Shown here piece by piece: positions 1 to 64,000 of a DNA stretch of 64,000 bases. Below the pieces are notes generated by a model. That model did no database searches. It saw only the letters and a list, made by a program, of their open reading frames with translations, and had not been told where the DNA came from. This stretch comes from Brevibacillus choshinensis. Its GTDB lineage: Bacteria > Bacillota > Bacilli > Brevibacillales > Brevibacillaceae. Position numbers and translations under genes: made by a program. The DNA lies in the NCBI RefSeq assembly GCF_016811915.1, contig NZ_CP069127.1, positions 409,501 to 473,500 of the forward strand. Direction: 5' to 3'. How positions within the stretch are numbered: position 1 is the stretch's first letter; every line of letters begins with the position of its first letter.

Positions 1-633
1 CAGGACTATCATACAGTCGAATGGGTGGCAGACGCCGAGCTCGCCATGGAGTACCTGCAGCAGACCCACTATGATCTGTACATTTTAGACTGGATGATGC
101 CCAAAAAAAGCGGGTTAATGCTATGTGAGGAAATCCGTGCCCGCAATGATCGCACCCCCATCCTGATGCTGACTGCACGGGACTCCATCGATGATCGGGT
201 GGCTGGACTTACGATAGGAGCAGATGATTACCTGGTGAAGCCATTTGCTTTTGAAGAGCTGTTCGCCCGCATTCATGCATTGGCGAGGCGGATCCCTGTG
301 GCTCTGCATCAGGAACAGAGCTGCGAGTACGCGGGAATCAGGCTGGACAGACAGACGCATGAGGTATGGCGAGATGAAAGGCTTCTCAACTTAACCAAAA
401 AGGAGTTCCAGCTTCTGGAGTTTTTCCTGCGCCATCCGGAAAAAGTGCTCACTCGCGAGCAAATCATCAATTACGTCTGGGGGCTGGACGCGATGATCAC
501 TCCCAATGCGGTCGACGCAGCGATCAAGCTGCTGCGAAAAAAAGTGGACGACGGATTCACGCAAAAGCTGATTCACAACGTCAGAGGTGTCGGCTATCGT
601 CTCTATGAAGCGGAGGAGCACGAGCGTGTTTGA
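1..633 (+). CDS. OmpR-family response regulator, 5' end cut by window
   Basis: The frame is open from base 1, so the gene starts before the window; about 20-25 N-terminal residues, including the acidic pocket, are missing. The visible part has a receiver domain with the phospho-acceptor Asp in ILDWMMP (codon at 88-90), the conserved Thr of MLTARD and the Lys of VKPFAF, followed by a winged-helix DNA-binding domain ending in the typical HNVRGVGYRLYE. It is a cytoplasmic transcription factor phosphorylated by the kinase encoded immediately downstream, whose start overlaps its stop. Target genes are unknown; the small membrane protein at 1955 is a candidate. Confidence 0.93.
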   Translation, partial: QDYHTVEWVADAELAMEYLQQTHYDLYILDWMMPKKSGLMLCEEIRARNDRTPILMLTARDSIDDRVAGLTIGADDYLVKPFAFEELFARIHALARRIPVALHQEQSCEYAGIRLDRQTHEVWRDERLLNLTKKEFQLLEFFLRHPEKVLTREQIINYVWGLDAMITPNAVDAAIKLLRKKVDDGFTQKLIHNVRGVGYRLYEAEEHERV

Positions 634-1936
634 GCAGACGAGGAAACGATTGACCCTCATGTACAGCGGGATGCTGGCATTGATATTGCTGGTGGTGTTT
701 GTCGGTTTCTATTGGACGCTCTCCGCCATTATGTTTCGCAACGAGCAGTCACAGCTGGAAGCAATAGGGGAAAAAGCCATTCATGAATGGAAGGAATCGC
801 GGGAGAGAAAGCTCCTTCCCCAGGGCTCGGAGGAGGCCGGGAATCTCGGCGAGAGGAGGATGGACTTCGACTTTTTGCAGCCCAACCAGCTATTCATGCT
901 TCTGACAAAAGAGGAGCAGCTTTTCAAACTGAATGCTGAGCATGACGGTGAGCTAGCTTCGGCTATTCAAACAGCGATTTTGGAGCATGAGCCAGGCGCA
1001 GGGAGGATGTCGCACATCTCCGTAACAGCTGCGGGAGAAAACAAAATCTTTGCCGTCTACCGTCCCTTCTTCGCGGAAGATGACGTCCGGCTCTATCTTG
1101 CAGAAGACGTTTCCCGCATGGAGCAGCTTCTGCACCAAATGAGATGGGCGTTGATTGTGACCGGAATTCTTTTGCTGGGGGTAGCGGCGCTGGTCGGATA
1201 CTGGTTTTCAGGACGAGCGATGATCCCGATCAACCAGTCCTATAAAAGGCAAAAAGACTTCACAACGGATGCTTCGCACGAATTTCGCACGCCGCTGAGT
1301 GTCATATTGTCATCCGCCGAAATTTTGCAAGAAAAAAAGGAGGCGCTGCCTCCTTTTCACCAAACGGTGCTGCAAAGCATGGTGGACGAGATTCACCGAA
1401 TGCGCAGGCTCGCGGATGACCTTCTGACGTTGGCCAGAAGTGATGTCGAGACCAATCAAAAGCGCTCATTTCAGCGAGTGGAATTGCACGATCTGATTCG
1501 CGAGGTCGCAGAACGGATGCAAATCAAGGCATCTGCTAAAAAAGTAAGCGTCGTTAACCGTGTCGCTCTCGAAGGGGCATATCTGTTGGGGGACGGCGAC
1601 TCCATCCGTCAGTTGTTCTACATTTTGCTCGATAACGCCGTAAAGTACAGCGAAGAAGGGAACGAGGTAGTCGTAGACGCGGTTCTGGAAGGGCCAAACC
1701 GGGTGGCATGCTCGGTTCGCGACTACGGAAACGGAATCCCTGAAGAAGATTTGCCGTATGTATTCGAGCGTTTCTATCGCGCGGACAAGGCACGTTCGCG
1801 GGATGTGGAAGGAACGGGCCTCGGGCTGGCAATTGCGGCCCAAATCGTGAAAATGCACAAAGGCCAAATCAGCGTTAGCAGCACCAAGGAACGAGGCACT
1901 GTATTCACCGTTGCCTTTCCGATCATATTGAGTTAG
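626..1936 (+). CDS. Sensor histidine kinase, HAMP-less EnvZ/OmpR type
   Basis: Membrane sensor kinase of 436 residues, partner of the preceding regulator. I chose the GTG at 626 because a GGAGGAG lies 8 nt upstream and the gene then overlaps the regulator stop by a few bases; an ATG at 605 is possible. It has a transmembrane helix near residues 12-34, an extracytoplasmic segment, a second helix near 182-203, the H-box DASHEFRTP with His218, an N-box LLDNAVKYS and the G-boxes DYGNGIPEED and GTGLGLAI. No sensory domain could be named, so the stimulus is unknown. Confidence 0.92.
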   Translation: MFEQTRKRLTLMYSGMLALILLVVFVGFYWTLSAIMFRNEQSQLEAIGEKAIHEWKESRERKLLPQGSEEAGNLGERRMDFDFLQPNQLFMLLTKEEQLFKLNAEHDGELASAIQTAILEHEPGAGRMSHISVTAAGENKIFAVYRPFFAEDDVRLYLAEDVSRMEQLLHQMRWALIVTGILLLGVAALVGYWFSGRAMIPINQSYKRQKDFTTDASHEFRTPLSVILSSAEILQEKKEALPPFHQTVLQSMVDEIHRMRRLADDLLTLARSDVETNQKRSFQRVELHDLIREVAERMQIKASAKKVSVVNRVALEGAYLLGDGDSIRQLFYILLDNAVKYSEEGNEVVVDAVLEGPNRVACSVRDYGNGIPEEDLPYVFERFYRADKARSRDVEGTGLGLAIAAQIVKMHKGQISVSSTKERGTVFTVAFPIILS

Positions 1937-1954
1937 CCAAGAGGTGATTTTTTC

Positions 1955-2494
1955 ATGACAAGCCAAGCGAAACCGCATTGGATACAAAACAAGACAGAAC
2001 GAATCTGGGTATACATCGCCCTTTTGCTGGCTTCATTCATCGTGCTGGGGGGGATCTGGCAGCTTTATCAGTATCCGGGTGGCACCTTTCACACGCGGGC
2101 ATTCAAATCAGTCTTCAAGGACAACGGCTCTCTGGCAAGGCTGGCGGTTTTTGTCGTTCTCGCCCATTACGCCATTTTGTTTCTGTTTAAGAAGGGTCTC
2201 GTGGAACGGTGGGACAAAGTGAAAAAATGGCTGATAACGGCATCGCGCTTGGCTCGCAAATGGCATACGCCTGCTGCCCTGGTGGCGTTGTCGCTTATCG
2301 TCCTGCATGTTGTCGGAGCATTTCTGTACGGAATTGAGCTCAATTTTGAGAATGTGAGCGGACTGCTCGCACTCTGTGTGCTGCTTCCTGTACCAATATC
2401 TGGGCTTCTGCGGTACCGAAAGCTGGATAAGAAGTGGCATTTGCGTTCAGGACTCGCGTTTGCTGTTCTTTTTTTCGTGCATGCTTTTCTTTAA
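1955..2494 (+). CDS. Small polytopic membrane protein with conserved histidines
   Basis: 179 residues with four to five hydrophobic segments, beginning about 30 residues in. Histidines sit inside or at the ends of helices (LAHYA, RKWHTP, VLHVV, KKWHLRSG, FVHAF), a pattern seen in cytochrome b561/ferric-reductase-like heme-binding bundles. Function is inferred from that pattern only. It starts 18 bp after the kinase stop behind AAGAGGTG and is likely cotranscribed with the two-component genes, so it may be their target or a sensory partner. Confidence 0.75.
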   Translation: MTSQAKPHWIQNKTERIWVYIALLLASFIVLGGIWQLYQYPGGTFHTRAFKSVFKDNGSLARLAVFVVLAHYAILFLFKKGLVERWDKVKKWLITASRLARKWHTPAALVALSLIVLHVVGAFLYGIELNFENVSGLLALCVLLPVPISGLLRYRKLDKKWHLRSGLAFAVLFFVHAFL

Positions 2495-2517
2495 TGAAGT
2501 TGCGAGAGATGAAAAGC

Positions 2518-2564
2518 GGAGAGTAGGCGGCGCATAGGCCGAGCTTACTCTCCTCTTTGTTTTG
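2518..2564 (+). terminator. Rho-independent terminator
   Basis: Stem GGAGAGTAGGC pairing with GCTTACTCTCC, followed by a T-rich run. It closes the operon ending at 2494; the opposing gene ends just beyond it. Confidence 0.7.
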
Positions 2565-2575
2565 GGTAGGTGCCG

Positions 2576-3319
2576 TCACAGGTTCATCATGCTGCGAAAC
2601 GCTTTGACTTTTCCTCTGCTGACAGGAATATCCGTCTGGCTGTCGTCGTTCATCTTGATCAAGTACGTATTGTTGAACCAAGGGATGATTTCCTTGATCT
2701 GTTTCACATTCAGGATGTAGTTTCGGTGGCTGCGAAAGAAAGAGCCCGACCGGTTCAAGATCGTTTCCAGCTCATTGAGGGACAAGTCGCATTTTTCGAT
2801 GCTCTCCTTTGTCGCAATGAACAAATCTCGTTCCCGGACAAAGGCGAAATAAATGCTGCTCACCTGGATCGGGATAATCTTGTTGTTTTTGCGGATGCAG
2901 ACTTGCTCATCCAGCATCGGGACCGTCGCTGCGCGATCGTACACATCCGGCTTATTCAGAAGCGTCTTCACTTTTTTGATCGCATCATCCAGCTGAGATT
3001 CAAGGATCGGTTTGGTCAGGTAGCCAACAGCCGGAGTCGAAAAAGCTTCCAGCGCGTGCTCATAAAAAGCAGTCGAAAAAATAATCAGCGGAGGCTTGGA
3101 CATCTGGTTCAATTTCTTGGCGAATTCGAGGCCGCTCATGCCAGGCATGTGAATATCGAGAAAAAGCAAATCTGGCTCGGAATGGACGATATGGGGCAGC
3201 GCATCGATCGGATTGTAGTGGATCGATGTCACTTCGATATCGATATATTTTTTCAGCAAGTATTCCAATTCGGAACAAATAGCCGGTTCGTCATCAATAA
3301 TAACCGTCTTCAAGAACAT
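2576..3319 (-). CDS. LytTR-family response regulator
   Basis: 247-residue LytR/AlgR-type regulator. The N-terminal receiver starts TVIIDDEPAI and has phospho-acceptor Asp55 in LFLDIHMPG; the C-terminal LytTR DNA-binding domain contains FFRSHRNYILNV. It is the second gene of an operon with the LytS-type kinase, whose stop is 16 bp upstream, and is preceded by AAAGGATGTG. LytTR proteins bind tandem 9-bp repeats upstream of their targets; the neighbouring divergent symporter is the obvious candidate target, which is an inference from position. Confidence 0.93.
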   Translation of the reverse strand: MFLKTVIIDDEPAICSELEYLLKKYIDIEVTSIHYNPIDALPHIVHSEPDLLFLDIHMPGMSGLEFAKKLNQMSKPPLIIFSTAFYEHALEAFSTPAVGYLTKPILESQLDDAIKKVKTLLNKPDVYDRAATVPMLDEQVCIRKNNKIIPIQVSSIYFAFVRERDLFIATKESIEKCDLSLNELETILNRSGSFFRSHRNYILNVKQIKEIIPWFNNTYLIKMNDDSQTDIPVSRGKVKAFRSMMNL

Positions 3320-3335
3320 GTAGTTTCACATCCTT

Positions 3336-5006
3336 TCAGGAATCGGATAACGGGGCAGCGAAAGATACGATCGTTCCGGCACCAAGCTTGCTTTGAATCT
3401 GCAGGCCGTACTCTTTTCCGTAGATGGATTGCAGCCGCTGATGGACATTGGAAAGACCGATTCCCTGGGAGTGGTGGTTCCAAATTTCGGCCAAACGCTC
3501 CTCGCTGATTCCCACCCCGTTGTCTTCAATGCAAATTTTCACCTCATCGCCGTACTTCTCTACGCGAATCGTAAGCAGGCAATCGCTCACTTTTGGAAAC
3601 AGGCCGTGGTGAATGGCGTTTTCAATGATCGGCTGCAAGGTCAGGATGGGCAATTTTCGTGTCAGCAGTGATTCATCGACCTCCATGTTCACTTTCAAGC
3701 GGTTGGCGAACCTGACCTTTTCGATTTCGAGGTAAGAGGTAATTCCGTCCAGCTCTTCCTGCAAGCTGTGATAATTCCCCTTGCTTTTCAAATTGCGTCT
3801 GAAAATGTCGCTTAAATTGCCGATCAGATTTCTCGCCTGTTCAGGGTCTGTCCGACAATAAGACATGATGGTGCCCAGCGTATTGAACAGGAAATGCGGG
3901 TTGATTTGCGCTTGCAGGGCGTTCACCTCTGCCTGCTGCCGCATCTTGGTATGATACTCGATCTCGGCCAGCTCGATTTGGACCGATAACAGCTTGGCCA
4001 AGCCGTCCAGTAAATTCAGGTTGGTCTGGTACGTACTGAAGGAAGAGCTTTTCAAGTAGAATTGCAGCGTTCCAATCGGCTGGTTGTGATGGCACAAGGG
4101 TGCGCCGATGACCGTTTTGAGCCGAAGCGAGCGGGGAGCGGCTAGATCTTTTTCGTGGTGCACCACTGCATTTTGGCTCAATACGGATTTTGCCACCTGT
4201 GCGCAGAGCGCCTCTTTATCCAAATGATTCTCTAACACATTTCCCCTTGCGCTGAGCAGCTTCTCACGGTCGGTAATGGCGACTGCGTCCACCCTGGCGA
4301 TTTCACGAATGATTTCAGCGGTTTTTTCAGCCGAATCCAGATTCAGTCCTGTCCGGAGATGAGGCAGAGTCTGGCTTGCAATGGACAAGGCAAGATTGGC
4401 TCCCTGAGCACCTGACTGGTCTTGGATCATTTTCATATTGAGAAAAATACGAGTGAAGATCAACAGTCCTATGACTGTCACGAGCGTAGTTGGAATGGCG
4501 ATTTTTATCTCCAGCTCCAGTGCCGCCGAAAAAGGCCTCGCGATGAGCAGCACCATTACTTTCTGGATCAGCTCGGCTGTCACGCCCACCAGCACAATAT
4601 GGTACCATTTCAAGCGAAACAGATTGATCTTGGTACTGACCATTCCCCCGAAGAGGCCGGCCATGACGGTCGAGATGGCACAAGCCGCAGCGGTAAATCC
4701 GCCAATCGAATAGCGATGAATGCCTCCGATGACGCCGGAAATAAAGCCGACGACAGGCCCCCCGATCAACCCGCCCACAACGGCCCCGACAATGCGCGTA
4801 TTGGCGAGCGCATCATTGATCCGGATTCCATGCTCGGTTCCGATCACGGACAGGAGACCGAACAGCGCGGAGAGGATCAATACCCGCATCCAATTGTTTT
4901 TTCCGTATACGATGTTTCGAAAGTAATCCAGCTGGCCGAGGATGAGGGAGATCACCGCGATGGCGGAGATGTTTTCCAGCAGTCTGAGCAGCATAGTGAA
5001 ATTCAT
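3336..5006 (-). CDS. LytS-type sensor histidine kinase (5TM-5TMR/GAF/HisKA)
   Basis: 556 residues. The first 180 or so hold five to six helices of the 5TM-5TMR_LYT type, with the characteristic stretch IVGAVVGGLIGGPVVG; a GAF-like region follows, then a kinase of the LytS class with QINPHFLFNTL (His371 as phospho-acceptor) and an ATPase domain with IIENAIHHG and GVGISEERL. I moved the start to the ATG at 5006, which has TAAGGGGGC in front. Family members sense small metabolites or envelope state (LytS with pyruvate transport in Bacillus). It pairs with the LytTR regulator and is divergent from an organic-acid symporter, suggesting it senses that substrate. Confidence 0.92.
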   Translation of the reverse strand: MNFTMLLRLLENISAIAVISLILGQLDYFRNIVYGKNNWMRVLILSALFGLLSVIGTEHGIRINDALANTRIVGAVVGGLIGGPVVGFISGVIGGIHRYSIGGFTAAACAISTVMAGLFGGMVSTKINLFRLKWYHIVLVGVTAELIQKVMVLLIARPFSAALELEIKIAIPTTLVTVIGLLIFTRIFLNMKMIQDQSGAQGANLALSIASQTLPHLRTGLNLDSAEKTAEIIREIARVDAVAITDREKLLSARGNVLENHLDKEALCAQVAKSVLSQNAVVHHEKDLAAPRSLRLKTVIGAPLCHHNQPIGTLQFYLKSSSFSTYQTNLNLLDGLAKLLSVQIELAEIEYHTKMRQQAEVNALQAQINPHFLFNTLGTIMSYCRTDPEQARNLIGNLSDIFRRNLKSKGNYHSLQEELDGITSYLEIEKVRFANRLKVNMEVDESLLTRKLPILTLQPIIENAIHHGLFPKVSDCLLTIRVEKYGDEVKICIEDNGVGISEERLAEIWNHHSQGIGLSNVHQRLQSIYGKEYGLQIQSKLGAGTIVSFAAPLSDS

Positions 5007-5150
5007 AGTAGCCCCCTTATGGTAAAGGGTATCTTGATCCCGCTGATAAATCAACGCAACTCAAATGGGAATATTGGCAGGTCAGTTACCGATTTTGCAC
5101 GCTCAGGACAATGAGATAGATGCGTGATAAATAATCGCTCTAAAATAGGG

Positions 5151-5178
5151 ACAGTTCAGATTATTCGAATCGGTTTTC
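5151..5178 (+). promoter_or_regulatory. Possible LytTR binding repeat
   Basis: ACAGTTCAG at 5151-5159 fits the published LytTR half-site pattern; a weaker copy TCGGTTTTC lies at 5170-5178, a spacing of two helical turns. It sits in the 304-bp gap between the kinase and the symporter. The second half-site is poor, so this is tentative. Confidence 0.3.
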
Positions 5179-5246
5179 GGGAGAAAATGAAATCCCTTTC
5201 AAAGCAAATGATGCCCCCCTTGCGTGAGCAAAGGTATTGTTTCATT

Positions 5247-5260
5247 TGCAAGCGGTTTCA
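5247..5260 (+). promoter_or_regulatory. Candidate CcpA cre site
   Basis: TGCAAGCGGTTTCA differs from the cre consensus TGWAARCGNTWNCA at one position. It lies 51 bp upstream of the symporter ATG, where CcpA binding could repress uptake of a poorer carbon source. Confidence 0.5.
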
Positions 5261-5310
5261 ATATCTCCCTTGCAAATTAGGTTCGGGTCAAACATGAGGA
5301 GGGTGCAGCT

Positions 5311-6669
5311 ATGAATCAATCGAGCGATCGCGAAAAGTCGCGGCGCATCACAAGTAACATCTTTAAAGGTTCGCTCGGGAACCTGATCGAATGGTACGAC
5401 TGGTATGCCTATGCTGCTTTTGCGGTATATTTTTCGTCCCAGTTCTTTCCGAAAGGTGACCCGACCAGCCAACTGCTGAATACAGCAGCCGTATTTGCCA
5501 TCGGGTTTTTGATGCGTCCCATCGGGAGTTTGCTCTTGGGACGCTACGCTGACCGTCACGGGCGCCGTGCAGCGCTGACGCTGTCCGTCACCATCATGGC
5601 CGGCGGATCCTTGGTGATTGCTTGTACGCCAGGCTATGAAACGATCGGCGTGTTTGCTCCTATCATTCTCGTCCTGGCTCGCCTGCTCCAAGGCCTGTCG
5701 CTTGGCGGGGAATACGGAACATCTGCCACGTATTTGTCCGAGATGGCTGACAGAGGTCGTCGCGGTTTCTACTCCAGCTTTCAGTACGTCACACTGATCA
5801 GCGGCCAGCTGGTGGCGCTGGGTGTGCAAATTATTTTGCAGCAGATCCTTAGCGAAGCAGATATGCACACATGGGGCTGGCGCATTCCTTTCGTGATCGG
5901 TGCATTGGGCGCTCTGGCTGTACTGTGGCTGCGCCGCAGCATGGACGAATCCGAACAGTATGAGAAAATGGGCTCGAAAACGCGGGACAAGGCCGGTACG
6001 CTAAAGGAGCTGATGAAGCATCCGAAGGCAGTGATGGCGGTAGTCGGTTTGACTCTCGGGGGAACCATCGCATTCAACACGTACACGACCTATTTGCAAA
6101 AATTCATGGTGAATACAGTAGGACTGCCGAAAGAGGAAGTCAGCTGGATTAACTTTATCGCTTTGTTCGTATTCGTGATCCTGCAGCCGATTGCCGGCGC
6201 GCTGTCCGACCGGATTGGCCGACGTCCACTGCTGATTGGCTTCGGGGTTCTGGGAACATTGTTTACCGTTCCGCTGTTCCTGATCATGGAACAGACGAAA
6301 AGTCCGTACATGGCTTTCGTACTGATGCTGGTTGGTCTCATCATCGTCACAGGCTATACGTCCATCAACGCGATCGTGAAAGCCGAGCTGTTCCCAACGG
6401 AAATCCGTGCGCTGGGCGTTGGTTTCCCGTACGGGGTGACCGTGGCGATCTTCGGGGGTACAGCGGAGTTCATCGCGCTGTGGTTCAAGAGCATGGGTGT
6501 CGAGTCGCTCTTCTATTACTACGTAGCCGCTTGCATCGCATTGAGCCTCGTCGTCTACTGGCGCATGGGTGAGTCGTCGAAAACTTCCCAGATCGAAGCC
6601 GAGCTGGATGCTGAAAAAGGCAAAAAAGCTGCGGATCATCGCAAGGTGTCTTCCAAGGTAGCAAACTAA
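5311..6669 (+). CDS. MHS-family metabolite:H+ symporter (organic acid uptake)
   Basis: 452-residue MFS protein with 12 predicted helices. The motif GNLIEWYDWYAYAAFAVYF near the N terminus and RPIGSLLLGRYADRHGRR in the first cytoplasmic loop are hallmarks of the metabolite:H+ symporter branch, which includes KgtP (alpha-ketoglutarate), proline/betaine and dicarboxylate carriers. Substrate cannot be told from sequence alone. The start ATG has GAGGAGGGTG upstream. A divergent LytS/LytT pair and a cre-like site suggest substrate induction and catabolite control. It has its own strong terminator. Confidence 0.9.
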   Translation: MNQSSDREKSRRITSNIFKGSLGNLIEWYDWYAYAAFAVYFSSQFFPKGDPTSQLLNTAAVFAIGFLMRPIGSLLLGRYADRHGRRAALTLSVTIMAGGSLVIACTPGYETIGVFAPIILVLARLLQGLSLGGEYGTSATYLSEMADRGRRGFYSSFQYVTLISGQLVALGVQIILQQILSEADMHTWGWRIPFVIGALGALAVLWLRRSMDESEQYEKMGSKTRDKAGTLKELMKHPKAVMAVVGLTLGGTIAFNTYTTYLQKFMVNTVGLPKEEVSWINFIALFVFVILQPIAGALSDRIGRRPLLIGFGVLGTLFTVPLFLIMEQTKSPYMAFVLMLVGLIIVTGYTSINAIVKAELFPTEIRALGVGFPYGVTVAIFGGTAEFIALWFKSMGVESLFYYYVAACIALSLVVYWRMGESSKTSQIEAELDAEKGKKAADHRKVSSKVAN

Positions 6670-6685
6670 CATTTTCGAAAAGCCT

Positions 6686-6734
6686 ATCCGCCAACCTGAC
6701 GCACATGAAGATGTGCCGGGTTGGCGGATTTTTT
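6686..6734 (+). terminator. Rho-independent terminator
   Basis: Long stem ATCCGCCAACC / GGGTTGGCGGAT with an inner GCACAT/ATGTGC hairpin, followed by six T. It closes the symporter gene. Confidence 0.9.
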
Positions 6735-6831
6735 GCTGCAAATCTCGAGCTTCCGGATGTGACCAGCTTGCTTGCAGGCTGGTCATTTTGCTGTGTCTAA
6801 CCTGTGACAGAAACTGGATAATATCAGGGTG

Positions 6832-6859
6832 TTTTCCCCTCACTTTAGGGGATTTCCCC
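6832..6859 (+). promoter_or_regulatory. Double palindrome upstream of ba3 oxidase
   Basis: TCCCCT and AGGGGA flank a short spacer, and the second arm is reused in GGGGATTTCCCC. It lies about 90 bp before the first oxidase gene. It could be an operator or an RNA hairpin; no known regulator site is recognised. Confidence 0.25.
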
Positions 6860-6944
6860 GAATTACTTCGACCGCTGCCGCGGGATAGAATGAAGGCGTA
6901 ACGGAAACACGCCATGAAAGGCAAAAAGAAAGGAGGAGAGAACG

Positions 6945-7112
6945 ATGGAGACGCAGACAAACAGCCCGAAAAAGAAGCCGGGTCAAAAGCAAACAGGCCC
7001 GCAGACGGGAGAAGAAAATCTCCAGGGAACGTTTGCCGCTGTGCTGATCGTCGGAGGGATCATTCTCCTCAGTTGGTTTGGCGTATTTGGCCTTTTCCTG
7101 GAACGTGCATAA
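6945..7112 (+). CDS. cbaD: Cytochrome c oxidase subunit 2A, ba3-type
   Basis: 55-residue protein missed by a length cut-off. A charged, Lys/Gln-rich N-terminal half of about 28 residues is followed by one transmembrane helix (TFAAVLIVGGIILLSWFG) and a short LERA tail. This is the layout of the small subunit IIa (CbaD) of B-family heme-copper oxidases, which packs against subunit I and supplies the helix missing from subunit II. AGGAGGAG precedes the ATG. It is the first gene of the oxidase operon, 24 bp before subunit II. Confidence 0.8.
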   Translation: METQTNSPKKKPGQKQTGPQTGEENLQGTFAAVLIVGGIILLSWFGVFGLFLERA

Positions 7113-7136
7113 GAGGGGAAGCAAAGGAGGGTACGT

Positions 7137-7604
7137 ATGCATTTGCATCGGTATGAAAAAATTTGGTTGATGCTCGGCGGTGGCGCCTTGGCGTTGTTTA
7201 TCCTGCTGCTGTGCGTCAATGCGTTTGCGATGGGGATGGCGCCACCCAGCAATATGGAAATGATTGACCCGGCGAAGGTCACGGAGACGCCGCCTTTTGA
7301 TAAACCGGGCCTGAAGCAGGTAGGCGATCAGGAGTACGACGCCTACATGACAGCTTTTGCATTTGGCTTCTCGCCAACGAAGATGGAAGTCCCGGTCGGT
7401 TCTACGGTGAACTTTCACGTCACGAGCCCGGATGTCATCCACGGTTTTCAGATACCCGGAACGAACGTCAATTTTATGGTGATGCCCGGGCATATCAACT
7501 CGGCGACCTACACCTTTGACAAACCGGGCGAGTATCTAATCATTTGCAACGAATACTGCGGCGCCGGTCATCAGGTGATGGCGACCACGATCATTGTGAA
7601 ATAA
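7137..7604 (+). CDS. cbaB: ba3-type cytochrome c oxidase subunit II (CuA)
   Basis: 155 residues: a single N-terminal anchor helix at about 12-32 and an extracellular cupredoxin domain. The CuA ligands are visible: His102 in VIHGF, and Cys137, Cys141, His145 and Met148 in CNEYCGAGHQVM. It accepts electrons from cytochrome c and passes them to subunit I. Its single helix, rather than two, is typical of ba3 oxidases in which subunit IIa provides the other. AAAGGAGG precedes the ATG. The Sco homologue at 62963 is a plausible CuA assembly factor. Confidence 0.92.
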   Translation: MHLHRYEKIWLMLGGGALALFILLLCVNAFAMGMAPPSNMEMIDPAKVTETPPFDKPGLKQVGDQEYDAYMTAFAFGFSPTKMEVPVGSTVNFHVTSPDVIHGFQIPGTNVNFMVMPGHINSATYTFDKPGEYLIICNEYCGAGHQVMATTIIVK

Positions 7605-7621
7605 AGGGAGGTGAATTTCAT

Positions 7622-9295
7622 ATGGTAATCGCACGAAAGGTTGAAACGGATCGGCTGCCTGCTGCTGTCACACGTCCTGCTGCCCGCCTCGGATTGTCCT
7701 ATGTTTGGGTGGCGTATATCGCATTTGGACTTGCGGCTCTGGCAGGGATGCTGCAAGGCATGGTGCGTGGCGGGATCATCGAGCTGCCTAGCTGGACGAA
7801 TTACTATCAGATTTTGACTGCCCACGGTGTGCTGATGGCACTTATTTTTACCACGTTTTTCATCGTCGGCTTTCTTTTGACTGGCGTAGCGCGCACGACG
7901 GGCGGATCGCTGCATGGAACGGCTCTCGGATGGGGCTGGGCTGGCTGGATTCTGATGGTCTTGGGTACATTGATGGCCGTCGTCACCATCGTGATGAACG
8001 AGGCTTCGGTCCTGTATACGTTTTATGCGCCACTGAAGGCATCCCCGTACTTTTACGTGGGAGCGGCGCTTCTGGTCGTCGGCAGCTGGTTCGCAGGCTT
8101 TGCGGTTTTTGCCAGCTACCGTAAATGGAAACGGGAGCACCCGGGGCAGATTTCGCCACTCTTCGTCTTCATGTCGGTCACGACGTTTGTGATGTGGATC
8201 ATCGCGACGCTTCCGGTAGCAGTCGAGGTTATTTTTCAGCTCATTCCCTGGTCGCTGGGCATCTCTCCGACGATCAACATCATGCTCAGTCGCACCTTGT
8301 TCTGGTTTTTCGGGCATCCTTTAGTTTACTTCTGGCTGATGCCGGCCTACATCGCTTGGTATGTGTGTGTGCCACGGATCATCGGAGGGAATGTTTTCAG
8401 TGACTCGCTCAGCCGTCTCGCGTTTATTCTCTTGCTGCTGTTCTCGATCCCGGTCGGCTTTCACCATCAGTTGATGGAGCCGGGCATCTCGGCTGGGTGG
8501 AAGATGATTCACGTGACGCTGACGCTCATCGTCGTCATACCGTCGCTCATGACTGCCTTCTCCATGTTTGCGATCTTCGAATCAACCGGACGCAAAAAAG
8601 GAGGGCTGGGCCTCTTTGGCTGGCTGAAGAAGCTGCCATGGACGGATGTGCGCTTTTTCGCACCGTTTGCAGGGATGCTGTTCTTTATCCCAGGGGGAGC
8701 GGGCGGAATCATCAATGCAAGTAACCAGATCAATGCCGTGGTGCACAATACCATTTGGGTAACCGGACACTTCCACATTACCGTGGGGGCCGCAGTGGCA
8801 CTGACGTTCTTTGGGGTCAGCTTTTGGCTGATACCGGTACTGACCGGCCGCACACTCACTCGCACTGCGAATCGGATGGGAATGGTGCAGACTGTCTTTT
8901 GGTCCGTAGGGATGTTCCTGATGTCGTTTGCGATGCACACGATGGGACTCTCAGGGGCGCCGCGCAGGACTGATTATACGACCTATATGGATCATCCGAC
9001 GGCATTGGGCTGGATGGATTATCAGCGGATGATGGCATTCGGAGGCGGTCTGCTGTTCGTATCGGCGATCCTCTTGATCCTGATTCTTTTGTACCTGACA
9101 TTCTACGCACCGAAAGGGTATATGGAGTACCCGATCGGAGAGACAGAGAAGGAACAGCATGTCCCGCGTTTGCTGGAGCGCTGGCCGGTATGGATTGGTC
9201 TCGTCGCTTTCCTGATCGTGCTCGCTTACGGCTATCCGATCTTGGAGCAAATCCAGCACCAGGCACCGGGCTCCCCGCCGTTTAAAACTTGGTGA
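7622..9295 (+). CDS. cbaA: ba3-type cytochrome c oxidase subunit I
   Basis: 557-residue heme-copper oxidase subunit I with about 13 helices. Recognisable elements are TAHGVLMALIFTTFF (heme ligand His in helix II), FFGHPLVYFWLMPAY (CuB His with the Tyr), GFHHQLMEPG (CuB histidines) and VTGHFHITVG (heme ligands). It reduces oxygen at the heme/CuB site and pumps protons by the single K-pathway of B-type enzymes. The start at 7622 follows AGGGAGGTG, 17 bp after subunit II. No subunit III gene follows, which is normal for ba3 enzymes. Confidence 0.94.
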   Translation: MVIARKVETDRLPAAVTRPAARLGLSYVWVAYIAFGLAALAGMLQGMVRGGIIELPSWTNYYQILTAHGVLMALIFTTFFIVGFLLTGVARTTGGSLHGTALGWGWAGWILMVLGTLMAVVTIVMNEASVLYTFYAPLKASPYFYVGAALLVVGSWFAGFAVFASYRKWKREHPGQISPLFVFMSVTTFVMWIIATLPVAVEVIFQLIPWSLGISPTINIMLSRTLFWFFGHPLVYFWLMPAYIAWYVCVPRIIGGNVFSDSLSRLAFILLLLFSIPVGFHHQLMEPGISAGWKMIHVTLTLIVVIPSLMTAFSMFAIFESTGRKKGGLGLFGWLKKLPWTDVRFFAPFAGMLFFIPGGAGGIINASNQINAVVHNTIWVTGHFHITVGAAVALTFFGVSFWLIPVLTGRTLTRTANRMGMVQTVFWSVGMFLMSFAMHTMGLSGAPRRTDYTTYMDHPTALGWMDYQRMMAFGGGLLFVSAILLILILLYLTFYAPKGYMEYPIGETEKEQHVPRLLERWPVWIGLVAFLIVLAYGYPILEQIQHQAPGSPPFKTW

Positions 9296-9300
9296 TGTAG

Positions 9301-9335
9301 AAAAATCCACTCGTTTTTAGCAACGAGTGGATTTT
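9301..9335. terminator. Bidirectional terminator
   Basis: AAAATCCACTCGTT pairs with AACGAGTGGATTTT around a five-base loop. T-runs on both sides suit both the oxidase operon and the small gene on the other strand. Confidence 0.8.
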
Positions 9336-9363
9336 GGCGTGTGTGCGGCTACTTTTTGTTTGG

Positions 9364-9459
9364 CTACAAGGCGGCCCATTCGGTATAGGCAAGAATCAGA
9401 AAGCCGATGGCAATCAGCCATAACGCGAGCACTCTGAGGTCTTCCTCTTCAAATGGCAT
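9364..9459 (-). CDS. 31-residue single-helix membrane protein
   Basis: Begins MPFEEEDLRV and continues as one hydrophobic helix (LALWLIAIGFLILAYTEW) to a C-terminal AAL. The ATG is preceded by a near-perfect AAAGGAGGAG at 7-8 nt, which is the main evidence that it is expressed. Family unknown. Size and topology resemble small accessory subunits of terminal oxidases, and it ends next to the ba3 operon, but it is on the opposite strand and that role is speculative. Confidence 0.6.
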   Translation of the reverse strand: MPFEEEDLRVLALWLIAIGFLILAYTEWAAL

Positions 9460-9521
9460 GGAACTCCTCCTTTATCTCTTGGTAGTACCAAGGTATTCAA
9501 AAGGAGGGGCATTGGTTTAGC

Positions 9522-10277
9522 CTACGGCAGGTAAATCATTTTGCGAGTCATCCCGCCGTCGATGACCAGCTCGGTTCCGGTAATGAAATCATTGTCCTTT
9601 TGCGTCAAGAACAGGCAAGCGCGGGCAATGTCATCCGGCACACCGACACGTCCGGCCGGGTGCTGTTCGTGATCCTCTGGACGAAGGGCGGAGTAATCGC
9701 CATTTTCAATCCATCCTGGGGAGATCGCGTTGACACGGATGCCGTCCGGACCGAGTGAAACAGCCAAGGCGTGGGTCAAGGCGAGAATGCCGCCTTTGGA
9801 GGCAGCGTATGCCTCGGTATTGGGCTCAGACATGTGCGCACGGGACGAAGACATGTTGAGGATCGCACCGCCGCCGTGCTTGCGCATGATTTTGGCCGCC
9901 TCCCGCGAACCGAGGAAAACGCTGCGCAAATTGGTATTGAGTATATGATCCCATGCCTCCACTGCGAGCTCGTAGGGAGATTCCCAGGTGGAAAGGCCGG
10001 CATTGTTGACCAATACGTCCAGTCTCCCCCAGCGTTCGTCTGTCATCTGCATCAACTGCTCGATGTCCTTCGGCTGGCTGACGTCTACCTGGTGGAAAGT
10101 AGCGGTTCCAGTTGAGCTGTCTGATGCATTTATGGCTTGGGCTGCCGCTTCGCCCATTTCTGCGTTCCGCTCGGCAATTACCACATGAGCGCCATGGGCC
10201 GCATACATTCCGGCGATAGCCCGTCCGATACCGCTGCCTGCTCCCGTGACAATGACAATCTTATCCGTGAATTGCAT
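9522..10277 (-). CDS. SDR-family oxidoreductase
   Basis: 251-residue classical short-chain dehydrogenase. It has the cofactor motif TGAGSGIG near the N terminus, NNAG in strand 4, an active-site Ser in LNMSSSRAHM and the YAASK pair Tyr157/Lys161. The start at 10277 is supported by GGAGGGG; the open frame runs further upstream without a site. The substrate is unknown. It is divergent from a nitroreductase, and both may act on the same electrophile or aromatic stress response, which is only inferred. Confidence 0.9.
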   Translation of the reverse strand: MQFTDKIVIVTGAGSGIGRAIAGMYAAHGAHVVIAERNAEMGEAAAQAINASDSSTGTATFHQVDVSQPKDIEQLMQMTDERWGRLDVLVNNAGLSTWESPYELAVEAWDHILNTNLRSVFLGSREAAKIMRKHGGGAILNMSSSRAHMSEPNTEAYAASKGGILALTHALAVSLGPDGIRVNAISPGWIENGDYSALRPEDHEQHPAGRVGVPDDIARACLFLTQKDNDFITGTELVIDGGMTRKMIYLP

Positions 10278-10434
10278 TAAGATCCCCTCCAAACAATAAG
10301 AAAGTGTGAACGATCCGGTTGTCCTGTGAAAAAACTGTAAAAATGGTAAAAACATGATTGCAAAATGTATCTAACTATAATAAAGTAAGTATCATCTTTT
10401 GGTGAGATCACCGAAATTAGAGGAGGTCACTTTT

Positions 10435-11067
10435 GTGCAAACTGAAATGAAATTAACAGCCGAACAGGCGATGGAAGCGAGACATAGCGTACGTAAATAC
10501 GATCCGAATGCTGTGATTCCCCAAGGCGAACTGAACGAAATTCTGCGTCTGGCTTCTACAGCGCCTTCCTCATGGAACCTGCAGCACTGGCGTTTTCTCG
10601 TGGTGACCGATCCGGCAATCAAGCAAAAGCTCCTGCCAATCGCCTACAACCAGCAACAAGTAGTGGATGCCTATGCTACTATCATCATACTGGGAGATCT
10701 GGAAGCAGACAAGGCGGCAGCTGTCGTATACGACAAGGCGCTGGCGAAAGGTCTGGTGTCTCAGCAAGTGCGTGACACAATGGTCGGTCAGGTCGAGGGT
10801 GCTTACAAGAACAATCCGGAAATTGCCCGCGACGAGGCTATCCGAAATTCCTCCTATGCAGCTATGCAGCTGATGCTGGCTGCCAAATCGAAAGGGTATG
10901 ACACCTGCCCGATGGGAGGCTACGACAAAGCGAAGTTGATTGAAGCTTTGAACATCCCGCCTCGCTACATCCCGTCGCTGATGCTCACACTCGGCAAAGC
11001 GAGCGTGCAAGCACATCCGACCGAGCGTCTGAGCCTGGACGAGTTGGTTATTGAAAACAGCTTCTAA
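10435..11067 (+). CDS. Nitroreductase-family flavoprotein
   Basis: 210 residues. The start is a GTG preceded by AGGAGGT at 7 nt. The FMN-binding motif RHSVRKYDP and the segment TAPSSWNLQHWRF are typical of NfsB/YodC-type NAD(P)H nitroreductases, as is the C-terminal CPMGGYDKAKL region. It likely reduces quinones or nitro compounds with NAD(P)H in the cytoplasm. A short palindrome, GGTGA-GA-TCACC at 10401-10412, lies just before the ribosome binding site and might be regulatory. Confidence 0.88.
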   Translation: MQTEMKLTAEQAMEARHSVRKYDPNAVIPQGELNEILRLASTAPSSWNLQHWRFLVVTDPAIKQKLLPIAYNQQQVVDAYATIIILGDLEADKAAAVVYDKALAKGLVSQQVRDTMVGQVEGAYKNNPEIARDEAIRNSSYAAMQLMLAAKSKGYDTCPMGGYDKAKLIEALNIPPRYIPSLMLTLGKASVQAHPTERLSLDELVIENSF

Positions 11068-11082
11068 TCAATGCAAATAGGA

Positions 11083-11115
11083 AAAGGGAGCGCTATCGCT
11101 AGCGTTCCCTTTTTT
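11083..11115 (+). terminator. Rho-independent terminator
   Basis: GGGAGCGCTA pairs with TAGCGTTCCC around TCGC, followed by six T, after the nitroreductase gene. Confidence 0.88.
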
Positions 11116-11139
11116 ACTGCTTCTAGAGTATCCCTATTG

Positions 11140-11161
11140 TATTTGACTGATCGTTACAAAA
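11140..11161 (+). promoter_or_regulatory. TetR operator, regulator copy
   Basis: This 22-bp site matches the site at 11854-11875 at 18 of 22 positions, sharing ACTGATC and TTACAAAA. It lies upstream of the TetR gene and suggests autoregulation. Confidence 0.65.
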
Positions 11162-11234
11162 TATCTATAATGGTACTCATTCCCAGTCTCACATGTAAAT
11201 AACGAACATGGGTCCAGGAAAGGAGCTGGTTGAT

Positions 11235-11816
11235 ATGAGCGCCAGACCTCGAGAATTCAAAGATACAGCCGTGATTGATGCAGCCATGGAAGTGTTCTGG
11301 GAGCATGGCTTCGAGGGCAGTTCCACGGAAAAATTATGCGAGCGGACAGGTCTCGGCCGGGGAAGCCTGTACAATGCGTTCGGCAGCAAGCAAGCGCTAT
11401 ACGAGAAGGCGTTGGAACGCTATCAGGAGCTGGGCATTGAAATCCAGGTGGATGTATTGGAACAGCCGGGACCAGTGAAAGACAGGCTGCGTGCCCTCAT
11501 GGTGTGGGGGATCGACCAGGATTTCGATGGAGCAAAGCGGCGTGGCTGTCTCTCGATCAATGCAGCGATTGAGCGTGGAGTGAAGGACGCGGAGGTAGCA
11601 CGTTTGGTGGGCGGTCATGTGGGACGACTCGAACAGGCGTTGTGCCATGTCATTGCAGTCGGTCAACGTTCAGGTGAGATTACCTCCAAGCGACCGGCCT
11701 TGGAGCTTTCCCGATCCTTTTTGAGCAGCTTTTACGGTCTGCGTGTACTGGGCAAGATCGTAGAGGATCGCCGTGTACTGGAGGATATCGTGGAAGGAAC
11801 GCTGGCTGCTTTGTAA
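11235..11816 (+). CDS. TetR/AcrR-family repressor
   Basis: 193 residues. The N-terminal helix-turn-helix contains VFWEHGFEGSSTEKL and GRGSLYNAFGSKQALY, standard for TetR repressors. The C-terminal ligand-binding domain has YQELGIEIQ and a CLSINAAIE segment often seen in regulators of drug exporters. I chose the ATG at 11235 behind AAAGGAG rather than the ATG at 11208. It is directly upstream of an MFS exporter and both promoters carry the same palindrome, so it likely represses itself and the exporter until a ligand binds. Confidence 0.92.
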   Translation: MSARPREFKDTAVIDAAMEVFWEHGFEGSSTEKLCERTGLGRGSLYNAFGSKQALYEKALERYQELGIEIQVDVLEQPGPVKDRLRALMVWGIDQDFDGAKRRGCLSINAAIERGVKDAEVARLVGGHVGRLEQALCHVIAVGQRSGEITSKRPALELSRSFLSSFYGLRVLGKIVEDRRVLEDIVEGTLAAL

Positions 11817-11853
11817 TTTGTCAGCAAGTTGCTCATGGGCAATTTGCGCTCAG

Positions 11854-11875
11854 TTTTGTACTGATCATTACAAAA
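11854..11875 (+). promoter_or_regulatory. TetR operator, exporter copy
   Basis: TTTTGTA and TACAAAA flank an eight-base centre, giving a nearly perfect 22-bp palindrome 36 bp upstream of the exporter ATG. The same core occurs before the TetR gene. Confidence 0.7.
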
Positions 11876-11910
11876 TTAGTGAAAAATTGAGGGATAGGAG
11901 AGAAGGAATC

Positions 11911-13101
11911 ATGCCATTTGCCGTCTATGTGCTAGGGTTGATGATTTTTTCCATGACGACTTCGGAGTTCATGGTGGCAGGGATGATGGCGTCCCTTTCG
12001 GAAGAATTCGGGGTGTCTGTCGCTGCTGTTGGTTATCTGATTTCCGCTTATGCCGCAGGGATGATCGTGGGCGGTCCGCTGCTGACGGTTGGATTGTTGA
12101 AGGTTCCGCGGAAACAGGCTTTTCTGGCATTGGGCGGTGTCTTTCTCGTCGGGCAGACTCTGGGAGCTCTCGCCACCAGCTACGAAATGATGATGGCGGC
12201 GCGAGTGATCACGGGCATTTCGTCAGCTGCGACTTTTGGTGTTTCTTTGTCCATTGGTTTTACCCTTGTCCATCCCGGAGCTCTAGGGCGTGCAGCTTCT
12301 GTCATTCTCGGAGGATTGATGGTCGCGACGGCCATTGGGCTTCCAGCGGCTATGGTGTTTGACCAGTACTTCGGGTGGCGGGCCAGTTTCTGGGGAGTCG
12401 TTGTTTTCGTCCTGCTATCGGGAGTGCTCGGGCAATTTGTCATTCCAGCTACACCCAAACCGGAGTCCGTCAGCATTCGTGGAGAGCTGGCTGCTTTCCG
12501 CAATGGGAACCTGTGGGCGGCGTACGCCACGAGCATGCTCATTATTGGAGCGACCTTTGCTGCATTCAGCTACTTTTCTCCGATCCTGACTGACCTCACT
12601 GGCTTTGGCGCGGCCATGGTTCCTCTGCTGTTGGGGATTTATGGTGTCGCGACGGTTGCTGGGAATATCGTGACGGGCAGGTTCGCCGATCGATACATGA
12701 TGCCAATTTTGATCGTCGGGCTTCTCACATTGACGGTGGCACTGGTATTCTTTGGACTTTTTGCCCACAGTAGTGTTGTCGCCATGATTGCGGTTATCGT
12801 GGTTGGTCTGGCAGGTGTCCCGATGAATCCAGCGATGACGACTCGGATCACACGAGTTGCCAATACCGGATCATTGGTTACGACCGTCCATGGTTCTGTC
12901 ATCAGTTTCGGCGTAGTGGTAGGATCATCGCTCGGCGGGCTCACCATCGACGCTGGCTACGGACTCGCGTCACCGCTATGGGTAGGTGCTGTCTTAGGGA
13001 TCATAGGTCTCCTGTCTCTGCTGCCTTTCCTACGTGATACAAACCGCAGACAACAAACTAAAATGCATGAAAAGAAAGTGGCAAATTGCGTAGAGCAATA
13101 A
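11911..13101 (+). CDS. MFS drug/sugar exporter (AraJ/YdhP-like)
   Basis: 396 residues with 12 predicted helices, in the branch that begins with GLMIFSMTTSEFMVAGMM and includes AraJ, YdhP and arabinose/chloramphenicol exporters. SAYAAGMIVGGPLLT and RVITGISSAATFG match motif regions of the DHA1 family. The ATG at 11911 has GAGAGAAGGA in front; the open frame extends upstream through the operator and is not coding there. Likely an inducible efflux pump under the adjacent TetR protein. Confidence 0.9.
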   Translation: MPFAVYVLGLMIFSMTTSEFMVAGMMASLSEEFGVSVAAVGYLISAYAAGMIVGGPLLTVGLLKVPRKQAFLALGGVFLVGQTLGALATSYEMMMAARVITGISSAATFGVSLSIGFTLVHPGALGRAASVILGGLMVATAIGLPAAMVFDQYFGWRASFWGVVVFVLLSGVLGQFVIPATPKPESVSIRGELAAFRNGNLWAAYATSMLIIGATFAAFSYFSPILTDLTGFGAAMVPLLLGIYGVATVAGNIVTGRFADRYMMPILIVGLLTLTVALVFFGLFAHSSVVAMIAVIVVGLAGVPMNPAMTTRITRVANTGSLVTTVHGSVISFGVVVGSSLGGLTIDAGYGLASPLWVGAVLGIIGLLSLLPFLRDTNRRQQTKMHEKKVANCVEQ

Positions 13102-13155
13102 GAGAACAGATGGACATGGGGGACCCATTTCCTACCATGTGTGGTGAAGGGCACG

Positions 13156-13196
13156 AAAAAGGGCAGGAGAGTCTTCACGCTCTTCCTACCCTTTTT
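13156..13196. terminator. Bidirectional terminator
   Basis: AAAAAGGGcAGGAGAG pairs with CTCTTCCTaCCCTTTTT. It serves the exporter, and its far arm overlaps the stop codon of the kinase gene on the other strand. Confidence 0.8.
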
Positions 13197-14607
13197 CTGC
13201 GGATTCAGGAGTGCTCATAGCCTCTGCCACAGGCAAATCGACGGTGATAGTCGTACCTTGTCCGAGGATGCTGTTTACGAATAAACGACCCCCGTGGAAC
13301 TCGATAATTTCCTTGCAGATGGCAAGCCCCAGGCCGCTCCCGGATTGCTTGGACCGTCCTTTGTAAAACTTCCCGGTGATATGCGGCAAGTCGCCCTCAT
13401 CGATGCCCTCCCCCGTATCGGTTACGGAGATGATCAATCTGCGGGCAGATTCAGCTGCTGTGACACTGATCGTGCCCCCGCGCGGTGTAAATTTGAACGC
13501 ATTGTCCAGCAGATTCACGAAAACCTGCATGAGACGGTTGAAATCTCCCATGACTGCCAAGGGAGAAGAGGGGATTTCCATCTGAAGGTCCACCCGTTTG
13601 TCCTGGGAGCGAATGGCAAACTGCAGATGCACGTCGTCCAGCACTTCCCGCAAATCCATTCGCTCCAAGGAGAGCTTCATCTCGCCGGACTGAAACTTGG
13701 AGAAGTCGAGCAGCTCCTCCACCAAGCTGATCAGGCGATCTGTTTCCTTGGAGATGACCTCCAGTCCCAGCATCGTTTCTTCCGGTTCATCCAAGCCTCC
13801 GGAAATCAGTGTCTCACTCCAGCCCTTGATCGAGGTCAGGGGGGTTCGCAGCTCATGAGAAACGGAGGAAATAAAATCGTTTTTCAGCTTTTCGTTTTTA
13901 CCGATTTCCGCGGCCATGTAGTTAAACGTCTCAGCCAAGGTCCCTACTTCATCGTCGTAGCGTTTGGCGGCACGTGCTGAGAAGTTGCCGGTTGCCATTT
14001 GCGTAGCGGCTTTGGTCAGATCTTCGATGGGATCGACAATGCGCTTTGCAATGATCAGGCTGAGGGCAAAGGCGAAAAACACGACGCCAGCCCCAACGCC
14101 AGCTCCGTACAGGGCAATCTGGTTGACTGCTTGATAGAGAGGCTCCGCTGAAATCGTATAGCGCAGGACCCCCGAATATTCCGTTTCAAAGGTAAGCGGG
14201 GTGGACACAGCGATGACACGCTCGCGAGTCATGGGGCTTTTCCCCACATGGATTCCTGTCATCCCCTTCAAGGCGTCCAGCACATCGGGCGTTTGGATCA
14301 CTTCTCCTGTCTGAAAGCCGTACGAGTTCAGAATGACCTTGCCGCTGGTATCCAGGACCTCGATCTTGGCGTATTCCTCGTTCGAGGCGTTCTCCAGAAT
14401 GTAGCGCGCCTTGTCTTTGAGGCGATAGCCGGTCGCGTATTTATTGATAAAGTTGGTAAATGTCGTGGAGCGGGTCACCAAGGCTTCGGTCGCTGTGCCG
14501 AAGTAGTAGGTGTGCACAGCCCAGTAAAACAACCCTTCCAGCACGAGAACGATCAAGAGCAGGATCAGGCCGAAATAGACGATCAGCCGGGTCCTAATTC
14601 CCTTCAT
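13186..14607 (-). CDS. Sensor histidine kinase with HAMP domain
   Basis: 473 residues. Helix 1 spans about 7-29, an extracellular sensor of about 140 residues follows, helix 2 is around 165-187, then a HAMP linker (IVDPIEDLTKAATQMATGNF), the H-box SVSHELRTPLT with His251, and an ATPase domain with LLDNAFKFTP, DTGEGIDEGD and GSGLGLAI. The start overlaps the end of the regulator gene by 14 bp and has AAAGGAAG upstream, so translation is probably coupled. It is the third gene of an operon led by a lipoprotein, which may act as its extracytoplasmic sensor; that is inference. Confidence 0.93.
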   Translation of the reverse strand: MKGIRTRLIVYFGLILLLIVLVLEGLFYWAVHTYYFGTATEALVTRSTTFTNFINKYATGYRLKDKARYILENASNEEYAKIEVLDTSGKVILNSYGFQTGEVIQTPDVLDALKGMTGIHVGKSPMTRERVIAVSTPLTFETEYSGVLRYTISAEPLYQAVNQIALYGAGVGAGVVFFAFALSLIIAKRIVDPIEDLTKAATQMATGNFSARAAKRYDDEVGTLAETFNYMAAEIGKNEKLKNDFISSVSHELRTPLTSIKGWSETLISGGLDEPEETMLGLEVISKETDRLISLVEELLDFSKFQSGEMKLSLERMDLREVLDDVHLQFAIRSQDKRVDLQMEIPSSPLAVMGDFNRLMQVFVNLLDNAFKFTPRGGTISVTAAESARRLIISVTDTGEGIDEGDLPHITGKFYKGRSKQSGSGLGLAICKEIIEFHGGRLFVNSILGQGTTITVDLPVAEAMSTPESAEKG

Positions 14608-15301
14608 CGGAAACTTCCTTTCGCCATAAATACCCGTAACCCCATACCGTCTCCAGGAAGGCGGGATGGGCAGGGTCGTGCTCGATTTTTTGGCGGATGC
14701 GGCGGATGTTGACGTCGACAATTTTCAGGTCGCCTACGAAAAATTGCCCCCAGACAGCTGTCAGGATTTCATCGCGGCTGATGGCCTTGTTGGCATTTTC
14801 AGCGAGCAGCTTGATAATCGCAAATTCTTTGGGAGTCAGTACGATTTCCTGATCTTTTTTAATCAGCTTCCGTTCATCCAAGAGGAGGGTAAACGGATGG
14901 ATGTCGATTTCATTCTTTTCCACAGGAGACTCGATGGGGGAGAGTCGTCGGTGCAGCGCTTTTACGCGAGCCAACAGCTCTGCCGGACTAAAGGGCTTGC
15001 TCACGTAATCGTCTGCACCGAATTCCAGTCCCATCACTTTGTCCAGCTCCTGGCTTTTGGCGGTAAGCATGATGATCCCGAGACGAGGGTATTTTTTGCG
15101 CAGAAGGCCGCAGACCTCGAAGCCATCGATGCCCGGCAGCATGACATCCAGGATGGCGATCTCGATATCCTGATGGATGCCGGCCAGCTCCAGCGCTTCT
15201 TCCCCTGTCGCTGCTTCCACCACCTCGAAGCCTTCCCGCTTCAGGTTGATGCGGACAAAATCACGGATTGATTTTTCGTCTTCCAGCAGCAGTACTTTCA
15301 T
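14594..15301 (-). CDS. OmpR-family response regulator
   Basis: 235 residues: a receiver domain with acidic pocket LLLEDEKS, Asp52 in AILDVMLPG, Thr in MLTAKS and Lys in VSKPFSPAEL, followed by a winged-helix domain (LTPKEFAIIKLL ... ETVWGYGYLW). The start at 15301 is preceded by AAAGGAG. The operon order is lipoprotein, regulator, kinase. Similar to the PhoP/WalR branch, but no specific orthology is claimed. Confidence 0.94.
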   Translation of the reverse strand: MKVLLLEDEKSIRDFVRINLKREGFEVVEAATGEEALELAGIHQDIEIAILDVMLPGIDGFEVCGLLRKKYPRLGIIMLTAKSQELDKVMGLEFGADDYVSKPFSPAELLARVKALHRRLSPIESPVEKNEIDIHPFTLLLDERKLIKKDQEIVLTPKEFAIIKLLAENANKAISRDEILTAVWGQFFVGDLKIVDVNIRRIRQKIEHDPAHPAFLETVWGYGYLWRKEVSDEGN

Positions 15302-15329
15302 CTTGTGCGACTCCTTTCCCGTTTCGTGT

Positions 15330-16694
15330 CTAAAAGCGCAAACGCATCTGACGGTACAGCTGACGAATCTCATCCGGCGTCAGGAGCATCGTTTTATATT
15401 CCTGCATAGCAGACTGGTTCAGTTCAGGAGAACCCTGCGGCTGAATCGCCACATTTACCTGCTTACCTTCTTCTTTGAGTAAGACGTAAGGCACGTGCTT
15501 TTGTTTGAGGTCATTTTCAAATTGGCTCCAGGACTTCTGCGGGACGATCTGGATCGTGAGCAGCTCCGCTTTTTTCTTGCTCGTCTCATCGAAGTAGAGG
15601 AAGTGGATCGGAGGGATTTCCGGCTCCTGGCCTATCTCGATGGTATACTTTCCATCCCATTTCTGCGGGATTTGAAAATCGATTCCGTACGAGTAGTTCT
15701 GGTAATGATCTTCTACGTGAGTGAGTCCGGTCGCGCCGTCCCAATGGAAGTAGGAAGAAATCCATGGGATGGCGGCCATAGGCAAATCGTCGGTACCGAG
15801 CGGTTGGGTACTGACACCTATTTCGATGATGCCATCGTCGTTGATGTCCTCGCTGTAGAGCGGATAGGGCTTGAAGGTCAGGTCCATTTGGCCGTCGATC
15901 TTGGCCAGAGGGTTGCGCAGCTGGCCGTTGTCCCACACTAGCAAGTCAGTGGAGGCCGAGTGTGCTCCGAGACCGGCTTCGATGAAAAGTCCATTCTGAT
16001 TGGCGGAAGCTTTTCCGATAATCGCTTGCTCATAACCATTCACAGAGCCATCCAGCTCCAGCTCTGTCAGCTTTCCCAGCTTCTTTTGCGTGGCGCCGTA
16101 GACCTGGGCTTTGGAGGTCAGGTTATTGTGATCGTGTATGACCAGGGCGAGCTCGGAAACATGGTCTCCGTTCAAATCACCCACAGCCATGACGGAATAC
16201 GTCTGCTTCAACAGCTCTTGCAGGCTTCCTTCCGCGAGTGAGTAGACGGAAAGCTCCTTGTTCAGGTCGTCTCCCCCGCCAAAGCCGATCATCATCTCAG
16301 GGATATGGTCACCCGTTATGTCTGTAAACATGACGTAATCGAGCTCGCTGCCGATTCCTGTGAAAGAAGCGACCTTGGCCCAGTTTCCCTGTTTTTGCGA
16401 AAGGATCAGGACGCCGATCTCGTAATCCGTTTTTTCCGACTTGTAGAAAGCCGTGACCTCCGGGGAACCATCGCCGTCCAGATCCTGCAACGACACGGCG
16501 CTTGATTCGTCCGGATGCGTGGGGACGGTCAGCTGAGAGCCGGGTGGCAAAAATTGCATCACGGCCTGATTGATCGATTGTTGGTCGCCATCTGCGGAAG
16601 GGGCGCGCATCAATTCGTTGGGCGTATCGGTAAGTCCGCATCCACTGATCAGCATCGTGGAGATCGCGGCAACGTATAGCCATGCCTTTTTCAT
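15330..16694 (-). CDS. Secreted lipoprotein with FG-GAP/VCBS-like repeats
   Basis: 454 residues. The signal peptide ends in the lipobox LISGC, so Cys19 is expected to be lipidated and the protein tethered to the outer face of the membrane. Repeated calcium-type loops (DLDGDGSPEV, DITGDHIPEM, DLNGDHVSEL, DINDDGIIEI) indicate a beta-propeller of FG-GAP/VCBS type spanning roughly residues 65-320. It is the first gene of an operon with an OmpR regulator and kinase, 28 bp before the regulator, suggesting a signalling or envelope-monitoring role. No enzymatic motif seen. Confidence 0.85.
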   Translation of the reverse strand: MKKAWLYVAAISTMLISGCGLTDTPNELMRAPSADGDQQSINQAVMQFLPPGSQLTVPTHPDESSAVSLQDLDGDGSPEVTAFYKSEKTDYEIGVLILSQKQGNWAKVASFTGIGSELDYVMFTDITGDHIPEMMIGFGGGDDLNKELSVYSLAEGSLQELLKQTYSVMAVGDLNGDHVSELALVIHDHNNLTSKAQVYGATQKKLGKLTELELDGSVNGYEQAIIGKASANQNGLFIEAGLGAHSASTDLLVWDNGQLRNPLAKIDGQMDLTFKPYPLYSEDINDDGIIEIGVSTQPLGTDDLPMAAIPWISSYFHWDGATGLTHVEDHYQNYSYGIDFQIPQKWDGKYTIEIGQEPEIPPIHFLYFDETSKKKAELLTIQIVPQKSWSQFENDLKQKHVPYVLLKEEGKQVNVAIQPQGSPELNQSAMQEYKTMLLTPDEIRQLYRQMRLRF

Positions 16695-16913
16695 GAGGAG
16701 AATTCCTTTCTGTTTCTAGGTCGATTGACTCTATTGTAGCCTGATAGACTCATAAAGTTGTTGCAAACCGGTAAAAAAGCGGTAACGAATCAGGAAAATA
16801 TTACTTGCAACATTTGGCTTATCTCCATCGTTAAAAATACGACAGGGAAGGACATACATGGGTGTAACGTTTTGGAAATAGAAAAGGAAACCCGGTAGAA
16901 GGAGGACGATAGT

Positions 16914-17864
16914 ATGAAAGCTTGGCATAAATCTTTGGTGGCTGTCGCATGCAGCGGCGCGATTCTGTTAGGCGTAGGTCTAGGAGCCGATCCGGTTCAA
17001 GCGAAAGCACTCAATACACAATCCTTTGCATCCGTTGTCCTATTGCAGCCGCAGACGAATATTCCGTTTCACATTCAATTTGCAGATGGCTTCAAGGTGA
17101 ATGTTACGAACGGTCTGACGAAAGCAGTCAGTACATTCGATGTGTCTGCCAATAAAGCAACCTATGTACGACAAGGAGTGTACCAAGTAAACGGCAAGTT
17201 GGCAAAGAGTATGAACGGCTTCTCACAAAAGCTGGCACAGTTGATCCCGTATTATGATGCCAATGGCAACCTGCGTTGGAAGGGGCAGCAAATGATCTGG
17301 GGCGTGAACGGAGAAGACCGCATCGCCGTTGCGACCAGCGTGTGGAACATCGTCGACAAGAAGCCGCAGCTGCTCAGCGTCACTGTGCAAAAGGGAGATT
17401 GGGACAACTTGCCGTCGGCTGAAGTAGATGTCAACAGCGGGTTCAGCATGGGGAAAGACATTACGTACGTGCTGGATACGAAGTACGCCGATGTGACAGG
17501 GGATGGCGTAGCGGACAACGTCTTTTTGATCGGAGACAAAATGGGCAGCGCCATGAACCTGCGAGCAGACCATCTGCGTGTCGTCGTGCGCGAAGGAAAG
17601 TCCAATCAGCAAACGTTCATTTCCGTAGGTCAACGTGACAGTGGTCACATGCCAAAGCTCGCCATTGCGAATGGCAATCCGGATGGCATCAAGGACATTT
17701 TGGTGACCATGCCGAATGCAGCGGGTAATACCTACAGCCTTTTGACCTGGAAGGACAATCGACCTGAGGCAATCGTCGACCAGGCGCAGCTGAACACGGG
17801 AAGCGTGTACCAGCCGGTCATTGGTCCTTATGGTGAAGCTGTTGCGATGAAAAAGCTGAAATAG
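16914..17864 (+). CDS. Secreted protein with one VCBS-like calcium loop
   Basis: 316 residues with a clear Sec signal peptide (MKAWHKSLVAVACSGAILL..., cleavage likely after PVQAKA). One DxxGDGxxD-type loop, DVTGDGVADNVFLIG, lies near residue 185; the same type of loop recurs in the lipoprotein divergently encoded 219 bp away. No lipobox, helix or catalytic motif. It may be released or wall-associated. Function unknown; shared loop chemistry and divergent placement suggest it belongs to the same regulon as the lipoprotein/kinase operon. Confidence 0.8.
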   Translation: MKAWHKSLVAVACSGAILLGVGLGADPVQAKALNTQSFASVVLLQPQTNIPFHIQFADGFKVNVTNGLTKAVSTFDVSANKATYVRQGVYQVNGKLAKSMNGFSQKLAQLIPYYDANGNLRWKGQQMIWGVNGEDRIAVATSVWNIVDKKPQLLSVTVQKGDWDNLPSAEVDVNSGFSMGKDITYVLDTKYADVTGDGVADNVFLIGDKMGSAMNLRADHLRVVVREGKSNQQTFISVGQRDSGHMPKLAIANGNPDGIKDILVTMPNAAGNTYSLLTWKDNRPEAIVDQAQLNTGSVYQPVIGPYGEAVAMKKLK

Positions 17865-18001
17865 TTCATAAGGGCTGCTGTGAGGAGTAGCCAGCTGATT
17901 CACATCATCGAGCTTTTCTAAAGATTTTCGAGGCATTTTCAGGGCATTCACGAATGATTGGGCAACGTTCTTTAAGCTCAAAAACAGATCAACATTATGA
18001 G

Positions 18002-18037
18002 AACTCCTTTTTCACCATGTGAAGAAGGAGTTTTTTG
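18002..18037 (+). terminator. Rho-independent terminator
   Basis: AACTCCTTTTTCAC pairs with GTGAAGAAGGAGTT, followed by six T. It lies 138 bp after the secreted-protein gene; the stretch between shows no gene. Confidence 0.75.
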
Positions 18038-18079
18038 TGTTCAGGGGTTCAGTTTTCATGAAGACTTCAGAACTGCCCA

Positions 18080-18279
18080 GGAAAAAGGAGAAAAAAGCGA
18101 AGGTATTAGGGACACAGCCCAGGCGAAGTGGAAAAAGGGGAACCTGCCTTTAGCGTCCACCTTGAAACTGCTCCCTGAAACGACCACTTTGGACGCGGGT
18201 TCCACTTTTGGAGCGGAGCCGTACAGGGATGACCGCTGCGCAGGTGTCCCTACTAACCGCAGCGTTTTCTCCTTTTTCC
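18080..18279. repeat. 200-bp element with terminal inverted repeats (MITE-like)
   Basis: The ends are GGAAAAAGGAGAAAA at 18080-18094 and its exact reverse complement at 18265-18279. Inside these, TTAGGGACAC at 18106-18115 pairs with GTGTCCCTACTAA at 18244-18256 with one mismatch. Nested GCGTCCA/TGGACGC and GGAACC/GGTTCC pairs fill the centre, so the whole element can fold on itself. Weak open frames cross it on both strands but lack ribosome binding sites. It may be a miniature transposable element or a structured RNA; it sits between a terminator and the Zur-controlled promoter. Confidence 0.6.
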
Positions 18280-18319
18280 GTCCCGCCACTACAGCCATTC
18301 GTTTAGTCAGAGGGTTTTT

Positions 18320-18340
18320 AAATCGTAACAATTACGTTTT
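18320..18340 (+). promoter_or_regulatory. Zur box 1
   Basis: AAATCGTAA-CAA-TTACGTTTT fits the Zur consensus AAATCGTAATNATTACGATTT closely. It precedes a TTGACA at 18344. Confidence 0.85.
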
Positions 18341-18380
18341 ATCTTGACAAAAGCAACCGTGGCCATGTAGCATAATCATC

Positions 18381-18401
18381 AAATCGTAATGTTTACGGTT
18401 T
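18381..18401 (+). promoter_or_regulatory. Zur box 2
   Basis: AAATCGTAATG-TTTACGGTTT is a second Zur-type site, 26 bp before the CobW start codon. Two boxes flank the probable promoter (TTGACA at 18344), as expected for tight repression when zinc is sufficient. Confidence 0.85.
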
Positions 18402-18426
18402 ACAAACTCGAAGGAGCGATTGCTGA

Positions 18427-19638
18427 ATGGAAGATAGCCGGATACCCGTAACCGTGCTGAGTGGATATTTGGGAGCAGGCAAGACGACCCTGCTCAATCA
18501 TGTGCTGAACAATCGTGACGGATTGCGCGTCGCCGTCATCGTCAATGACCTGAGTGAAGTGAACGTGGACGGAGCGCTCGTATCGCAAGGCGGCGGGATT
18601 TCCCGCGTAGACGAAAAGGTAGTAGAGATGTCAAACGGCTGCATCTGCTGCACGCTTCGAGAGGACTTGCTTACTGAAGTCGAGCGATTGGCTCTGGAAG
18701 GCCGTTATGATTACATACTGATCGAATCAACTGGCATTGGTGAGCCGGTGCCGGTCGCCCAGACGTTTACATATGTCGACGAAGAGAACGGCATTAATCT
18801 GTCTGAGCACTGCCGTCTGGACACCATGGTCACAGTCGTGGACGCATACCGATTCTGGCATGACTTTTCCTCGGGAGAAAGCTTGCTCGATAGGGAGCAG
18901 GCAGTGGGGGAGGAGGATACTCGCGAGGTCGTCGATCTGCTGATGAGCCAAATCGAGTTTTGCGATGTCCTCATCCTCAATAAATGCGATCTGGTCGACC
19001 CACAAGATCTGCTGCAGCTGGAAGGAGTTTTGCGCAAGCTGCAACCGCAAGCCCGGTTGATCCGCTCCAAACGGGGACAGGTAGATCCACACGAGATTTT
19101 GAATACAGGCTTGTTTGATTTTGAGCGGGCGAGTCAATCAGCAGGATGGATCGCGGAGCTGGAAAAGGAAGAGCACACGCCAGAGACAGATGAATATGGG
19201 ATTTCATCATTTGTCTATCGGGCCAGGCGTCCCCTGCATCCCGAACGCTTTGGCAAATGGCTCAGCCAATGGCCGGAGGAAGTGGTTCGAGCCAAAGGAT
19301 TCTTTTGGCTCGCGACCCGCAATGATTTCGCGATGACACTCAGTCAGGCGGGTCCATCGATTGAAGTCGGAATGGCAGGATTCTGGACAGCAGCGCTGCC
19401 AAACGAGGAGCGGAGCGCTCTTCTGGCCGAAGACCCTGAGTGGGCGAATACCTGGGACCCCGTACACGGGGATCGTATCACAGAGCTTGTGTTCATCGGG
19501 ATCGACATGGAACGTGAGCGAATCGAAAACGAACTGAATTCTTGTCTTCTGACGGATGAAGAATACAGCGGGGACTGGTCGAAGCTGCCAGATCCGTTGC
19601 CCACGGCAGACACAGTCGTCGAGACGATGATTTCTTAA
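18427..19638 (+). CDS. zagA: CobW/COG0523 zinc metallochaperone GTPase
   Basis: 403 residues. Walker A is [13 protein letters not shown] near residue 15, the metal-binding motif CICC is at residues 72-75 ([11 protein letters not shown]), and the nucleotide-specificity motif is LNKCD. The C-terminal CobW_C domain runs from about 265. Proteins of this type (YciC/ZagA in Bacillus) deliver zinc to essential enzymes during zinc limitation and are repressed by Zur. Two Zur boxes upstream make this assignment strong. GAAGGAG precedes the ATG, and the L33 paralogue follows 16 bp downstream in the same operon. Confidence 0.92.
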
Positions 19639-19654
19639 TCAGGGGGAGGATAAC

Positions 19655-19804
19655 ATGCGCGTCAAGATCACGCTGCAATGCACCGAAACAGGGGATCGCA
19701 ACTACATCACCACAAAGAACAAGCGCAATCACCCCGAGCGCCTGGAGCTGAAGAAGTACTCTCCGCGCTTGAAGCGCTGCACCCTGCATCGGGAAACGAA
19801 ATAG
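19655..19804 (+). CDS. rpmG: Zinc-independent ribosomal protein L33 paralogue
   Basis: 49 residues, too short for usual cut-offs. It matches L33 along its length ([38 protein letters not shown]), but the two CxxC zinc pairs of the normal form are gone: only Cys9 and Cys42 remain, with CTETG and SPRLKR in their place. Such C-minus paralogues replace the zinc-containing protein in the ribosome when zinc is scarce, freeing zinc. AGGGGGAGG precedes the ATG. Cotranscription with the CobW chaperone under Zur boxes fits this role exactly. Confidence 0.9.
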
Positions 19805-19818
19805 GTGGCCAAAGCAAG

Positions 19819-19863
19819 AAAAAGCTCTCCACCCTCGTCTGTTTTCGGCGAAGGGGAGAGCTT
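19819..19863 (-). terminator. Rho-independent terminator
   Basis: On the minus strand AAGCTCTCCCC pairs with GGTGGAGAGCTT, followed by a T-run. It ends the gntP transcript. Confidence 0.8.
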
Positions 19864-19881
19864 GAATGGTTTGGTGGCACT

Positions 19882-21339
19882 TTACAGCAGGATCAGTCCC
19901 AAAATCGCTACGACAATGATACCGGTAATGCCCTGAACCAAAGTAGCCAGCGTCTGTGCGCGATAGGCAGTAGTCAGGCTCATTTTGGAGAACTGGGTGA
20001 CGACCCAGAAGTAAGAGTCGTTTACGTGGCTGACGACCATTGCGCCGCAGCCAATCGCCATGACGGTCAGCATTTGGCCGATCGGCACCGTGCCCATCAT
20101 CGCATCCAGACCGAGCGAAGGCAGCAGCGGCATGGCGATGGTGGAGGTGATGACGAGAGAGGCGGTAGAGCTGCCTTGGGCCGTTTTGATGACCGCTGCA
20201 ATCAGGAAGATCACGATGAGTCCGCCTACTCCGACCAGGGCGACATTTCCGTCGAGCAAGGTCTTGATATAGTCCGCAATCGGCGTAGCCTTGATCACAG
20301 CGCCAAGAGCTCCACCCGCACCGGTAATCATGATGATGATCGCTGAATCCAGGAGACCGTCGCCCATCCACTTCGTTAGAGTCTCTTCGCTGCGTTTTGG
20401 CAACAAACCGAAGATTGCGAACAAAAGCCCGACAAACAAAGCGTTGACCGGCGTACCGAGGAAGGTAAAGAGCGTATTGGTGAAGCCGCTGGTCATCAGC
20501 ACCTTGTTGCCTTGTGTGTCCGCACCGACAGGGAAGTTGGCGAAGGAACCGATCGCCATCAGGATGATCGGGATCAGGATCGGAGCGAAGGCAGCAAAGC
20601 CCGACGGCAAGGTGCCGAAACGCTTTTTGTACTCTTCGAATGTTTCTGTAGCTTCATCCAGCTCAGCCGGGAGCTTGTCAGCCACTTTTCGCGCCCAAAT
20701 GTGACCGGCGAGAGCTACCGGTATGGATACGATCAAGCCGATGACGATGACCCAGAACAGCCCGTCTGGACCGATTCCGACGTTCGTCGCCGCAGCGATC
20801 GGACCTGGAGTGGGAGGAACCAGAGTATGCGTCGCATAAAGTCCTGTAGATAAAGCGACCGCCAGTGTGACGACGCTTACACCAGTCTTTTTGGCCAAGG
20901 ACTTTTTCAGCGAAGAGAGAATGACGTAACCGGAATCGCAAAATACAGGGATAGAGACAATCCAGCCAATGACGGTCATGGCTATCGCCGGGTGTCGATC
21001 CCCGAGAAGGCGGAGGACGACTTCCGCCATTTTGACAGCGGCACCGGAGTTTTCCAATATTTTTCCGATAAGAGTACCAAAGATGATGACAAGTCCAATG
21101 CTGGTGATGATGCTGCCAAAGCCACCGGCGATTTCTTTTCCGATATCGGCGATGAGCGGCTTTTCCACTCCGTTCAAGGTACCGACGAGGTTGGTGAGCA
21201 AGGCGAAAATGTAAGTACTGCTGATGATGGATAAGAACGGGTGAAGCTTCCATCTGGCTGTAGCGTAGACGATGAAGATAATGCTCAGAAGGAGTAAGAG
21301 TAAAATAATCGGGCCAAGCGCTACTACTTCAGGACTCAT
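19882..21339 (-). CDS. gntP: GntP-family organic acid:H+ symporter
   Basis: 485 residues with 12-14 hydrophobic segments. SIPVFCDSGYVILSSL and THTLVPPTPGPIAAA are signature stretches of GntP/GntT-type permeases for gluconate and other hydroxy acids. AAAGGAGG precedes the ATG. It begins 12 bp after the glycerate kinase gene and is in one operon with it, so its substrate is more likely glycerate or a sugar acid yielding it than gluconate itself; that part is inference. Confidence 0.9.
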   Translation of the reverse strand: MSPEVVALGPIILLLLLLSIIFIVYATARWKLHPFLSIISSTYIFALLTNLVGTLNGVEKPLIADIGKEIAGGFGSIITSIGLVIIFGTLIGKILENSGAAVKMAEVVLRLLGDRHPAIAMTVIGWIVSIPVFCDSGYVILSSLKKSLAKKTGVSVVTLAVALSTGLYATHTLVPPTPGPIAAATNVGIGPDGLFWVIVIGLIVSIPVALAGHIWARKVADKLPAELDEATETFEEYKKRFGTLPSGFAAFAPILIPIILMAIGSFANFPVGADTQGNKVLMTSGFTNTLFTFLGTPVNALFVGLLFAIFGLLPKRSEETLTKWMGDGLLDSAIIIMITGAGGALGAVIKATPIADYIKTLLDGNVALVGVGGLIVIFLIAAVIKTAQGSSTASLVITSTIAMPLLPSLGLDAMMGTVPIGQMLTVMAIGCGAMVVSHVNDSYFWVVTQFSKMSLTTAYRAQTLATLVQGITGIIVVAILGLILL

Positions 21340-21351
21340 GACGTACCTCCT

Positions 21352-22488
21352 TTATATCTGTTTGGCAGTGTAAATGCGCACGGCCTGCTCAGCGGCCAGC
21401 TCCAGCAGCTCGGCGGCCTGCGCCATGGATTGCTCCAGAGACATGGGATTGTTGGCAATGCTCAGTACTGCCGTGACACCTTCCTTATACAGGGCATCGA
21501 TTCCCTTTCCGATCGATCCAGCCAAAATGATGACGGGTATGCCGTGTTCCTTTGCCAGCTGCGCGACACCGCATGGCGTTTTTCCTTGAGCGGTTTGAAA
21601 GTCGACTTGCCCTTCCCCTGTAAATACAAGGTCTGCATCGGTCAGAGCTTCTGCCAGATTCGTCGTTTCGCGGACGATTTCAATACCGGATTGCAGGTGA
21701 CCGTTCAAAAAGGCCAGCAAGGCACCGGCAACTCCACCCGCGGCACCTGTTCCAGCCAGATCATGAATCGCAATACCTTCAGCCGCATGAATCAGATCGG
21801 CAAAGTGACGCAGATTGTCGTCCAGCTGCAGAACCATTTCAGGTGTTGCTCCTTTTTGCGGACCAAACACATGAGAAGCGCCATTCGGGCCGACAAACGG
21901 ATTCGTAACGTCGCAGGCGATGACAAACTCGCAATTCGCCAGTCGCGGATCTGCCTGGCTGCGGTCAATGCGCCTCAGCTTTGAAAGCTCACCTCCCCCA
22001 AAAGTCAGCTCCTGATTGTCCTGGTCCAGGAGCCTGAAGCCAAGGGCTTGGAGCATGCCGGCTCCTCCGTCGTTGGTAGCGCTTCCGCCGATGCCGAGGA
22101 TAAATCTGCGGCAGCCGAGGTCCAAGCCAGCCTGTATCAATTGCCCAAAGCCGTAGGTCGTAGTGAGAAGGGGATTTCTCTCCTCCGCTGTGATCAGGTA
22201 CAGACCGGATGCGGCTGCCATCTCGATGACGCAGGTAACTCCATCTCCGAGGATGCCAAATGGGGCACGGACGTCTCGGCCGAGCGGGTTGATGACGGTG
22301 GTTTCCAGCAGTTTGCCGCAAGTAGCGTCAACGAGGCATTGCAGGGTACCTTCGCCGCCGTCGGCCATGGGCTTGATGACAATCTCGCTATGTGGCAGCG
22401 CCTTGCGAACACCGGCCCCTATGGCTTCAGCTGCTTGCTTGGCGGTAAGACTTCCTTTAAACGAATCAGGGGCAATGACAATTTTCAT
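21352..22488 (-). CDS. glxK: Glycerate kinase, GlxK/GarK type
   Basis: 378 residues. The N terminus IVIAPDSFKGSLTAKQAA and the motif ADGGEGT are diagnostic of type-1 glycerate kinases; GIGGSATNDGGAGML and GEGQVDFQT are further family signatures. It phosphorylates D-glycerate with ATP (this family usually gives 2-phosphoglycerate), feeding glycolysis. AAGGAGG precedes the start. Its neighbours, an acid permease and a CdaR regulator, define a uptake-and-use module. Confidence 0.94.
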   Translation of the reverse strand: MKIVIAPDSFKGSLTAKQAAEAIGAGVRKALPHSEIVIKPMADGGEGTLQCLVDATCGKLLETTVINPLGRDVRAPFGILGDGVTCVIEMAAASGLYLITAEERNPLLTTTYGFGQLIQAGLDLGCRRFILGIGGSATNDGGAGMLQALGFRLLDQDNQELTFGGGELSKLRRIDRSQADPRLANCEFVIACDVTNPFVGPNGASHVFGPQKGATPEMVLQLDDNLRHFADLIHAAEGIAIHDLAGTGAAGGVAGALLAFLNGHLQSGIEIVRETTNLAEALTDADLVFTGEGQVDFQTAQGKTPCGVAQLAKEHGIPVIILAGSIGKGIDALYKEGVTAVLSIANNPMSLEQSMAQAAELLELAAEQAVRIYTAKQI

Positions 22489-22558
22489 GATGTGGGACCT
22501 CCTTCGGTTGCTAGTGACTCTGTCTTCATCACGCTGCCAATGGATATGTTAACTATAC

Positions 22559-22572
22559 TGAAAGCGCTTCAA
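22559..22572 (-). promoter_or_regulatory. Possible cre site before glxK-gntP
   Basis: TGAAAGCGCTTCAA has one mismatch to the cre consensus. It lies between cdaR and glxK, 71 bp upstream of the glxK start, beside a TATAGT that could be a -10 element on the minus strand. Confidence 0.35.
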
Positions 22573-22617
22573 AAATACATTTTGCAAAACGTACAAAAAA
22601 TGCTGTCGAAAACGTAT

Positions 22618-23793
22618 TCACTTTTGTGAGAAGTATCCAATGCCTCCGAGGCGATGCATTTCGAGAGCCAGCTGGATGCGAAAGGCATCGGCAAAGCTGC
22701 GTGGATTTTTGCCCAGCATGGCTTCGATCCGTTCCAGCCGATACAGGAGGGTGTTTCGATGGATGTTCAGTCGCAAAGCCGCGTTGGTGAGATTTAGGTC
22801 GGAGGAAAACAAGGCCTGCAAGGTGTCCATCAGCTCCGGATGCTGGACGAGGGTCCCGAGAATTTGCTCAACAGCTCGCTTTCGGGAGGGACCAGGCGTT
22901 TCGATCAGCATCAGCTCCAGTGTGGCGTCATCAAAATGACAGATCGGTCCTTTTTCCGGAAAGCTTTCAATTACCTGCAAGGTTTGCTGCGCTTCCTTGA
23001 ACGAGTGTTCCAGATCGCGGATACGATCGTAGCGATTGCCCATCGTAATCAAGAGGCTGTCGCCAAGGATAGGAGACAATGCGGTCCGCAGACGCTGAGC
23101 CGCTTCTGACAGGTATTGCTTGACGTGCTGATGGCTGCGGCAGTGGCGCAAATCCGTGACGATGATCCAGCGGTTATGACTTACGGCCGAGATGCACACT
23201 TGCTGTGGCTGGTAAAAGCATGCGGCCATTTTGGAAAGCCATTTTCTGCGCGAGGGGCTTTCCGTCCATTCGCCTGTAGGGGCTGCCTGTACGATGATGA
23301 TCGAGCGTGGACCGCTCAAATCCAAGCCGAGGAGCTCCCCGCGAGACTGGACGACGGCGGGGGAGGGATCGAGCGTTCCAGAGATAATATCCTGGATCAA
23401 AAAGTTGAGAGAGCGCTCTTCCATCGCCATCTGCTCCGTCAAATAAGCCTGCTGGAGCATCATTTCGGTCATCATGCGCACGGCCTTGCCAAAAGGAATG
23501 ACTTCCCGGGGAGAGCCGGATATGCCGATGACGCCGACAATTTCCGTATCAAAGAAAATGGGCATGTTGATTCCCGGGCGCGTTCCCGTCCATTTGCGGC
23601 TCTCCGATGCGGTGAGCACGATCTCTTCTCCGGAGGCGATGACCTGCCTCGCAGCTTCGTGAAAGGTATTGATACGCTTGTCGTCACTTGAGCTGATAAT
23701 GATGCCGTCCTTGTCCATGACATTGATGTTTAGCTGCGTGACTTCCATCGTACGGCTGACAATCTTATCGGCGAGGAATTTTTTCAGCTTCAT
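22618..23793 (-). CDS. cdaR: CdaR-family sugar-diacid/glycerate regulator
   Basis: 391 residues. The N-terminal diacid-recognition domain (ADKIVSRTMEVTQLNINVMD, GIIISSS) covers about residues 1-135; a central region and a C-terminal PucR-type HTH follow (LNIHRNTLLYRLERIEAMLG). CdaR proteins activate glycerate, glucarate and galactarate genes when they bind these acids. It is on the same strand as glxK and gntP, 129 bp upstream, which matches the usual regulon. Confidence 0.92.
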   Translation of the reverse strand: MKLKKFLADKIVSRTMEVTQLNINVMDKDGIIISSSDDKRINTFHEAARQVIASGEEIVLTASESRKWTGTRPGINMPIFFDTEIVGVIGISGSPREVIPFGKAVRMMTEMMLQQAYLTEQMAMEERSLNFLIQDIISGTLDPSPAVVQSRGELLGLDLSGPRSIIIVQAAPTGEWTESPSRRKWLSKMAACFYQPQQVCISAVSHNRWIIVTDLRHCRSHQHVKQYLSEAAQRLRTALSPILGDSLLITMGNRYDRIRDLEHSFKEAQQTLQVIESFPEKGPICHFDDATLELMLIETPGPSRKRAVEQILGTLVQHPELMDTLQALFSSDLNLTNAALRLNIHRNTLLYRLERIEAMLGKNPRSFADAFRIQLALEMHRLGGIGYFSQK

Positions 23794-23872
23794 ACGGTTC
23801 TCTCCTTCCGACTCATTGGCTCAGGAATGTTTGATCTAAAAATTATAATGGAGAATCCTGTCTGTTTTCACG

Positions 23873-23928
23873 AAAAAAGCCCTCCCGCAGAATCAATCGA
23901 TTGAAACGATCCAGCAGAGGGCATTTTT
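23873..23928 (-). terminator. Rho-independent terminator
   Basis: Minus-strand stem GCCCTC ... GAGGGC with a long imperfect inner helix, followed by six T. It ends the antiporter transcript. Confidence 0.75.
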
Positions 23929-23946
23929 GCCGATGGAGTGCGGCGA

Positions 23947-25113
23947 CTATGCGTTTTTTTTCAAAGCCATGGCTTCTTTCTTTTTCTCTTTATCCGCGAA
24001 GAAGATCTTCATCATGGGCGGCGTCACGATGGTGGTCACCAATACAACCACAATCAGGACGGCAAACATGTCGGCAGTGAGCAGCTGGCTCTCCAGACCG
24101 ATGGCGGCGATAATCAGCGCGACTTCACCACGGGAGACCATCGCTGATCCGATAGCCATGGAATTTCTCCACGGAAAGCCAGCCATTTTGGCACCGAGCG
24201 CACCTCCCAGCAATTTGGACACGATCGCCAGCACGCTGAGAAGAACGATGATCCACAGGTTTTCCAAGATTCCGGCAAACTGGGCGGTAACCCCAACCGA
24301 GGTGAAGAAGACGGGAACGAAAAACGAATAGCTGATCGTTTCGACTTTGTGAGTGATTTCTTCGCGATAGTTCGTCAGGCTGATGGCCACACCGGCGATA
24401 TAAGCTCCGATGATAGCAGCCACACCCGTATATTCCGCGAAATAGGCAAACAGGAAGCAAAGGATCAAGCCCGCTGAAATCACGGATTCCGTGACTTGCA
24501 GAGGAGCGAATTTTTTCAGTACCCACGGAACGACTTTCCAGGAAACCAGGAGGATGATCGCAAAGAACACGACCTTTTTCAGGATGACCATACCCAGATT
24601 CACGTCGCCGCCGGCAAAGCTCATTAAGAATGCCAAGGCGATAATCACCAGAACATCGTCGATGACGGCGGCACCCATGATCGTAGCGCCCTCTTTTGAT
24701 TTTAGCTTCCCTAATTCCTTCAAAGTTTGCACAGAGATGCTCACGCTCGTGGCGGAAAGCAGAAGGCCCAGGAAAACAGATTCAATAGAAGAGAGTCCCA
24801 AAGCCAGCCCGGCTGCGTATCCCATTGCCAGTGGCGCGATGATTCCCATGACGCCGACCGAGGTGGAAGCTTTGGCTGTACGCTTGAATTCATCGATATC
24901 CGTTTCGAGACCAGCCAGAAACATCAGCAAAATGACACCGATCTGACTGATTTCCTGGAGAATTTCTGTGTTCGTAACGAGCCCGAGCACACTCGGCCCG
25001 AGTACAATCCCGATCAACAGCTTTCCGAGAACGGAAGGCTGACCCAGACGCACGCTGATGTCCCCGGCAATCTTGGAGGCGATCAGGATGACGGCAATTT
25101 GGAAAATAAGCAT
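23947..25113 (-). CDS. CPA2-family monovalent cation/proton antiporter
   Basis: 388 residues with 11-12 helices. GVILLMFLAGLETDIDEF and ATSVSISVQTLKELG with GAAVIDDVLVII are core motifs of the Na+/H+ exchanger domain in CPA2 proteins (GerN/NapA/KefB group); the paired Asp in VIDDV is the ion site. There is no C-terminal RCK domain. I prefer the ATG at 25113 because GAAGGGGG would otherwise touch the ATG at 25119. It exchanges Na+ or K+ for protons across the membrane. The transcript has an unusual hairpin-rich leader. Confidence 0.9.
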   Translation of the reverse strand: MLIFQIAVILIASKIAGDISVRLGQPSVLGKLLIGIVLGPSVLGLVTNTEILQEISQIGVILLMFLAGLETDIDEFKRTAKASTSVGVMGIIAPLAMGYAAGLALGLSSIESVFLGLLLSATSVSISVQTLKELGKLKSKEGATIMGAAVIDDVLVIIALAFLMSFAGGDVNLGMVILKKVVFFAIILLVSWKVVPWVLKKFAPLQVTESVISAGLILCFLFAYFAEYTGVAAIIGAYIAGVAISLTNYREEITHKVETISYSFFVPVFFTSVGVTAQFAGILENLWIIVLLSVLAIVSKLLGGALGAKMAGFPWRNSMAIGSAMVSRGEVALIIAAIGLESQLLTADMFAVLIVVVLVTTIVTPPMMKIFFADKEKKKEAMALKKNA

Positions 25114-25150
25114 GAGCATTCCCCCTTCGATGTGTGATGAAAATGCAAAA

Positions 25151-25226
25151 GGAGCCTGTAATCACAGGCCCCTTTTTGTCAATTCAGCGTAAAAAAGACA
25201 AAAAGAACCCTATGATGACAGGCTCC
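25151..25226 (-). promoter_or_regulatory. Tandem hairpin leader of antiporter gene
   Basis: Reading the minus strand, two related hairpins follow each other: GAGCCT/AGGGTTC at 25205-25226, then the nine-pair stem GGGGCCTGT/ACAGGCTCC at 25151-25172. Each is followed by a T-run, so both look like intrinsic terminators between promoter and start codon. No gene upstream needs ending here. This suggests attenuation or a ligand-sensing RNA. No known riboswitch consensus is recognised. Confidence 0.5.
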
Positions 25227-25266
25227 TCCATTAACAAAAATAATATTCACTTGATCGATCTCTTAC

Positions 25267-25295
25267 ATTTTAGCATGAGGTGTGATAAAAGTAAA
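25267..25295 (-). promoter_or_regulatory. Probable sigma-A promoter of antiporter gene
   Basis: On the minus strand TTTACT and TAAAAT are 17 bp apart (-35 at 25290-25295, -10 at 25267-25272). This places the RNA start about 150 nt before the antiporter start codon, so both hairpins lie in the leader. Confidence 0.5.
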
Positions 25296-25359
25296 TCCAT
25301 ACAGCAACAGTGGTAGGAAATAGCAGAGGGAAAGCTGCACAAGAACAGGGGGAGAGGCA

Positions 25360-25710
25360 ATGACAAAGAAAATCAGCAAGGAAACCGCAGAGCACTACAT
25401 GTGGGGAGGCTCTTGCGACGGCTGGCATTTGGTCAAAGGTCAGGAGCTGAGTGTCATTCATGAGCGGATGCCGGCCCAGACTGCAGAGGTGCGTCATTAC
25501 CATGAGCGAGCCCGCCAATTTTTCTTCGTGCTGTCGGGACAGGCTGTGCTCGAGGTAGAGGGTGTCCGACATGCGTTGGGGAGTCAAGAAGGTGTGGAGG
25601 TACCGCCTGGGGCAGCGCATCAAATGAAAAACGAGGGCGAGGAAGCGGTTGAATTTCTGGTGATCTCCCAGCCTACGACGCGAGGAGATCGCATCAACGA
25701 GGAGTCGTGA
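25360..25710 (+). CDS. Cupin-domain protein
   Basis: 116-residue single cupin_2 domain. Motif 1 is seen as VRHYHERARQFFFVLSG (His, His, Glu-like metal ligands) and motif 2 as VPPGAAHQMKN. Small cupins of this sort bind a metal and act as isomerases, dioxygenases or sugar-binding proteins; the substrate cannot be assigned. It is preceded by GGGGGAGAGG and followed by its own terminator. It is divergent from the antiporter. Confidence 0.85.
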   Translation: MTKKISKETAEHYMWGGSCDGWHLVKGQELSVIHERMPAQTAEVRHYHERARQFFFVLSGQAVLEVEGVRHALGSQEGVEVPPGAAHQMKNEGEEAVEFLVISQPTTRGDRINEES

Positions 25711-25722
25711 GCAAAAAGGCAC

Positions 25723-25760
25723 AAAAAAAGCCTGATCGTCTAAGGGACGGCCAGGCTTTT
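25723..25760. terminator. Bidirectional terminator
   Basis: AAAAGCCTG and CAGGCTTTT flank an inner CGTC/GACG pair. It separates the cupin gene from the small gene on the other strand. Confidence 0.8.
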
Positions 25761-25767
25761 GGTCTCG

Positions 25768-25902
25768 TTATTTCCAGTTCACGAAATCGGACATTTGTAC
25801 GAACGCGTCAGCCAATGCGTGAAGGCTCTCTGCTGTTTGGAAGGCAAAGATGGGCAGGCTAACGGCAAACAATAAAGCTTCTCCGATGTATTTGGCGATC
25901 AT
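25768..25902 (-). CDS. 44-residue hypothetical protein
   Basis: Begins MIAKYIGEALLFAVSLPIFAF and ends SDFVNWK. The first half is hydrophobic enough for a short membrane helix; the rest is amphipathic. The ATG is preceded by AAAAAGGAGG at 8 nt, strong support for translation. No family recognised. It lies just downstream of another small membrane protein on the same strand and may share its transcript. Confidence 0.55.
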   Translation of the reverse strand: MIAKYIGEALLFAVSLPIFAFQTAESLHALADAFVQMSDFVNWK

Positions 25903-25941
25903 AAGATCTACCTCCTTTTTGGTAATTACCGCGAAACGGGT

Positions 25942-26223
25942 CTATCCAAAAATCAGGTGATCGTATGTATCTGCTTCGCCATCTGCGTGCTGCATACGCC
26001 GAAACATTCGTGTGCGCAGCGGTTGCCTTGCCGCCATCGGATAGGTCTCCACCATACCGGGATTAATGCCGGGTTGGTAAGCATCGCTCTGGTGCCATTC
26101 AATAGCCAGATTTCGCGGAGTCACGCTTCGTCTCAAGTAGAATATCGAAGTGAAGCAGCCCACGAACAGGGCGAGCAAGGCGAAGAAATCCTCCAGGGAA
26201 AGCAGCAGCAAGAAGTCTTCCAT
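25942..26223 (-). CDS. 93-residue single-helix membrane protein
   Basis: Starts MEDFLLLLSLEDFFALLALF, forming an N-terminal helix to about residue 32, then a basic linker (YLRRSVTPRN) and a polar C-terminal tail. Start at 26223 chosen for the AAAGGAGGAG in front. No recognised family or motif. A perfect 7-bp-arm palindrome (26253-26270) sits just upstream in its leader. Confidence 0.6.
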   Translation of the reverse strand: MEDFLLLLSLEDFFALLALFVGCFTSIFYLRRSVTPRNLAIEWHQSDAYQPGINPGMVETYPMAARQPLRTRMFRRMQHADGEADTYDHLIFG

Positions 26224-26252
26224 GGCGATTCTCCTCCTTTCTTTTGGCAACG

Positions 26253-26270
26253 CAAGAACCAGTGTTCTTG
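26253..26270 (-). promoter_or_regulatory. Palindrome before the 93-residue gene
   Basis: CAAGAAC-CAGT-GTTCTTG, 30 bp before the start codon. Could be an operator or a leader hairpin; nothing else supports a function. Confidence 0.25.
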
Positions 26271-26350
26271 GTAACCATGATTCTACTCCTGTTCACATAA
26301 TCAGGCAACCCTAAATCATGGCAGAAATTGCTTCAGTCTAAATCGTTATC

Positions 26351-26764
26351 CTATTTCATCTTGCCGATGGAGAGACTGATTCGGTAATTCCCGAAAGCCA
26401 AAAGCCCATCCAGCAGGGCATTGAGAGCGGTCTGGTCCGGAACGTTCACGATCAGGGAATAGCAGCCTTCTCCACTGGTGCGATGCGCTTCTACGATGTC
26501 AGGGCAGTTTGAGATAAAGCGAAGGAACGGCTGATGATCGTTGGTTTTCATAAACATCGAGATGAAGGCAGTCAGTGCGGGGCTGACTTTCGAGGCATCG
26601 ATGATGGTCGTATACCCTTGAATGATTCCCTGTTCCTCCATCCGCCTGATTCGATTTCCTACCGCTTGGCCGCTCAAGTGCACTTGCTCCCCGATATCCT
26701 TCCACTGCAAGCGACTGTTTTCCCGCAGGAGGGCGAGGATGGACTGATCCGTTTGATCGAGCAT
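26351..26764 (-). CDS. Lrp/AsnC-family transcription regulator
   Basis: 137 residues: an N-terminal winged HTH (LDQTDQSILALLRENSRLQW, HLSGQAVGNRIRRMEEQGII) and a C-terminal RAM domain with the usual TSGEGCYSLIVNV segment. Such proteins form octamers and respond to amino acids. Start at 26764 behind AAAGGAG. It is divergent from the metallo-hydrolase gene at 26883, with a 118-bp shared promoter region, so it may control that gene; this is inferred from position. Confidence 0.9.
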   Translation of the reverse strand: MLDQTDQSILALLRENSRLQWKDIGEQVHLSGQAVGNRIRRMEEQGIIQGYTTIIDASKVSPALTAFISMFMKTNDHQPFLRFISNCPDIVEAHRTSGEGCYSLIVNVPDQTALNALLDGLLAFGNYRISLSIGKMK

Positions 26765-26882
26765 GAACGATCTCCTTTCACGGTGAAAGTGAACCAATGC
26801 CGCTTCTTTCGCGGCAACAGCTACGTCCGTCGTAAAATAAGGCTAGTGATTCTTATTATAACTGGCAAAGGAGAGATCGAAC

Positions 26883-27644
26883 ATGCACATTCAGCTCGTG
26901 CGGCATGCGACGCTGCGAGTAGCGTATAAAGGACGTACCCTCTTGGTGGATCCCATGCTGAGCCTGGCAGGGGAATTGCCTGCAACTGTCAACACGCCGA
27001 ATCAACGGCCGAATCCCGGGGTGGAGCTGCCAATGCCTGCTGAGGAAGTTCTGGGCGGTGTGGATGCCATCCTGATTACCCATACGCATACGGATCATCT
27101 GGACGAAGCTGCCGTCAAACAGCTCCCCAAGCATTTGCCGATCTTCTGCCAACCGCCCGATCGGGAAAAGCTGCAGAACCATGGGTTTGAGCAGGTGATC
27201 GTGGTCGAGAGTGAATACGTGTGGGAAGGAATACAGCTTTACCGGACAGGTGGGCGTCACGGTACAGGCGAAATAGGAGAGAAAATGGGGCCGGTATCCG
27301 GGTTTGTACTCCAGGCAGAGGGAGAGCCTACGTTGTACTTGGCTGGCGACACGATTTGGTGCGAGGAAGTGGAGCATGCTCTGAAATCTCATCGCCCAGA
27401 TGTCATTGTTCCATTCGCAGGAGCAGCTCATTTCCTGGTGGGAGACCCGATTACGATGACGAAGGAAGATATCGTACAGCTGGCACAAGCAGCTCCAGGC
27501 AGTCAAGTCTTCGTCGCGCATATGGAAGTGTGGAATCATTGCCTTCTCAGCCGCGATGAGCTGCGTGAGCACCTGACAAACAACCATTTGTCTGAGCGGG
27601 TACAAGTGCCGCAGGATGGCGAGAAAATCGAATACAAGCGCTGA
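26883..27644 (+). CDS. Metallo-beta-lactamase-fold hydrolase (UPF0173-like)
   Basis: 253 residues. The zinc-binding motif THTHTDHLD lies near residue 64, a further ligand in LAGDTIW, and a late His in VFAHMEVWNH. The N terminus IQLVRHATLRVAYKGRTLLVDP resembles the UlaG/UPF0173 group of the superfamily, which hydrolyses lactones or phosphoesters. Substrate unknown. Divergent from an Lrp-type regulator. Ends before a strong terminator. Confidence 0.87.
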   Translation: MHIQLVRHATLRVAYKGRTLLVDPMLSLAGELPATVNTPNQRPNPGVELPMPAEEVLGGVDAILITHTHTDHLDEAAVKQLPKHLPIFCQPPDREKLQNHGFEQVIVVESEYVWEGIQLYRTGGRHGTGEIGEKMGPVSGFVLQAEGEPTLYLAGDTIWCEEVEHALKSHRPDVIVPFAGAAHFLVGDPITMTKEDIVQLAQAAPGSQVFVAHMEVWNHCLLSRDELREHLTNNHLSERVQVPQDGEKIEYKR

Positions 27645-27668
27645 CTTGCAGATCGCGCTCGGTAAAAG

Positions 27669-27695
27669 GCTCCGCTGGACAAGCGGAGCTTTTTT
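27669..27695 (+). terminator. Rho-independent terminator
   Basis: GCTCCGCT/AGCGGAGC stem around GGACA, then six T. Confidence 0.9.
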
Positions 27696-27728
27696 GTACT
27701 CATCCAGCATTTGACAAACGGAAAACTA

Positions 27729-27748
27729 CGTAATAAACTATTTTTACG
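27729..27748 (+). promoter_or_regulatory. Operator-like CGTAA-N10-TTACG, copy 1
   Basis: A 20-bp dyad 29 bp before the regulator's GTG, extended on both sides to TACGTA. The same 5-10-5 layout occurs at 42074-42093 before an unrelated metallo-hydrolase gene. Likely the binding site of the regulator at 27777. Confidence 0.5.
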
Positions 27749-27776
27749 TAAATGATTAATGTCATGAGGTGTTTTT

Positions 27777-28370
27777 GTGGCACATGAACAACTGGAAACC
27801 TATGTCGTCGAAGCTCCTGAGCAGGCGATGGCATTGCTCAACCCACTGCGAGCAGAAATATTGAGCCGTTTGGCTGAGCCGGCTTCAGCAGCAGAGGTGG
27901 CACGCGGAATCAATGAAATCCCCCAACGCGTGAACTACCATCTGAAGGCGCTGGAAAAGGTGGGCTTGGTGCGCAAGGTCGGAAGCCGTCAGGTGCGCAA
28001 TCTGGTTGAAGTGCTCTATTTAGCCATCGCACGTACCTATGTATTATCCGAAGCGTTGAACTTTGCAAACGAGACGATTCAACAGATGAAGGATCAGGGA
28101 GCGCTGTCGCACCTGATTCATACGGCGGAAAGAATCAAGCGGGATGCGCTCGCACTGATGGAGCGATCCGATCGGGAAGAAGAGATCCCGAGCGCGACGC
28201 TGGACACCAGCATCCGTTTGGCAAGCGCCGAGCAGCGCAGTGCGTTTGTCGAGGAGTATGTGCAGCTGGTCAACCAACTGGTGAAAAAGTATCAATCCAA
28301 AGCAGAGGGGCAGGAAACGTACCAAGTGATTCTCGCGGTTTACCCCAAAGAAGGAGGAGAAGAATCATGA
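27777..28370 (+). CDS. ArsR-like winged-helix regulator
   Basis: 197 residues with a GTG start behind GAGGTG. An ArsR/HTH_20-type domain occupies residues 14-85 (LNPLRAEILSRLAEPASAAEVA, NYHLKALEKVGLVRKVG). The C-terminal half is helical, charged, and of unknown role; no cysteine metal site is present, so it is not a typical metal sensor. It heads a three-gene unit with an unknown protein (4-bp overlap) and ClpP, suggesting control of proteolytic capacity by a signal not yet known. Confidence 0.85.
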   Translation: MAHEQLETYVVEAPEQAMALLNPLRAEILSRLAEPASAAEVARGINEIPQRVNYHLKALEKVGLVRKVGSRQVRNLVEVLYLAIARTYVLSEALNFANETIQQMKDQGALSHLIHTAERIKRDALALMERSDREEEIPSATLDTSIRLASAEQRSAFVEEYVQLVNQLVKKYQSKAEGQETYQVILAVYPKEGGEES

Positions 28371-28627
28371 GAACAGAGTCCACCTCACAGAGTAAATCCA
28401 GACCGGTAGTGGTGTGGGAGAGCCGTCCCGAACGGCAGGCAGGGAACGTCATTTCACTTCCGTCTCGCGCTGGGCATCCCGGAGTCATTCAGGAGGAGTC
28501 CGTCAAGACGTGGACAGTCGGCCCGGAAGAGAATCCGGCTGTGATCACGGAAGTCTCTTCCGGATTTCACCGGAGAAGCGCTCCGGCTGCGACGCCTCAG
28601 GCGACTCGCATGAGCATGGCGGCATAA
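28367..28627 (+). CDS. 86-residue protein of unknown function
   Basis: The ATG overlaps the stop of the regulator (ATGA) and has AAGGAGGAG in front, so it is translated with it. The sequence is polar, Ser/Pro/Arg-rich and probably disordered ([33 protein letters not shown]). No helix, cysteine pair or known domain. Its place between a regulator and ClpP raises the possibility of an adaptor, or of a substrate tail for the protease; nothing in sequence proves this. Confidence 0.65.
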
Positions 28628-28664
28628 TCAGCGAAGATGTATGAAATCAAAGGAGGCGTTATGG

Positions 28665-29246
28665 ATGAATCTCATTCCGGTAGTTGTGGAGCAGACCAGT
28701 TACGGAGAACGTTCGTATGATATATACTCCCGCTTGCTCAAGGATCGCATCATTTTTCTGGGTAGCGCCATCGATGATCAAGTCGCCAATGCTATTGTGG
28801 CCCAGCTTTTGTTCCTCGCAGCGGAGGACCCGAAAAAAGACATTCATCTGTACATCAACTCCCCGGGTGGATCGGTGACAGCGGGGATGGCGATTATTGA
28901 TACGATGAATTTCGTGCAGCCGGAGGTATCGACTATCTGCACGGGCATGGCTGCTTCCATGGGAGCCATGCTGCTGGTGGCAGGTGCGCAAGGCAAACGA
29001 TACGCCCTCCCCAACGCCGAAGTGATGCTTCACCAGCCGTGGGGAGGAAGTCAGGGGCAGGCGAGCGATATCAAGATCGCTGCAGATCGCATCTTGAGGC
29101 ATCGCCATATGCTCTATTCGATCATTGCGGAGCGCACGGGCAAGACCGTCGAGCAAATTGAAAAGGATGCAGACCGTGACTACTTCCTTTCGGCGACGGA
29201 GGCTCTGGAGTACGGCCTGATCGACAAGGTCATTGAAAAACTGTAG
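28665..29246 (+). CDS. clpP: ATP-dependent Clp protease proteolytic subunit
   Basis: 193 residues, standard ClpP length. The catalytic triad is intact: Ser98 in GMAASMGA, His123 in VMLHQPWGG, and Asp172 in DADRDYF. It forms the 14-mer chamber that degrades unfolded proteins with ClpX or ClpC. I chose the ATG at 28665, 8 nt after AAAGGAGG. Linkage to an ArsR-like regulator rather than to whiA/ssbB-type genes suggests a second, condition-specific ClpP; whether another copy exists is not visible here. Confidence 0.94.
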
Positions 29247-29263
29247 GAGACGGGGGTGCCTGG

Positions 29264-30280
29264 ATGAAGATCTTGTTTTTGGGAGGAACGCGGTTTATCG
29301 GTCCGCATGCAGTGAAACGAATGGCGGAGCTAGGTCATGAAATTGTCGTATACAACCGTGGCCAATCTTCTGACGCGCAATCTCTCCCAAAAGGAGTCGC
29401 TTCGCTCACAGGAGACCGAGCAAGACTAGGAGAATCCCGCGATGCATTTCGTGCATTTTCACCAGACGTCGTCGTTGATTTGTTCCCTTATTCAGAAGCA
29501 GATGCACGTCAGCTCATGGAGACGTTTTCGGGAATAGCAGGTCGTGTAGTAGCGATCAGCAGTTGTGACGTGTATCAGGCCTTTGGGCGAGTGAACCGGA
29601 TCGAATCCGGACCGCCGGAAGAGGGAGCACTGACGGAGCAGTCGCCATTGTGCGAAAAGCGGTACCCTCTTCGGGGAGCACGAGCTGATCTGAGCGATTA
29701 CGACAAAGTGCTCGTGGAGCGAGTCGTCATGAGTCATGAGAGTCTGCCGGGAACGATCCTGCGCCTCCCGATGGTCTACGGGCCCGGCGATTACCAGCAT
29801 CGCCTCTATCCTTATCTGCAGCAAATGCGAGACGGCCGCTCCGTGATTCTCATGGAGGAAGGATTTGCATCGTGGCGCTGGTCTCGCGGTTACGTAGAGG
29901 ATATCGCAGAAGCCATCTGTCTGGCAGCGTTGCACGAGAAGGCTGCGGGACAAATCTATCATGTCGGGGAAGAGTTTGGCTTGCCGATGCGTGAGTGGGT
30001 CGAGCGCATTGCCGCTGGAGCAGGGTGGAGGGGCGAGATTGTAACCGTACCCGCTGCTGACTTGCCCCCTCATTTGGTGATGGATATCGAGACAGGGCAG
30101 CATATTCAGCTGGATACGAGCAAAATCAGAAGCGAGCTGGGATATGCGGAACGACTTTCGCCGGAAGAAGCCATGAGCAGGACGATTGCGTGGGAGAGTG
30201 CGAATCCGCCGGAGAATGTGGCGTGGATGATCGATTATACGGCTGAGGATGACTATCTGGCACGACTAGGTGTGAAATAG
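29264..30280 (+). CDS. NAD-dependent epimerase/dehydratase-family protein
   Basis: 338 residues of the extended SDR type. The cofactor motif GGTRFIG (variant of GxxGxxG) opens the protein and RGYVEDIAEAI lies near residue 210. The usual YxxxK is weakened: DYDKVLVER is the likely equivalent. GGGGGTG precedes the ATG, 17 bp after clpP, so cotranscription is possible. The family includes sugar-nucleotide epimerases and RNA-associated reductases; the substrate is unknown. Confidence 0.85.
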   Translation: MKILFLGGTRFIGPHAVKRMAELGHEIVVYNRGQSSDAQSLPKGVASLTGDRARLGESRDAFRAFSPDVVVDLFPYSEADARQLMETFSGIAGRVVAISSCDVYQAFGRVNRIESGPPEEGALTEQSPLCEKRYPLRGARADLSDYDKVLVERVVMSHESLPGTILRLPMVYGPGDYQHRLYPYLQQMRDGRSVILMEEGFASWRWSRGYVEDIAEAICLAALHEKAAGQIYHVGEEFGLPMREWVERIAAGAGWRGEIVTVPAADLPPHLVMDIETGQHIQLDTSKIRSELGYAERLSPEEAMSRTIAWESANPPENVAWMIDYTAEDDYLARLGVK

Positions 30281-30292
30281 AATAGCCCATGA

Positions 30293-30321
30293 AAAACTCC
30301 GCGTGGCATGCGGGGTTTTTT
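30293..30321 (+). terminator. Rho-independent terminator
   Basis: AACTCCGC/GCGGGGTT stem followed by T-run, between the epimerase and the chemoreceptor. Confidence 0.8.
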
Positions 30322-30427
30322 GTTTGTGGCGACGTTTGACGGCGATTCGGACGGGGAACAGGTAGTGTGGGGGTCCGACCGTATTCCGCAGCGACCCCTT
30401 GCACACCATCCAAACAGGAGGCTCCTC

Positions 30428-32116
30428 ATGAAAATCAGAACGAAATTCATCATTGCGTTTGGTGTGATCCTAGCGATCATGCTGAGCTCCGGGACTCATA
30501 TGTACGTTCAAACGAAAATGCTGACAACCTCCTACACTGAGCTGCTCGTCGAGGCAGAGCTCCTCACGTCCCTGCGCGAAATGCAGTTTGTCATGACGGG
30601 ACGAAACAATGACGAACGAGGTTACTTTTTGACCGGTGATGACTCCTATACAAAGGAGATGCAAGCGCGGGTCGAAAAAATCGGTGGCCTTGCTGAAAAA
30701 ATAAATAAGAACCAGCATGCTGTCTTGAACTATGGGCAAGATTTAGGACCGCTAAAGGAATTTATCAACGCTTATTTGGAAGCGAGCCAAAAAGCTTTGG
30801 ATGCCTATGGGAGCGGAAATCGGGAAGAAGCGATTCGACTCCATTTCGGGGATGAGAGAGAAGCGCGAAAGCAACTGGACCAGCGGATTGACGAACTGAC
30901 CAATAAGGTGATCGCGGAGAAGGAAAAGACTACAGCCAGCTTGGAGGCGCAGCGAGTCACGTCGGAAATCGTCCAAGTCATCTTTAGCATAGCGGGTGTG
31001 CTGTTTGCTATCTTGATCGGAGCATTTCTCGTACGTGCTATCGTCATTCCGCTGCACCGAGTCAATTTGCAGCTGAAGGCTATCGCAGAGGGCGAAGGAG
31101 ATCTGACACAAGAGCTGTCGGTCAAGTCCAAGGACGAGATCGGCATGCTGGCAGACTCCTTTAACCGGATGCTGCGCAATCTCCGTGAGCTGATCTTGCA
31201 AGTGCGCAGCCATGCCGAGCAGGTGGCAGCTTCTGCCGAACAGCTGACAGCCAGCTCGGAGCAGACGAGCAAGGCGACCCAGCAGATTGCCGAGACCGTT
31301 CAGGAAATGGCTGCTGGCAGCGAGCATCAGGCACAGAACGTGGAAGCCAGTCACAATGAGGTAGTGGGAATGGCACAGGGCATCGGGCAAATCGCAGCAC
31401 GTGCCGAAAACGTATCGTCGACCGCGATTCGGACATCGGATCTTGCTACAGACGGAAATCAGGCGATTCAGCTGGTCGTGACGCAAATGGACGGCATGGG
31501 TGAAGCCATGGAGGGTCTGTCTCGATTGGTGAGCGGCTTGGGGGAACGCTCTGAGCAGATCGGCCAAATCGTAGACGTGATAACCGGCATTGCGGGGCAG
31601 ACGAACCTGCTGGCGCTGAATGCCGCGATTGAGGCGGCTCGTGCAGGCGAGCATGGCAGAGGTTTTGCGGTCGTGGCCGACGAAGTGAGAAAGCTGGCCG
31701 AGCAAGCGGCGGCCTCGGCAGGACAGATCACACAGCTGATCGAGGTCATCCAGCACGAGACGCGGGAGGCGATCCTTTCCGTAGAAAGAGGCTCTCAGCA
31801 GACGGCGCTGTGCATGGATGGCGTCGCTTCGGCTGGAAATGCCTTCGCACATATTCGAGACGCGGTGGTTCGTGTTGCAGCGGAAGTCCAGGATGTCTCG
31901 GCTGCCTCTCGAACGCTCACCGACAGTACAGAGAAGGTGGCGGAATCGATGCGCGTCATTGCCAGTGTGACACAGCAGGGTGTATCCCGCACATTGGACG
32001 TGTCGGCGGCAACGGAAGAGCAGCTGGCTTCCATGGAAGAAATCCACACGTCGGCAGCGTCGTTGGCTCATTTGGCGGAAGAAATGGAGAAGCTGATGGG
32101 GAAATTCAAGGCGTAG
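30428..32116 (+). CDS. Methyl-accepting chemotaxis protein
   Basis: 562 residues. Helix 1 at about 7-27, an extracellular four-helix-bundle-like sensor to about 180 ([20 protein letters not shown] is typical of CHASE3-like sensors), helix 2 around 184-205, HAMP, then the signalling hairpin with the conserved tip [20 protein letters not shown]. It reports ligand binding to CheA/CheW. Start at 30428 behind AGGAGG; the frame extends upstream without a site. Confidence 0.95.
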
Positions 32117-32141
32117 TCGAGCGGCATATCGAATAGAAAGA

Positions 32142-32178
32142 AGCCACAGGCAGTTCTCACACTGCTTGTGGCTTTTTT
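32142..32178. terminator. Bidirectional terminator
   Basis: AGCCACAggCAGT pairs with ACTGcTTGTGGCT, followed by six T on the plus strand. It lies between the converging chemoreceptor and MFS genes. Confidence 0.85.
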
Positions 32179-32179
32179 G

Positions 32180-33424
32180 CTAGGCAAGACGCCAGAGGGT
32201 GAGCCTGCGATACACGAGAAAGATCAGCAGGTTGCCCACAGCTGCCGCGAGGAAAGCCGCCCATGGCCCCTGCCAAACGGTCACCCAGCCGGAGCCGTAG
32301 ATGGAGAATACCATTCCCAGCTTGAAAATGGAGCCGGTGATGCCGCTGATCCGGCCGATCATGTGCGCAGGAGTGGTTTCCTGCCGAAACGTCCAGATGC
32401 AGATGCTTTCAATCGTACCGATCATGCCGGACAAAAAGAGTGACAGGCAGAGCATCCATGTGCTTTGTGCCAGGGCCATGAGCAGGTAAGAAACGGACAG
32501 CAGGAGAATCGTGGTGCCCAGGATCTTTCCGGTCGGAAAGCGTTTGCGCAGCCTCGCGACCAGTGTACTCCCGATCAAGCCGCCTACCCCCGCCGCAGAG
32601 AGCACGAGACCGAGCTGGGAATTGTCTAGCTTCAGATGGTCCTTTGCAAAAAAGATGATCATGGCGTCGTACACGCCTGAAGTGGCATTGAGGAAAATGA
32701 CGAGAATGGTAATCATCCACAGGGGGCGATTGGAAAGCAGCTCTTGCCAGCCTGCTCGGAAATCCTGCCAGAAAGTGCCCTGCTGCGCGGCGATGGCGGG
32801 ATGGCTCTCCTTTTCGAGGAACGATACCGCAATCAGCGCGATGAGGTAGGCAAACCCGGTTATCAGCAATCCGTTGTGGAGACTGGACAGCAGCAGGATG
32901 AACCCGGAGATCGCGGGCCCCATAATGTCGATCAGGGTAAAGAGAAAGGAAAAACGGGCGTTGGCAGAGGTAAGCAGCGGCCTTGGGACCACTTGCTTGA
33001 TGATGCTGACCCGGGCATTTCCGTAGCCGTAGTTAAACGCCATCAGCAGAAAGCCGGCCACGTAAAAGTGAATGACCGCAGCTTGACCGGACTCGACCAG
33101 TGCATACAAAAGGAACAGGAGCACCATTTGCCCAAAGACCATCCATTGGGACCATCGCTTTTTGGAGAAACGGTCGACGAGCACACCAATGAACATGGCC
33201 AATAGCAGGTTCGGCAGGAACTCGATGCTTTTCATCGCGGTCATGGTGAGCGGCGAGCGGGTCATATCGTACAAAATTAGAGGCAGGGCAAGCTCGTAAA
33301 CCTTTGCGCCACAGGTGACAAATGCGGAAGTCAAAAACAGGATGAGAAACGGACGGTTGCGCCAGATAGAGGTGAATGCAGGTGCTTCTGGAGCAGTGAC
33401 AGCCTGTGTTTTCGGGGACGACAT
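32180..33424 (-). CDS. MFS exporter (MFS_3/EntS-like)
   Basis: 414 residues with about 12 helices. RNRPFLILFLTSAFVTCGAKVYELALP and GVLVDRFSKKRW follow the pattern of the EntS/macrolide-efflux MFS group. Start at 33424 is supported by AGAAGGAGG. It is divergent from an SgrR-like regulator with 124 bp between, so the two likely form a regulator/exporter pair comparable in layout to SgrR and the sugar exporter SetA in enterobacteria. Substrate unknown. Confidence 0.88.
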   Translation of the reverse strand: MSSPKTQAVTAPEAPAFTSIWRNRPFLILFLTSAFVTCGAKVYELALPLILYDMTRSPLTMTAMKSIEFLPNLLLAMFIGVLVDRFSKKRWSQWMVFGQMVLLFLLYALVESGQAAVIHFYVAGFLLMAFNYGYGNARVSIIKQVVPRPLLTSANARFSFLFTLIDIMGPAISGFILLLSSLHNGLLITGFAYLIALIAVSFLEKESHPAIAAQQGTFWQDFRAGWQELLSNRPLWMITILVIFLNATSGVYDAMIIFFAKDHLKLDNSQLGLVLSAAGVGGLIGSTLVARLRKRFPTGKILGTTILLLSVSYLLMALAQSTWMLCLSLFLSGMIGTIESICIWTFRQETTPAHMIGRISGITGSIFKLGMVFSIYGSGWVTVWQGPWAAFLAAAVGNLLIFLVYRRLTLWRLA

Positions 33425-33548
33425 GGTAAAAACCTCCTTCTCCTTTTCCATTGTAGCTAGGAAAAGGGGAAGAAAAAGGGTAGAGTAGTAATTACTGAAC
33501 TTCCCCTTTTGGATTGCGGAAAGGTGATACGTCAAAGAGGTGGCAACG

Positions 33549-35369
33549 ATGCAGATTGCCTATCATTATTTGCGGCTCCGCCAGCATTTTGCCCATGTAG
33601 CAGAGGGTGTCACTCAGGAGGTGAGCCTTCCTGAGCTGGCCGACATCTTCTGCTGCACGGTGCGAAATGCGAAAATGGTCGTCAAGCAGCTTGTGGAGCA
33701 AAAATGGCTCGAATGGATTCCGGGCAGAGGCAGGGGGCACGTCTCCCAGATCATTTTCGTGAAGACCAAGGAACAGATTGTGATTCCGATCGCGCAGGCG
33801 TACGTCCGACAGGGAGATTTGGAAAAGGCGATGCTGCTGTTAAATGAGTGGAGCGTATCCGGTAAAATGAGAGAGGGCTTTTTTGACTGGCTATCCGGAC
33901 AGTTCGGTTTTCGTACGGAAGAAGGGGAGGGGGAGACGCGGGCGCGGGATACGCTGCGCATGTCGTTTTATCGAACCATCCCGGCACTTGACCCGGCATT
34001 CGTTGGCAGGGTCACGGAGTCTCATATGGTCAAACAAATTTTTGACACGCTGATTCGCTATGATGAGAAGCGAGGGGCATTTCATCCTCACCTCGCCCAT
34101 CACTGGGAGACGAATGCAGATGGGACCGAGTGGACGTTTTACTTGCGCAAAGGAGTGCTTTTTCACCATGGTCGCGAGCTGACGGCGGACGATGTAGTCT
34201 GGACCTTAAAGCGACTGGCCGACCCATTGACTGGCTCTCCGTATCTTTGGATGCTGGAGGATGTGGAGGAGCTGTCCGCTGTTCGGGACACGATCGTGAA
34301 AATCAGGTTGAGGCGCCCCAATCGCATGCTGCTGTCCATTTTGGCCTCCGATCGCCTGTCCATCGTTCCAGGAGACATGGTGCAGCAAAAAGGAGAACGC
34401 TTTGCCCGTGAGCCGGTGGGCAGCGGCCCCTTTTGTCTCGTGGAAAACAGCGAGCAGATGTTTATCTTGGATGCATTTCCTTCGTACTTTCTGGGGAGGG
34501 CTCATTTGGATCGGGTGGAAATATGGATCGTGCCGGAAAACAAACGCACGCAGGAAGTGATTCCTTCCATAGCGGGTGAAGTGCATGTCCTCCAGCCGAT
34601 GCTGGACGTAAAGGGACGAAGAGAGGAATGGCAAGAGTTTCAGCAAATGGAGAAGGGCTGCAAGTACTTGGCCTTCAACCTAAATCGCAGTGGTCCCTCG
34701 CAGAATCCCGCCTTCCGTGAGGCGATCCATCGTTTGGTGGATCGAGAAAAGATGATTCGGGAAGTGGCGGGGCGGCGGTACATACCTGCAAACGGCTTTA
34801 TTTTGGATTGGCAAGAGCATGGCTATGACGCTTCCCCAGTGGATCCAAGAGATGCACAAGCCCTGCTCGCTGCATGCGGATATCGGGGAGAGGCGCTTGT
34901 CCTCTACACCTATAAGGGCGCGGGAAATGAACAGGATGCCGCGTGGCTGCAGCAGCATTTGCGTGAGTTGGGGGTTGCCGTGGAGCTTTTCATCGTTCCC
35001 ATCGAAGAGCTCGGTAAACCGCAGACGCTGAGCGAGGCCGACATGATCTTGGCTGGAGAAGTTTTTGATGACCAGCTGCTGCTCGGGATGATGGAGATGT
35101 ACAAGTCCAGCCGTGGCTTTATTCGCCTCCTATGGGACAAGCAGCTGCGGGAGGAGATCGATCAGGAGATGGACAAGCTCATGCTGGAGGGGGATCCAGC
35201 CAGACAGAAAAAGTGTTTGATACGGGCAGAGGAGTTGCTGAAGGAACGGTCGGCCTTATTGTTCCTGTTCCATTCTCTCCAGCAGTCTGCCTACCATTCT
35301 GCGCTGGCGGGCGTTTCGCTGAATGCATTGGGCTTTGTCGATTACAGAGACATCTGGTTCAAGCCGTAA
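33549..35369 (+). CDS. SgrR-like transcription regulator with solute-binding domain
   Basis: 606 residues. An N-terminal winged-helix of SgrR type (residues about 1-75: LPELADIFCCTVRNAKMVVK, WIPGRGRGH) is joined to a periplasmic-binding-protein family 5 domain (ALDPAFVGRVTESHMVKQIF, WTFYLRKGVLFHHGRELT) that lacks a signal peptide, so it acts in the cytoplasm as a ligand-sensing part. I take the ATG at 33549 with GAGGTGG as its binding site rather than the GTG at 33540. It faces an MFS exporter, its probable target. A cupin gene follows 16 bp downstream. Confidence 0.9.
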   Translation: MQIAYHYLRLRQHFAHVAEGVTQEVSLPELADIFCCTVRNAKMVVKQLVEQKWLEWIPGRGRGHVSQIIFVKTKEQIVIPIAQAYVRQGDLEKAMLLLNEWSVSGKMREGFFDWLSGQFGFRTEEGEGETRARDTLRMSFYRTIPALDPAFVGRVTESHMVKQIFDTLIRYDEKRGAFHPHLAHHWETNADGTEWTFYLRKGVLFHHGRELTADDVVWTLKRLADPLTGSPYLWMLEDVEELSAVRDTIVKIRLRRPNRMLLSILASDRLSIVPGDMVQQKGERFAREPVGSGPFCLVENSEQMFILDAFPSYFLGRAHLDRVEIWIVPENKRTQEVIPSIAGEVHVLQPMLDVKGRREEWQEFQQMEKGCKYLAFNLNRSGPSQNPAFREAIHRLVDREKMIREVAGRRYIPANGFILDWQEHGYDASPVDPRDAQALLAACGYRGEALVLYTYKGAGNEQDAAWLQQHLRELGVAVELFIVPIEELGKPQTLSEADMILAGEVFDDQLLLGMMEMYKSSRGFIRLLWDKQLREEIDQEMDKLMLEGDPARQKKCLIRAEELLKERSALLFLFHSLQQSAYHSALAGVSLNALGFVDYRDIWFKP

Positions 35370-35385
35370 AAAGGGGGAAACAACG

Positions 35386-35742
35386 ATGAAGCTGTTTCGT
35401 TTTGATCAACAGGTGGGGCGCAAGATAGATCGGTTTGATTCTGTCCATGCGACGATATCCCGGATCGTACGCACCCCGGATTCTGTCCATATCGGGTGCA
35501 TGCATTTGGATGCTGGAGGCGTTGTCGGCTATCATCCGGCTGTCGCTGCTCAGCTTTTTCTGGTCGTTTCCGGGGAAGGCTGGGTCCGCGGAGAAGACGA
35601 CGAGCGGGTGCCGATCTCGGCGGGTCAAGCTGCCTTTTGGACCGCTGGAGAAGGGCATGAGTCGGGTACTCAAACAGGAATGGTTGCCCTCGTGATCGAA
35701 GGAGAGGGACTGGAGCCGGAAAACTTTATGCCCTCGCTGTAA
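35386..35742 (+). CDS. Cupin-domain protein
   Basis: 118 residues forming a single cupin barrel: GCMHLDAGGVVGYHPAVAAQ and SGEGWVRGED in motif 1, SAGQAAFWTAGEGHESGT in motif 2. Several usual metal-ligand histidines are replaced, so metal binding is uncertain. AAAGGGGG precedes the ATG 16 bp after the SgrR-like gene, implying one transcript. Perhaps a sensor or a sugar-modifying accessory to that system. Confidence 0.8.
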   Translation: MKLFRFDQQVGRKIDRFDSVHATISRIVRTPDSVHIGCMHLDAGGVVGYHPAVAAQLFLVVSGEGWVRGEDDERVPISAGQAAFWTAGEGHESGTQTGMVALVIEGEGLEPENFMPSL

Positions 35743-35830
35743 GCATGTCTGTGTAAAAGAAAATCGGCTTGCCAAAAACACTCACGAGCAGAAGAATCCC
35801 TACTACCAAAGAAAGTCGGTGTGAAAGGCA

Positions 35831-36298
35831 ATGACGGGGAAAACGCATTTGTTGCTTGGGGCCATGGCTGGCTATTACGGGTACCCTTCGTGGAAAGGAA
35901 TCGCGATGGGAGCAGCGATGGCTCTCCTGCCTGACATCGATCAGGCAAGAAGCAAGATTGGACACAGGCTGAGACCGTTGTCGTCAGCACTGCAAAAAGG
36001 AATTGGTCATCGTACCGTGACGCACTCCTGGGTCATGCTGCTGCTGCCAGCCATGTTGTTTGGCGATACGCTTATGGCTCAGGCGGCTTTGTACGGGCTT
36101 TTGTCCCATCTGATCAGTGACGCCATGGTCGGGCGCATCCAGTTTTTATGGCCGATCAAGCAAGGGTGGATTGGCATCAGACTGACCAAATCCATGTACA
36201 TGGCGGTTGATCGCCTCGCATTCTACGTGGCGATCGTCTATCTTCTGTATTGGGGATACAGGGGTGGAGCCGAACAGCTCGTCCATAGCTTATCATAG
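35831..36298 (+). CDS. YdjM-family membrane-bound metal-dependent hydrolase
   Basis: 155 residues with three to four helices. The family residues are visible: His6 in [27 protein letters not shown] and [11 protein letters not shown], a set of His and Asp that could hold a metal at the membrane surface. In B. subtilis and E. coli these are DNA-damage-associated or phospholipase-like proteins; the activity is unproven. Spaced 88 bp after the cupin and 23 bp before the peptidase. Confidence 0.83.
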
Positions 36299-36321
36299 TA
36301 GGAACACATGGAGGGAAGCTC

Positions 36322-37206
36322 ATGGAACACAGAGAAGGCTATATTGAAGTGCCGGGTGGAAGGGTTTGGTACAACCTGTTGGGGGAGGAAAACCGGAACG
36401 AGACTCCCTTGATCGTCCTGCACGGCGGGCCGGGAAACACGCATGATCCGCTGAAGTCGGTCCTGCACGTGCTGGCTGACGAGAGGCCGGTCATTTTCTA
36501 CGATCAGCTGGGCTCGGGAAATTCGGATCGACCGACGGATGACTCGCTGTGGCACACGGAGCGGTTCGTGGAAGAGCTCATGGATATCAGAAAAGCGCTC
36601 GGACTGGACGAGCTGCATATCCTGGGGCACTCTTGGGGAACGATGCTAGCGGCTGCGTATCTTGTGGATCGCAAGCCTGCAGGGGTCAAGAGCGTGATTT
36701 TCTCCAGCCCTTGCCTGAGTGCTCAGCGCTGGAAAGAGGACGCTGATCGCTTTCTTGCGCAATTGCCAGAAGAGGTGCAGCAGACGATTGCACGTCATGA
36801 GGAGCAGGGAACCACGGATTCGCCAGAGTATCAGGAAGCCATGAAGGAATACTACCGCAGACATGTGTGCAGAATCGATCCTTTGCCGACTGTCATGGCA
36901 GAAAGCCGGCCAAAAGGCAACAAAGAGATTTACATGAAGATGTGGGGACCTTCCGAGTTTTGTCCGACAGGGAATCTAAAGACGTTCGACTATACGCCGA
37001 AGCTGCATGAAATCACCATTCCTTCGCTTTTCGTCTGCGGGCGGTACGATGAAGCGGCACCGGAATCGACCCAGTACTATCATTCTCTCGTGCCAGGCTC
37101 CGAGTTCCGTGTCTTGGAAAACAGCTCCCATGTCGGCTATTTGGAAGAGCCGGAAGCGTACATCTACACTGTGAGAGACTTTTTACGCCGAGTGGAGGCC
37201 AAATAA
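36322..37206 (+). CDS. pip: Proline iminopeptidase, alpha/beta hydrolase
   Basis: 294 residues. The oxyanion motif HGGPGNTHD near residue 34 and the nucleophile elbow LGHSWGTML with Ser104 mark the proline iminopeptidase group; the acid is probably in [10 protein letters not shown] and the catalytic His in [12 protein letters not shown]. It releases N-terminal proline from peptides in the cytoplasm. GGAGGGAAG precedes the ATG. The terminator starts at its stop codon. Confidence 0.92.
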
Positions 37207-37238
37207 AAAAACGCGGGGCGTGTGCTCCCGCGTTTTTA
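37206..37238. terminator. Bidirectional terminator
   Basis: AAAACGCGGG pairs with CCCGCGTTTTT, between the converging peptidase gene and the gene ending at 37251. Confidence 0.85.
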
Positions 37239-37250
37239 ATGTTTCATCAG

Positions 37251-38903
37251 CTACGGCATCATGAATTGCTGCACAAGCTCCGCGTTATCTTGCATGAATT
37301 TTTGTGCTGCGACGCCCACTTCCTGCTGGATGCCCATCATTTGCTCGTCGGTGACGGTAGCGAAATTGATGGAGTTATCCGCACCCATGGCAGGGATTTC
37401 CAGGGACTTTCCGAATTCCGCTTTGGATTTCAGCTTGAAGCTCAATCCTTTTGGCATATCCGGTGTCGGGTTTTCAAAATTCACTTTAACTGTGCCTTCG
37501 GAATCGACGCTGCTATCTGTTTTGGTCTCAGATACCGCTACGCTGCCGGAAAGAGAAACCGGCTGCGGCTCATATTCGTCTTGGAAAGAGAGGGTGAAAT
37601 TGTAGGTGCCGCTCTCTTTCTTATCTTCCTTGGTTGTCTCGAAGGTCGTTTTGAAGTCCAGCGTGTTCTTCGCTTCTTCTTTGATCACGACACCTACGTT
37701 GCCAGTAGTCTTGCCGCTTTTCTCAGATGCTTTGTAGGTCACGGACAATTCGCTGTTTTTCGCATCTTCCGGATTCATCAGGGAATAACGATAGTAGGAA
37801 TCTCCGCCGTTTTGATAGGCGACATTGTTCCAGAAGACCTGCTCTTCATTGCCTTTCTCGCCTGTGAACAGGAGCTTGCGGGACAGGATTTGATGGTCGT
37901 TGTCGATCAGCATGACCATTTTCAGCTGCTCTTTGCTGGTGGAGGTATTATCCTTCAGATCTGCGAGCATGTCGTCAAAGCCTTTATCGTAGTTTTTCTT
38001 GAACTCTTCCTTGGACAGCTCCTCTTCGACCTCATAGCCGCTGTCTTTCATCAGAGTAGAGACGTTGTGGTAACGCGTGTAGATCAGATCAAACAGCTTT
38101 TGGTCGGCTTTGGCTTTTTCCGTGATTTGCGTAGCGAGTGCGCGTGCTTCTTCTTCGGTGAAGCTCACGGTCACTTCGCGAGCACTTGCCTGGAAGCCTT
38201 CCTCGGAGAACGCAACGTCCTTTTTCATAGTGACTTGACTGTCCTTCAAGCTGTTGGCGTAGAGCAGCGCATAAGGGGTGAGCACGCTTTTCACTTCATC
38301 CTGCTTGATGGAAATGGCATTGTACAAGTCATTGTAAGTCATAAAGCGTTTTGGCAGATCTTGGCCAAGCTTTTGCTGAAGGGCTTCGCGGTCCTTCAGA
38401 TCGAGGTAGCCGTACTTGGCATAAAATTCAGGGAGACGGAAGCCGACGAGGGTGTCATTCATGAAATATTCCAGGGTAGCCAGCTTTTTGTCTTTGAGAT
38501 GTACCTCTAGATTCCCGGACTGCTGATGCTTTTGCTCATCGATGTTGCTTTGCATGACGAGTTTTGCGTCCTTTAGCAGATCGAGGATTTTTTGCGCTTG
38601 CGGGTCAGGGATCGTAGCATCGAGATTGATATCGCTGAGCTCGGTAGTGGAGTGGACAGGCTTCTCCAGATACGGCTTCATGTAGTCTTCGTATTTTCCG
38701 TATGCCTGCGAGATGTCATCAGAGAACTTCAGCATGCTTTCAGCTTCTGATTGCAGATAAATGGTTTTGGCGCTTTTGAACATATCCAGCTTCGCGTACG
38801 CCGTTCCCAGTCCTCCCAAGACCAGGACTGCTGCCGCACCGATAATCAGCAAAGGCTTCTTGTAGCTTTTGCGCGGTGCGGTCACATTTGTTGCGGTTTC
38901 CAT
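37251..38903 (-). CDS. Large membrane-anchored extracellular protein, unknown function
   Basis: 550 residues. A short cytoplasmic N terminus (SYKKP) precedes one helix at about 17-37 (LLIIGAAAVLVLGGLGTAYA); the rest is a soluble, Lys/Asp/Glu-rich extracytoplasmic domain with many predicted beta strands, for example VNFENPTPDMPKGLSFKLK. No lipobox and no sortase motif. I recall uncharacterised DUF-type homologues in Paenibacillaceae but cannot name one with certainty. GGGAGGAACCTC precedes the ATG. Single gene unit. Confidence 0.75.
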   Translation of the reverse strand: METATNVTAPRKSYKKPLLIIGAAAVLVLGGLGTAYAKLDMFKSAKTIYLQSEAESMLKFSDDISQAYGKYEDYMKPYLEKPVHSTTELSDINLDATIPDPQAQKILDLLKDAKLVMQSNIDEQKHQQSGNLEVHLKDKKLATLEYFMNDTLVGFRLPEFYAKYGYLDLKDREALQQKLGQDLPKRFMTYNDLYNAISIKQDEVKSVLTPYALLYANSLKDSQVTMKKDVAFSEEGFQASAREVTVSFTEEEARALATQITEKAKADQKLFDLIYTRYHNVSTLMKDSGYEVEEELSKEEFKKNYDKGFDDMLADLKDNTSTSKEQLKMVMLIDNDHQILSRKLLFTGEKGNEEQVFWNNVAYQNGGDSYYRYSLMNPEDAKNSELSVTYKASEKSGKTTGNVGVVIKEEAKNTLDFKTTFETTKEDKKESGTYNFTLSFQDEYEPQPVSLSGSVAVSETKTDSSVDSEGTVKVNFENPTPDMPKGLSFKLKSKAEFGKSLEIPAMGADNSINFATVTDEQMMGIQQEVGVAAQKFMQDNAELVQQFMMP

Positions 38904-39009
38904 GAGGTTCCTCCCTTGTTTTCTCTCTCTAATCTGAAGTGCGGATGTAAAAAGGTTTTTCGCACTCGATTTCGTATTGTACCATAAGGGAGAAAGATGA
39001 ACGCGTTCA

Positions 39010-39027
39010 TTAGTAAGATATTACTAA
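39010..39027. promoter_or_regulatory. Palindrome in 280-bp divergent gap
   Basis: TTAGTAA-GATA-TTACTAA, 107 bp before the start of the anchored protein and 157 bp before the LysR gene. Possibly an operator. The rest of this gap shows only an AGGAGGG-type site for the LysR gene. Confidence 0.3.
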
Positions 39028-39183
39028 AAACAGGAAATAAGTCCCAAATCAGGGCGGCAGTACTTGCAGAGTTGCATGTACCCATCTGTTTCTTCATGAT
39101 TAGGAGAGAGTGATTGAAATTGCGGGTACGTCCCGTTCGATATCAGCCTTCTAGCCAGCAATCATTTTGAGGAGGGATAGCAA

Positions 39184-40098
39184 GTGGATTTTCGCGTGCT
39201 GCAAACGTTTTTGGTAGCGGCTACGACGGAAAATTTTCATCAAACGGCCGAAGCACTGTTTATCGCTCAGCCAACCGTCAGTCAGCATATTCGGCAATTG
39301 GAAAAAGAACTGGGGATTGAGCTGTTCGAGCGTGTAGGGAAGCGGGTGCGCCTCACAGCCGCGGGAAAACGTTACTTGCCGCATGCGAAAGCACTCTTGG
39401 AGCAATGGCACTACGGGGTCGAGGATTTGCAGGCATGGAGACAGGGCTATCGAGAAAAGCTTCATCTGGCTGTCTCGCCCATTATCGCTCGTGCCCGGTT
39501 ATCCCATTTACTGCACCGCTACACCAAGCTGTACCCGGACGTGGATCTGTCCATAAAGATCGCGGACTCGGTGGAGATCGGTCCGCTGGTGCAAAGCGGA
39601 CAAGCAGATATTGGCTTGACGAGAATGCTGCCCGGAGAATTTCAGTTGGCCACGTATCTGCTTTATGAAGATCCTGTCGTGTTTGCGGTTCCGTCCAATG
39701 GAGGAGATATGGAAGCCCCGCTGCCGGATTGGGAGGCGGAGCTTCAGTCCAAGCGGTTGTTGACCCACAATCACCCAGGTTACTGGGATGAATTGCTGCT
39801 TCTGCTGCGTCAGCGAGGACTTTCCTTGCGTACGATGGCAGTCTCGCAAGTGGATATCACCAAGCGCTTCATCGAGGAAGGATTGGGGGTTTCCTTTTTG
39901 CCGCGTACCGCTGTCAGCCGCGACTTGTTTGAGAATCGCTTCATCGAGCTGCCGACGCCCGGTCTCGTTTTACCTAAGGTGGCTTCCTATCTCGTGATGC
40001 CAAAGGGGGGCGTCAGCGATACCGCCCAGCGTTTCGTCGATATTTTGCACTCGTTGTACGCACCCATGCCGCCTGTTGTGATCTCCGGTCGGTCCTAG
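39184..40098 (+). CDS. LysR-family regulator, CitR-like
   Basis: 304 residues with a GTG start behind GAGGAGGG. An N-terminal HTH (FRVLQTFLVAATTENFHQTAEALFIAQPTVS) and a substrate-binding domain of the LysR fold (LHLAVSPIIARARLSHLL ... GQADIGLTR). It is directly upstream of a citrate synthase gene, as CitR is near citA in Bacillus, though there the genes are divergent and here they run in the same direction with a 121-bp gap. Control of citrate synthase is inferred. Confidence 0.88.
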   Translation: MDFRVLQTFLVAATTENFHQTAEALFIAQPTVSQHIRQLEKELGIELFERVGKRVRLTAAGKRYLPHAKALLEQWHYGVEDLQAWRQGYREKLHLAVSPIIARARLSHLLHRYTKLYPDVDLSIKIADSVEIGPLVQSGQADIGLTRMLPGEFQLATYLLYEDPVVFAVPSNGGDMEAPLPDWEAELQSKRLLTHNHPGYWDELLLLLRQRGLSLRTMAVSQVDITKRFIEEGLGVSFLPRTAVSRDLFENRFIELPTPGLVLPKVASYLVMPKGGVSDTAQRFVDILHSLYAPMPPVVISGRS

Positions 40099-40120
40099 GG
40101 TTTATCGAGGATATATCGAT

Positions 40121-40137
40121 TGTGATTTGTAATCAAA
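40121..40137 (+). promoter_or_regulatory. Possible LysR box before citrate synthase
   Basis: GATT-TGT-AATC with outer TTG/CAA-like pairs, 83 bp before the citrate synthase ATG. The T-N11-A pattern and dyad fit a LysR target; a TATACT at about 40176 could be the -10. Confidence 0.35.
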
Positions 40138-40219
40138 ATTGCCCCTATGTTCTATTTCATTTACGATTCGCTATCGGATATACTAAAAGAAAAAGAGACG
40201 GTTACAAGGAGTGGGATCA

Positions 40220-41323
40220 ATGAGTAAACAACATACGTTGGCAATTGGTCTGGATGGAATCGCAGTAGCGGAAACGGATTTGAGCCTGGTAGACGGAATT
40301 AATGGCTTGCTGGTATACCGCGGTCATTGGGCGCGTGACTTGGCGATTCATCACACATTCGAAGAAGTAGCTCACTTGCTCTGGTTCGGTCATTTGTCAA
40401 GCGCAGAGGAACTCGCAGACCTGAGCAGTAAACTTAAAGCGAATCGTGAACTGCCTGAACATGTGAAAGGCATTCTGAAGCTCATCCCGGCTGATGTCGA
40501 CATGATGAGCGTATTGCGCACCGGTGTTTCCGCACTGGGCAGCTCTGTGAACGGATGGCCTCCAACCATCGATGAAGTGATCTCATTGGCAGCGAAAATG
40601 CCGACGATCGTCGCTTATCGCTTTGCCTGTCTGGAAGGCCATGAGCCACTGGAGCCAAATCCGGAGCTCGATCACACCGCGAACTATCTGTACATGCTCA
40701 AAGGCGAAAAGCCGAATCCAGCTCACGTTCGCGCATTGGATGCCTACCTGATTTTGACGCAGGAGCACGGCATGAATGCCTCTACTTTTGCTGGACGGGT
40801 AGTCAGCTCGACGGAATCTGATCTTATTTCTTCCATCACGGCGGCCATCGGAACCTTGAAAGGACCGCTGCACGGCGGCGCACCATCTGAGGTAACGGAA
40901 ATGATCGAGGCGATCGGCACCAAGGAAAATGCAGAACCGTGGCTCCGCAATAAACTGGATAACGGCGGACGCCTCATGGGCTTTGGCCATCGTGTCTACA
41001 AGACCGTCGATCCTCGCGCGACCGCTTTGCGCGTAGTCGCATCCCAGCTGTCTGCCAATGATCCGTGGTTTGATCTGGCGACACATGTAGAAAAAGTAGG
41101 CTTGAAGCTGCTGGAAGAATACAAGCCAGGACGCAAACTGAATACCAACGTCGAGTTCTTCGCAGCAGCTGTGATGCGTGCGGTAGGACTGGACGATGAC
41201 CTGTTCACACCGACCTTTGCCGTCAGCCGTGTCGTAGGCTGGAGCGCACATGTGCTGGAGCAGGCTGGCAAAAACCGCATCATCCGCCCGCAATCCAACT
41301 ACATCGGCACCATGCCCGAGTAA
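40220..41323 (+). CDS. Citrate synthase
   Basis: 367 residues, the short Gram-positive form. Catalytic elements: GPLHGGAPSEV (His), GFGHRVYKTVDPRA (second His) and an Asp in NTNVEFFAAAVMRAVGL. It condenses oxaloacetate and acetyl-CoA to citrate. Start at 40220 follows AAGGAG. The LysR gene upstream suggests the regulated minor enzyme (CitA type) rather than the housekeeping citZ, which is normally with icd and mdh; none of those is in this window. Confidence 0.92.
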   Translation: MSKQHTLAIGLDGIAVAETDLSLVDGINGLLVYRGHWARDLAIHHTFEEVAHLLWFGHLSSAEELADLSSKLKANRELPEHVKGILKLIPADVDMMSVLRTGVSALGSSVNGWPPTIDEVISLAAKMPTIVAYRFACLEGHEPLEPNPELDHTANYLYMLKGEKPNPAHVRALDAYLILTQEHGMNASTFAGRVVSSTESDLISSITAAIGTLKGPLHGGAPSEVTEMIEAIGTKENAEPWLRNKLDNGGRLMGFGHRVYKTVDPRATALRVVASQLSANDPWFDLATHVEKVGLKLLEEYKPGRKLNTNVEFFAAAVMRAVGLDDDLFTPTFAVSRVVGWSAHVLEQAGKNRIIRPQSNYIGTMPE

Positions 41324-41342
41324 GGATCGGCGTGGGTATAAG

Positions 41343-41384
41343 CAGCACCCCCTTGGGAGAGACCTAAGGGGGTGCTGTTTTTTG
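41343..41384. terminator. Bidirectional terminator
   Basis: CAGCACCCCCTT pairs with AAGGGGGTGCTG, followed by six T. Confidence 0.9.
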
Positions 41385-41404
41385 GCAAGTGGATCGGTAT
41401 TCGT

Positions 41405-42058
41405 CTAGAGAGAGCGAATCTGTTCGCGTATGCGGTGCGTACTGATGCCTCCGTGATAACAGATGACCGATGCGATGTCGAAGTCGGCATATTTTTTCAA
41501 GGACTGCTGGGCTGCGTCGAGGTCCAAAGTGGTCGGTCCATGGACGCCCATCAGTTTACCGTCCACACTGTACATGGAATCTCCTGCGATCAGCGTTTTG
41601 CTTCTGCGTACATAGAGGCTGATATGGCCCGCGGTATGTCCGGGAGTATGGATCACCTGTATCCCCCCGCAAAAGGGGAGCTCCTGCCCATCTGCCAGCA
41701 AATCGGTGACGGTTCCTTTTGGCGGATGTTCGAGATGAGCATCTTTGATTAAAGGGAGATCTCCCTCGATGTAGGGTTTTTCCTGTTCGTGTGCGAATAC
41801 GCGGGTTCGTCCGCCGGTTTCCCGCAAGATTTCGGGCACATTCCCGATATGATCGAGGTCTTGATGGGTGAGGATGATCGCCTTCAGCTGATCAAACGAA
41901 GTGCCGGTTTTCTCCACGGCAGCTCGCAGCTCAGTAAACTGCCCGGGGAATCCAGTATCAATCAAAATGGCGTCTTCCTGATCGCGCAGCAGCGTGGGGT
42001 GAATCGTCATCCCGTGAAAGGGGAGGTGAAGCATGTGTACGCCTTTACAAGTATCCAT
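41405..42058 (-). CDS. Metallo-beta-lactamase-fold hydrolase
   Basis: 217 residues. Zinc ligands lie in THQDLDHIGN near residue 64, in HTPGHTAGHISLY, and the bridging Asp in LIAGDSMYS; a distal His in VICYHGGI. This arrangement suits thioesterase/glyoxalase II or lactonase-type members. AAAGGTG precedes the start. A CGTAA-N10-TTACG dyad just upstream matches the one before the ArsR-like regulator at 27777, suggesting shared control. Confidence 0.88.
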   Translation of the reverse strand: MDTCKGVHMLHLPFHGMTIHPTLLRDQEDAILIDTGFPGQFTELRAAVEKTGTSFDQLKAIILTHQDLDHIGNVPEILRETGGRTRVFAHEQEKPYIEGDLPLIKDAHLEHPPKGTVTDLLADGQELPFCGGIQVIHTPGHTAGHISLYVRRSKTLIAGDSMYSVDGKLMGVHGPTTLDLDAAQQSLKKYADFDIASVICYHGGISTHRIREQIRSL

Positions 42059-42073
42059 GGCAGCAGCACCTTT

Positions 42074-42093
42074 CGTAAAATTATTTTTTTACG
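42074..42093 (-). promoter_or_regulatory. Operator-like CGTAA-N10-TTACG, copy 2
   Basis: Same arms, spacing and A/T-rich centre as the site at 27729-27748. It lies 16 bp before the start codon of the metallo-hydrolase on the minus strand, where a bound repressor would block expression. Confidence 0.45.
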
Positions 42094-42235
42094 TATCTTT
42101 ATATTATTGCGGTTCAAGCTTTTCCGTCCATTCAATCTTCCGGACACACTTTAAACCGGTTCAAACTGTAGGGAGGCATTGCACAACCCCCTGTAGTTTT
42201 GGCATGATGGTGAAAAAACAAGAGGAGTGGAACAA

Positions 42236-43264
42236 ATGGCGCTGTTGTCTTCCCCGTTTCAAATAAAAGGACTTACCCTGAAAAACAGGATCGTCATGCC
42301 TCCAATGTGCCAATACTCGGTTGACGCGCATGACGGTACGCCAACAGACTGGCATTTTGTTCACTACGTTTCCCGCGCGATCGGGGGAACCGGACTGATC
42401 ATCGTGGAGATGACAGACGTGGAGCCTGATGGACGTATTTCAAACGGCGATCTGGGTCTGTGGTCAGACGAACAAATTCCCGCTTACTCTCGAATTGTCT
42501 CGGAAGTACATAAATACGGAGCAAAAATCGGAATCCAGATCGGTCATGCCGGGCGCAAAGCCGAAGATGCAGAGGTACCTGTGTCCTCGTCGGCTATTGC
42601 TTTCCCAGGCTCCAGGTACAAGACGCCTCGTGCCTTGACTACCGAAGAGGTCCAAGGCATGGTGGTGAAATTTGCCGAGTCCGCCAGACGCGCTGTCGAG
42701 GCTGGCATGGATACCATCGAGATTCATGGCGCGCACGGATATTTGATCCATCAGTTTCATTCTCCGCTGACGAACAAGCGTGATGACCAATACGGCAAAG
42801 ACCCTGCGCTGTTCGGCGTCGAAGTCATTCAGGCTGTGAAAAAAGTAATCCCGGCTGACATGCCACTGATCATGCGAGTCTCCGCTGTAGAGTATGTAGA
42901 TGGTGGATACGGATTGGAGTACAGCACAAAGCTGTGCCGCCGCTACCAAGAAGCAGGCGTGGATGTATTCCACCTCTCCAGTGGCGGGGAAGGTCCGATT
43001 GGCTCTGCTGGACGTCCAGGCGTTCATCCGGGCTACCAGGTTCCGCTGGCGCGTGCGATCAAACAGGCTTTGAACGTACCGGTAATCGCGGTGGGGAATT
43101 TGGACGATGCCAAGCTGGCAGAAGCCTCAATCGGAAATGGTGACACGGACCTCGTGGCAGTAGGACGCGGAATGCTGCGGGACCCGTATTGGGCGCTGCA
43201 CGCCATTCGTGCCCTCTCTCCTGAGGAGCTTCAACCGCCGAAACAATATGGACGTGCCTTTTAA
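42236..43264 (+). CDS. namA: NADPH dehydrogenase, old yellow enzyme (YqjM/NamA class)
   Basis: 342 residues. The N terminus SSPFQIKGLTLKNRIVMPPM with Cys25 and Tyr27 in MCQYS is the class-specific thermophilic-like OYE signature; EIHGAHGYLIHQFHSP supplies the substrate-binding His pair, and VAVGRGMLRDP binds the FMN phosphate. It reduces activated C=C bonds of enals, enones and quinones with NADPH. Start at 42236 is 8 nt after AGAGGAG; the GTG at 42227 is within that site. Confidence 0.94.
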   Translation: MALLSSPFQIKGLTLKNRIVMPPMCQYSVDAHDGTPTDWHFVHYVSRAIGGTGLIIVEMTDVEPDGRISNGDLGLWSDEQIPAYSRIVSEVHKYGAKIGIQIGHAGRKAEDAEVPVSSSAIAFPGSRYKTPRALTTEEVQGMVVKFAESARRAVEAGMDTIEIHGAHGYLIHQFHSPLTNKRDDQYGKDPALFGVEVIQAVKKVIPADMPLIMRVSAVEYVDGGYGLEYSTKLCRRYQEAGVDVFHLSSGGEGPIGSAGRPGVHPGYQVPLARAIKQALNVPVIAVGNLDDAKLAEASIGNGDTDLVAVGRGMLRDPYWALHAIRALSPEELQPPKQYGRAF

Positions 43265-43290
43265 GGATCTTTAGCTGAATAAGATAAAAT

Positions 43291-43337
43291 GAAAGCAGTC
43301 TTTTGCCCGGGTTTTTGGGGCAGAAGGCTGCTTTTTT
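43291..43337. terminator. Bidirectional terminator
   Basis: AAAGCAGTCTT...TGCCC pairs with GGGCA...AAGGCTGC, then six T; between the converging namA and kinase genes. Confidence 0.85.
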
Positions 43338-43354
43338 GCTGCGAATATGGGACG

Positions 43355-44875
43355 TCAGGAAAGAGGCGGAAAGGAAATGGTGAAGCGTGTGCCTTTTCCA
43401 CACTCACTCTTGACGTCAATTTCGCCTTGCATGGCTCGAATCAGGCTGAAAGCAACCATGGTGCCGAGACCGGTGCCTTTTTCTTTGGTGGTAAAAAAGG
43501 GAGTTCCCAAGCTTTGCAGCTGCTCCTGGTCCATTCCATTCCCTGTATCTTCAATGATGATCGTAATGTTTCCATCGATGACCTGCAGGGTGATCATCAA
43601 ATCTCCGTTTCCCTCAATGGCTTCGATGCCATTTTTCATGAGATTAATGAGAGCTTGGTGGAGCTTCTGGCGGTCCCCCCAGATGTGCAGCTCCTGATTC
43701 GCTTTTTTGATGTGGAGAGCGATATTTCTCATGCTGGCAAAAGGATGAATCACCTGAATGATGTAATCCAATTCTTTATTTACGTTTAGCGAAACATCAC
43801 TTTCCATAGAAGGTTTGGCAAAGGTGAGGTAATCGCTGATGATATGCTCGGCCCGATCCAATTCCTTCAGGCTAAGATCGATATACATCAGCTTTTTTCC
43901 TTGGGATAGGGCAGGATCCCGCAGTAATTGAATAAAGCCACGGGTCACCGTCAGCGGGTTGCGTACCTCGTGAGAAATACTCGCTGCCAGATGGCTTACC
44001 GTCTGCAGGTGCTCGATTTTCTCCAGCTCCGTGTTCAATTGCTGCTCAAAAAGCAGCTGCTCGAGCTGTTTTTCGAGAACCATTTTATCCGTATTGTTCC
44101 GGAGATGTACGGCCCAATTGCAGATATGTCCGGACGCGTCGTAAATCGGAGTAATGGACAGGATCATTTGATATTCCTGTCCGGCATCGGTGATCCGAAT
44201 GGTATCCAAAAGCTCCAGACGGGCGGCATCCTCAGCGTGCGCTGGTTTTTCGAAAGCAATGACGTGTTGAAAGTAATCGCTCATCTGCTTGACGAGGTTG
44301 GGCGGGATAGAGGGGCACTGAAGAATGTGAAATCCCTCCAGACTGCTCTTGGACCATCCGAGCAGACGGGAAAATGCGGAATTGGCAAAGACAATCGTAA
44401 ATTCCAGGTCTAGAAGCATAATCGGATCCCGATTGTGTTCGATGAATGATTTGCACAGCTCCCGCGAGGAGTGGAGCGCTTCCGCCTCTTTTTTCTTAAG
44501 GGCCGTGATGTCTCTCATGTAAATCGTGACGCCGACGGTTTGTCCGTCGAGCTCAAGGGGCACGGCTTTCACCAAAAGCTCCACTTCTTGATTGCTCTCG
44601 TTATGTACAGTGATTTCAAATTCGCTGCTCTCGCCGAGGACTGCACGTTTGAAGTAATAGGGGAAGGTCTCGATCTCATCCGGGACGATCCTGTCCTGGA
44701 AATGAGTGAGCGACCATTCATTATTGTGTATGCCAAACCAATGGGTAGCCGACGGATTCACGTAACAAAGGTTTCCTAAAGGATCCATGACACAAACCGC
44801 TTCTGTGTGATGGTCAAACAAAAAGCCAAAGGGGTAAGTGGATAAAAACTGATGTACATCTGTACTAGTTCTCAA
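43355..44875 (-). CDS. PAS-domain sensor kinase, sporulation-kinase type
   Basis: 506 residues from a TTG start preceded by AGAGGTG; an ATG at 44953 is the alternative but has no site. Three PAS-like regions are suggested (AVCVMDPLGNLCYVNPSA, PIMLLDLEFTIVFANSA and one between), and no membrane helix is present. The H-box SISHEVRNPLTVTRGF with His302 and the ATPase motifs LMKNGIEAIE, DTGNGMD and GTGLGTMVAF match KinA-KinE kinases that phosphorylate Spo0F. No regulator lies next to it, as expected of a phosphorelay kinase. Confidence 0.88.
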   Translation of the reverse strand: MRTSTDVHQFLSTYPFGFLFDHHTEAVCVMDPLGNLCYVNPSATHWFGIHNNEWSLTHFQDRIVPDEIETFPYYFKRAVLGESSEFEITVHNESNQEVELLVKAVPLELDGQTVGVTIYMRDITALKKKEAEALHSSRELCKSFIEHNRDPIMLLDLEFTIVFANSAFSRLLGWSKSSLEGFHILQCPSIPPNLVKQMSDYFQHVIAFEKPAHAEDAARLELLDTIRITDAGQEYQMILSITPIYDASGHICNWAVHLRNNTDKMVLEKQLEQLLFEQQLNTELEKIEHLQTVSHLAASISHEVRNPLTVTRGFIQLLRDPALSQGKKLMYIDLSLKELDRAEHIISDYLTFAKPSMESDVSLNVNKELDYIIQVIHPFASMRNIALHIKKANQELHIWGDRQKLHQALINLMKNGIEAIEGNGDLMITLQVIDGNITIIIEDTGNGMDQEQLQSLGTPFFTTKEKGTGLGTMVAFSLIRAMQGEIDVKSECGKGTRFTISFPPLS

Positions 44876-45051
44876 CAAGAACACCTCTTTTGAATATGGG
44901 GGATATCGTGGGTCGTCAGAACATTTTGGATCAATTTTCCACACCCTTTTCATTGTAGAATGATTCTGACAAGATATCCATAAAACAAAGTACCTGATCT
45001 TCCATCCTGTACTTGCAGATATTTCGGATAAAAGTCCCTCTGCTTCGGAAC

Positions 45052-45093
45052 AAAAAAAGACAGACGCCGGAATGAAAGCAAGCGTCTGTCTCT
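45052..45093 (-). terminator. Rho-independent terminator
   Basis: Minus-strand AGACAGACGC/GCGTCTGTCT stem, then a run of T. It ends the MoxR operon transcript 243 bp beyond its last stop. Confidence 0.8.
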
Positions 45094-45335
45094 GTACGGT
45101 AGAGTGGGTATATTTTACCAGGCGCACTCGTGATGCTCTGGAAAGAGCGTACGCAGGAGTGATTGCGATCATCCGTATCTCATCCCACTTTTAAACGATT
45201 GATTAATTCAGCCGTAATCGCGGCATTTACCCGGTAAAAACCGCCTGCTTGCCCGTGACCGTAGGGGAACGTGCCCACTCGGCTCCCAGAGCGTTGAGAA
45301 TGTCCCTAACACTTGTGGGTATACATGACCAACTG
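45094..45335. other. 242-bp gap without a recognisable gene
   Basis: Between the DUF4129 gene and its terminator. A minus-strand frame remains open for about 40 codons to a stop at 45189 but has no start codon or ribosome binding site. I see no repeat, hairpin or motif of note. Confidence 0.4.
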
Positions 45336-46655
45336 TCATCCTCTTGGCGTCTCTTTGAGCGATTTGACCGCCTGCTGCAAGACTGCCAGTTCCTCAGGAG
45401 TGAGAGATTGCTCACGATAGCGATGCTTTTCGTAGGAAGCGGTAATGGTCGTCGCCAGCTGGAGGAGGACAGGGTCATGCCGGTGCTGCCGCAGACGTTT
45501 CACATATTCCTGACTGGTCTCGGAGCGGTTGATGGGCACGCCGAGTGAAGCGGTGTGTTTCAAAAATTGATAGTAGGCGTATCGAACGGGATCGTCTTCA
45601 GGCCCGGGAGTCCTTTTCAACCACTGACGCACATCCCACAGAGGCGTTTCGTCCTCCTGGTCCGTGGCGGCGAGCGGAGTCCAGATTGTGCTAGCGGCGA
45701 GGCCTTCCGTTTGGGGAGCGTCATTTTTACGATAGCGCCGCTTCCAAATCAAACGGGCTAGTCCCAACACAATGACTAAAGAGGCTGCTGCGATCAAATA
45801 AGGCTGCAAAAGCTCGATGAGAGATTCCCCTTGATCCATCGGAAAGTAAGCCTGCTCATCTACCTGACCCTGATTGTCCAGCAAGTCGTTGACTCTCCCA
45901 TCCTTCTCCAGCACTCCCGAAAGACCTTCTGCCCAAGAGGACAGCTTCTCTAGGAGAGGCTCAACCAACCAGTACAGGCCGCTGCCGAGGGGGCCCTTCA
46001 CCCATGACCAGAGCAGGCTGAGAGCCCCGAGTATCGCAGTGGCTATGAGCAAAAAGCCGGTGGCTATCAGTGTATGGGACGCTAGCACCTGTCCTGCCAG
46101 CTTGATGCGCAGGAGGGCAGGGAGGCGAGTGGTGACGGTTTGCTCGCGAGTGACGTATTCGAGCAAGCTGAGCAATAGATAGCTTGCGAGAGCAGATCCC
46201 AGCATCCAGTAGTAGGTAGAGGCATGAAAGCTGTCTGAGTGAGTGGCTGTCCCGTACAGCCCTCCTATTACCAGCTGGATGAGGCTGATCATCAGGAGCA
46301 GTATGAATCGGCGCTGCAAAGTGGCATGGCTGATTCCTTCCGAGGCGACTGCTTGCATTCGCCAAAAAAACAGGGCAGCGACAATCAGAGCTAGCAACCA
46401 AGAAGAAAAGGCCAGGTAGCCGAGTAATCCCACTCCAGCGACAATCAGATAAAGAACAAGCGTGAACAGCGGATTGCGGCTGCCTTCATGATAGGCGATG
46501 CCGCCGATGACAAAGAGCAGCGAGGCAATGGTGCCAACTAGCAGGAAAGGGCCTAAGCCGGCCTTCAGATAGCCAAACAGCATCAAGCCGCCAGCGAAAA
46601 GCAAAGCTTCCAGCCAAAAGGCCAGTGTCCAGCGTCCAATCGTGGTCGTGATCAT
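45336..46655 (-). CDS. Membrane protein with C-terminal DUF4129
   Basis: 439 residues. Seven or so helices fill the first 230 residues, then a linker, another helix near 295, and a cytoplasmic DUF4129-like tail (RYAYYQFLKHTASLGVPINRSETSQEYVKRL). In comparable operons the third gene is TgpA, where a transglutaminase core sits between these two parts; here that core is absent. The start overlaps the DUF58 stop by 4 bp. Probably a scaffold or chaperone client of the MoxR ATPase at the membrane. Confidence 0.82.
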   Translation of the reverse strand: MITTTIGRWTLAFWLEALLFAGGLMLFGYLKAGLGPFLLVGTIASLLFVIGGIAYHEGSRNPLFTLVLYLIVAGVGLLGYLAFSSWLLALIVAALFFWRMQAVASEGISHATLQRRFILLLMISLIQLVIGGLYGTATHSDSFHASTYYWMLGSALASYLLLSLLEYVTREQTVTTRLPALLRIKLAGQVLASHTLIATGFLLIATAILGALSLLWSWVKGPLGSGLYWLVEPLLEKLSSWAEGLSGVLEKDGRVNDLLDNQGQVDEQAYFPMDQGESLIELLQPYLIAAASLVIVLGLARLIWKRRYRKNDAPQTEGLAASTIWTPLAATDQEDETPLWDVRQWLKRTPGPEDDPVRYAYYQFLKHTASLGVPINRSETSQEYVKRLRQHRHDPVLLQLATTITASYEKHRYREQSLTPEELAVLQQAVKSLKETPRG

Positions 46656-47836
46656 CGAGCAATCAACCTCCCGATCCGTGATGCTTCATTGCGTCGAAGC
46701 ACGGGCTGTTCTCCGGATACATCCAGTACCGCTACTTTGTGTCCGCGGCGGAGCAGTCTATCGATTGCCTGCTCGGTATCCTCATCCAGGCGTGGTGTAA
46801 TCAGCAGAATGGCTTCCTTGGACGGGCTCTCTTCCAGTCTCCGGAGGATCGGGGCGATTGGTGTCGTGATATAATGATGCATTTGCGCCAGCTGGGTCAT
46901 CACATGCAGATGATGGTTCTTGCCGCTTCCCGCAGGCATATGGAGGTGGGCACGGCCCCGTTGCTTCACGCTCATGAACAATTCGTATCCTAATGACTGC
47001 TTGCGGAAGAGGACAGATAAAGCTGCCAGACAGGATATCGTGCGCTCGTTGACGGCATCGTTGTGACGCTGCTGCAAAGGCTCGTACGACGGCAGAATGT
47101 GTCCGACAACCCGCCAGTCTGGACGAGCGGTATGCTCAAATACGCGAGTAGCCAATGACCCCGTTTTGGCAGTGGCTTTCCAGTTGATATGCTTGAAACG
47201 GTCTCCTGGCACATAGGGACGGACGCCTCGCTGAAAGGTGACATCCTCCAGCCGGCGCTGGCGGGACAGCCTGCTACCATCCGGTTCGGTATCCGCTAGC
47301 GAGATGGGCGGCAGCGGGAGCGGCAGCGGATAGACCAGCATGGAAAAGGATACCTTCAGTGGAATCGAGCTTCCTTCTTCGGCGAACAGCGGGAGTGTTT
47401 CGGACTGGACATCCGTGAGCCAGATGACTCCGCGCTTATGTGGCGTGATCGTCAGGATGCGCTCTACGCTTTGCCGCATCGGCAGATCGAGCCGTAGACG
47501 TACCGCTGTCCGCTGATTGCTCACTTTCACCTCATCCGCACCCTCCACTGTGACATGTTCAGGCAGTGTCAATCGCAGCCAGGTAGCAGGGAGAGGGAGC
47601 CAGGATCGGTTGTGCAAGCGAACGGTGATTTGTACAGGCGTCCCCGGCATGACGCGAGTCTGGTCTGCGATCCATTCGAGATCGACCCAACGGCGCATGT
47701 TTGCGAGCCACCAGTTCTGCGCAGCCGGCATGAAAAAGAACAACCCTCCAAACAGCCAGAGAAACCAGCTCCCGGAAAACAGGGCGAACAACAAGAGGAG
47801 AAATCCGATGACGTGAAAGGTTTGCTTCGTGTTCAT
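46652..47836 (-). CDS. DUF58-domain membrane protein
   Basis: 394 residues. Two N-terminal helices (about 6-48), a beta-rich outer region, and the DUF58 motif with RPYVPGDRFKHINWKATAKTG near residue 210, followed by a von Willebrand A-like segment. The family is almost always next to MoxR ATPases, as here; the pair is thought to assemble or activate membrane complexes. The gap to the MoxR stop is only a few bases and no separate promoter is seen. Confidence 0.9.
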   Translation of the reverse strand: MNTKQTFHVIGFLLLLFALFSGSWFLWLFGGLFFFMPAAQNWWLANMRRWVDLEWIADQTRVMPGTPVQITVRLHNRSWLPLPATWLRLTLPEHVTVEGADEVKVSNQRTAVRLRLDLPMRQSVERILTITPHKRGVIWLTDVQSETLPLFAEEGSSIPLKVSFSMLVYPLPLPLPPISLADTEPDGSRLSRQRRLEDVTFQRGVRPYVPGDRFKHINWKATAKTGSLATRVFEHTARPDWRVVGHILPSYEPLQQRHNDAVNERTISCLAALSVLFRKQSLGYELFMSVKQRGRAHLHMPAGSGKNHHLHVMTQLAQMHHYITTPIAPILRRLEESPSKEAILLITPRLDEDTEQAIDRLLRRGHKVAVLDVSGEQPVLRRNEASRIGRLIAR

Positions 47837-47840
47837 GTGA

Positions 47841-48779
47841 CTACACGCTTTCTTCGACAGGAACCGGCACGCTTTGCAGGATTTGCTGGGTGACTTCCGA
47901 TTCTGTCACATGGAGCTCGGCCTCCATCGACAGGCGAATCCGATGGGTGGCGAGGCTCGGAAACACGCCTTTGACATCGTCCGGCAAAACGTAGGTGCGG
48001 CCTGCGAGGAACGCCGCCGCCTGTGCAGAGCGCAACAGAGCGAGCATGGCGCGCGGACTGATGCCAACCTCCACGGAGCGATGGGTGCGGGTTGCTTCTG
48101 TCAGGTCGATGATGTAATCCTCCACAGCTTTGCTCACATGGACGAGGGTTACTTCGCGCTGCAATGCGGCGATCTCAGAGGTGCTGATGACCGGTTCGAT
48201 TTTTTCCAGTGGGGACTCGCTGCGAAAACGTCTGAGAATCTCCCTGGCATCCTCCTGAGTCCCATAGCCGAGCGACAGCTTGAACAAAAAGCGGTCTAAT
48301 TGCGCTTCAGGCAGAGGGTAGGTACCTTCCGACTCGATCGGATTTTGGGTGGCAATCACGAGCATGGAAGAGGGCAAAGGCAGGGTGATCCCTTCGATGG
48401 TTACCTGTCGCTCCTCCATGCTCTCGAGCAAGCCGGATTGCGTGCGAGGAGTAGCCCGATTTATCTCATCCGCGAGCAGTACATCGGCGAATACCGGACC
48501 TTTGCGCAGCTCAAACTCTTGTGTGCGCTGATTGTAAACATGCAGACCGATGACATCGGACGGTAATAGATCGGCGGTAAATTGAAGGCGGTTATAGGTT
48601 CCTCCGATCGCCTGAGCGAGGGTCTTGGCAAGAACGGTCTTTCCCATGCCGGGCAAGTCCTCGAGAAGCACGTGACCTCGAGCGAGCAAAGCCGTCACGA
48701 GTAGGCGGATTTGATCCTCTTTTCCAACAATCACGCGGTTCATGCTGGCTATCAGATGTTCCAAAGTAGACTGAGCCAT
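47841..48779 (-). CDS. MoxR-family AAA+ ATPase
   Basis: 312 residues. Walker A LLEDLPGMGKTVLAK, Walker B VLLADEINRATP, the sensor region ATQNPIESEGTYPLPEAQLDRF and the lid domain (GISPRAMLALLRSAQA) are all present. It is a cytoplasmic chaperone-like ATPase acting with the DUF58 protein. Start at 48779 follows AAAAGGAG. First gene of a three-gene operon. Confidence 0.93.
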   Translation of the reverse strand: MAQSTLEHLIASMNRVIVGKEDQIRLLVTALLARGHVLLEDLPGMGKTVLAKTLAQAIGGTYNRLQFTADLLPSDVIGLHVYNQRTQEFELRKGPVFADVLLADEINRATPRTQSGLLESMEERQVTIEGITLPLPSSMLVIATQNPIESEGTYPLPEAQLDRFLFKLSLGYGTQEDAREILRRFRSESPLEKIEPVISTSEIAALQREVTLVHVSKAVEDYIIDLTEATRTHRSVEVGISPRAMLALLRSAQAAAFLAGRTYVLPDDVKGVFPSLATHRIRLSMEAELHVTESEVTQQILQSVPVPVEESV

Positions 48780-48999
48780 GGAAATTCTCCTTTTTTTCGA
48801 GGGTTGAGGGACAGAGTCCGAGTACTCATTATACAAATGTTATCCTATTTTTGCCAAATTTCCGAAAAGAGTGAGCGAGGTTTGCTCGAACCGAGATCAG
48901 CGCTCTAATAATTCTCTCAAAATGCAGGTGACATCAAATATGAACATATTACCATATTCAATATCCTTACTATGCAAAATTCGAGATATTGCTAACATG

Positions 49000-49066
49000 A
49001 ATGTCGAACCTATGTAACGATGGGTATAGGAATGATAGGTATCAAGTCCTATCAATGTTCGACATT
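49000..49066. promoter_or_regulatory. Long cruciform/hairpin before kinase gene
   Basis: The gap 48780-49162 is A+T-rich and has no gene. Within it AATGTCGAAC (49000-49009) pairs with GTTCGACATT (49057-49066), with an inner ATAGGA/TCCTAT pair, and five T follow. A second dyad, TTGTCA-ATGT-TTGACAA, lies at 49076-49092. This may be an attenuator or an operator cluster for the kinase/regulator genes downstream. Confidence 0.45.
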
Positions 49067-49162
49067 TTTCAGATATTGTCAATGTTTGACAAGATCTAGT
49101 ACGATAGATGTGTCTTAATTTTCCGTCGTTTGCTAGGATTAGAAGAAACGGAGCCCTATCTC

Positions 49163-50716
49163 ATGGATTGGTTGCTGAAAGAATTCCGTCATGTCGTGTA
49201 CTTTCTTCAATGGGTACTTCTCCTGGCTTTCTGCTTTTTTTATATGGACGCACCGAATTCGGATTCACAATCGTTTATCGCTTTCCTGCTCATCGTCCTG
49301 GCGTACGTGAGTATTCTGTTCTACGCGCTGCCGCGAAAGCGATGGTTTTTGCTCGGACTGGTCGATATGGGCTTGGCCTTGTTTTTTATCATCCAGACCG
49401 GAAAATGGAGCAGTCCGTTCATGTTGTACGCATATACCACCCTGTTGTGGCTGATGGTGGTTTTGCGGTTTGAACAGGTGCTTCTGATCGTCGTTTTGTT
49501 CCTCATATCTGCTTCCCTGCTTCAGGAATGGCTTCCCTTCACCATGATTCCAGCTGACATGAATTTCAACCAGCTTCGCTTGCTTCTCGATATCACACTA
49601 TGGGCTAGCATGACCTTTTGCTTCTTCGCTTTGCTGCGTTCGATTAAGAGTATGTATGCGCGATGCTACCACGTGTTTTTATACATGCAAAAGGTAGCTG
49701 CCAGCTCCACAATGAATTTGTGTGCGACCACCGAGCAGATGGTACGGCGTGTCTTTCGCTCGGAACAAGCGTTTTTGTGTCTTTATCAGAGCCTCGATGG
49801 AGAGGGAGATTGGAAGCGTGAGTACTATTTGAACACCTTGCTCGACGCGGGAGCCGAGGAATGGGAGAGCGTCAGGACCGAGCTTTTGGATGATTACTCC
49901 GGACGCAAGGATACATATGTCTGCATGCCGCTGCGTATGGATGGGGAAGCGTGGGGATGCCTGATCTTCTCGATATCGCCCAAGCGGGTATTGAATCGGG
50001 GAGAGCGCCTTTTGCTTCGAGTGATTTCCCTGATCATCTGTCAGCACAGAAAGCAGCTTCGCGCCCACTATGAACTGGCCCAATCCCTGCACGAGGAGAT
50101 GCGGCGAAATCTGGCGCAGGACATGCACGACGGTTTGGCTCAGCAATTGTTCTTCTTGTCGGCCCAAATGTTTCAGTTGAAGCAGTCTTTGCCGCAGGAG
50201 GTACGGATGAGCATGGCCGAACGGCTGGAGCAGATCGAAGAACGCATCAAGTGGTGTCATGGTGAAGTGCGGCATACGATTACACACCTCAAGAAGTTCA
50301 GGGAATCAGAGCAGCTGGCGGAGGCAATCGACCAGCTCCTGAAACGGATGACCGTAGGAACGGATTTGCAGGTGCGCTTCACGTCGAAAGGAAGGGTACT
50401 GGAGGAAGAATTGCCCGTACTCGATGCGATTTACCGAATGGTGGAGGAGGCGACTGCAAATGCAGTCAAGCACGCACAGGCACGCATCCTCACGGTCAGC
50501 GTGGAAGCGTCATCGGTACAGGTAAAGGTACGTGTGCAAGATGACGGCATCGGCTTTGTCGCAGAAGAGAATACAAGGGAAGCCAAGTATGGGGTCGTGG
50601 GCATGCAGGAGCGAATCGCCCAGGTCGGCGGTACCTTGCATATCCGTTCCAAGCCGAGTGAGGGTACGGAAATCATGGCCATCATACCGAGAAAGGGAGT
50701 GGGGATGTATGGATAG
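49163..50716 (+). CDS. DesK/NarL-type sensor histidine kinase
   Basis: 517 residues. Five to six helices cover residues 10-170, then a GAF-like region, a HisKA_3 dimer domain with DMHDGLAQQLFFLSAQMFQ (His322) and an ATPase domain (EATANAVKHAQA, QDDGIGFVAEEN, GVVGMQERIAQVGG). I use the ATG at 49163 (GGAG upstream) over the TTG at 49130. Its stop overlaps the start of its NarL-type regulator. The signal is unknown; the cluster that follows suggests surface or matrix control. Confidence 0.9.
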   Translation: MDWLLKEFRHVVYFLQWVLLLAFCFFYMDAPNSDSQSFIAFLLIVLAYVSILFYALPRKRWFLLGLVDMGLALFFIIQTGKWSSPFMLYAYTTLLWLMVVLRFEQVLLIVVLFLISASLLQEWLPFTMIPADMNFNQLRLLLDITLWASMTFCFFALLRSIKSMYARCYHVFLYMQKVAASSTMNLCATTEQMVRRVFRSEQAFLCLYQSLDGEGDWKREYYLNTLLDAGAEEWESVRTELLDDYSGRKDTYVCMPLRMDGEAWGCLIFSISPKRVLNRGERLLLRVISLIICQHRKQLRAHYELAQSLHEEMRRNLAQDMHDGLAQQLFFLSAQMFQLKQSLPQEVRMSMAERLEQIEERIKWCHGEVRHTITHLKKFRESEQLAEAIDQLLKRMTVGTDLQVRFTSKGRVLEEELPVLDAIYRMVEEATANAVKHAQARILTVSVEASSVQVKVRVQDDGIGFVAEENTREAKYGVVGMQERIAQVGGTLHIRSKPSEGTEIMAIIPRKGVGMYG

Positions 50717-51332
50717 CGTAAGGCTGCTATTGGCAGACGATCATCGCATCGTTCGCGAGGGACTGAAAATGATTTTGGAGAGCTCCCCGCGCTATACGGT
50801 TGTAGAAGAAGCAAGCGATGGAGACGAGCTGTTATCCAAGGCGTTGTCCGTAAAGCCTGACCTGATTGTCTCGGATTTGAAAATGCCTGGCATCTCGATC
50901 ATAGACGGCTGCAAAGTGCTCAAGGATCAGCTGCCCGATATCAAGGTATTGATACTGACCGCTTTTGATGAAAGCGAAGATGTGTTTCGGGCATTGGAGT
51001 CCAATGTGGACGGGTATATCATGAAGGACACCGTTCCCGAGCAAATTTTGCATACGATGGACATGGTGATGATGGGATATTCCTGCTTCCAATCCAAGCT
51101 GCAGCGTAAACGAAAGGAAGAGCCGGATGTAGCTTTCACGGATCGGGAGCAAGAGGTCTTTCAGCTGATCGTCGAGAATTTGAGCAACCAGGAAATTGCG
51201 CAGCGTCTCTATATCTCGGAGGCTACGGTCAAGACGCACGTCAGCAGCATTTTGCGAAAGACAGGGCAACCCAACCGCTCTCAGGCGGTCTTGTACGCAT
51301 TAAAGAAGGGCTTGGTCAAGGTAGCTCCTTAA
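50709..51332 (+). CDS. NarL/FixJ-family response regulator
   Basis: 207 residues. Receiver with LLLADDHRIVREGL, Asp56 in IVSDLKMPG, Thr in LILTAFD and Lys in YIMKDT; C-terminal LuxR-type HTH (FTDREQEVFQLIVENLSNQEIA, SEATVKTHVSSILRKTGQ). Overlaps the kinase gene by 8 bp. NarL-type proteins bind short inverted repeats, and such a repeat occurs before each transcription unit of the fibre cluster, making this the leading candidate for its activator; untested. Confidence 0.93.
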   Translation: MDSVRLLLADDHRIVREGLKMILESSPRYTVVEEASDGDELLSKALSVKPDLIVSDLKMPGISIIDGCKVLKDQLPDIKVLILTAFDESEDVFRALESNVDGYIMKDTVPEQILHTMDMVMMGYSCFQSKLQRKRKEEPDVAFTDREQEVFQLIVENLSNQEIAQRLYISEATVKTHVSSILRKTGQPNRSQAVLYALKKGLVKVAP

Positions 51333-51373
51333 GGGGCGGCCATCACAAGGAAAACGGTAAAGAAGGGTAGTCG

Positions 51374-52528
51374 ATGAGACAGAGGAAAAGAAACAAAAAC
51401 CACGCCAGTTACCTAGCGGATGCCATGTTTTACTGGATCTCCATTTTGGTTAGTGCCGATGCGGTAATGGCGATCCTCTTGCAGGCACTGGGAATCATTT
51501 CGAACGAATGGACAGCGATTGTCGGTTTGGTCGTGTGTGCGGCTGTCAGTTGGACGGTCTACGTTCTGCACAAGCGTTACGTGCTGCCGGAGACTTACTC
51601 TCTTCATGCCTCTGCCTTTTTGTGCACGTCCTTGCTCTTGTTTTTTTGCCTGTACAATCCCCAGCAGTTTACCGGATTGTGGACTGTTTTTCTCCTTTTT
51701 CCTATCTATCTCAGTTTTTTTTACGATCGCTCACTCGTATTGGTATGGAGTTCGATCAGTTACTTGCTGTATGCGCTCAGCCTGGGAACCGGACAGAGCC
51801 AAGCGTTTAGCATGGATATCTTCTTCCATCTGACGCTGGCGGCCGCGAGCGCGATCTGCACTTGGATCGGATATTCGACTCTCCAAAAAAGAATGGGAGA
51901 GGCCAAGATCGCAACGCAAGAACATAACCGCGAATACGCCATCACACTGCTGAATACACTGGTTCCGATCGTCGAGCGCAAGACGCAGATTAGCAGCCGA
52001 GAAATTGAACAAATGAGCCGGCTGATCAAGCGGATGCTGCGAGAGTTCCCTCATGACCAGGTGACCGATTGGGAAATCAAGCTGCTCTCCTTATTGCATT
52101 ACGTCAGCCGCATCAAATTTCCCGATTACGTGTTCGAGACAGATGAAAAGCTGACGACGTTTGAATTCCAAATCATTCAGGAGCATTGCCAGTTTGGCTA
52201 CGAAATGTTTCAGGAAGAACCGTCCTTTGCCAGAGTCGTACGTGCGCTGCAGGATCATCATGAGCGCTTTGACGGGACCGGCTACCCCAAAAAGCTGAAG
52301 GGAGACGACATCATTCTCCTGGCGCAAATTTTGGGAATCGTCGAGAGCTTCCTGGCGATGACGACGACGCGGACGTACCGGCAGACCTCCTCGATTGAAG
52401 AGGCATTTGAGGAGATATGCACGATGGCAGGGACGGCTTATGATGAAAAAGTGGTCAAGGCATTCGTCAAATCGGTACAAATTCATTCGCCCACCAAAGT
52501 ATCCAATGTCCCTCCAATGGTCGGATAG
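51374..52528 (+). CDS. Membrane protein with degenerate HD-GYP domain
   Basis: 384 residues. Five to six helices lie in residues 12-175, followed by a cytoplasmic HD-GYP-like domain. The second half of the motif is intact (HHERFDGTGYP, residues 295-305), but the catalytic HD dyad is LLHYVSRIKFPD: Asp is replaced by Tyr243. The later ALTSxRPYR-type motif survives as AMTTTRTYR. HD-GYP proteins hydrolyse cyclic di-GMP; loss of the Asp suggests a sensor or regulatory protein instead. It follows the regulator gene by 41 bp. Confidence 0.85.
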   Translation: MRQRKRNKNHASYLADAMFYWISILVSADAVMAILLQALGIISNEWTAIVGLVVCAAVSWTVYVLHKRYVLPETYSLHASAFLCTSLLLFFCLYNPQQFTGLWTVFLLFPIYLSFFYDRSLVLVWSSISYLLYALSLGTGQSQAFSMDIFFHLTLAAASAICTWIGYSTLQKRMGEAKIATQEHNREYAITLLNTLVPIVERKTQISSREIEQMSRLIKRMLREFPHDQVTDWEIKLLSLLHYVSRIKFPDYVFETDEKLTTFEFQIIQEHCQFGYEMFQEEPSFARVVRALQDHHERFDGTGYPKKLKGDDIILLAQILGIVESFLAMTTTRTYRQTSSIEEAFEEICTMAGTAYDEKVVKAFVKSVQIHSPTKVSNVPPMVG

Positions 52529-52624
52529 CCTCCGCCCGATGGATAAAGAGAATCAGACTGATTTCCGATAGGCTTTCCGCTCTTGGCTTGGTAGAGTAGA
52601 GTAAGGAAAAAGGGGGGGAGGCAC

Positions 52625-52834
52625 ATGATGCAAAAATGGTGTGGGCGTTGCAAACGCCACTCGTTCAGCAGCGGAGATTGGTACCGTTGGATATGTCCGT
52701 ACTGTAACAAGGATCTCACCATGCAAAAGGCTTCTCCCGCGACGATCCGGTTTATCCTGGTTCGCCCCTTTGCTCCCTATCGCTATACGCTGACCGATAG
52801 CCAGCTTCTACAACGCGACGAAAATACCGCCTGA
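52625..52834 (+). CDS. 69-residue zinc-ribbon protein
   Basis: Two CxxC pairs, Cys6/Cys9 (WCGRC) and Cys24/Cys27 (CPYC), form a probable zinc ribbon in the first 30 residues; the remainder is basic (RFILVRPFAPYRYTL). GGGGGGGAGG precedes the ATG, with a second ATG right after it. Function unknown; it may bind nucleic acid or a partner protein. Ends in its own terminator, so it is separate from the signal peptidase gene. Confidence 0.7.
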   Translation: MMQKWCGRCKRHSFSSGDWYRWICPYCNKDLTMQKASPATIRFILVRPFAPYRYTLTDSQLLQRDENTA

Positions 52835-52852
52835 TACGGGCGGTATTTTTTT
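52822..52852 (+). terminator. Rho-independent terminator
   Basis: AAATACCGCC/GGGCGGTATT stem followed by T-run; the left arm overlaps the stop codon of the zinc-ribbon gene. Confidence 0.88.
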
Positions 52853-52861
52853 GTCCCTCCT

Positions 52862-52889
52862 CCTGTCTCATCCTTCAGTATGAGACAGG
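52862..52889 (+). promoter_or_regulatory. Shared inverted repeat, copy A
   Basis: Core CTCATCCTTCAGTATGAG at 52867-52884, extended to 10-bp arms CCTGTCTCAT/ATGAGACAGG. Near copies occur at 56483-56499 and 57632-57649. It is 115 bp before the first signal peptidase start and not followed by a T-run, so an operator is more likely than a terminator. Confidence 0.6.
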
Positions 52890-52998
52890 GTCAGCCTGCC
52901 TGCCAAAAATCTTCCTCCTTCCAAGCGGCTGGAGTCCCTCCGGTGGTGGAAGATATGGGGATTCGAACTTCGTACAATGAGACAAAGGGGTGGTCGGA

Positions 52999-53556
52999 GT
53001 GGGAGTCGTCTGGACAAAACGCATAGGGCTTGGTCTGCTTGCTCTTTTTTTCATCTTGAATCTGTTCCTGTACGCAAGCAGTCAATGGAACTCGGACCGG
53101 ATACCCGGAATGGGCAACTGGCGAGTCTTATCCGTGCTGACAGGCAGCATGTCGCCGACGATCGATGCTGGGGACATGGTGATTGTGAGTCGCTACATCG
53201 GAAAAGTGCCCCAGACGGGAGACATCGTCACGTATTGGAAAGACGATCAGTCTCGCTCTCTCATTACGCACCGCGTCATCATGCGGCTCGAAAACGGCTA
53301 TCTGCAAACAAAAGGAGATGCCAACCACGAGGCAGACGGAGGCTGGACGGACCCGAACCGTTTGGTAGGACAAGTGGTTTATACGATTCCGTATGCAGCA
53401 GCACTCCAGCAGCTTCTCAAGGAACCGTTGATGATGCTTCTCATATTGAGTGGCTTTCTGATTTTCGTTGTCTATACACAGCGTCGATCTGGCGCCAAAC
53501 AGGATTTGAAACCGGCTTCGGTCGAGAACGAGACGATTGAGGGGGAACTAACATGA
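52999..53556 (+). CDS. sipW: SipW-type signal peptidase I (first copy)
   Basis: 185 residues with an N-terminal helix and a C-terminal helix near 145-162. Catalytic Ser50 is in TGSMSPT; the general base is His91 in LITHRV rather than Lys, and GDAN carries Asp107, which define the ER/archaeal-type signal peptidases such as SipW. SipW matures TasA and TapA in biofilm formation. The GTG at 52999 fits AAAGGGG best; a GTG at 52990 is possible. The next gene overlaps it by 4 bp and is the likely substrate. Confidence 0.93.
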   Translation: MGVVWTKRIGLGLLALFFILNLFLYASSQWNSDRIPGMGNWRVLSVLTGSMSPTIDAGDMVIVSRYIGKVPQTGDIVTYWKDDQSRSLITHRVIMRLENGYLQTKGDANHEADGGWTDPNRLVGQVVYTIPYAAALQQLLKEPLMMLLILSGFLIFVVYTQRRSGAKQDLKPASVENETIEGELT

Positions 53557-54869
53557 AGTGGGAACAGGTGAAAAACTGGCCGTGGAAGCGGATCATCGTC
53601 GGAACCGCTGTCATCTCTTCCATTGCAGCGAGCACCAGCTTTGGGACGTACGCGTATTTTACGAGCCAAGTAGAGGATTCGACCACCTTTGCAGCGGGGA
53701 GGTTGGAAATCAGTCTGGGTGAGAATCGAGCAAAATTCCAGGCGGAAGCCGACCAGCCCTTCCTGCCAGGCGTTCGCGTGGAGAAGACGCTGAGTGTGGA
53801 AAATAACAGCGATGTGCCGGTGAAGTACGCCTTGCTAGCGGAAAAAGCGGGAGGAGATGACGTCGTCTACGATCAGCTCGTAGCGGAAATTCGCCGCACC
53901 AGCGACGACGAGCTGCTCTACCATGGGCGAATCAGCACCCTGACCCAGGCGAACGTCGTCATCCCTGAATTGGAAAAGGGCGAGCGGGACCAGTTGCAAT
54001 TTACCGTTTATTTGCCAGAAAGCACAGGGAATGAAGTGCAGGAAAAATCGGCAGAGGTCAACTTCGGCTTCCTGGCTACGCAGCAAGACAATGGCGATTA
54101 CTTTGCACAGAGTGGGCCTGTCATGACCTTCACCCCTCAGGACTTGAGTGGAAAGCAGCTGCTGGACACGATGAAGCTGGCTAACCGTGTGGGCGAAGAA
54201 GAAAGCGCCAAGCACAAGGATGGCGAGGCGGCAAAGGGAATGACCTTTGTCTTGGCAGAGGGCTCTTATGATTTGAGCGGCATGGAACTCCCGAAACACA
54301 TTACCTGGAAGGCAGCACCTGGCCAGGAAGGCAAAGTCATCATCCGGGCCGATGAGCTAGAAGTACACGATGCTTCCTTTGAAGGAATTCGCTTTGAAGG
54401 GCGGGGGACGGGATTGTTGGTCGGCTCCAACGTCAGCTTCCGCAATTGCACATTTGGCAGCGGATTCGACGAGGCTATCCGGACGGCGGGAGCAGTGGAC
54501 GAGCAAACGGAAGAGTCCGAGAGCACCAAAGTCCTCGAAGGGCTGACGGTAAAAGACAGCGTCTTCGAAGGAGCCGACCAGGCGATTGTTCTGAATCAGA
54601 CCATCAAAGCGGCATTGATTGCCAATAACACATTCAATGGCGGTAAACACGCCGTCGTCATAGCCAATGACAAGGAAACGCAGGTCCAGATTGTCGATAA
54701 CGATTTCACCAAAACAGGCCAATACGCCGTGGAGAGCGGCGGAGTGCGGGTAGGTGATGGCATTGACGGATTTAAGGAGATCGAGGGAGAAGTCGTCGGG
54801 ACGAAGAAGCTGGCTCTCCATTTGTACAAAGCAGATCTGTACCTGGAAAACAACAAGTATGCAAAATGA
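53553..54869 (+). CDS. TasA/camelysin domain fused to right-handed beta-helix
   Basis: 438 residues. The N terminus is a TasA/CalY-type leader (IIVGTAVISSIAASTSFGTYAYFTSQ, then TTFAAGRLEISLG), and a TasA-like beta-sandwich extends to about residue 175. From about 200 the protein changes to short repeated strands typical of a pectate-lyase-like beta-helix: FEGIRFEGRGTGLLVG, FRNCTFGSGFDEAI, VKDSVFEGADQAIVL, IANNTFNGGKHAVVI, IVDNDFTKTGQYAVE. I know of no described TasA-family protein with this fusion. Overlap with sipW suggests direct processing. Likely secreted to the surface or matrix. Confidence 0.85.
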   Translation: MKWEQVKNWPWKRIIVGTAVISSIAASTSFGTYAYFTSQVEDSTTFAAGRLEISLGENRAKFQAEADQPFLPGVRVEKTLSVENNSDVPVKYALLAEKAGGDDVVYDQLVAEIRRTSDDELLYHGRISTLTQANVVIPELEKGERDQLQFTVYLPESTGNEVQEKSAEVNFGFLATQQDNGDYFAQSGPVMTFTPQDLSGKQLLDTMKLANRVGEEESAKHKDGEAAKGMTFVLAEGSYDLSGMELPKHITWKAAPGQEGKVIIRADELEVHDASFEGIRFEGRGTGLLVGSNVSFRNCTFGSGFDEAIRTAGAVDEQTEESESTKVLEGLTVKDSVFEGADQAIVLNQTIKAALIANNTFNGGKHAVVIANDKETQVQIVDNDFTKTGQYAVESGGVRVGDGIDGFKEIEGEVVGTKKLALHLYKADLYLENNKYAK

Positions 54870-55536
54870 GCAGAGCGGACGATATTCCAGATCACGCTCG
54901 CGGTCCAGAGGGAGAGCGCGCTTTGCCCTGCTTCGGGATCAGATCATCGGGAGTGTCTTCCTAGTGGGTGTCGCGCTGTCCATGTGGGGGCAGCCGGCGA
55001 CCACGTACAGCTGGATGTGGCAGGAGATCAAGGACACCGGGCATGATTTTGCTGTCGGGCTTCTCGATATATCATCGAGCAGTTTCGCTAGCGAGTGGCA
55101 AGTCATGCAAGGAGGCAATCAAGTCGTGGATCTGTCGAAAATGATACCGGGTGATGCCCGTCAGATAAAAGCGACACTTTCGAGGGGCGCAAGCGATTTG
55201 GACTTTCATTATAAAATCGTGGCGCGGGTAAAGGATACCGGTACGCCCGGAGCGGCACAAAAGCTAGAGGAAGTGCTGCGCATGCGGATTACCGAAGGCA
55301 GCCAGGAAGTCGTATACGACGGTCTGGTCAGAGATTTGCATCAGGAACAGCCTGGGATCGTCCGTGCGAATGGAACGGAGGGCGATTTTTCGGCGAATGA
55401 GGGAGATAAGTCATTTTTCATTTCGGTGTATTTGCCGGCAGAGGGCGTCGATCATTCCTACCAGTCGCTCAGCGGGGAGCTGGAGCTGCGCTTTTTGGCA
55501 AAACAGGCTACACCGAATGCCATTTTTGCAGAGTAA
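54859..55536 (+). CDS. TasA/CalY-like secreted protein with RS-rich leader
   Basis: 225 residues. A basic Arg/Ser segment (YSRSRSRSRGRARF, residues 9-22) precedes a hydrophobic helix (IIGSVFLVGVALSMWG), then a beta-sandwich in which DFAVGLLDISSSSF stands at the place of the FAAGTLD motif of TasA proteins. The unusually long, very basic N-region could slow export or bind nucleic acid or lipid. The ATG overlaps the previous stop by 11 bp; the ribosome binding site is weak, implying coupled translation. Confidence 0.78.
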   Translation: MQNEQSGRYSRSRSRSRGRARFALLRDQIIGSVFLVGVALSMWGQPATTYSWMWQEIKDTGHDFAVGLLDISSSSFASEWQVMQGGNQVVDLSKMIPGDARQIKATLSRGASDLDFHYKIVARVKDTGTPGAAQKLEEVLRMRITEGSQEVVYDGLVRDLHQEQPGIVRANGTEGDFSANEGDKSFFISVYLPAEGVDHSYQSLSGELELRFLAKQATPNAIFAE

Positions 55537-55548
55537 GGGGGGAACCAC

Positions 55549-56379
55549 TTGAAGAGACTGGCGATGGGGTTGATGGCAGCTGCACTTGCGCTGAACATCG
55601 TGCCTCTGGATGGAACGCTCTCATTTTTGACCAGTGAAAAGAAGCAGGTGTCCCCCGTTTCAACGGGTACCAATGAAGACGTCTTCGTGACGGATGCGAA
55701 CCGGATTGATTTAAAGACGAAGGTAGAGAAACGGACGAAGATCACGCGTAAGGTAAATGCAGACGGATCTTCATCGGAGACCAAGGACAGCAGGCTTTCT
55801 GTACTGGAGGGCTCTCAGGTCATTTCCTTTACGCCCAAGCGGCCACATCTGGATCTCGATGTGGAAAATATGACAGTGACAGGTGATGCTGCGAGTGAAG
55901 TCGTGGTGGAGCGCCTGGCAACGGACAAAGAAATTTCCTTTCGCATTTCCCATAGCCGCAAAAGTGCATGGGATAAGCGAAAAAGCGAAACAGAAAAGGG
56001 AGAGCTGCGGGTAACGGCACTGGGAGGCTTTTACTCCCTGTCGATTCCCTTGACGATCAGCACATCCTATCGGGAATCGACTGACTTGACGGAGGAGGCT
56101 GCGCCGAATCCGAGCACGCCGGGGACTTCAGACACACCGAGTACACCTGACACGCCTACTACACCTGCGCCGGGAGGAAACACGACGGAACCTGCACAGC
56201 CACCGTCTGCCGGAGAGGAGACACCAGCGACGCCACCCACTGATTCCAGCGGCCCGGCACCCCCATCTACACCCGACACGGGGACCGATCCCCCCGTGAC
56301 GGATACGCAGGAGGGTACGCCATCCGGTTCCCCAAGTACTCCAGATGACCCACCTGCGAGTGATTCCGCGCGTCAGTGA
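55549..56379 (+). CDS. Secreted protein with Pro/Thr/Ser-rich tail
   Basis: 276 residues from a TTG start 6 nt after AAGGGGGG. A signal peptide (LAMGLMAAALALNIVPLDG) leads to a beta-rich domain to about residue 180, then 90 residues of PSTPGTSDTPSTPDTP-type repeats. There is no LPxTG motif or terminal helix, so the tail is a spacer or wall-binding segment rather than a sortase anchor. Probably the TapA-like accessory or stalk of the fibre; this is inferred from position in the operon. Confidence 0.78.
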   Translation: MKRLAMGLMAAALALNIVPLDGTLSFLTSEKKQVSPVSTGTNEDVFVTDANRIDLKTKVEKRTKITRKVNADGSSSETKDSRLSVLEGSQVISFTPKRPHLDLDVENMTVTGDAASEVVVERLATDKEISFRISHSRKSAWDKRKSETEKGELRVTALGGFYSLSIPLTISTSYRESTDLTEEAAPNPSTPGTSDTPSTPDTPTTPAPGGNTTEPAQPPSAGEETPATPPTDSSGPAPPSTPDTGTDPPVTDTQEGTPSGSPSTPDDPPASDSARQ

Positions 56380-56419
56380 AGATGGAATGACGACGGCCGC
56401 ACAAAATACCCCATACTTG

Positions 56420-56450
56420 CCCAGCGAGGATGTCCTTGCTGGGTCTTTTT
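56420..56450 (+). terminator. Rho-independent terminator
   Basis: CCCAGC...GCTGGG stem with inner AGGA/TCCT, followed by TCTTTTT. Closes the four-gene sipW operon. Confidence 0.85.
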
Positions 56451-56482
56451 ATGAGGACGACCGACTGAAAGGAGTAGACTCT

Positions 56483-56499
56483 CTCATACTGAAGTAGAG
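56483..56499 (-). promoter_or_regulatory. Shared inverted repeat, copy B
   Basis: CTCATACTGAAGTAGAG; its reverse complement CTCTACTTCAGTATGAG aligns with copy A except near one end. It is 142 bp before the first tasA paralogue. TACAAT elements at about 56515 and 56570 could be -10 boxes. Confidence 0.5.
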
Positions 56500-56640
56500 G
56501 GTAACAATCCTACGGGGCACTCTCTACAATTGCCACTCATGAAGGAAGTCACTCATCCCTCAAAAACCTACAATGAAAAATAATGGTAGAAGATAGAACT
56601 TTTCATTCATCATACGGAAAACCGAATAAGGAGGAATAAA

Positions 56641-57399
56641 ATGAACATCAAAAAACAATTCGCATTATCACTGGCATCAGTAGGAGTCGGAGCTGCTCTA
56701 CTTGGTGGGGGCACTTACGCTTGGTTTAACAGCACGGCGACCATTAGTGAAAACGAGTTCGCTGCAGGTACGCTTGATATGGAGGTCGCTGCAGTCAACG
56801 GCTACCAAATCAAGTTTGACCTGAAAGACTTAAAGCCCGGAGATTATATGACCAGAAGATTTGACATTAAAAACACAGGCTCCTTAGATATTAAGGAAGT
56901 CCTGCTGCAGCTGAACTTCAATCCGGAGACTGATTTCAGCGAAGGAAAAGCCCCGGATGGTAACGAGAATGTTAATGTTTCTGCGGGTAAAAAAGCGAGT
57001 GCCTTGGATTATCTGAGCCAATATGAAATTCAGTTTTTCAAGACGGAAGCGGAATCTTCCTACACGACGAGCGATATGGACCTCTTGAAGCAGCTCAAGT
57101 GGAGATTAGGGAAAAATTCGGTCACTCTGCGAGACCTGTATGAGCTCACCCAGACAGAACGGCTCGATATTGCATACCGCAATCTTTTAAATCCAAAGCC
57201 CGGAACCAATACGGCGGATGATGATCAAATTGAAATGAAAATTGGGTTTATCAATAATGAACAAAAAAATCCTGATGGCACGTATGTTCAAAATAAATAC
57301 CAGGGTGATTCCATCAAGATTGCGTTTGACCTGGAAGCAACCCAATGGGAAGGGATCAAGCGTGACAATGGGGACAAGCCACCCATTATCGTGGACTAA
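56641..57399 (+). CDS. tasA: TasA-family fibre protein, paralogue 1
   Basis: 252 residues. Leader KKQFALSLASVGVGAALLGG with SipW-type cleavage expected near TYAWFNSTA, then ENEFAAGTLDMEV, LKPGDYMTRRFDIKNTGSLDI and a jelly-roll-like domain, all as in TasA/camelysin. TasA polymerises into fibres that hold biofilms together. AAGGAGG precedes the ATG. It forms its own transcription unit with the shared repeat upstream and a perfect terminator downstream. Base composition here is more A+T-rich than in the flanking metabolic genes. Confidence 0.9.
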   Translation: MNIKKQFALSLASVGVGAALLGGGTYAWFNSTATISENEFAAGTLDMEVAAVNGYQIKFDLKDLKPGDYMTRRFDIKNTGSLDIKEVLLQLNFNPETDFSEGKAPDGNENVNVSAGKKASALDYLSQYEIQFFKTEAESSYTTSDMDLLKQLKWRLGKNSVTLRDLYELTQTERLDIAYRNLLNPKPGTNTADDDQIEMKIGFINNEQKNPDGTYVQNKYQGDSIKIAFDLEATQWEGIKRDNGDKPPIIVD

Positions 57400-57569
57400 T
57401 AGGATCCAGGTTGAAGGTGGGTTCAGAAACCCGCCAGTTTTGCGCATAGCAACACTTCTGACAAATACCAACTATAGCATTTGGTGCAGCTTACCTAATT
57501 GATGGTATCACCCCTAGAGAAGCATAATCATAAGGAAGCCGTAAGCGATGACCCGACATACGGTATTGT

Positions 57570-57603
57570 AACAGGCTCATGCATATGCATGAGCCTGTTT
57601 TTT
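57570..57603 (+). terminator. Rho-independent terminator
   Basis: A perfect 30-bp palindrome, AACAGGCTCATGCAT and its complement, followed by T-run. The 398-bp gap 57400-57797 also holds a GGTGGGTT/AACCCGCC hairpin near 57416-57434 and repeat copy C; no gene seen. Confidence 0.92.
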
Positions 57604-57631
57604 GTGGTTACTTGAAAAAGTCGATATTCAA

Positions 57632-57649
57632 CTCATCCTCTGGTATGAG
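57632..57649 (+). promoter_or_regulatory. Shared inverted repeat, copy C
   Basis: CTCATCCTCTGGTATGAG matches copy A at 15 of 18 positions, the three differences lying in the centre. It is 149 bp before the second sipW start. Confidence 0.6.
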
Positions 57650-57797
57650 GGGAGCAAGTGATGAGTGTGAGGAGCGTTTCAACCGTGCAAGTGTGGAGAA
57701 TCACCCTGAAGCAGGAAGATAAGATGTTGGAAAATCCGTAAGATTAAAACTGTGAACGGCAAACATTCGCTCCAAAGAAAGCGGGGGATAAAAGTTA

Positions 57798-58337
57798 GTG
57801 GCCTTACTCAAAAAAATCATATCGATACTGACCAGTACCCTACTAATCGTTGTGATTGCCATCACGGGTTTCCTGCTCGTCGGGAAAATGAACGACGGAA
57901 AAACTATGCTGTTTGGTAACCAACTCATGGTGGTTCTAAGCGGATCTATGTCTCCAACATTTGACACTGGTAGCATAGTTGCTGTTGGCCCGGTTGACTT
58001 CAAAGAAGTGCAGACCAACGACATCATCACTTTTAAGGATCCTGAAGGCAGAACGATTACACATCGTGTCGTCGAAATCAAGGATGATCAACTAATAACC
58101 AAGGGCGATGCAAATGACGGAAAAGACACATCTCCAGTAACATCAGATCGTTTCATTGGAAAAGTACAGTACTCCATTCCGTATATTGGATTTTTCATCG
58201 AGTTTGCCAAATCTGGCACAGGGATGCTGTTCCTCTTAGGAATACCTGGTGTTTATCTGATCGTAAGCCAAGTTTGGAAGTTGCTCAAAATGATCAAAAA
58301 CGAGGACTCCAATACGGCAACAAAGTCACAAGCATAA
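57798..58337 (+). CDS. sipW: SipW-type signal peptidase I (second copy)
   Basis: 179 residues. N-terminal helix 8-29, catalytic Ser50 in LSGSMSPT, His89 in TITHRV, Asp104 in KGDAND and a C-terminal helix near 145-165, the same architecture as the first copy. GTG start behind GGGGGATAA. It is 102 bp before tasA paralogue 2 and lacks a terminator between, so the two are cotranscribed: a dedicated protease/substrate pair separate from the first sipW operon. Confidence 0.92.
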   Translation: MALLKKIISILTSTLLIVVIAITGFLLVGKMNDGKTMLFGNQLMVVLSGSMSPTFDTGSIVAVGPVDFKEVQTNDIITFKDPEGRTITHRVVEIKDDQLITKGDANDGKDTSPVTSDRFIGKVQYSIPYIGFFIEFAKSGTGMLFLLGIPGVYLIVSQVWKLLKMIKNEDSNTATKSQA

Positions 58338-58439
58338 ATCACCTCAACCGGTGATACCTTGGGGGCTGGTAACAGACTCAATTCTGGTATCAGGCTTCAA
58401 GTCATCATAAAAAAATTATTCCTTTAGGGGGAACTGAGA

Positions 58440-59063
58440 ATGAGCTTGAAAAAACAATTTGCAGTAACATTGGCATCTGTGGGTCTGGGAGCAGCACTGA
58501 TTGGCGGAGGAACTTTCGCATGGTTCAACGCAACAACTGAGGTTGCAAATAATACGTTTGCCGCTGGTACAATGGCGATAGGTACTCAACCGGCACAAGG
58601 TGTATTTCAAGTAAGCAATATGAAACCAGGTGACTGGGCAGTTAAGACCTTCCAAGTACAGAACAAAGGGTCCTTGGATATTAACAAAGTATTGATGGGC
58701 TTAGATTATACAATCAATGACGTTGGGAGTAACCAGTTGGATGCAGATGATTTAGCTAAAAATTTGAAGGTATATTTCCTCGCAAGTGACGATAATACAG
58801 CTACTCCTTTTGATGACCAAATAATCATCAATCCTCTCTTCCCAAATCAAGGAAAAACATTGAAAGAGTTTAAAGAGCTTAATCAAGTAGATGTTTCTAG
58901 CTTGGGCACTAAATTGTCTAACTTGAAACCAAATGGAGAAGACCGGATCTTCATTGGTATCAAATTCGTAGATGATAATGCAGACCAAAACCGATTCCAA
59001 GGTGATGGTGTGAATATCAAATTCAAGCTGGAAGGCAAACAAACTTCCGGAACAGAAAAATAG
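58440..59063 (+). CDS. tasA: TasA-family fibre protein, paralogue 2
   Basis: 207 residues. KKQFAVTLASVGLGAALIGG and TFAWFNATTEVANNTFAAGT closely match paralogue 1, as does MKPGDWAVKTFQVQNKGSLDI; the second half diverges and is shorter. Likely a second fibre subunit, or the minor subunit of a mixed fibre. TTTAGGGGGAAC precedes the ATG. Shares the low G+C and codon habit of paralogue 1, which suggests common ancestry by duplication. Confidence 0.9.
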   Translation: MSLKKQFAVTLASVGLGAALIGGGTFAWFNATTEVANNTFAAGTMAIGTQPAQGVFQVSNMKPGDWAVKTFQVQNKGSLDINKVLMGLDYTINDVGSNQLDADDLAKNLKVYFLASDDNTATPFDDQIIINPLFPNQGKTLKEFKELNQVDVSSLGTKLSNLKPNGEDRIFIGIKFVDDNADQNRFQGDGVNIKFKLEGKQTSGTEK

Positions 59064-59083
59064 TATTAAATCAGTTCTTGAAT

Positions 59084-59116
59084 GAAGCCCTACTCTTTAG
59101 AGAGTGGGCTTCTTTT
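59084..59116 (+). terminator. Rho-independent terminator
   Basis: GAAGCCC-ACTCT/AGAGT-GGGCTTC stem followed by TTTT, after tasA paralogue 2. Confidence 0.85.
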
Positions 59117-59196
59117 GTTATTAAACGAAAAAGAGGTGGGATAAGTTCATACCTTTTTAAATCTATTTTTCTATTGGACTTAGCATTCCTAAAAGT

Positions 59197-59505
59197 TTAC
59201 ACGCCAGACTGAGCCACAGCCACCTTTAACGCATACCTCAAATCCCCGATAATATCACCAATCGTTTCGGTCCCAATCGAGAAACGGATCAACCCCGGGG
59301 TAATCGACGCAGTTTCCTGCTTCTCCTCTGACATCTGCTTACTCGTAGGATGAGTGACCAGCGATTTGGAATTTCTGACATTTGCCAGATGAGAGAAAAG
59401 TCATGGGGATTCGATCAGTATCTTGCCTTCATTTACGCCGACATTATATACCAAAAGTAAGTCAAGTGAGAATGGCGCCTGAACTATAATCGCAGGTATT
59501 TCACT
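59197..59505 (-). pseudogene. Decayed C-terminal remnant of a second metY
   Basis: The minus strand encodes a clear match to the last 70 residues of the intact metY at 60434: FSHLANV, KSLVTHP, TPGLIRFSIGTETIGDIIGDL, then a shifted C terminus and stop at 59197. Upstream the match continues (NEGKILIES, LTFGI, KYL) but is broken by an in-frame TGA where the intact gene has VK, by small insertions and by frameshifts. The rest of the gene is gone. It is a relic, not a gene. Confidence 0.85.
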
Positions 59506-59610
59506 GCCTGATGGGGAAACTAGAGTCTCCATTCCATTAGCGAATGGGATGTCAGGGTTACCAATATTTTGCCATTTACCCCCGTCAAACGAATGTGGTA
59601 ATTTTTTGGG

Positions 59611-59745
59611 AAGCCAAAACTTCTGCTAGTGAAGTGCGGGGGACGATTTTCTTCGCAAATTCTTTCCGTTTGCGATTGGGGTGAAGCGCACATGCGCAGG
59701 GTTGACTCCTCAACCCGAATCCGACAACTAACCTCGCAGGCAGTT
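59611..59745 (+). ncRNA. c-di-AMP riboswitch (ydaO-yuaA class)
   Basis: The conserved 3' core CCGACAACTAACCTCGCAGGC at its heart (59721-59741), preceded by GGGGTGAAG, a GCGCACATGCGC stem, AGGGTT/AACCC pairing and, further 5', GAAGTGCGGGGGACG, follows the ydaO consensus in order. The outer helix pairs GCC at 59613 with GGC at 59740. It ends just before the ribosome binding site of a LysM-3D cell-wall gene, a typical target. The class switches genes off when c-di-AMP is high. No terminator is seen, so translation control is likely. Confidence 0.85.
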
Positions 59746-59760
59746 GAAAGGAGATCAATA

Positions 59761-60345
59761 ATGAAAAAACGTTTCAGGGCAAAATCATTTGTAATGATGG
59801 CGTTAGGTTTCTGCTTGGCAGTGATCTCAACACCGGCATTCGCTGCTTCCTCTACCTACCAGATTAAAGCAGACGACACCTTCTACAAAATTTCCAAACA
59901 GCATAATGTGCCTTTGGCATCGATTCTACAGGCTAATCCCGGAGTAGATTCACAGAACCTGCAACCGGGGCAGACGATCCAGCTGCCAGTTGCCAAACAA
60001 GTGAAGACAGCTTCAGGTCCAACTCGTCCTTACAGCAAAATAATCAAAGCTGTGGCGACCGCCTATACAGGATCCGCGAAGGAAAACGGCGGATGGGCAG
60101 GGGTGGATTACTTAGGAAACCCGCTCAAAGTGGGTACGATCGCAGTCGATCCAGATGTGATCCCACTTGGTTCCACTGTATACATCACAGGGTACAAGCA
60201 TGGCGCGCTTCCTGCGAACGGTATGATCGCGAAAGCAACCGACATCGGTGGTGGGATCAAAGACGCGCGCGTGGACATTTATGTGCCTGGTCATGATGCA
60301 AGCGATTTCGGCATGCAAAACGTTCAAATTTATGTGTTGAAGTAG
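59761..60345 (+). CDS. LysM and 3D-domain cell-wall protein (YocH-like)
   Basis: 194 residues. A signal peptide ends near TPAFAAS; a LysM domain follows (YQIKADDTFYKISKQHNVPL, residues about 31-74); the C-terminal 3D domain carries ATAYTG, VDPDVIPLG and ATDIGGGIKDARVDIYV with the three conserved Asp. Such proteins bind peptidoglycan and act as lytic transglycosylase-like autolysins. The ATG at 59761 follows GAAAGGAG; the open frame upstream lies in the riboswitch. Control by c-di-AMP links wall turnover to turgor. Confidence 0.93.
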   Translation: MKKRFRAKSFVMMALGFCLAVISTPAFAASSTYQIKADDTFYKISKQHNVPLASILQANPGVDSQNLQPGQTIQLPVAKQVKTASGPTRPYSKIIKAVATAYTGSAKENGGWAGVDYLGNPLKVGTIAVDPDVIPLGSTVYITGYKHGALPANGMIAKATDIGGGIKDARVDIYVPGHDASDFGMQNVQIYVLK

Positions 60346-60379
60346 TTTTGTTCGAGCGGTAATAACCTGAAAATGATCG

Positions 60380-60415
60380 AAAGGGCCTCCTGCATTTCTG
60401 CAGAAGGCCCTTTTT
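60380..60415. terminator. Bidirectional terminator
   Basis: AAAGGGCCT-CTGC/GCAG-AGGCCCTTT stem with T-runs on both sides, between the wall protein and metY. Confidence 0.88.
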
Positions 60416-60433
60416 GCGCTTCTTTTGTTTGAA

Positions 60434-61815
<1,382 letters not shown>

Positions 61816-61830
61816 ATACACGGACTCTCG

Positions 61831-61936
61831 TTCATCTCTCAGAATCTATGGATTCTGCAGGAATTGGCACCTCGCATCGTTACATGCAGGTTGCCGGGCT
61901 TCGTCGGGCCTGTCCCTCCACCACTCTTGATGAAAA
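61831..61936 (-). ncRNA. SAM-I (S-box) riboswitch
   Basis: Minus strand shows TTCATCAAGAG, then GGAGGGACAGGCCC, CCCGGCAACC, GGTGCCAATTCC and a closing GAGAGATGAA, the full ordered set of S-box core elements with the P1 ends pairing. It controls metY by transcription termination on SAM binding. Confidence 0.96.
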
Positions 61937-62019
61937 CCGAAATCTGTTGTTGTCTTAATTGTATGAAAAGGAATACTTTACTGTCAATATTCAATAATTC
62001 AGTTATCAGGGAGGATTAA

Positions 62020-62268
62020 ATGGGAATATCAGATAATCAGCAGCAGACAGGGAAAAAGAGCATGGCATTGCGAGCGGCGTGGATCATTCCGAACGTGCTT
62101 TGCTACTTTCTTCTTATCTATATGGGGGTATTTGTAGGCAAAAACGCTGAGCACTTGGAGGAGATCAATCGGCTGGCCATCTGGTTGTTTATGCTAGTCG
62201 TGATGTTCATGGTATCGGCGTTCGGTACGTTTCGTATCGTGTACTGGATCAAAAAAGGAAAGCTGTGA
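62020..62268 (+). CDS. 82-residue two-helix membrane protein
   Basis: A polar N terminus, then helices at about 19-40 and 52-75, with basic ends (YWIKKGKL). GGGAGGA precedes the ATG. No family recognised. It is a single-gene unit between the metY leader and a terminator. Confidence 0.65.
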   Translation: MGISDNQQQTGKKSMALRAAWIIPNVLCYFLLIYMGVFVGKNAEHLEEINRLAIWLFMLVVMFMVSAFGTFRIVYWIKKGKL

Positions 62269-62294
62269 ACGGAATCGGAATCAGCGGCCAAACA

Positions 62295-62320
62295 AAAAAG
62301 GGCACGTGCTGTGCCCTTTC
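62295..62320. terminator. Bidirectional terminator
   Basis: AAAGGGCAC/GTGCCCTTT stem around GTGCT, with six A/T on the left side that favour the minus strand. Confidence 0.8.
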
Positions 62321-62333
62321 TGTACGAAAGAAA

Positions 62334-62414
62334 TTAGTCCTTTTTGATGGTTGCGTGAGTTCCGTCGCAATTTCCTTCTGCGTTTTTGGTTTGACCGCAT
62401 CTACAGGTTCCCAT
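62334..62414 (-). CDS. 26-residue CDGSH-type iron-sulfur miniprotein
   Basis: The product MGTCRCGQTKNAEGNCDGTH plus ATIKKD holds Cys4, Cys6, Cys16 and His20 in the order C-x-C ... CDGTH, the ligand set of CDGSH [2Fe-2S] domains with the usual Thr and Lys between. AAAGGAGGGG precedes the ATG and a terminator follows, so it is probably translated. It is far shorter than normal members and might only fold as a dimer or with a partner. A weak Fur-like site lies upstream. Confidence 0.7.
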   Translation of the reverse strand: MGTCRCGQTKNAEGNCDGTHATIKKD

Positions 62415-62438
62415 TCTTTTCCCCTCCTTTTCTTCTCT

Positions 62439-62453
62439 AAATAATCATTATAG
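62439..62453 (-). promoter_or_regulatory. Weak Fur-box-like site
   Basis: AAATAATCATTATAG has 11 of 15 positions of the Fur consensus TGATAATNATTATCA, including the whole central 11 bp. It is 25 bp before the miniprotein start. The region is A+T-rich, so chance is possible. Confidence 0.3.
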
Positions 62454-62624
62454 ATAATTAACTAATTACATACAACTTGATTACGATTAGTAATAAGGTT
62501 ATGCTGATTTTGGCAAGATTTCGTTTTTTGGACAAAGCGAGGGCTTTCGAAAAGCAGTAGCACGTATGATATGATTGGTTAGAAAACAAGCGGATATTTT
62601 TACATAGCAGGGGGTATTAGTACG

Positions 62625-62936
62625 ATGAGTAATGGCGTAAAGGAAATAACTCCAGAAGAATTGCTGGCAAAGCTGGATGCCAATGAAGAGGTGCAAGTGA
62701 TCGACGTGCGTGAAGTCGATGAGTGGAATGCCGGGCACATCAAGCAAGCCAAGCTGATTCCTCTAGGCTTTTTGCCGCATCGCATCGAGGAGCTGGACAA
62801 AGATGTTCCGATCGTGATGGTTTGCCGCAGTGGAGCACGCAGCCATATGGCAACCGAATACTTGACTGCACAAGGCTTTGATGCAGCAAACATGGTAGGC
62901 GGAATGCTGGCGTGGCCAGGAGAGAAAGAACTGTAA
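62625..62936 (+). CDS. Rhodanese-domain sulfurtransferase
   Basis: 103 residues, a single rhodanese domain. QVIDVREVDEWNAGHI and the active loop CRSGARS with Cys67 are present, and NMVGGMLAWPG closes the domain. It moves sulfane sulfur in the cytoplasm. GGGGG precedes the ATG. Followed 26 bp later by the Sco gene, suggesting one transcript. Confidence 0.93.
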   Translation: MSNGVKEITPEELLAKLDANEEVQVIDVREVDEWNAGHIKQAKLIPLGFLPHRIEELDKDVPIVMVCRSGARSHMATEYLTAQGFDAANMVGGMLAWPGEKEL

Positions 62937-62962
62937 GGATAGGCAGGGGGAGGAAGTAAATC

Positions 62963-63589
62963 GTGAGTGAAAGCAAAGTGCAGCAGCAGGGAGGGGCTCT
63001 GCAGCGTCATTGGTTTACCGTGCTTTCCGGCGTGTTAATTCTGGCGATTGTCGGTGTGTTCGGGTACAACTACATGACCAAAGAGCAGATTCCTGTCATG
63101 AAAGCACTAAACGACTTTTCTTTGGATAACACCAACGGGTCCACGTACACTTTCTCGGAGGGAAAAGGGAAAGTACGCTTGGTTGAATTCATGTTCACCA
63201 ATTGCCCGGATATTTGTCCTGCGACTACGTACAACATGTCCAAGCTGCAGGATCAATTGAAGGAAAAGGGATTGTTTGGGGATAAGGTCGAGTTCGTGAG
63301 CATCACGTTCGATCCCGACTTTGACACTCCTGAAGTTTTGCAGGCGTATGCCGAGAAATTTAAGGCGGATAGAAGCGGATGGAAATTCCTGCGCGGGGAT
63401 GCCCAAGCCATCGAAAAGGTGACAAAAGACTTTGGCATCGCCGTGATGAAGCAGCCGGATGGCTCGTTTGCCCATACCGCGCGCATGTTCCTCGTCGATG
63501 AAGACGGAAACATGCGCCGCGCGTACGGGATGGCCGCCGAAATGGACATGGAGCAGATGATGAAAGAGATGGAGGAGCTGGCTGACTAG
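62963..63589 (+). CDS. sco: SCO1/SenC/PrrC-family copper chaperone
   Basis: 208 residues from a GTG behind GGGGGAGG. One N-terminal anchor helix (about 17-38), then a thioredoxin-like domain outside the membrane. Copper ligands Cys81 and Cys85 (CPDICP) and His171 (FAHTARMF) are present. Sco proteins load or reduce the CuA site of cytochrome oxidase; the ba3 oxidase subunit II at 7137 is a possible client. Confidence 0.94.
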   Translation: MSESKVQQQGGALQRHWFTVLSGVLILAIVGVFGYNYMTKEQIPVMKALNDFSLDNTNGSTYTFSEGKGKVRLVEFMFTNCPDICPATTYNMSKLQDQLKEKGLFGDKVEFVSITFDPDFDTPEVLQAYAEKFKADRSGWKFLRGDAQAIEKVTKDFGIAVMKQPDGSFAHTARMFLVDEDGNMRRAYGMAAEMDMEQMMKEMEELAD

Positions 63590-63590
63590 C

Positions 63591-63911
63591 TTACCTCGTT
63601 TCCTCAAAGCGGACTTTCAGGACCTTTTCGGTTTTCGTTTCAAATTCAATATGAACCAATAACGCCCGCATGCGATTGTTCTCCTGGAGCAAGAGCTTGA
63701 ACGTCTCCTCTGACGTTGTGGGCGTTTTTGTTTTTCTGCCTACGTGCAAGTAATCGACCACTTTGGCGTTCGGGTAGGTCTTCATGGTTTGCTGCATGGC
63801 GATTTTTCCCCATTTGGCATAGGGAGGTTGAGCTTCCGCGATCGGGCTTGTCCACATTAGCGTGATGCCCAGCAGAAGGGCGGTAAGAATGGCTGTTCCC
63901 TTAGATTTCAT
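63591..63911 (-). CDS. Secreted DUF3889-like protein
   Basis: 106 residues from an ATG at 63911 behind GGGAG. A signal peptide ends near AEAQP, and the mature part begins PPYAKWGKIAMQQTMKTYPNAKVVDYLHVGR, which resembles the small secreted DUF3889 family of Bacillus (YqzG/YhdC). Role unknown. Converges with sco, with one base between stop codons. Confidence 0.78.
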   Translation of the reverse strand: MKSKGTAILTALLLGITLMWTSPIAEAQPPYAKWGKIAMQQTMKTYPNAKVVDYLHVGRKTKTPTTSEETFKLLLQENNRMRALLVHIEFETKTEKVLKVRFEETR

Positions 63912-63928
63912 CGGTCTCGACTCCCTTT

Positions 63929-64000
63929 TCATTGATGTGAGGCTCCAATGTGCGGTAGTTTGCCCATTTCCTTACCGAAAAAGCCGGGTTTCTTGCTTTC
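63929..64000 (-). CDS. C-terminal end of an unknown gene, cut by window
   Basis: An open frame from base 64000 to a TGA at 63929-63931 gives 23 residues ending GKLPHIGASHQ. It lies just upstream of the DUF3889-like gene on the same strand. Too short to identify. Confidence 0.3.
   Translation of the reverse strand, partial: ESKKPGFFGKEMGKLPHIGASHQ

Follow-up and report, generated by a model that had tools for sequence, protein, structure and literature searches.

SinI/SinR of Bacillus subtilis is the textbook example of matrix control in spore-forming Bacilli. In the soil bacterium Brevibacillus choshinensis, genes for a sensor kinase and a response regulator are followed by genes for SipW-type signal peptidases and TasA-type proteins, and the locus raises the question of whether these form one self-contained unit with its own two-component system, as an earlier note had claimed, or two sets of unrelated neighbours. 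The window, the whole stretch of DNA analysed, spans 64,000 nucleotides; coordinates are positions in it, and features lie on the + strand unless stated otherwise. All named genes are open frames at the positions given, with families as stated, according to an open-frame check and profile searches. The upstream part of the locus comprises the sensor unit.

49002..49008, +: second Spo0A-type box TGTCGAA upstream of the kinase (exact motif)
49058..49064, -: Spo0A-type box (TTCGACA on the + strand), 11 nt before the -35
49076..49105, +: kinase promoter TTGTCA-18-TACGAT (from sequence)
49130..50716, +: membrane sensor kinase, HisKA_3 (HisKA_3 and HATPase_c; ATG at 49163 is an alternative start)
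50709..51332, +: NarL-type response regulator (Response_reg and GerE)
51374..52528, +: membrane HD-GYP-like protein (HD_5, E 9e-31)
52625..52834, +: zinc-ribbon miniprotein (two CxxC)
52824..52852, +: hairpin and T run closing the sensor unit (read from the sequence; unlisted by the terminator scan)

The kinase, which we take to be DesK-like, carries the H-box AQDMHDGLAQ in 12/12 loci, and the features of a NarL-type two-component system are intact: the HisKA_3 His, the receiver Asp and a GerE HTH, the HTH stretch of the regulator being near-invariant among orthologues. The HD-GYP-like membrane protein had been called degenerate, and this is borne out. Its HD reads HY in 15/15 TasA-linked orthologues and HF in the 3/3 others examined, with HHExxDGxGYP retained. 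The HD pair, presumably the metal-binding pair of catalytic HD-GYP phosphodiesterases, is thus not intact, and the protein probably falls outside the catalytic class. The zinc-ribbon miniprotein was detected in 10 of the 12 loci and in two further ones, L120 and L143; the latter is cut by a contig end, and the SipW and TasA of that genome open another contig (L085).

Upstream of the kinase, a Spo0A box (motif from an excerpt of PMC3485338) stands 10-11 nt before a TTG -35 and -10 in 12/15 TasA-linked cassettes. Among the kinase upstream regions compared, it is absent from L023, L120, L147 and three loci of another genus of the family (g5). This frequent box would fit a locus that makes not a biofilm matrix but a fibre of the sporulation stage or the spore surface, with the Spo0A boxes setting the timing, and PDB entry 5of1 names TasA 'Spore coat-associated protein N'. 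Loci of the SipW/TasA type nevertheless act in pellicles and biofilms in B. subtilis, B. cereus and C. perfringens, according to excerpts of PMC13082335, PMC4292775 and PMC7395162, and we regard a spore fibre as unlikely, though a serious candidate. A biofilm matrix fibre would be the product that we infer.

Downstream lie the peptidase and secreted-protein genes, their promoters and the copies of a shared palindrome, here called the operator.

52867..52884, +: operator site 1 (16/16), before sipW1 (motif match)
52948..52978, +: sipW1 promoter GGAAGAT-18-TACAAT (same layout in 12/12 loci)
52990..53556, +: SipW1 signal peptidase (TIGR02228 above cut-off; GTG at 52999 may be the start)
53553..54869, +: TasA-domain/beta-helix secreted protein (PF12389 and Beta_helix)
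54862..55536, +: TasA-fold secreted protein with an Arg/Ser (RS) leader (fold search, hhalign)
55549..56379, +: Ig-like domain and Pro/Thr-rich tail, TapA-like in build (structure model, Ig/PapD-like matches)
56419..56444, +: terminator-like site after the sipW1 operon (terminator scan)
56483..56500, +: operator site 2 (13/16), before tasA1 (motif match)
56544..56574, +: tasA1 promoter GGAAGTC-18-TACAAT (promoter layout)
56641..57399, +: TasA1 (PF12389, 111 bits)
57570..57599, +: terminator-like site after tasA1 (terminator scan)
57632..57649, +: operator site 3 (15/16), before sipW2 (motif match)
57714..57744, +: sipW2 promoter GGAAGAT-18-TAAGAT (promoter layout)
57798..58337, +: SipW2 signal peptidase (TIGR02228, 117 bits)
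58350..58407, +: hairpin between sipW2 and tasA2 with near-invariant arms (fold z -2.8)
58440..59063, +: TasA2 (PF12389, 157 bits)
59089..59108, +: terminator-like site after tasA2 (terminator scan)

Both peptidases exceed the TIGR02228 cut-off of 51.85 bits (SipW1 74, SipW2 117), and the GSM and THR of SipW-type peptidases, which we take to hold the catalytic Ser and His, are kept in 12/12 loci; the Bacillus SipW equivalog NF046067, for which 190 bits are needed, is reached by neither (62.6 and 146.9 bits). TasA1 and TasA2 score 111 and 157 bits against PF12389 (cut-off 22.5), and TasA1 stays under the 450 bits of the TasA equivalog NF046066 with 129. A tasA1 counterpart at the equivalent place is absent from the other 11 loci, which leaves the window species alone among the 12, and both arms of the sipW2-tasA2 hairpin are present in 4/12.

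The secreted proteins number five (53553, 54862, 55549, 56641 and 58440), not the four that had been counted. With this and other small corrections, the gene list proposed earlier stands, its frames and families being confirmed. The fusion of TasA and beta-helix at 53553 satisfies PF12389 (23.9-30 bits), and its orthologues match both PF12389 (11/11) and Beta_helix at E <= 0.01 (11/11), while Beta_helix in the window protein itself, at 23.5 bits, lies under the Pfam cut-off of 25.9. The RS-leader protein at 54862, described before as TasA-like, has no Pfam or NCBIfam match at E <= 0.1, and 1/11 aligned orthologues matches PF12389; its likeness to TasA comes from the fold search, in which three TasA structures rank first (Z 9.5, 8.6 and 8.6, the best being the TasA fibre 8aur; next unrelated match 7.5), and from an hhalign probability of 90-93%. 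The Ig-like protein, whose leader contains GTLSFLTSE, is modelled with pLDDT of about 84-96 over residues 51-180. It has no specific fold match: the best Foldseek E is 2.9e-3, and the best fold Z, 9.8, belongs to the SPD-2 domain of CEP192, followed by PapD-type chaperones. It showed no sequence match to TapA chains, and TapA is not among the fold matches listed, which does not count against a TapA-like protein.

In the genus, the two parts occur together. The order kinase, regulator, HD-GYP-like protein, SipW1, TasA-beta-helix, second TasA-fold protein, Ig-like Pro/Thr-tailed protein, SipW2, TasA is kept in 12/12 loci from Brevibacillus and close kin, the outcome of a gene-order check of the kind that the earlier note had proposed. 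That note held that sensor genes unlinked in relatives would undo its claim; the kinase, TasA-beta-helix, TasA (PF12389) and SipW occur above cut-off in the same 10/26 genus genomes, the other 16 having none of them, so this objection fails. B. borstelensis is among the carriers. Each carrier genome has exactly two SipW above cut-off, both inside the locus, and 15 of the 16 non-carriers have signal-peptidase matches below the cut-off only. Gain and loss are joint: on an rpoB tree covering 30 genomes, the whole block switches between present and absent at least 6 times. The block sits between MoxR and MetY in 9/10 carrier genus genomes (in G017 it is on another contig, not between these genes), and in the 16 non-carriers the empty site measures 0.4-4.3 kb from MoxR to MetY. 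One genome, G009, has a 6-kb insert between the sensor genes and sipW1.

The cassette is also linked to fibre genes in two further families (L120 and L147), where identity to the window proteins is 54-71% for the regulator and 31-32% for the kinase; together with the 12/12 linked loci, this supports one self-contained locus with its own two-component system. A plain SinR-type matrix operon of the B. subtilis/B. cereus kind, next to a regulator by chance, would share TasA, SipW and an accessory third protein, which are common in kind, and 47/48 TasA loci examined outside the genus have no adjacent orthologous cassette (in one of the 47, in G207, because the contig ends there). Linkage in 12/12 loci and in two other families, and an operator bound to the locus, count against this reading, to which we give very little credence. 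At L026 (G049), the nearest TasA has a NarL-type regulator and kinase some 4 kb away, but these were rejected as not orthologous (33% and 28% identity).

The matrix units also have a control site in common, which goes beyond what the earlier note had drawn on. The palindrome CTCATMCTNNAGKATGAG stands above a promoter with 18-nt spacing, and before sipW1 it is found at 15 or 16/16 in 12/12 loci, 122-125 bp upstream. In the 12 loci, 26/28 sites at >=13/16 precede sipW1, sipW2 or tasA, a count that is partly circular because the consensus was built from those loci; in the window alone, three sites at <=3 mismatches are not rare (shuffle mean 0.68; 6/100 shuffles reach 3). With the consensus fixed beforehand, the 26 genus genomes hold 7 exact sites, all inside the locus, and 398 Bacilli genomes hold 8, all in the locus of regulator-bearing genomes; a reversed control pattern gave 1 site in the 398. 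Outside the genus, the other 47 TasA loci all stay below a 14/16 match. We discarded the idea that the palindrome acts as an RNA element, since it sits upstream of the -10 and often has C at position 6 and T at position 13, a combination that cannot form a base pair. Nor did an ECF-sigma promoter (GGAA...CGTA) hold up, CGT being missing from several of the promoters.

The sensor cassette and the fibre genes could still be co-inherited neighbours, with the palindrome belonging to another regulator. The kinase promoter is without an operator (no site upstream of the kinase reaches >=13/16 in any of the 12 loci, which gives no sign of autoregulation), and in the three g5 genomes the neighbours of the cassette are other secreted proteins and a signal peptidase of the ordinary kind, TasA, SipW and operator all being absent. 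Against this, the exact operator occurs in 7/15 genomes with a regulator orthologue and in 0/383 without; the remaining eight are the three of g5 and five with 14-15/16 sites in the locus. It also occurs in three families, L120 and L147 included, with kinase identity down to 31%. Mere co-inheritance is therefore improbable, and the confinement of the exact operator to the locus of regulator-bearing genomes points, by sequence, to a built-in matrix control system.

In conclusion, the locus probably encodes a dedicated two-tier regulon, from Spo0A through the kinase-regulator pair to all fibre genes, for a SipW-processed TasA fibre. In the first tier, the Spo0A box above the kinase promoter would tie expression of the cassette (kinase, regulator, HD-GYP-like and zinc-ribbon proteins) to stationary phase, Spo0A control and its sign being conjectural. 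In the second, the regulator, phosphorylated by the kinase, would bind the palindrome and half-sites between it and the weak -35, activating every matrix unit (sipW1 operon, tasA1 and sipW2-tasA2). SipW1 and SipW2 would then cut the SipW-type leaders, and TasA1/TasA2 could polymerise by donor-strand exchange. The Ig-like Pro/Thr protein may be a starter like TapA or an anchor to the wall, the TasA-beta-helix and RS-leader proteins minor or tip subunits, and the HD-GYP-like protein, its catalytic Asp lost, a sensor or coupler rather than a phosphodiesterase.

More tentatively, and with the balance slightly against it, this may be an old, as yet unnamed module that controls protein-fibre matrices in three or more Bacilli families, in which a Spo0A-gated kinase/NarL-type pair, assisted by a membrane protein of non-catalytic H[YF]-GYP type, runs all SipW/TasA units through one private operator instead of SinI/SinR, two SipW serve two substrate sets and beta-helix TasA proteins are tip adhesins. 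If the regulon is real, a different regulator and a private operator run TasA fibres in part of Brevibacillus and two other families, offering a way to act on the biofilms of a genus with industrial uses. The operator, bound as it is to the locus, illustrates well how a regulator can be matched to its targets by sequence alone.

The known systems are compared here through excerpts of the papers cited. A description of the Brevibacillus locus was not found in the open-access literature searched, including excerpts of PMC9301480 and PMC7112168. The statement that known Bacillus loci have one tapA-sipW-tasA unit proved too simple, as B. cereus has sipW-tasA, capP and calY (PMC13082335). With B. 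subtilis tapA-sipW-tasA, the locus shares a SipW-processed TasA and a third protein, which is modelled as Ig-like here and has an Ig fold there, TapA being a V-set Ig with a TasA-like N-terminus; that system is a single operon under SinR/SlrR, for which the excerpts describe no linked two-component system (PMC10151520, PMC13082335). With B. cereus, it shares two TasA paralogues in separate transcription units and an accessory protein whose C-terminal domain is disordered, whereas the B. cereus genes belong to the SinR regulon, with one sipW and no linked sensor cassette described in the excerpts (PMC13082335, PMC4292775). C. perfringens sipW-bsaABCRSD, which the earlier note did not name, is a precedent for a fibre locus with its own required two-component system: BsaSR is needed for sipW transcription, and BsaR binds PsipW (PMC7395162). 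Both loci have SipW, several putative secreted proteins (BsaA polymerises in C. perfringens) and their own two-component system, but bsaRS lies within the operon after bsaABC, with one sipW (PMC7395162). The Brevibacillus locus, unlike bsa, has a separate upstream sensor unit with a Spo0A box, HD-GYP-like and zinc-ribbon proteins, two sipW genes, a TasA-beta-helix protein and a shared palindrome.

The earlier note had joined a sensor cassette (kinase, NarL-type regulator, HD-GYP-like membrane protein and zinc-ribbon miniprotein) to the adjoining SipW/TasA matrix genes as one extracellular-fibre locus, and this linkage holds in relatives. In 12/12 loci, from ten genus carriers plus B. migulae and B. 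fluminis, the sensor genes stand beside the sipW/tasA genes in identical order; the other orthologous contigs include B. centrosporus, B. fortis, B. invocatus, B. reuszeri, B. panacihumi and B. borstelensis. No zinc-ribbon gene was detected in G009 and G012, two of the 12, and only the window species (1/12) has a tasA gene separating the Ig-like gene from sipW2. The least similar copies are 32% identical for the kinase and 42% for the TasA-beta-helix protein, but still 71% for the regulator. In the G009 locus (L027, 8943-14548), an insert of about 6 kb separates the HD-GYP-like gene from sipW1. It includes a membrane sensor-like frame, and further frames look like parts of a tripartite tricarboxylate transporter; the operator described below remained with sipW1.

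In the window genome (6.17 Mb, one contig), the locus can be divided into four transcription units:

49130-52834: unit 1, kinase, response regulator, HD-GYP-like membrane protein and zinc-ribbon miniprotein, with a hairpin and T run at the end
52990-56379: unit 2, sipW1, TasA-beta-helix, TasA-fold RS-leader protein and Ig-like Pro/Thr protein, with a terminator-like site at 56419-56444
56641-57399: unit 3, tasA1, with a terminator-like site at 57570-57599
57798-59063: unit 4, sipW2 and tasA2, with a terminator-like site at 59089-59108

Genes within unit 2 overlap or nearly touch. Individual terminator-like sites are weak evidence, since the scan found 11 in the window against 13.0 in shuffles; the hairpin and T run of unit 1 were read directly from the sequence and are absent from the scan list. 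G+C content over tasA1, sipW2 and tasA2 (57000-59999) is only 41-44%, compared with 47-54% over 49000-56999. Downstream, a second metY-like gene remnant of 80 residues (59209-59439, minus strand) matches the C-terminal region of intact MetY (60434-61741) at 69% identity, whose gene is preceded by a SAM riboswitch (RF00162, 61829-61936). A c-di-AMP riboswitch (RF00379, 74 bits, 59602-59757) precedes a secreted-protein gene at about 59761, the product presumably being LysM/3D-domain-like.

The 12 aligned regions upstream of sipW1 share a long, almost ungapped conserved stretch, whose upstream end is the palindrome CTCATMCTNNAGKATGAG. This predicted operator lies 122-125 bp upstream of sipW1 in 12/12 loci, agreeing at 15 or 16 of 16 positions, and recurs before sipW2 or tasA at 13/16 or better in 11/12 (L022 has 12/16). 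Every sipW1 promoter places GGAAG in the -35 position 80-81 bp past the palindrome, followed after 18-19 nt by TAnnAT. At sipW2/tasA, all promoters in which the layout is present (it was not found at sipW2 of L027) have an 18-nt spacer, and the operator-to-promoter distance is 37, 61, 82-84 or 127 bp. The window contains three palindrome sites at up to three mismatches, one ahead of each matrix unit and none elsewhere, a bare count that is not rare (6/100 shuffles).

Beyond the loci used to define it, the operator follows the locus. With at most one mismatch, 23 sites occur in the ten locus-bearing genus genomes (17 in the locus, six outside) and four in the 16 genomes without it; the ten that fall elsewhere appear to be chance matches, because a reversed control pattern gave eight in the 26 genomes. 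All seven exact sites in the genus lie within the locus. Among 398 Bacilli genomes, the regulator profile (A5, eight rows) recovers 15 orthologues scoring at least 348.8 bits, with 182.9 bits for the match below them. The score of L120, a cassette locus outside the genus, is not independent, as it is a profile row; L147, L143 and the loci of g5, another genus of the same family, are not rows. Exact operators number eight in seven genomes, all at the locus of regulator carriers, with none in the 383 genomes lacking an orthologue; the exact reversed control gave one site in the 398.

The kinase promoter carries a further element. TTCGACA, the reverse of the 0A core given as TGTCGAA in an excerpt of PMC3485338, lies 10-11 nt upstream of a TTG -35, with a TAnnnT -10 placed 17-18 nt beyond. 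This layout is found in 11/12 Brevibacillus-type loci and in L143, thus 12/15 TasA-linked cassettes, and in 0/3 g5 cassettes; an exact box on either strand occurs in 305 of 14,200 random 180-bp windows (2.1%). The element is a putative Spo0A box.

Within the genus group (26 genomes), the same ten carry the kinase (E ≤ 1e-40), TasA-beta-helix (E ≤ 1e-5), PF12389 (E ≤ 0.001) and SipW (TIGR02228 above cut-off), with exactly two SipW each, both inside the locus. The remaining 16 have none of the four at these thresholds; 15 give sub-cut-off TIGR02228 matches, which are ordinary signal peptidases. In nine carriers the block sits between MoxR and MetY, which stand 10.1-16.6 kb apart, compared with 0.4-4.3 kb in the 16 genomes without it; in G017 the block is on a different contig and the distance is 3.6 kb. 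An rpoB tree of 30 genomes, of which 11 have the block (G029, which has the sensor cassette alone, counts as without), requires at least six changes in its presence, forced by well-supported branches; label shuffles gave as few in 13/500. Joint presence and absence, empty MoxR-MetY sites and these changes show that the whole block has been gained or lost repeatedly within Brevibacillus.

Two of the seven genomes with exact operators belong to other families. In L120 (G039; regulator identity 56%, tblastn), the order is kinase, regulator, HD-GYP-like, zinc-ribbon, operator, secreted protein, SipW, TasA, TasA; in L147 (G217; 71%), it is kinase, regulator, HD-GYP-like, operator, secreted protein, SipW and three TasA-like proteins. 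The first gene past the operator in both (L120, 8425-9072; L147, 12164-13360) codes for a secreted protein whose leader is SipW-like. In G207, the cassette, zinc-ribbon gene and a 14/16 operator site lie close to a contig end (L143, G207:C62), and SipW and three TasA genes begin another contig (L085, G207:C17), which suggests one locus divided by assembly.

Three g5 genomes (loci L144, L145 and L146) hold the cassette of kinase, regulator and HD-GYP-like protein, the last in its HF form, adjoining MoxR in L144 as in Brevibacillus. They show no TasA match, no operator at 13/16 or better and no SipW match that outscores what an ordinary signal peptidase gives. In L144 and L146, the two inspected, what follows the cassette is signal peptidase I together with secreted proteins of coiled-coil appearance, one of them Pro-rich in its tail. 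There, either the module has been put to a new use or the matrix genes have been exchanged for others.

PF12389 (E ≤ 1e-10) is found in 54/398 class genomes, nine of them in the genus group, an incomplete sample of TasA loci, as G217 was overlooked and recovered through its regulator. The comparison set outside the genus comprises 48 loci (47 from 44 genomes, plus L026 from a 45th). A NarL-type regulator lies somewhere within 20 kb in L026, L090, L119 and L121, and an HD-domain protein in L026, L102, L103, L111, L117, L122 and L123. Since only L120 of the 48 has the adjacent orthologous cassette or, over 0.94 Mb scanned, an operator at 14/16 or better, the loci with the cassette form a lineage of their own among TasA loci and are not the general rule.

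A 58-nt hairpin with near-invariant arms lies between sipW2 and tasA2 (window 58350-58407). It occurs in 4/12 loci (window, L017, L022, L023), which have no operator at 13/16 or better before tasA2; L065 retains a 3' arm with five differences from the others. In L027, hairpin and operator are both missing ahead of tasA. Its folding beats most shuffles (z -2.8, 2/200 as good), with no Rfam match at E ≤ 1 and no covariation, because the sequence hardly varies. The hairpin may be a leader RNA setting the tasA level or the tasA:sipW ratio.

Among the proteins, the kinase H-box is identical in 12/12 loci, and both SipW1 and SipW2 retain GSM and THR in all 12. The regulator HTH, EATVKTH.SSILRK.GQPNRSQAVL, is invariant except at the two dotted positions (eight rows, two families), in step with operator conservation. 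The HD-GYP-like protein retains HHExxDGxGYP, its HD pair being HY or HF in 18/18. The AlphaFold model of the RS-leader protein (pLDDT 71.5, pTM 0.62) has TasA as its first fold match. The model of the Ig-like protein has a confident domain, with low-confidence N-terminus and tail; in build it resembles TapA and CapP, as portrayed in published excerpts, and a search against TapA chains gave no sequence match.

No published account of the Brevibacillus locus was found in searches of an open-access library. C. perfringens provides a proven precedent for a TasA-type locus that carries a two-component system of its own, as set out in an excerpt of PMC7395162. Against that background, what is new is the layout and the set of partners, both unlike those of C. 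perfringens, together with a putative Spo0A box, the predicted operator, apparently common to all matrix units and confined to the locus, and the conservation of the arrangement across three families.
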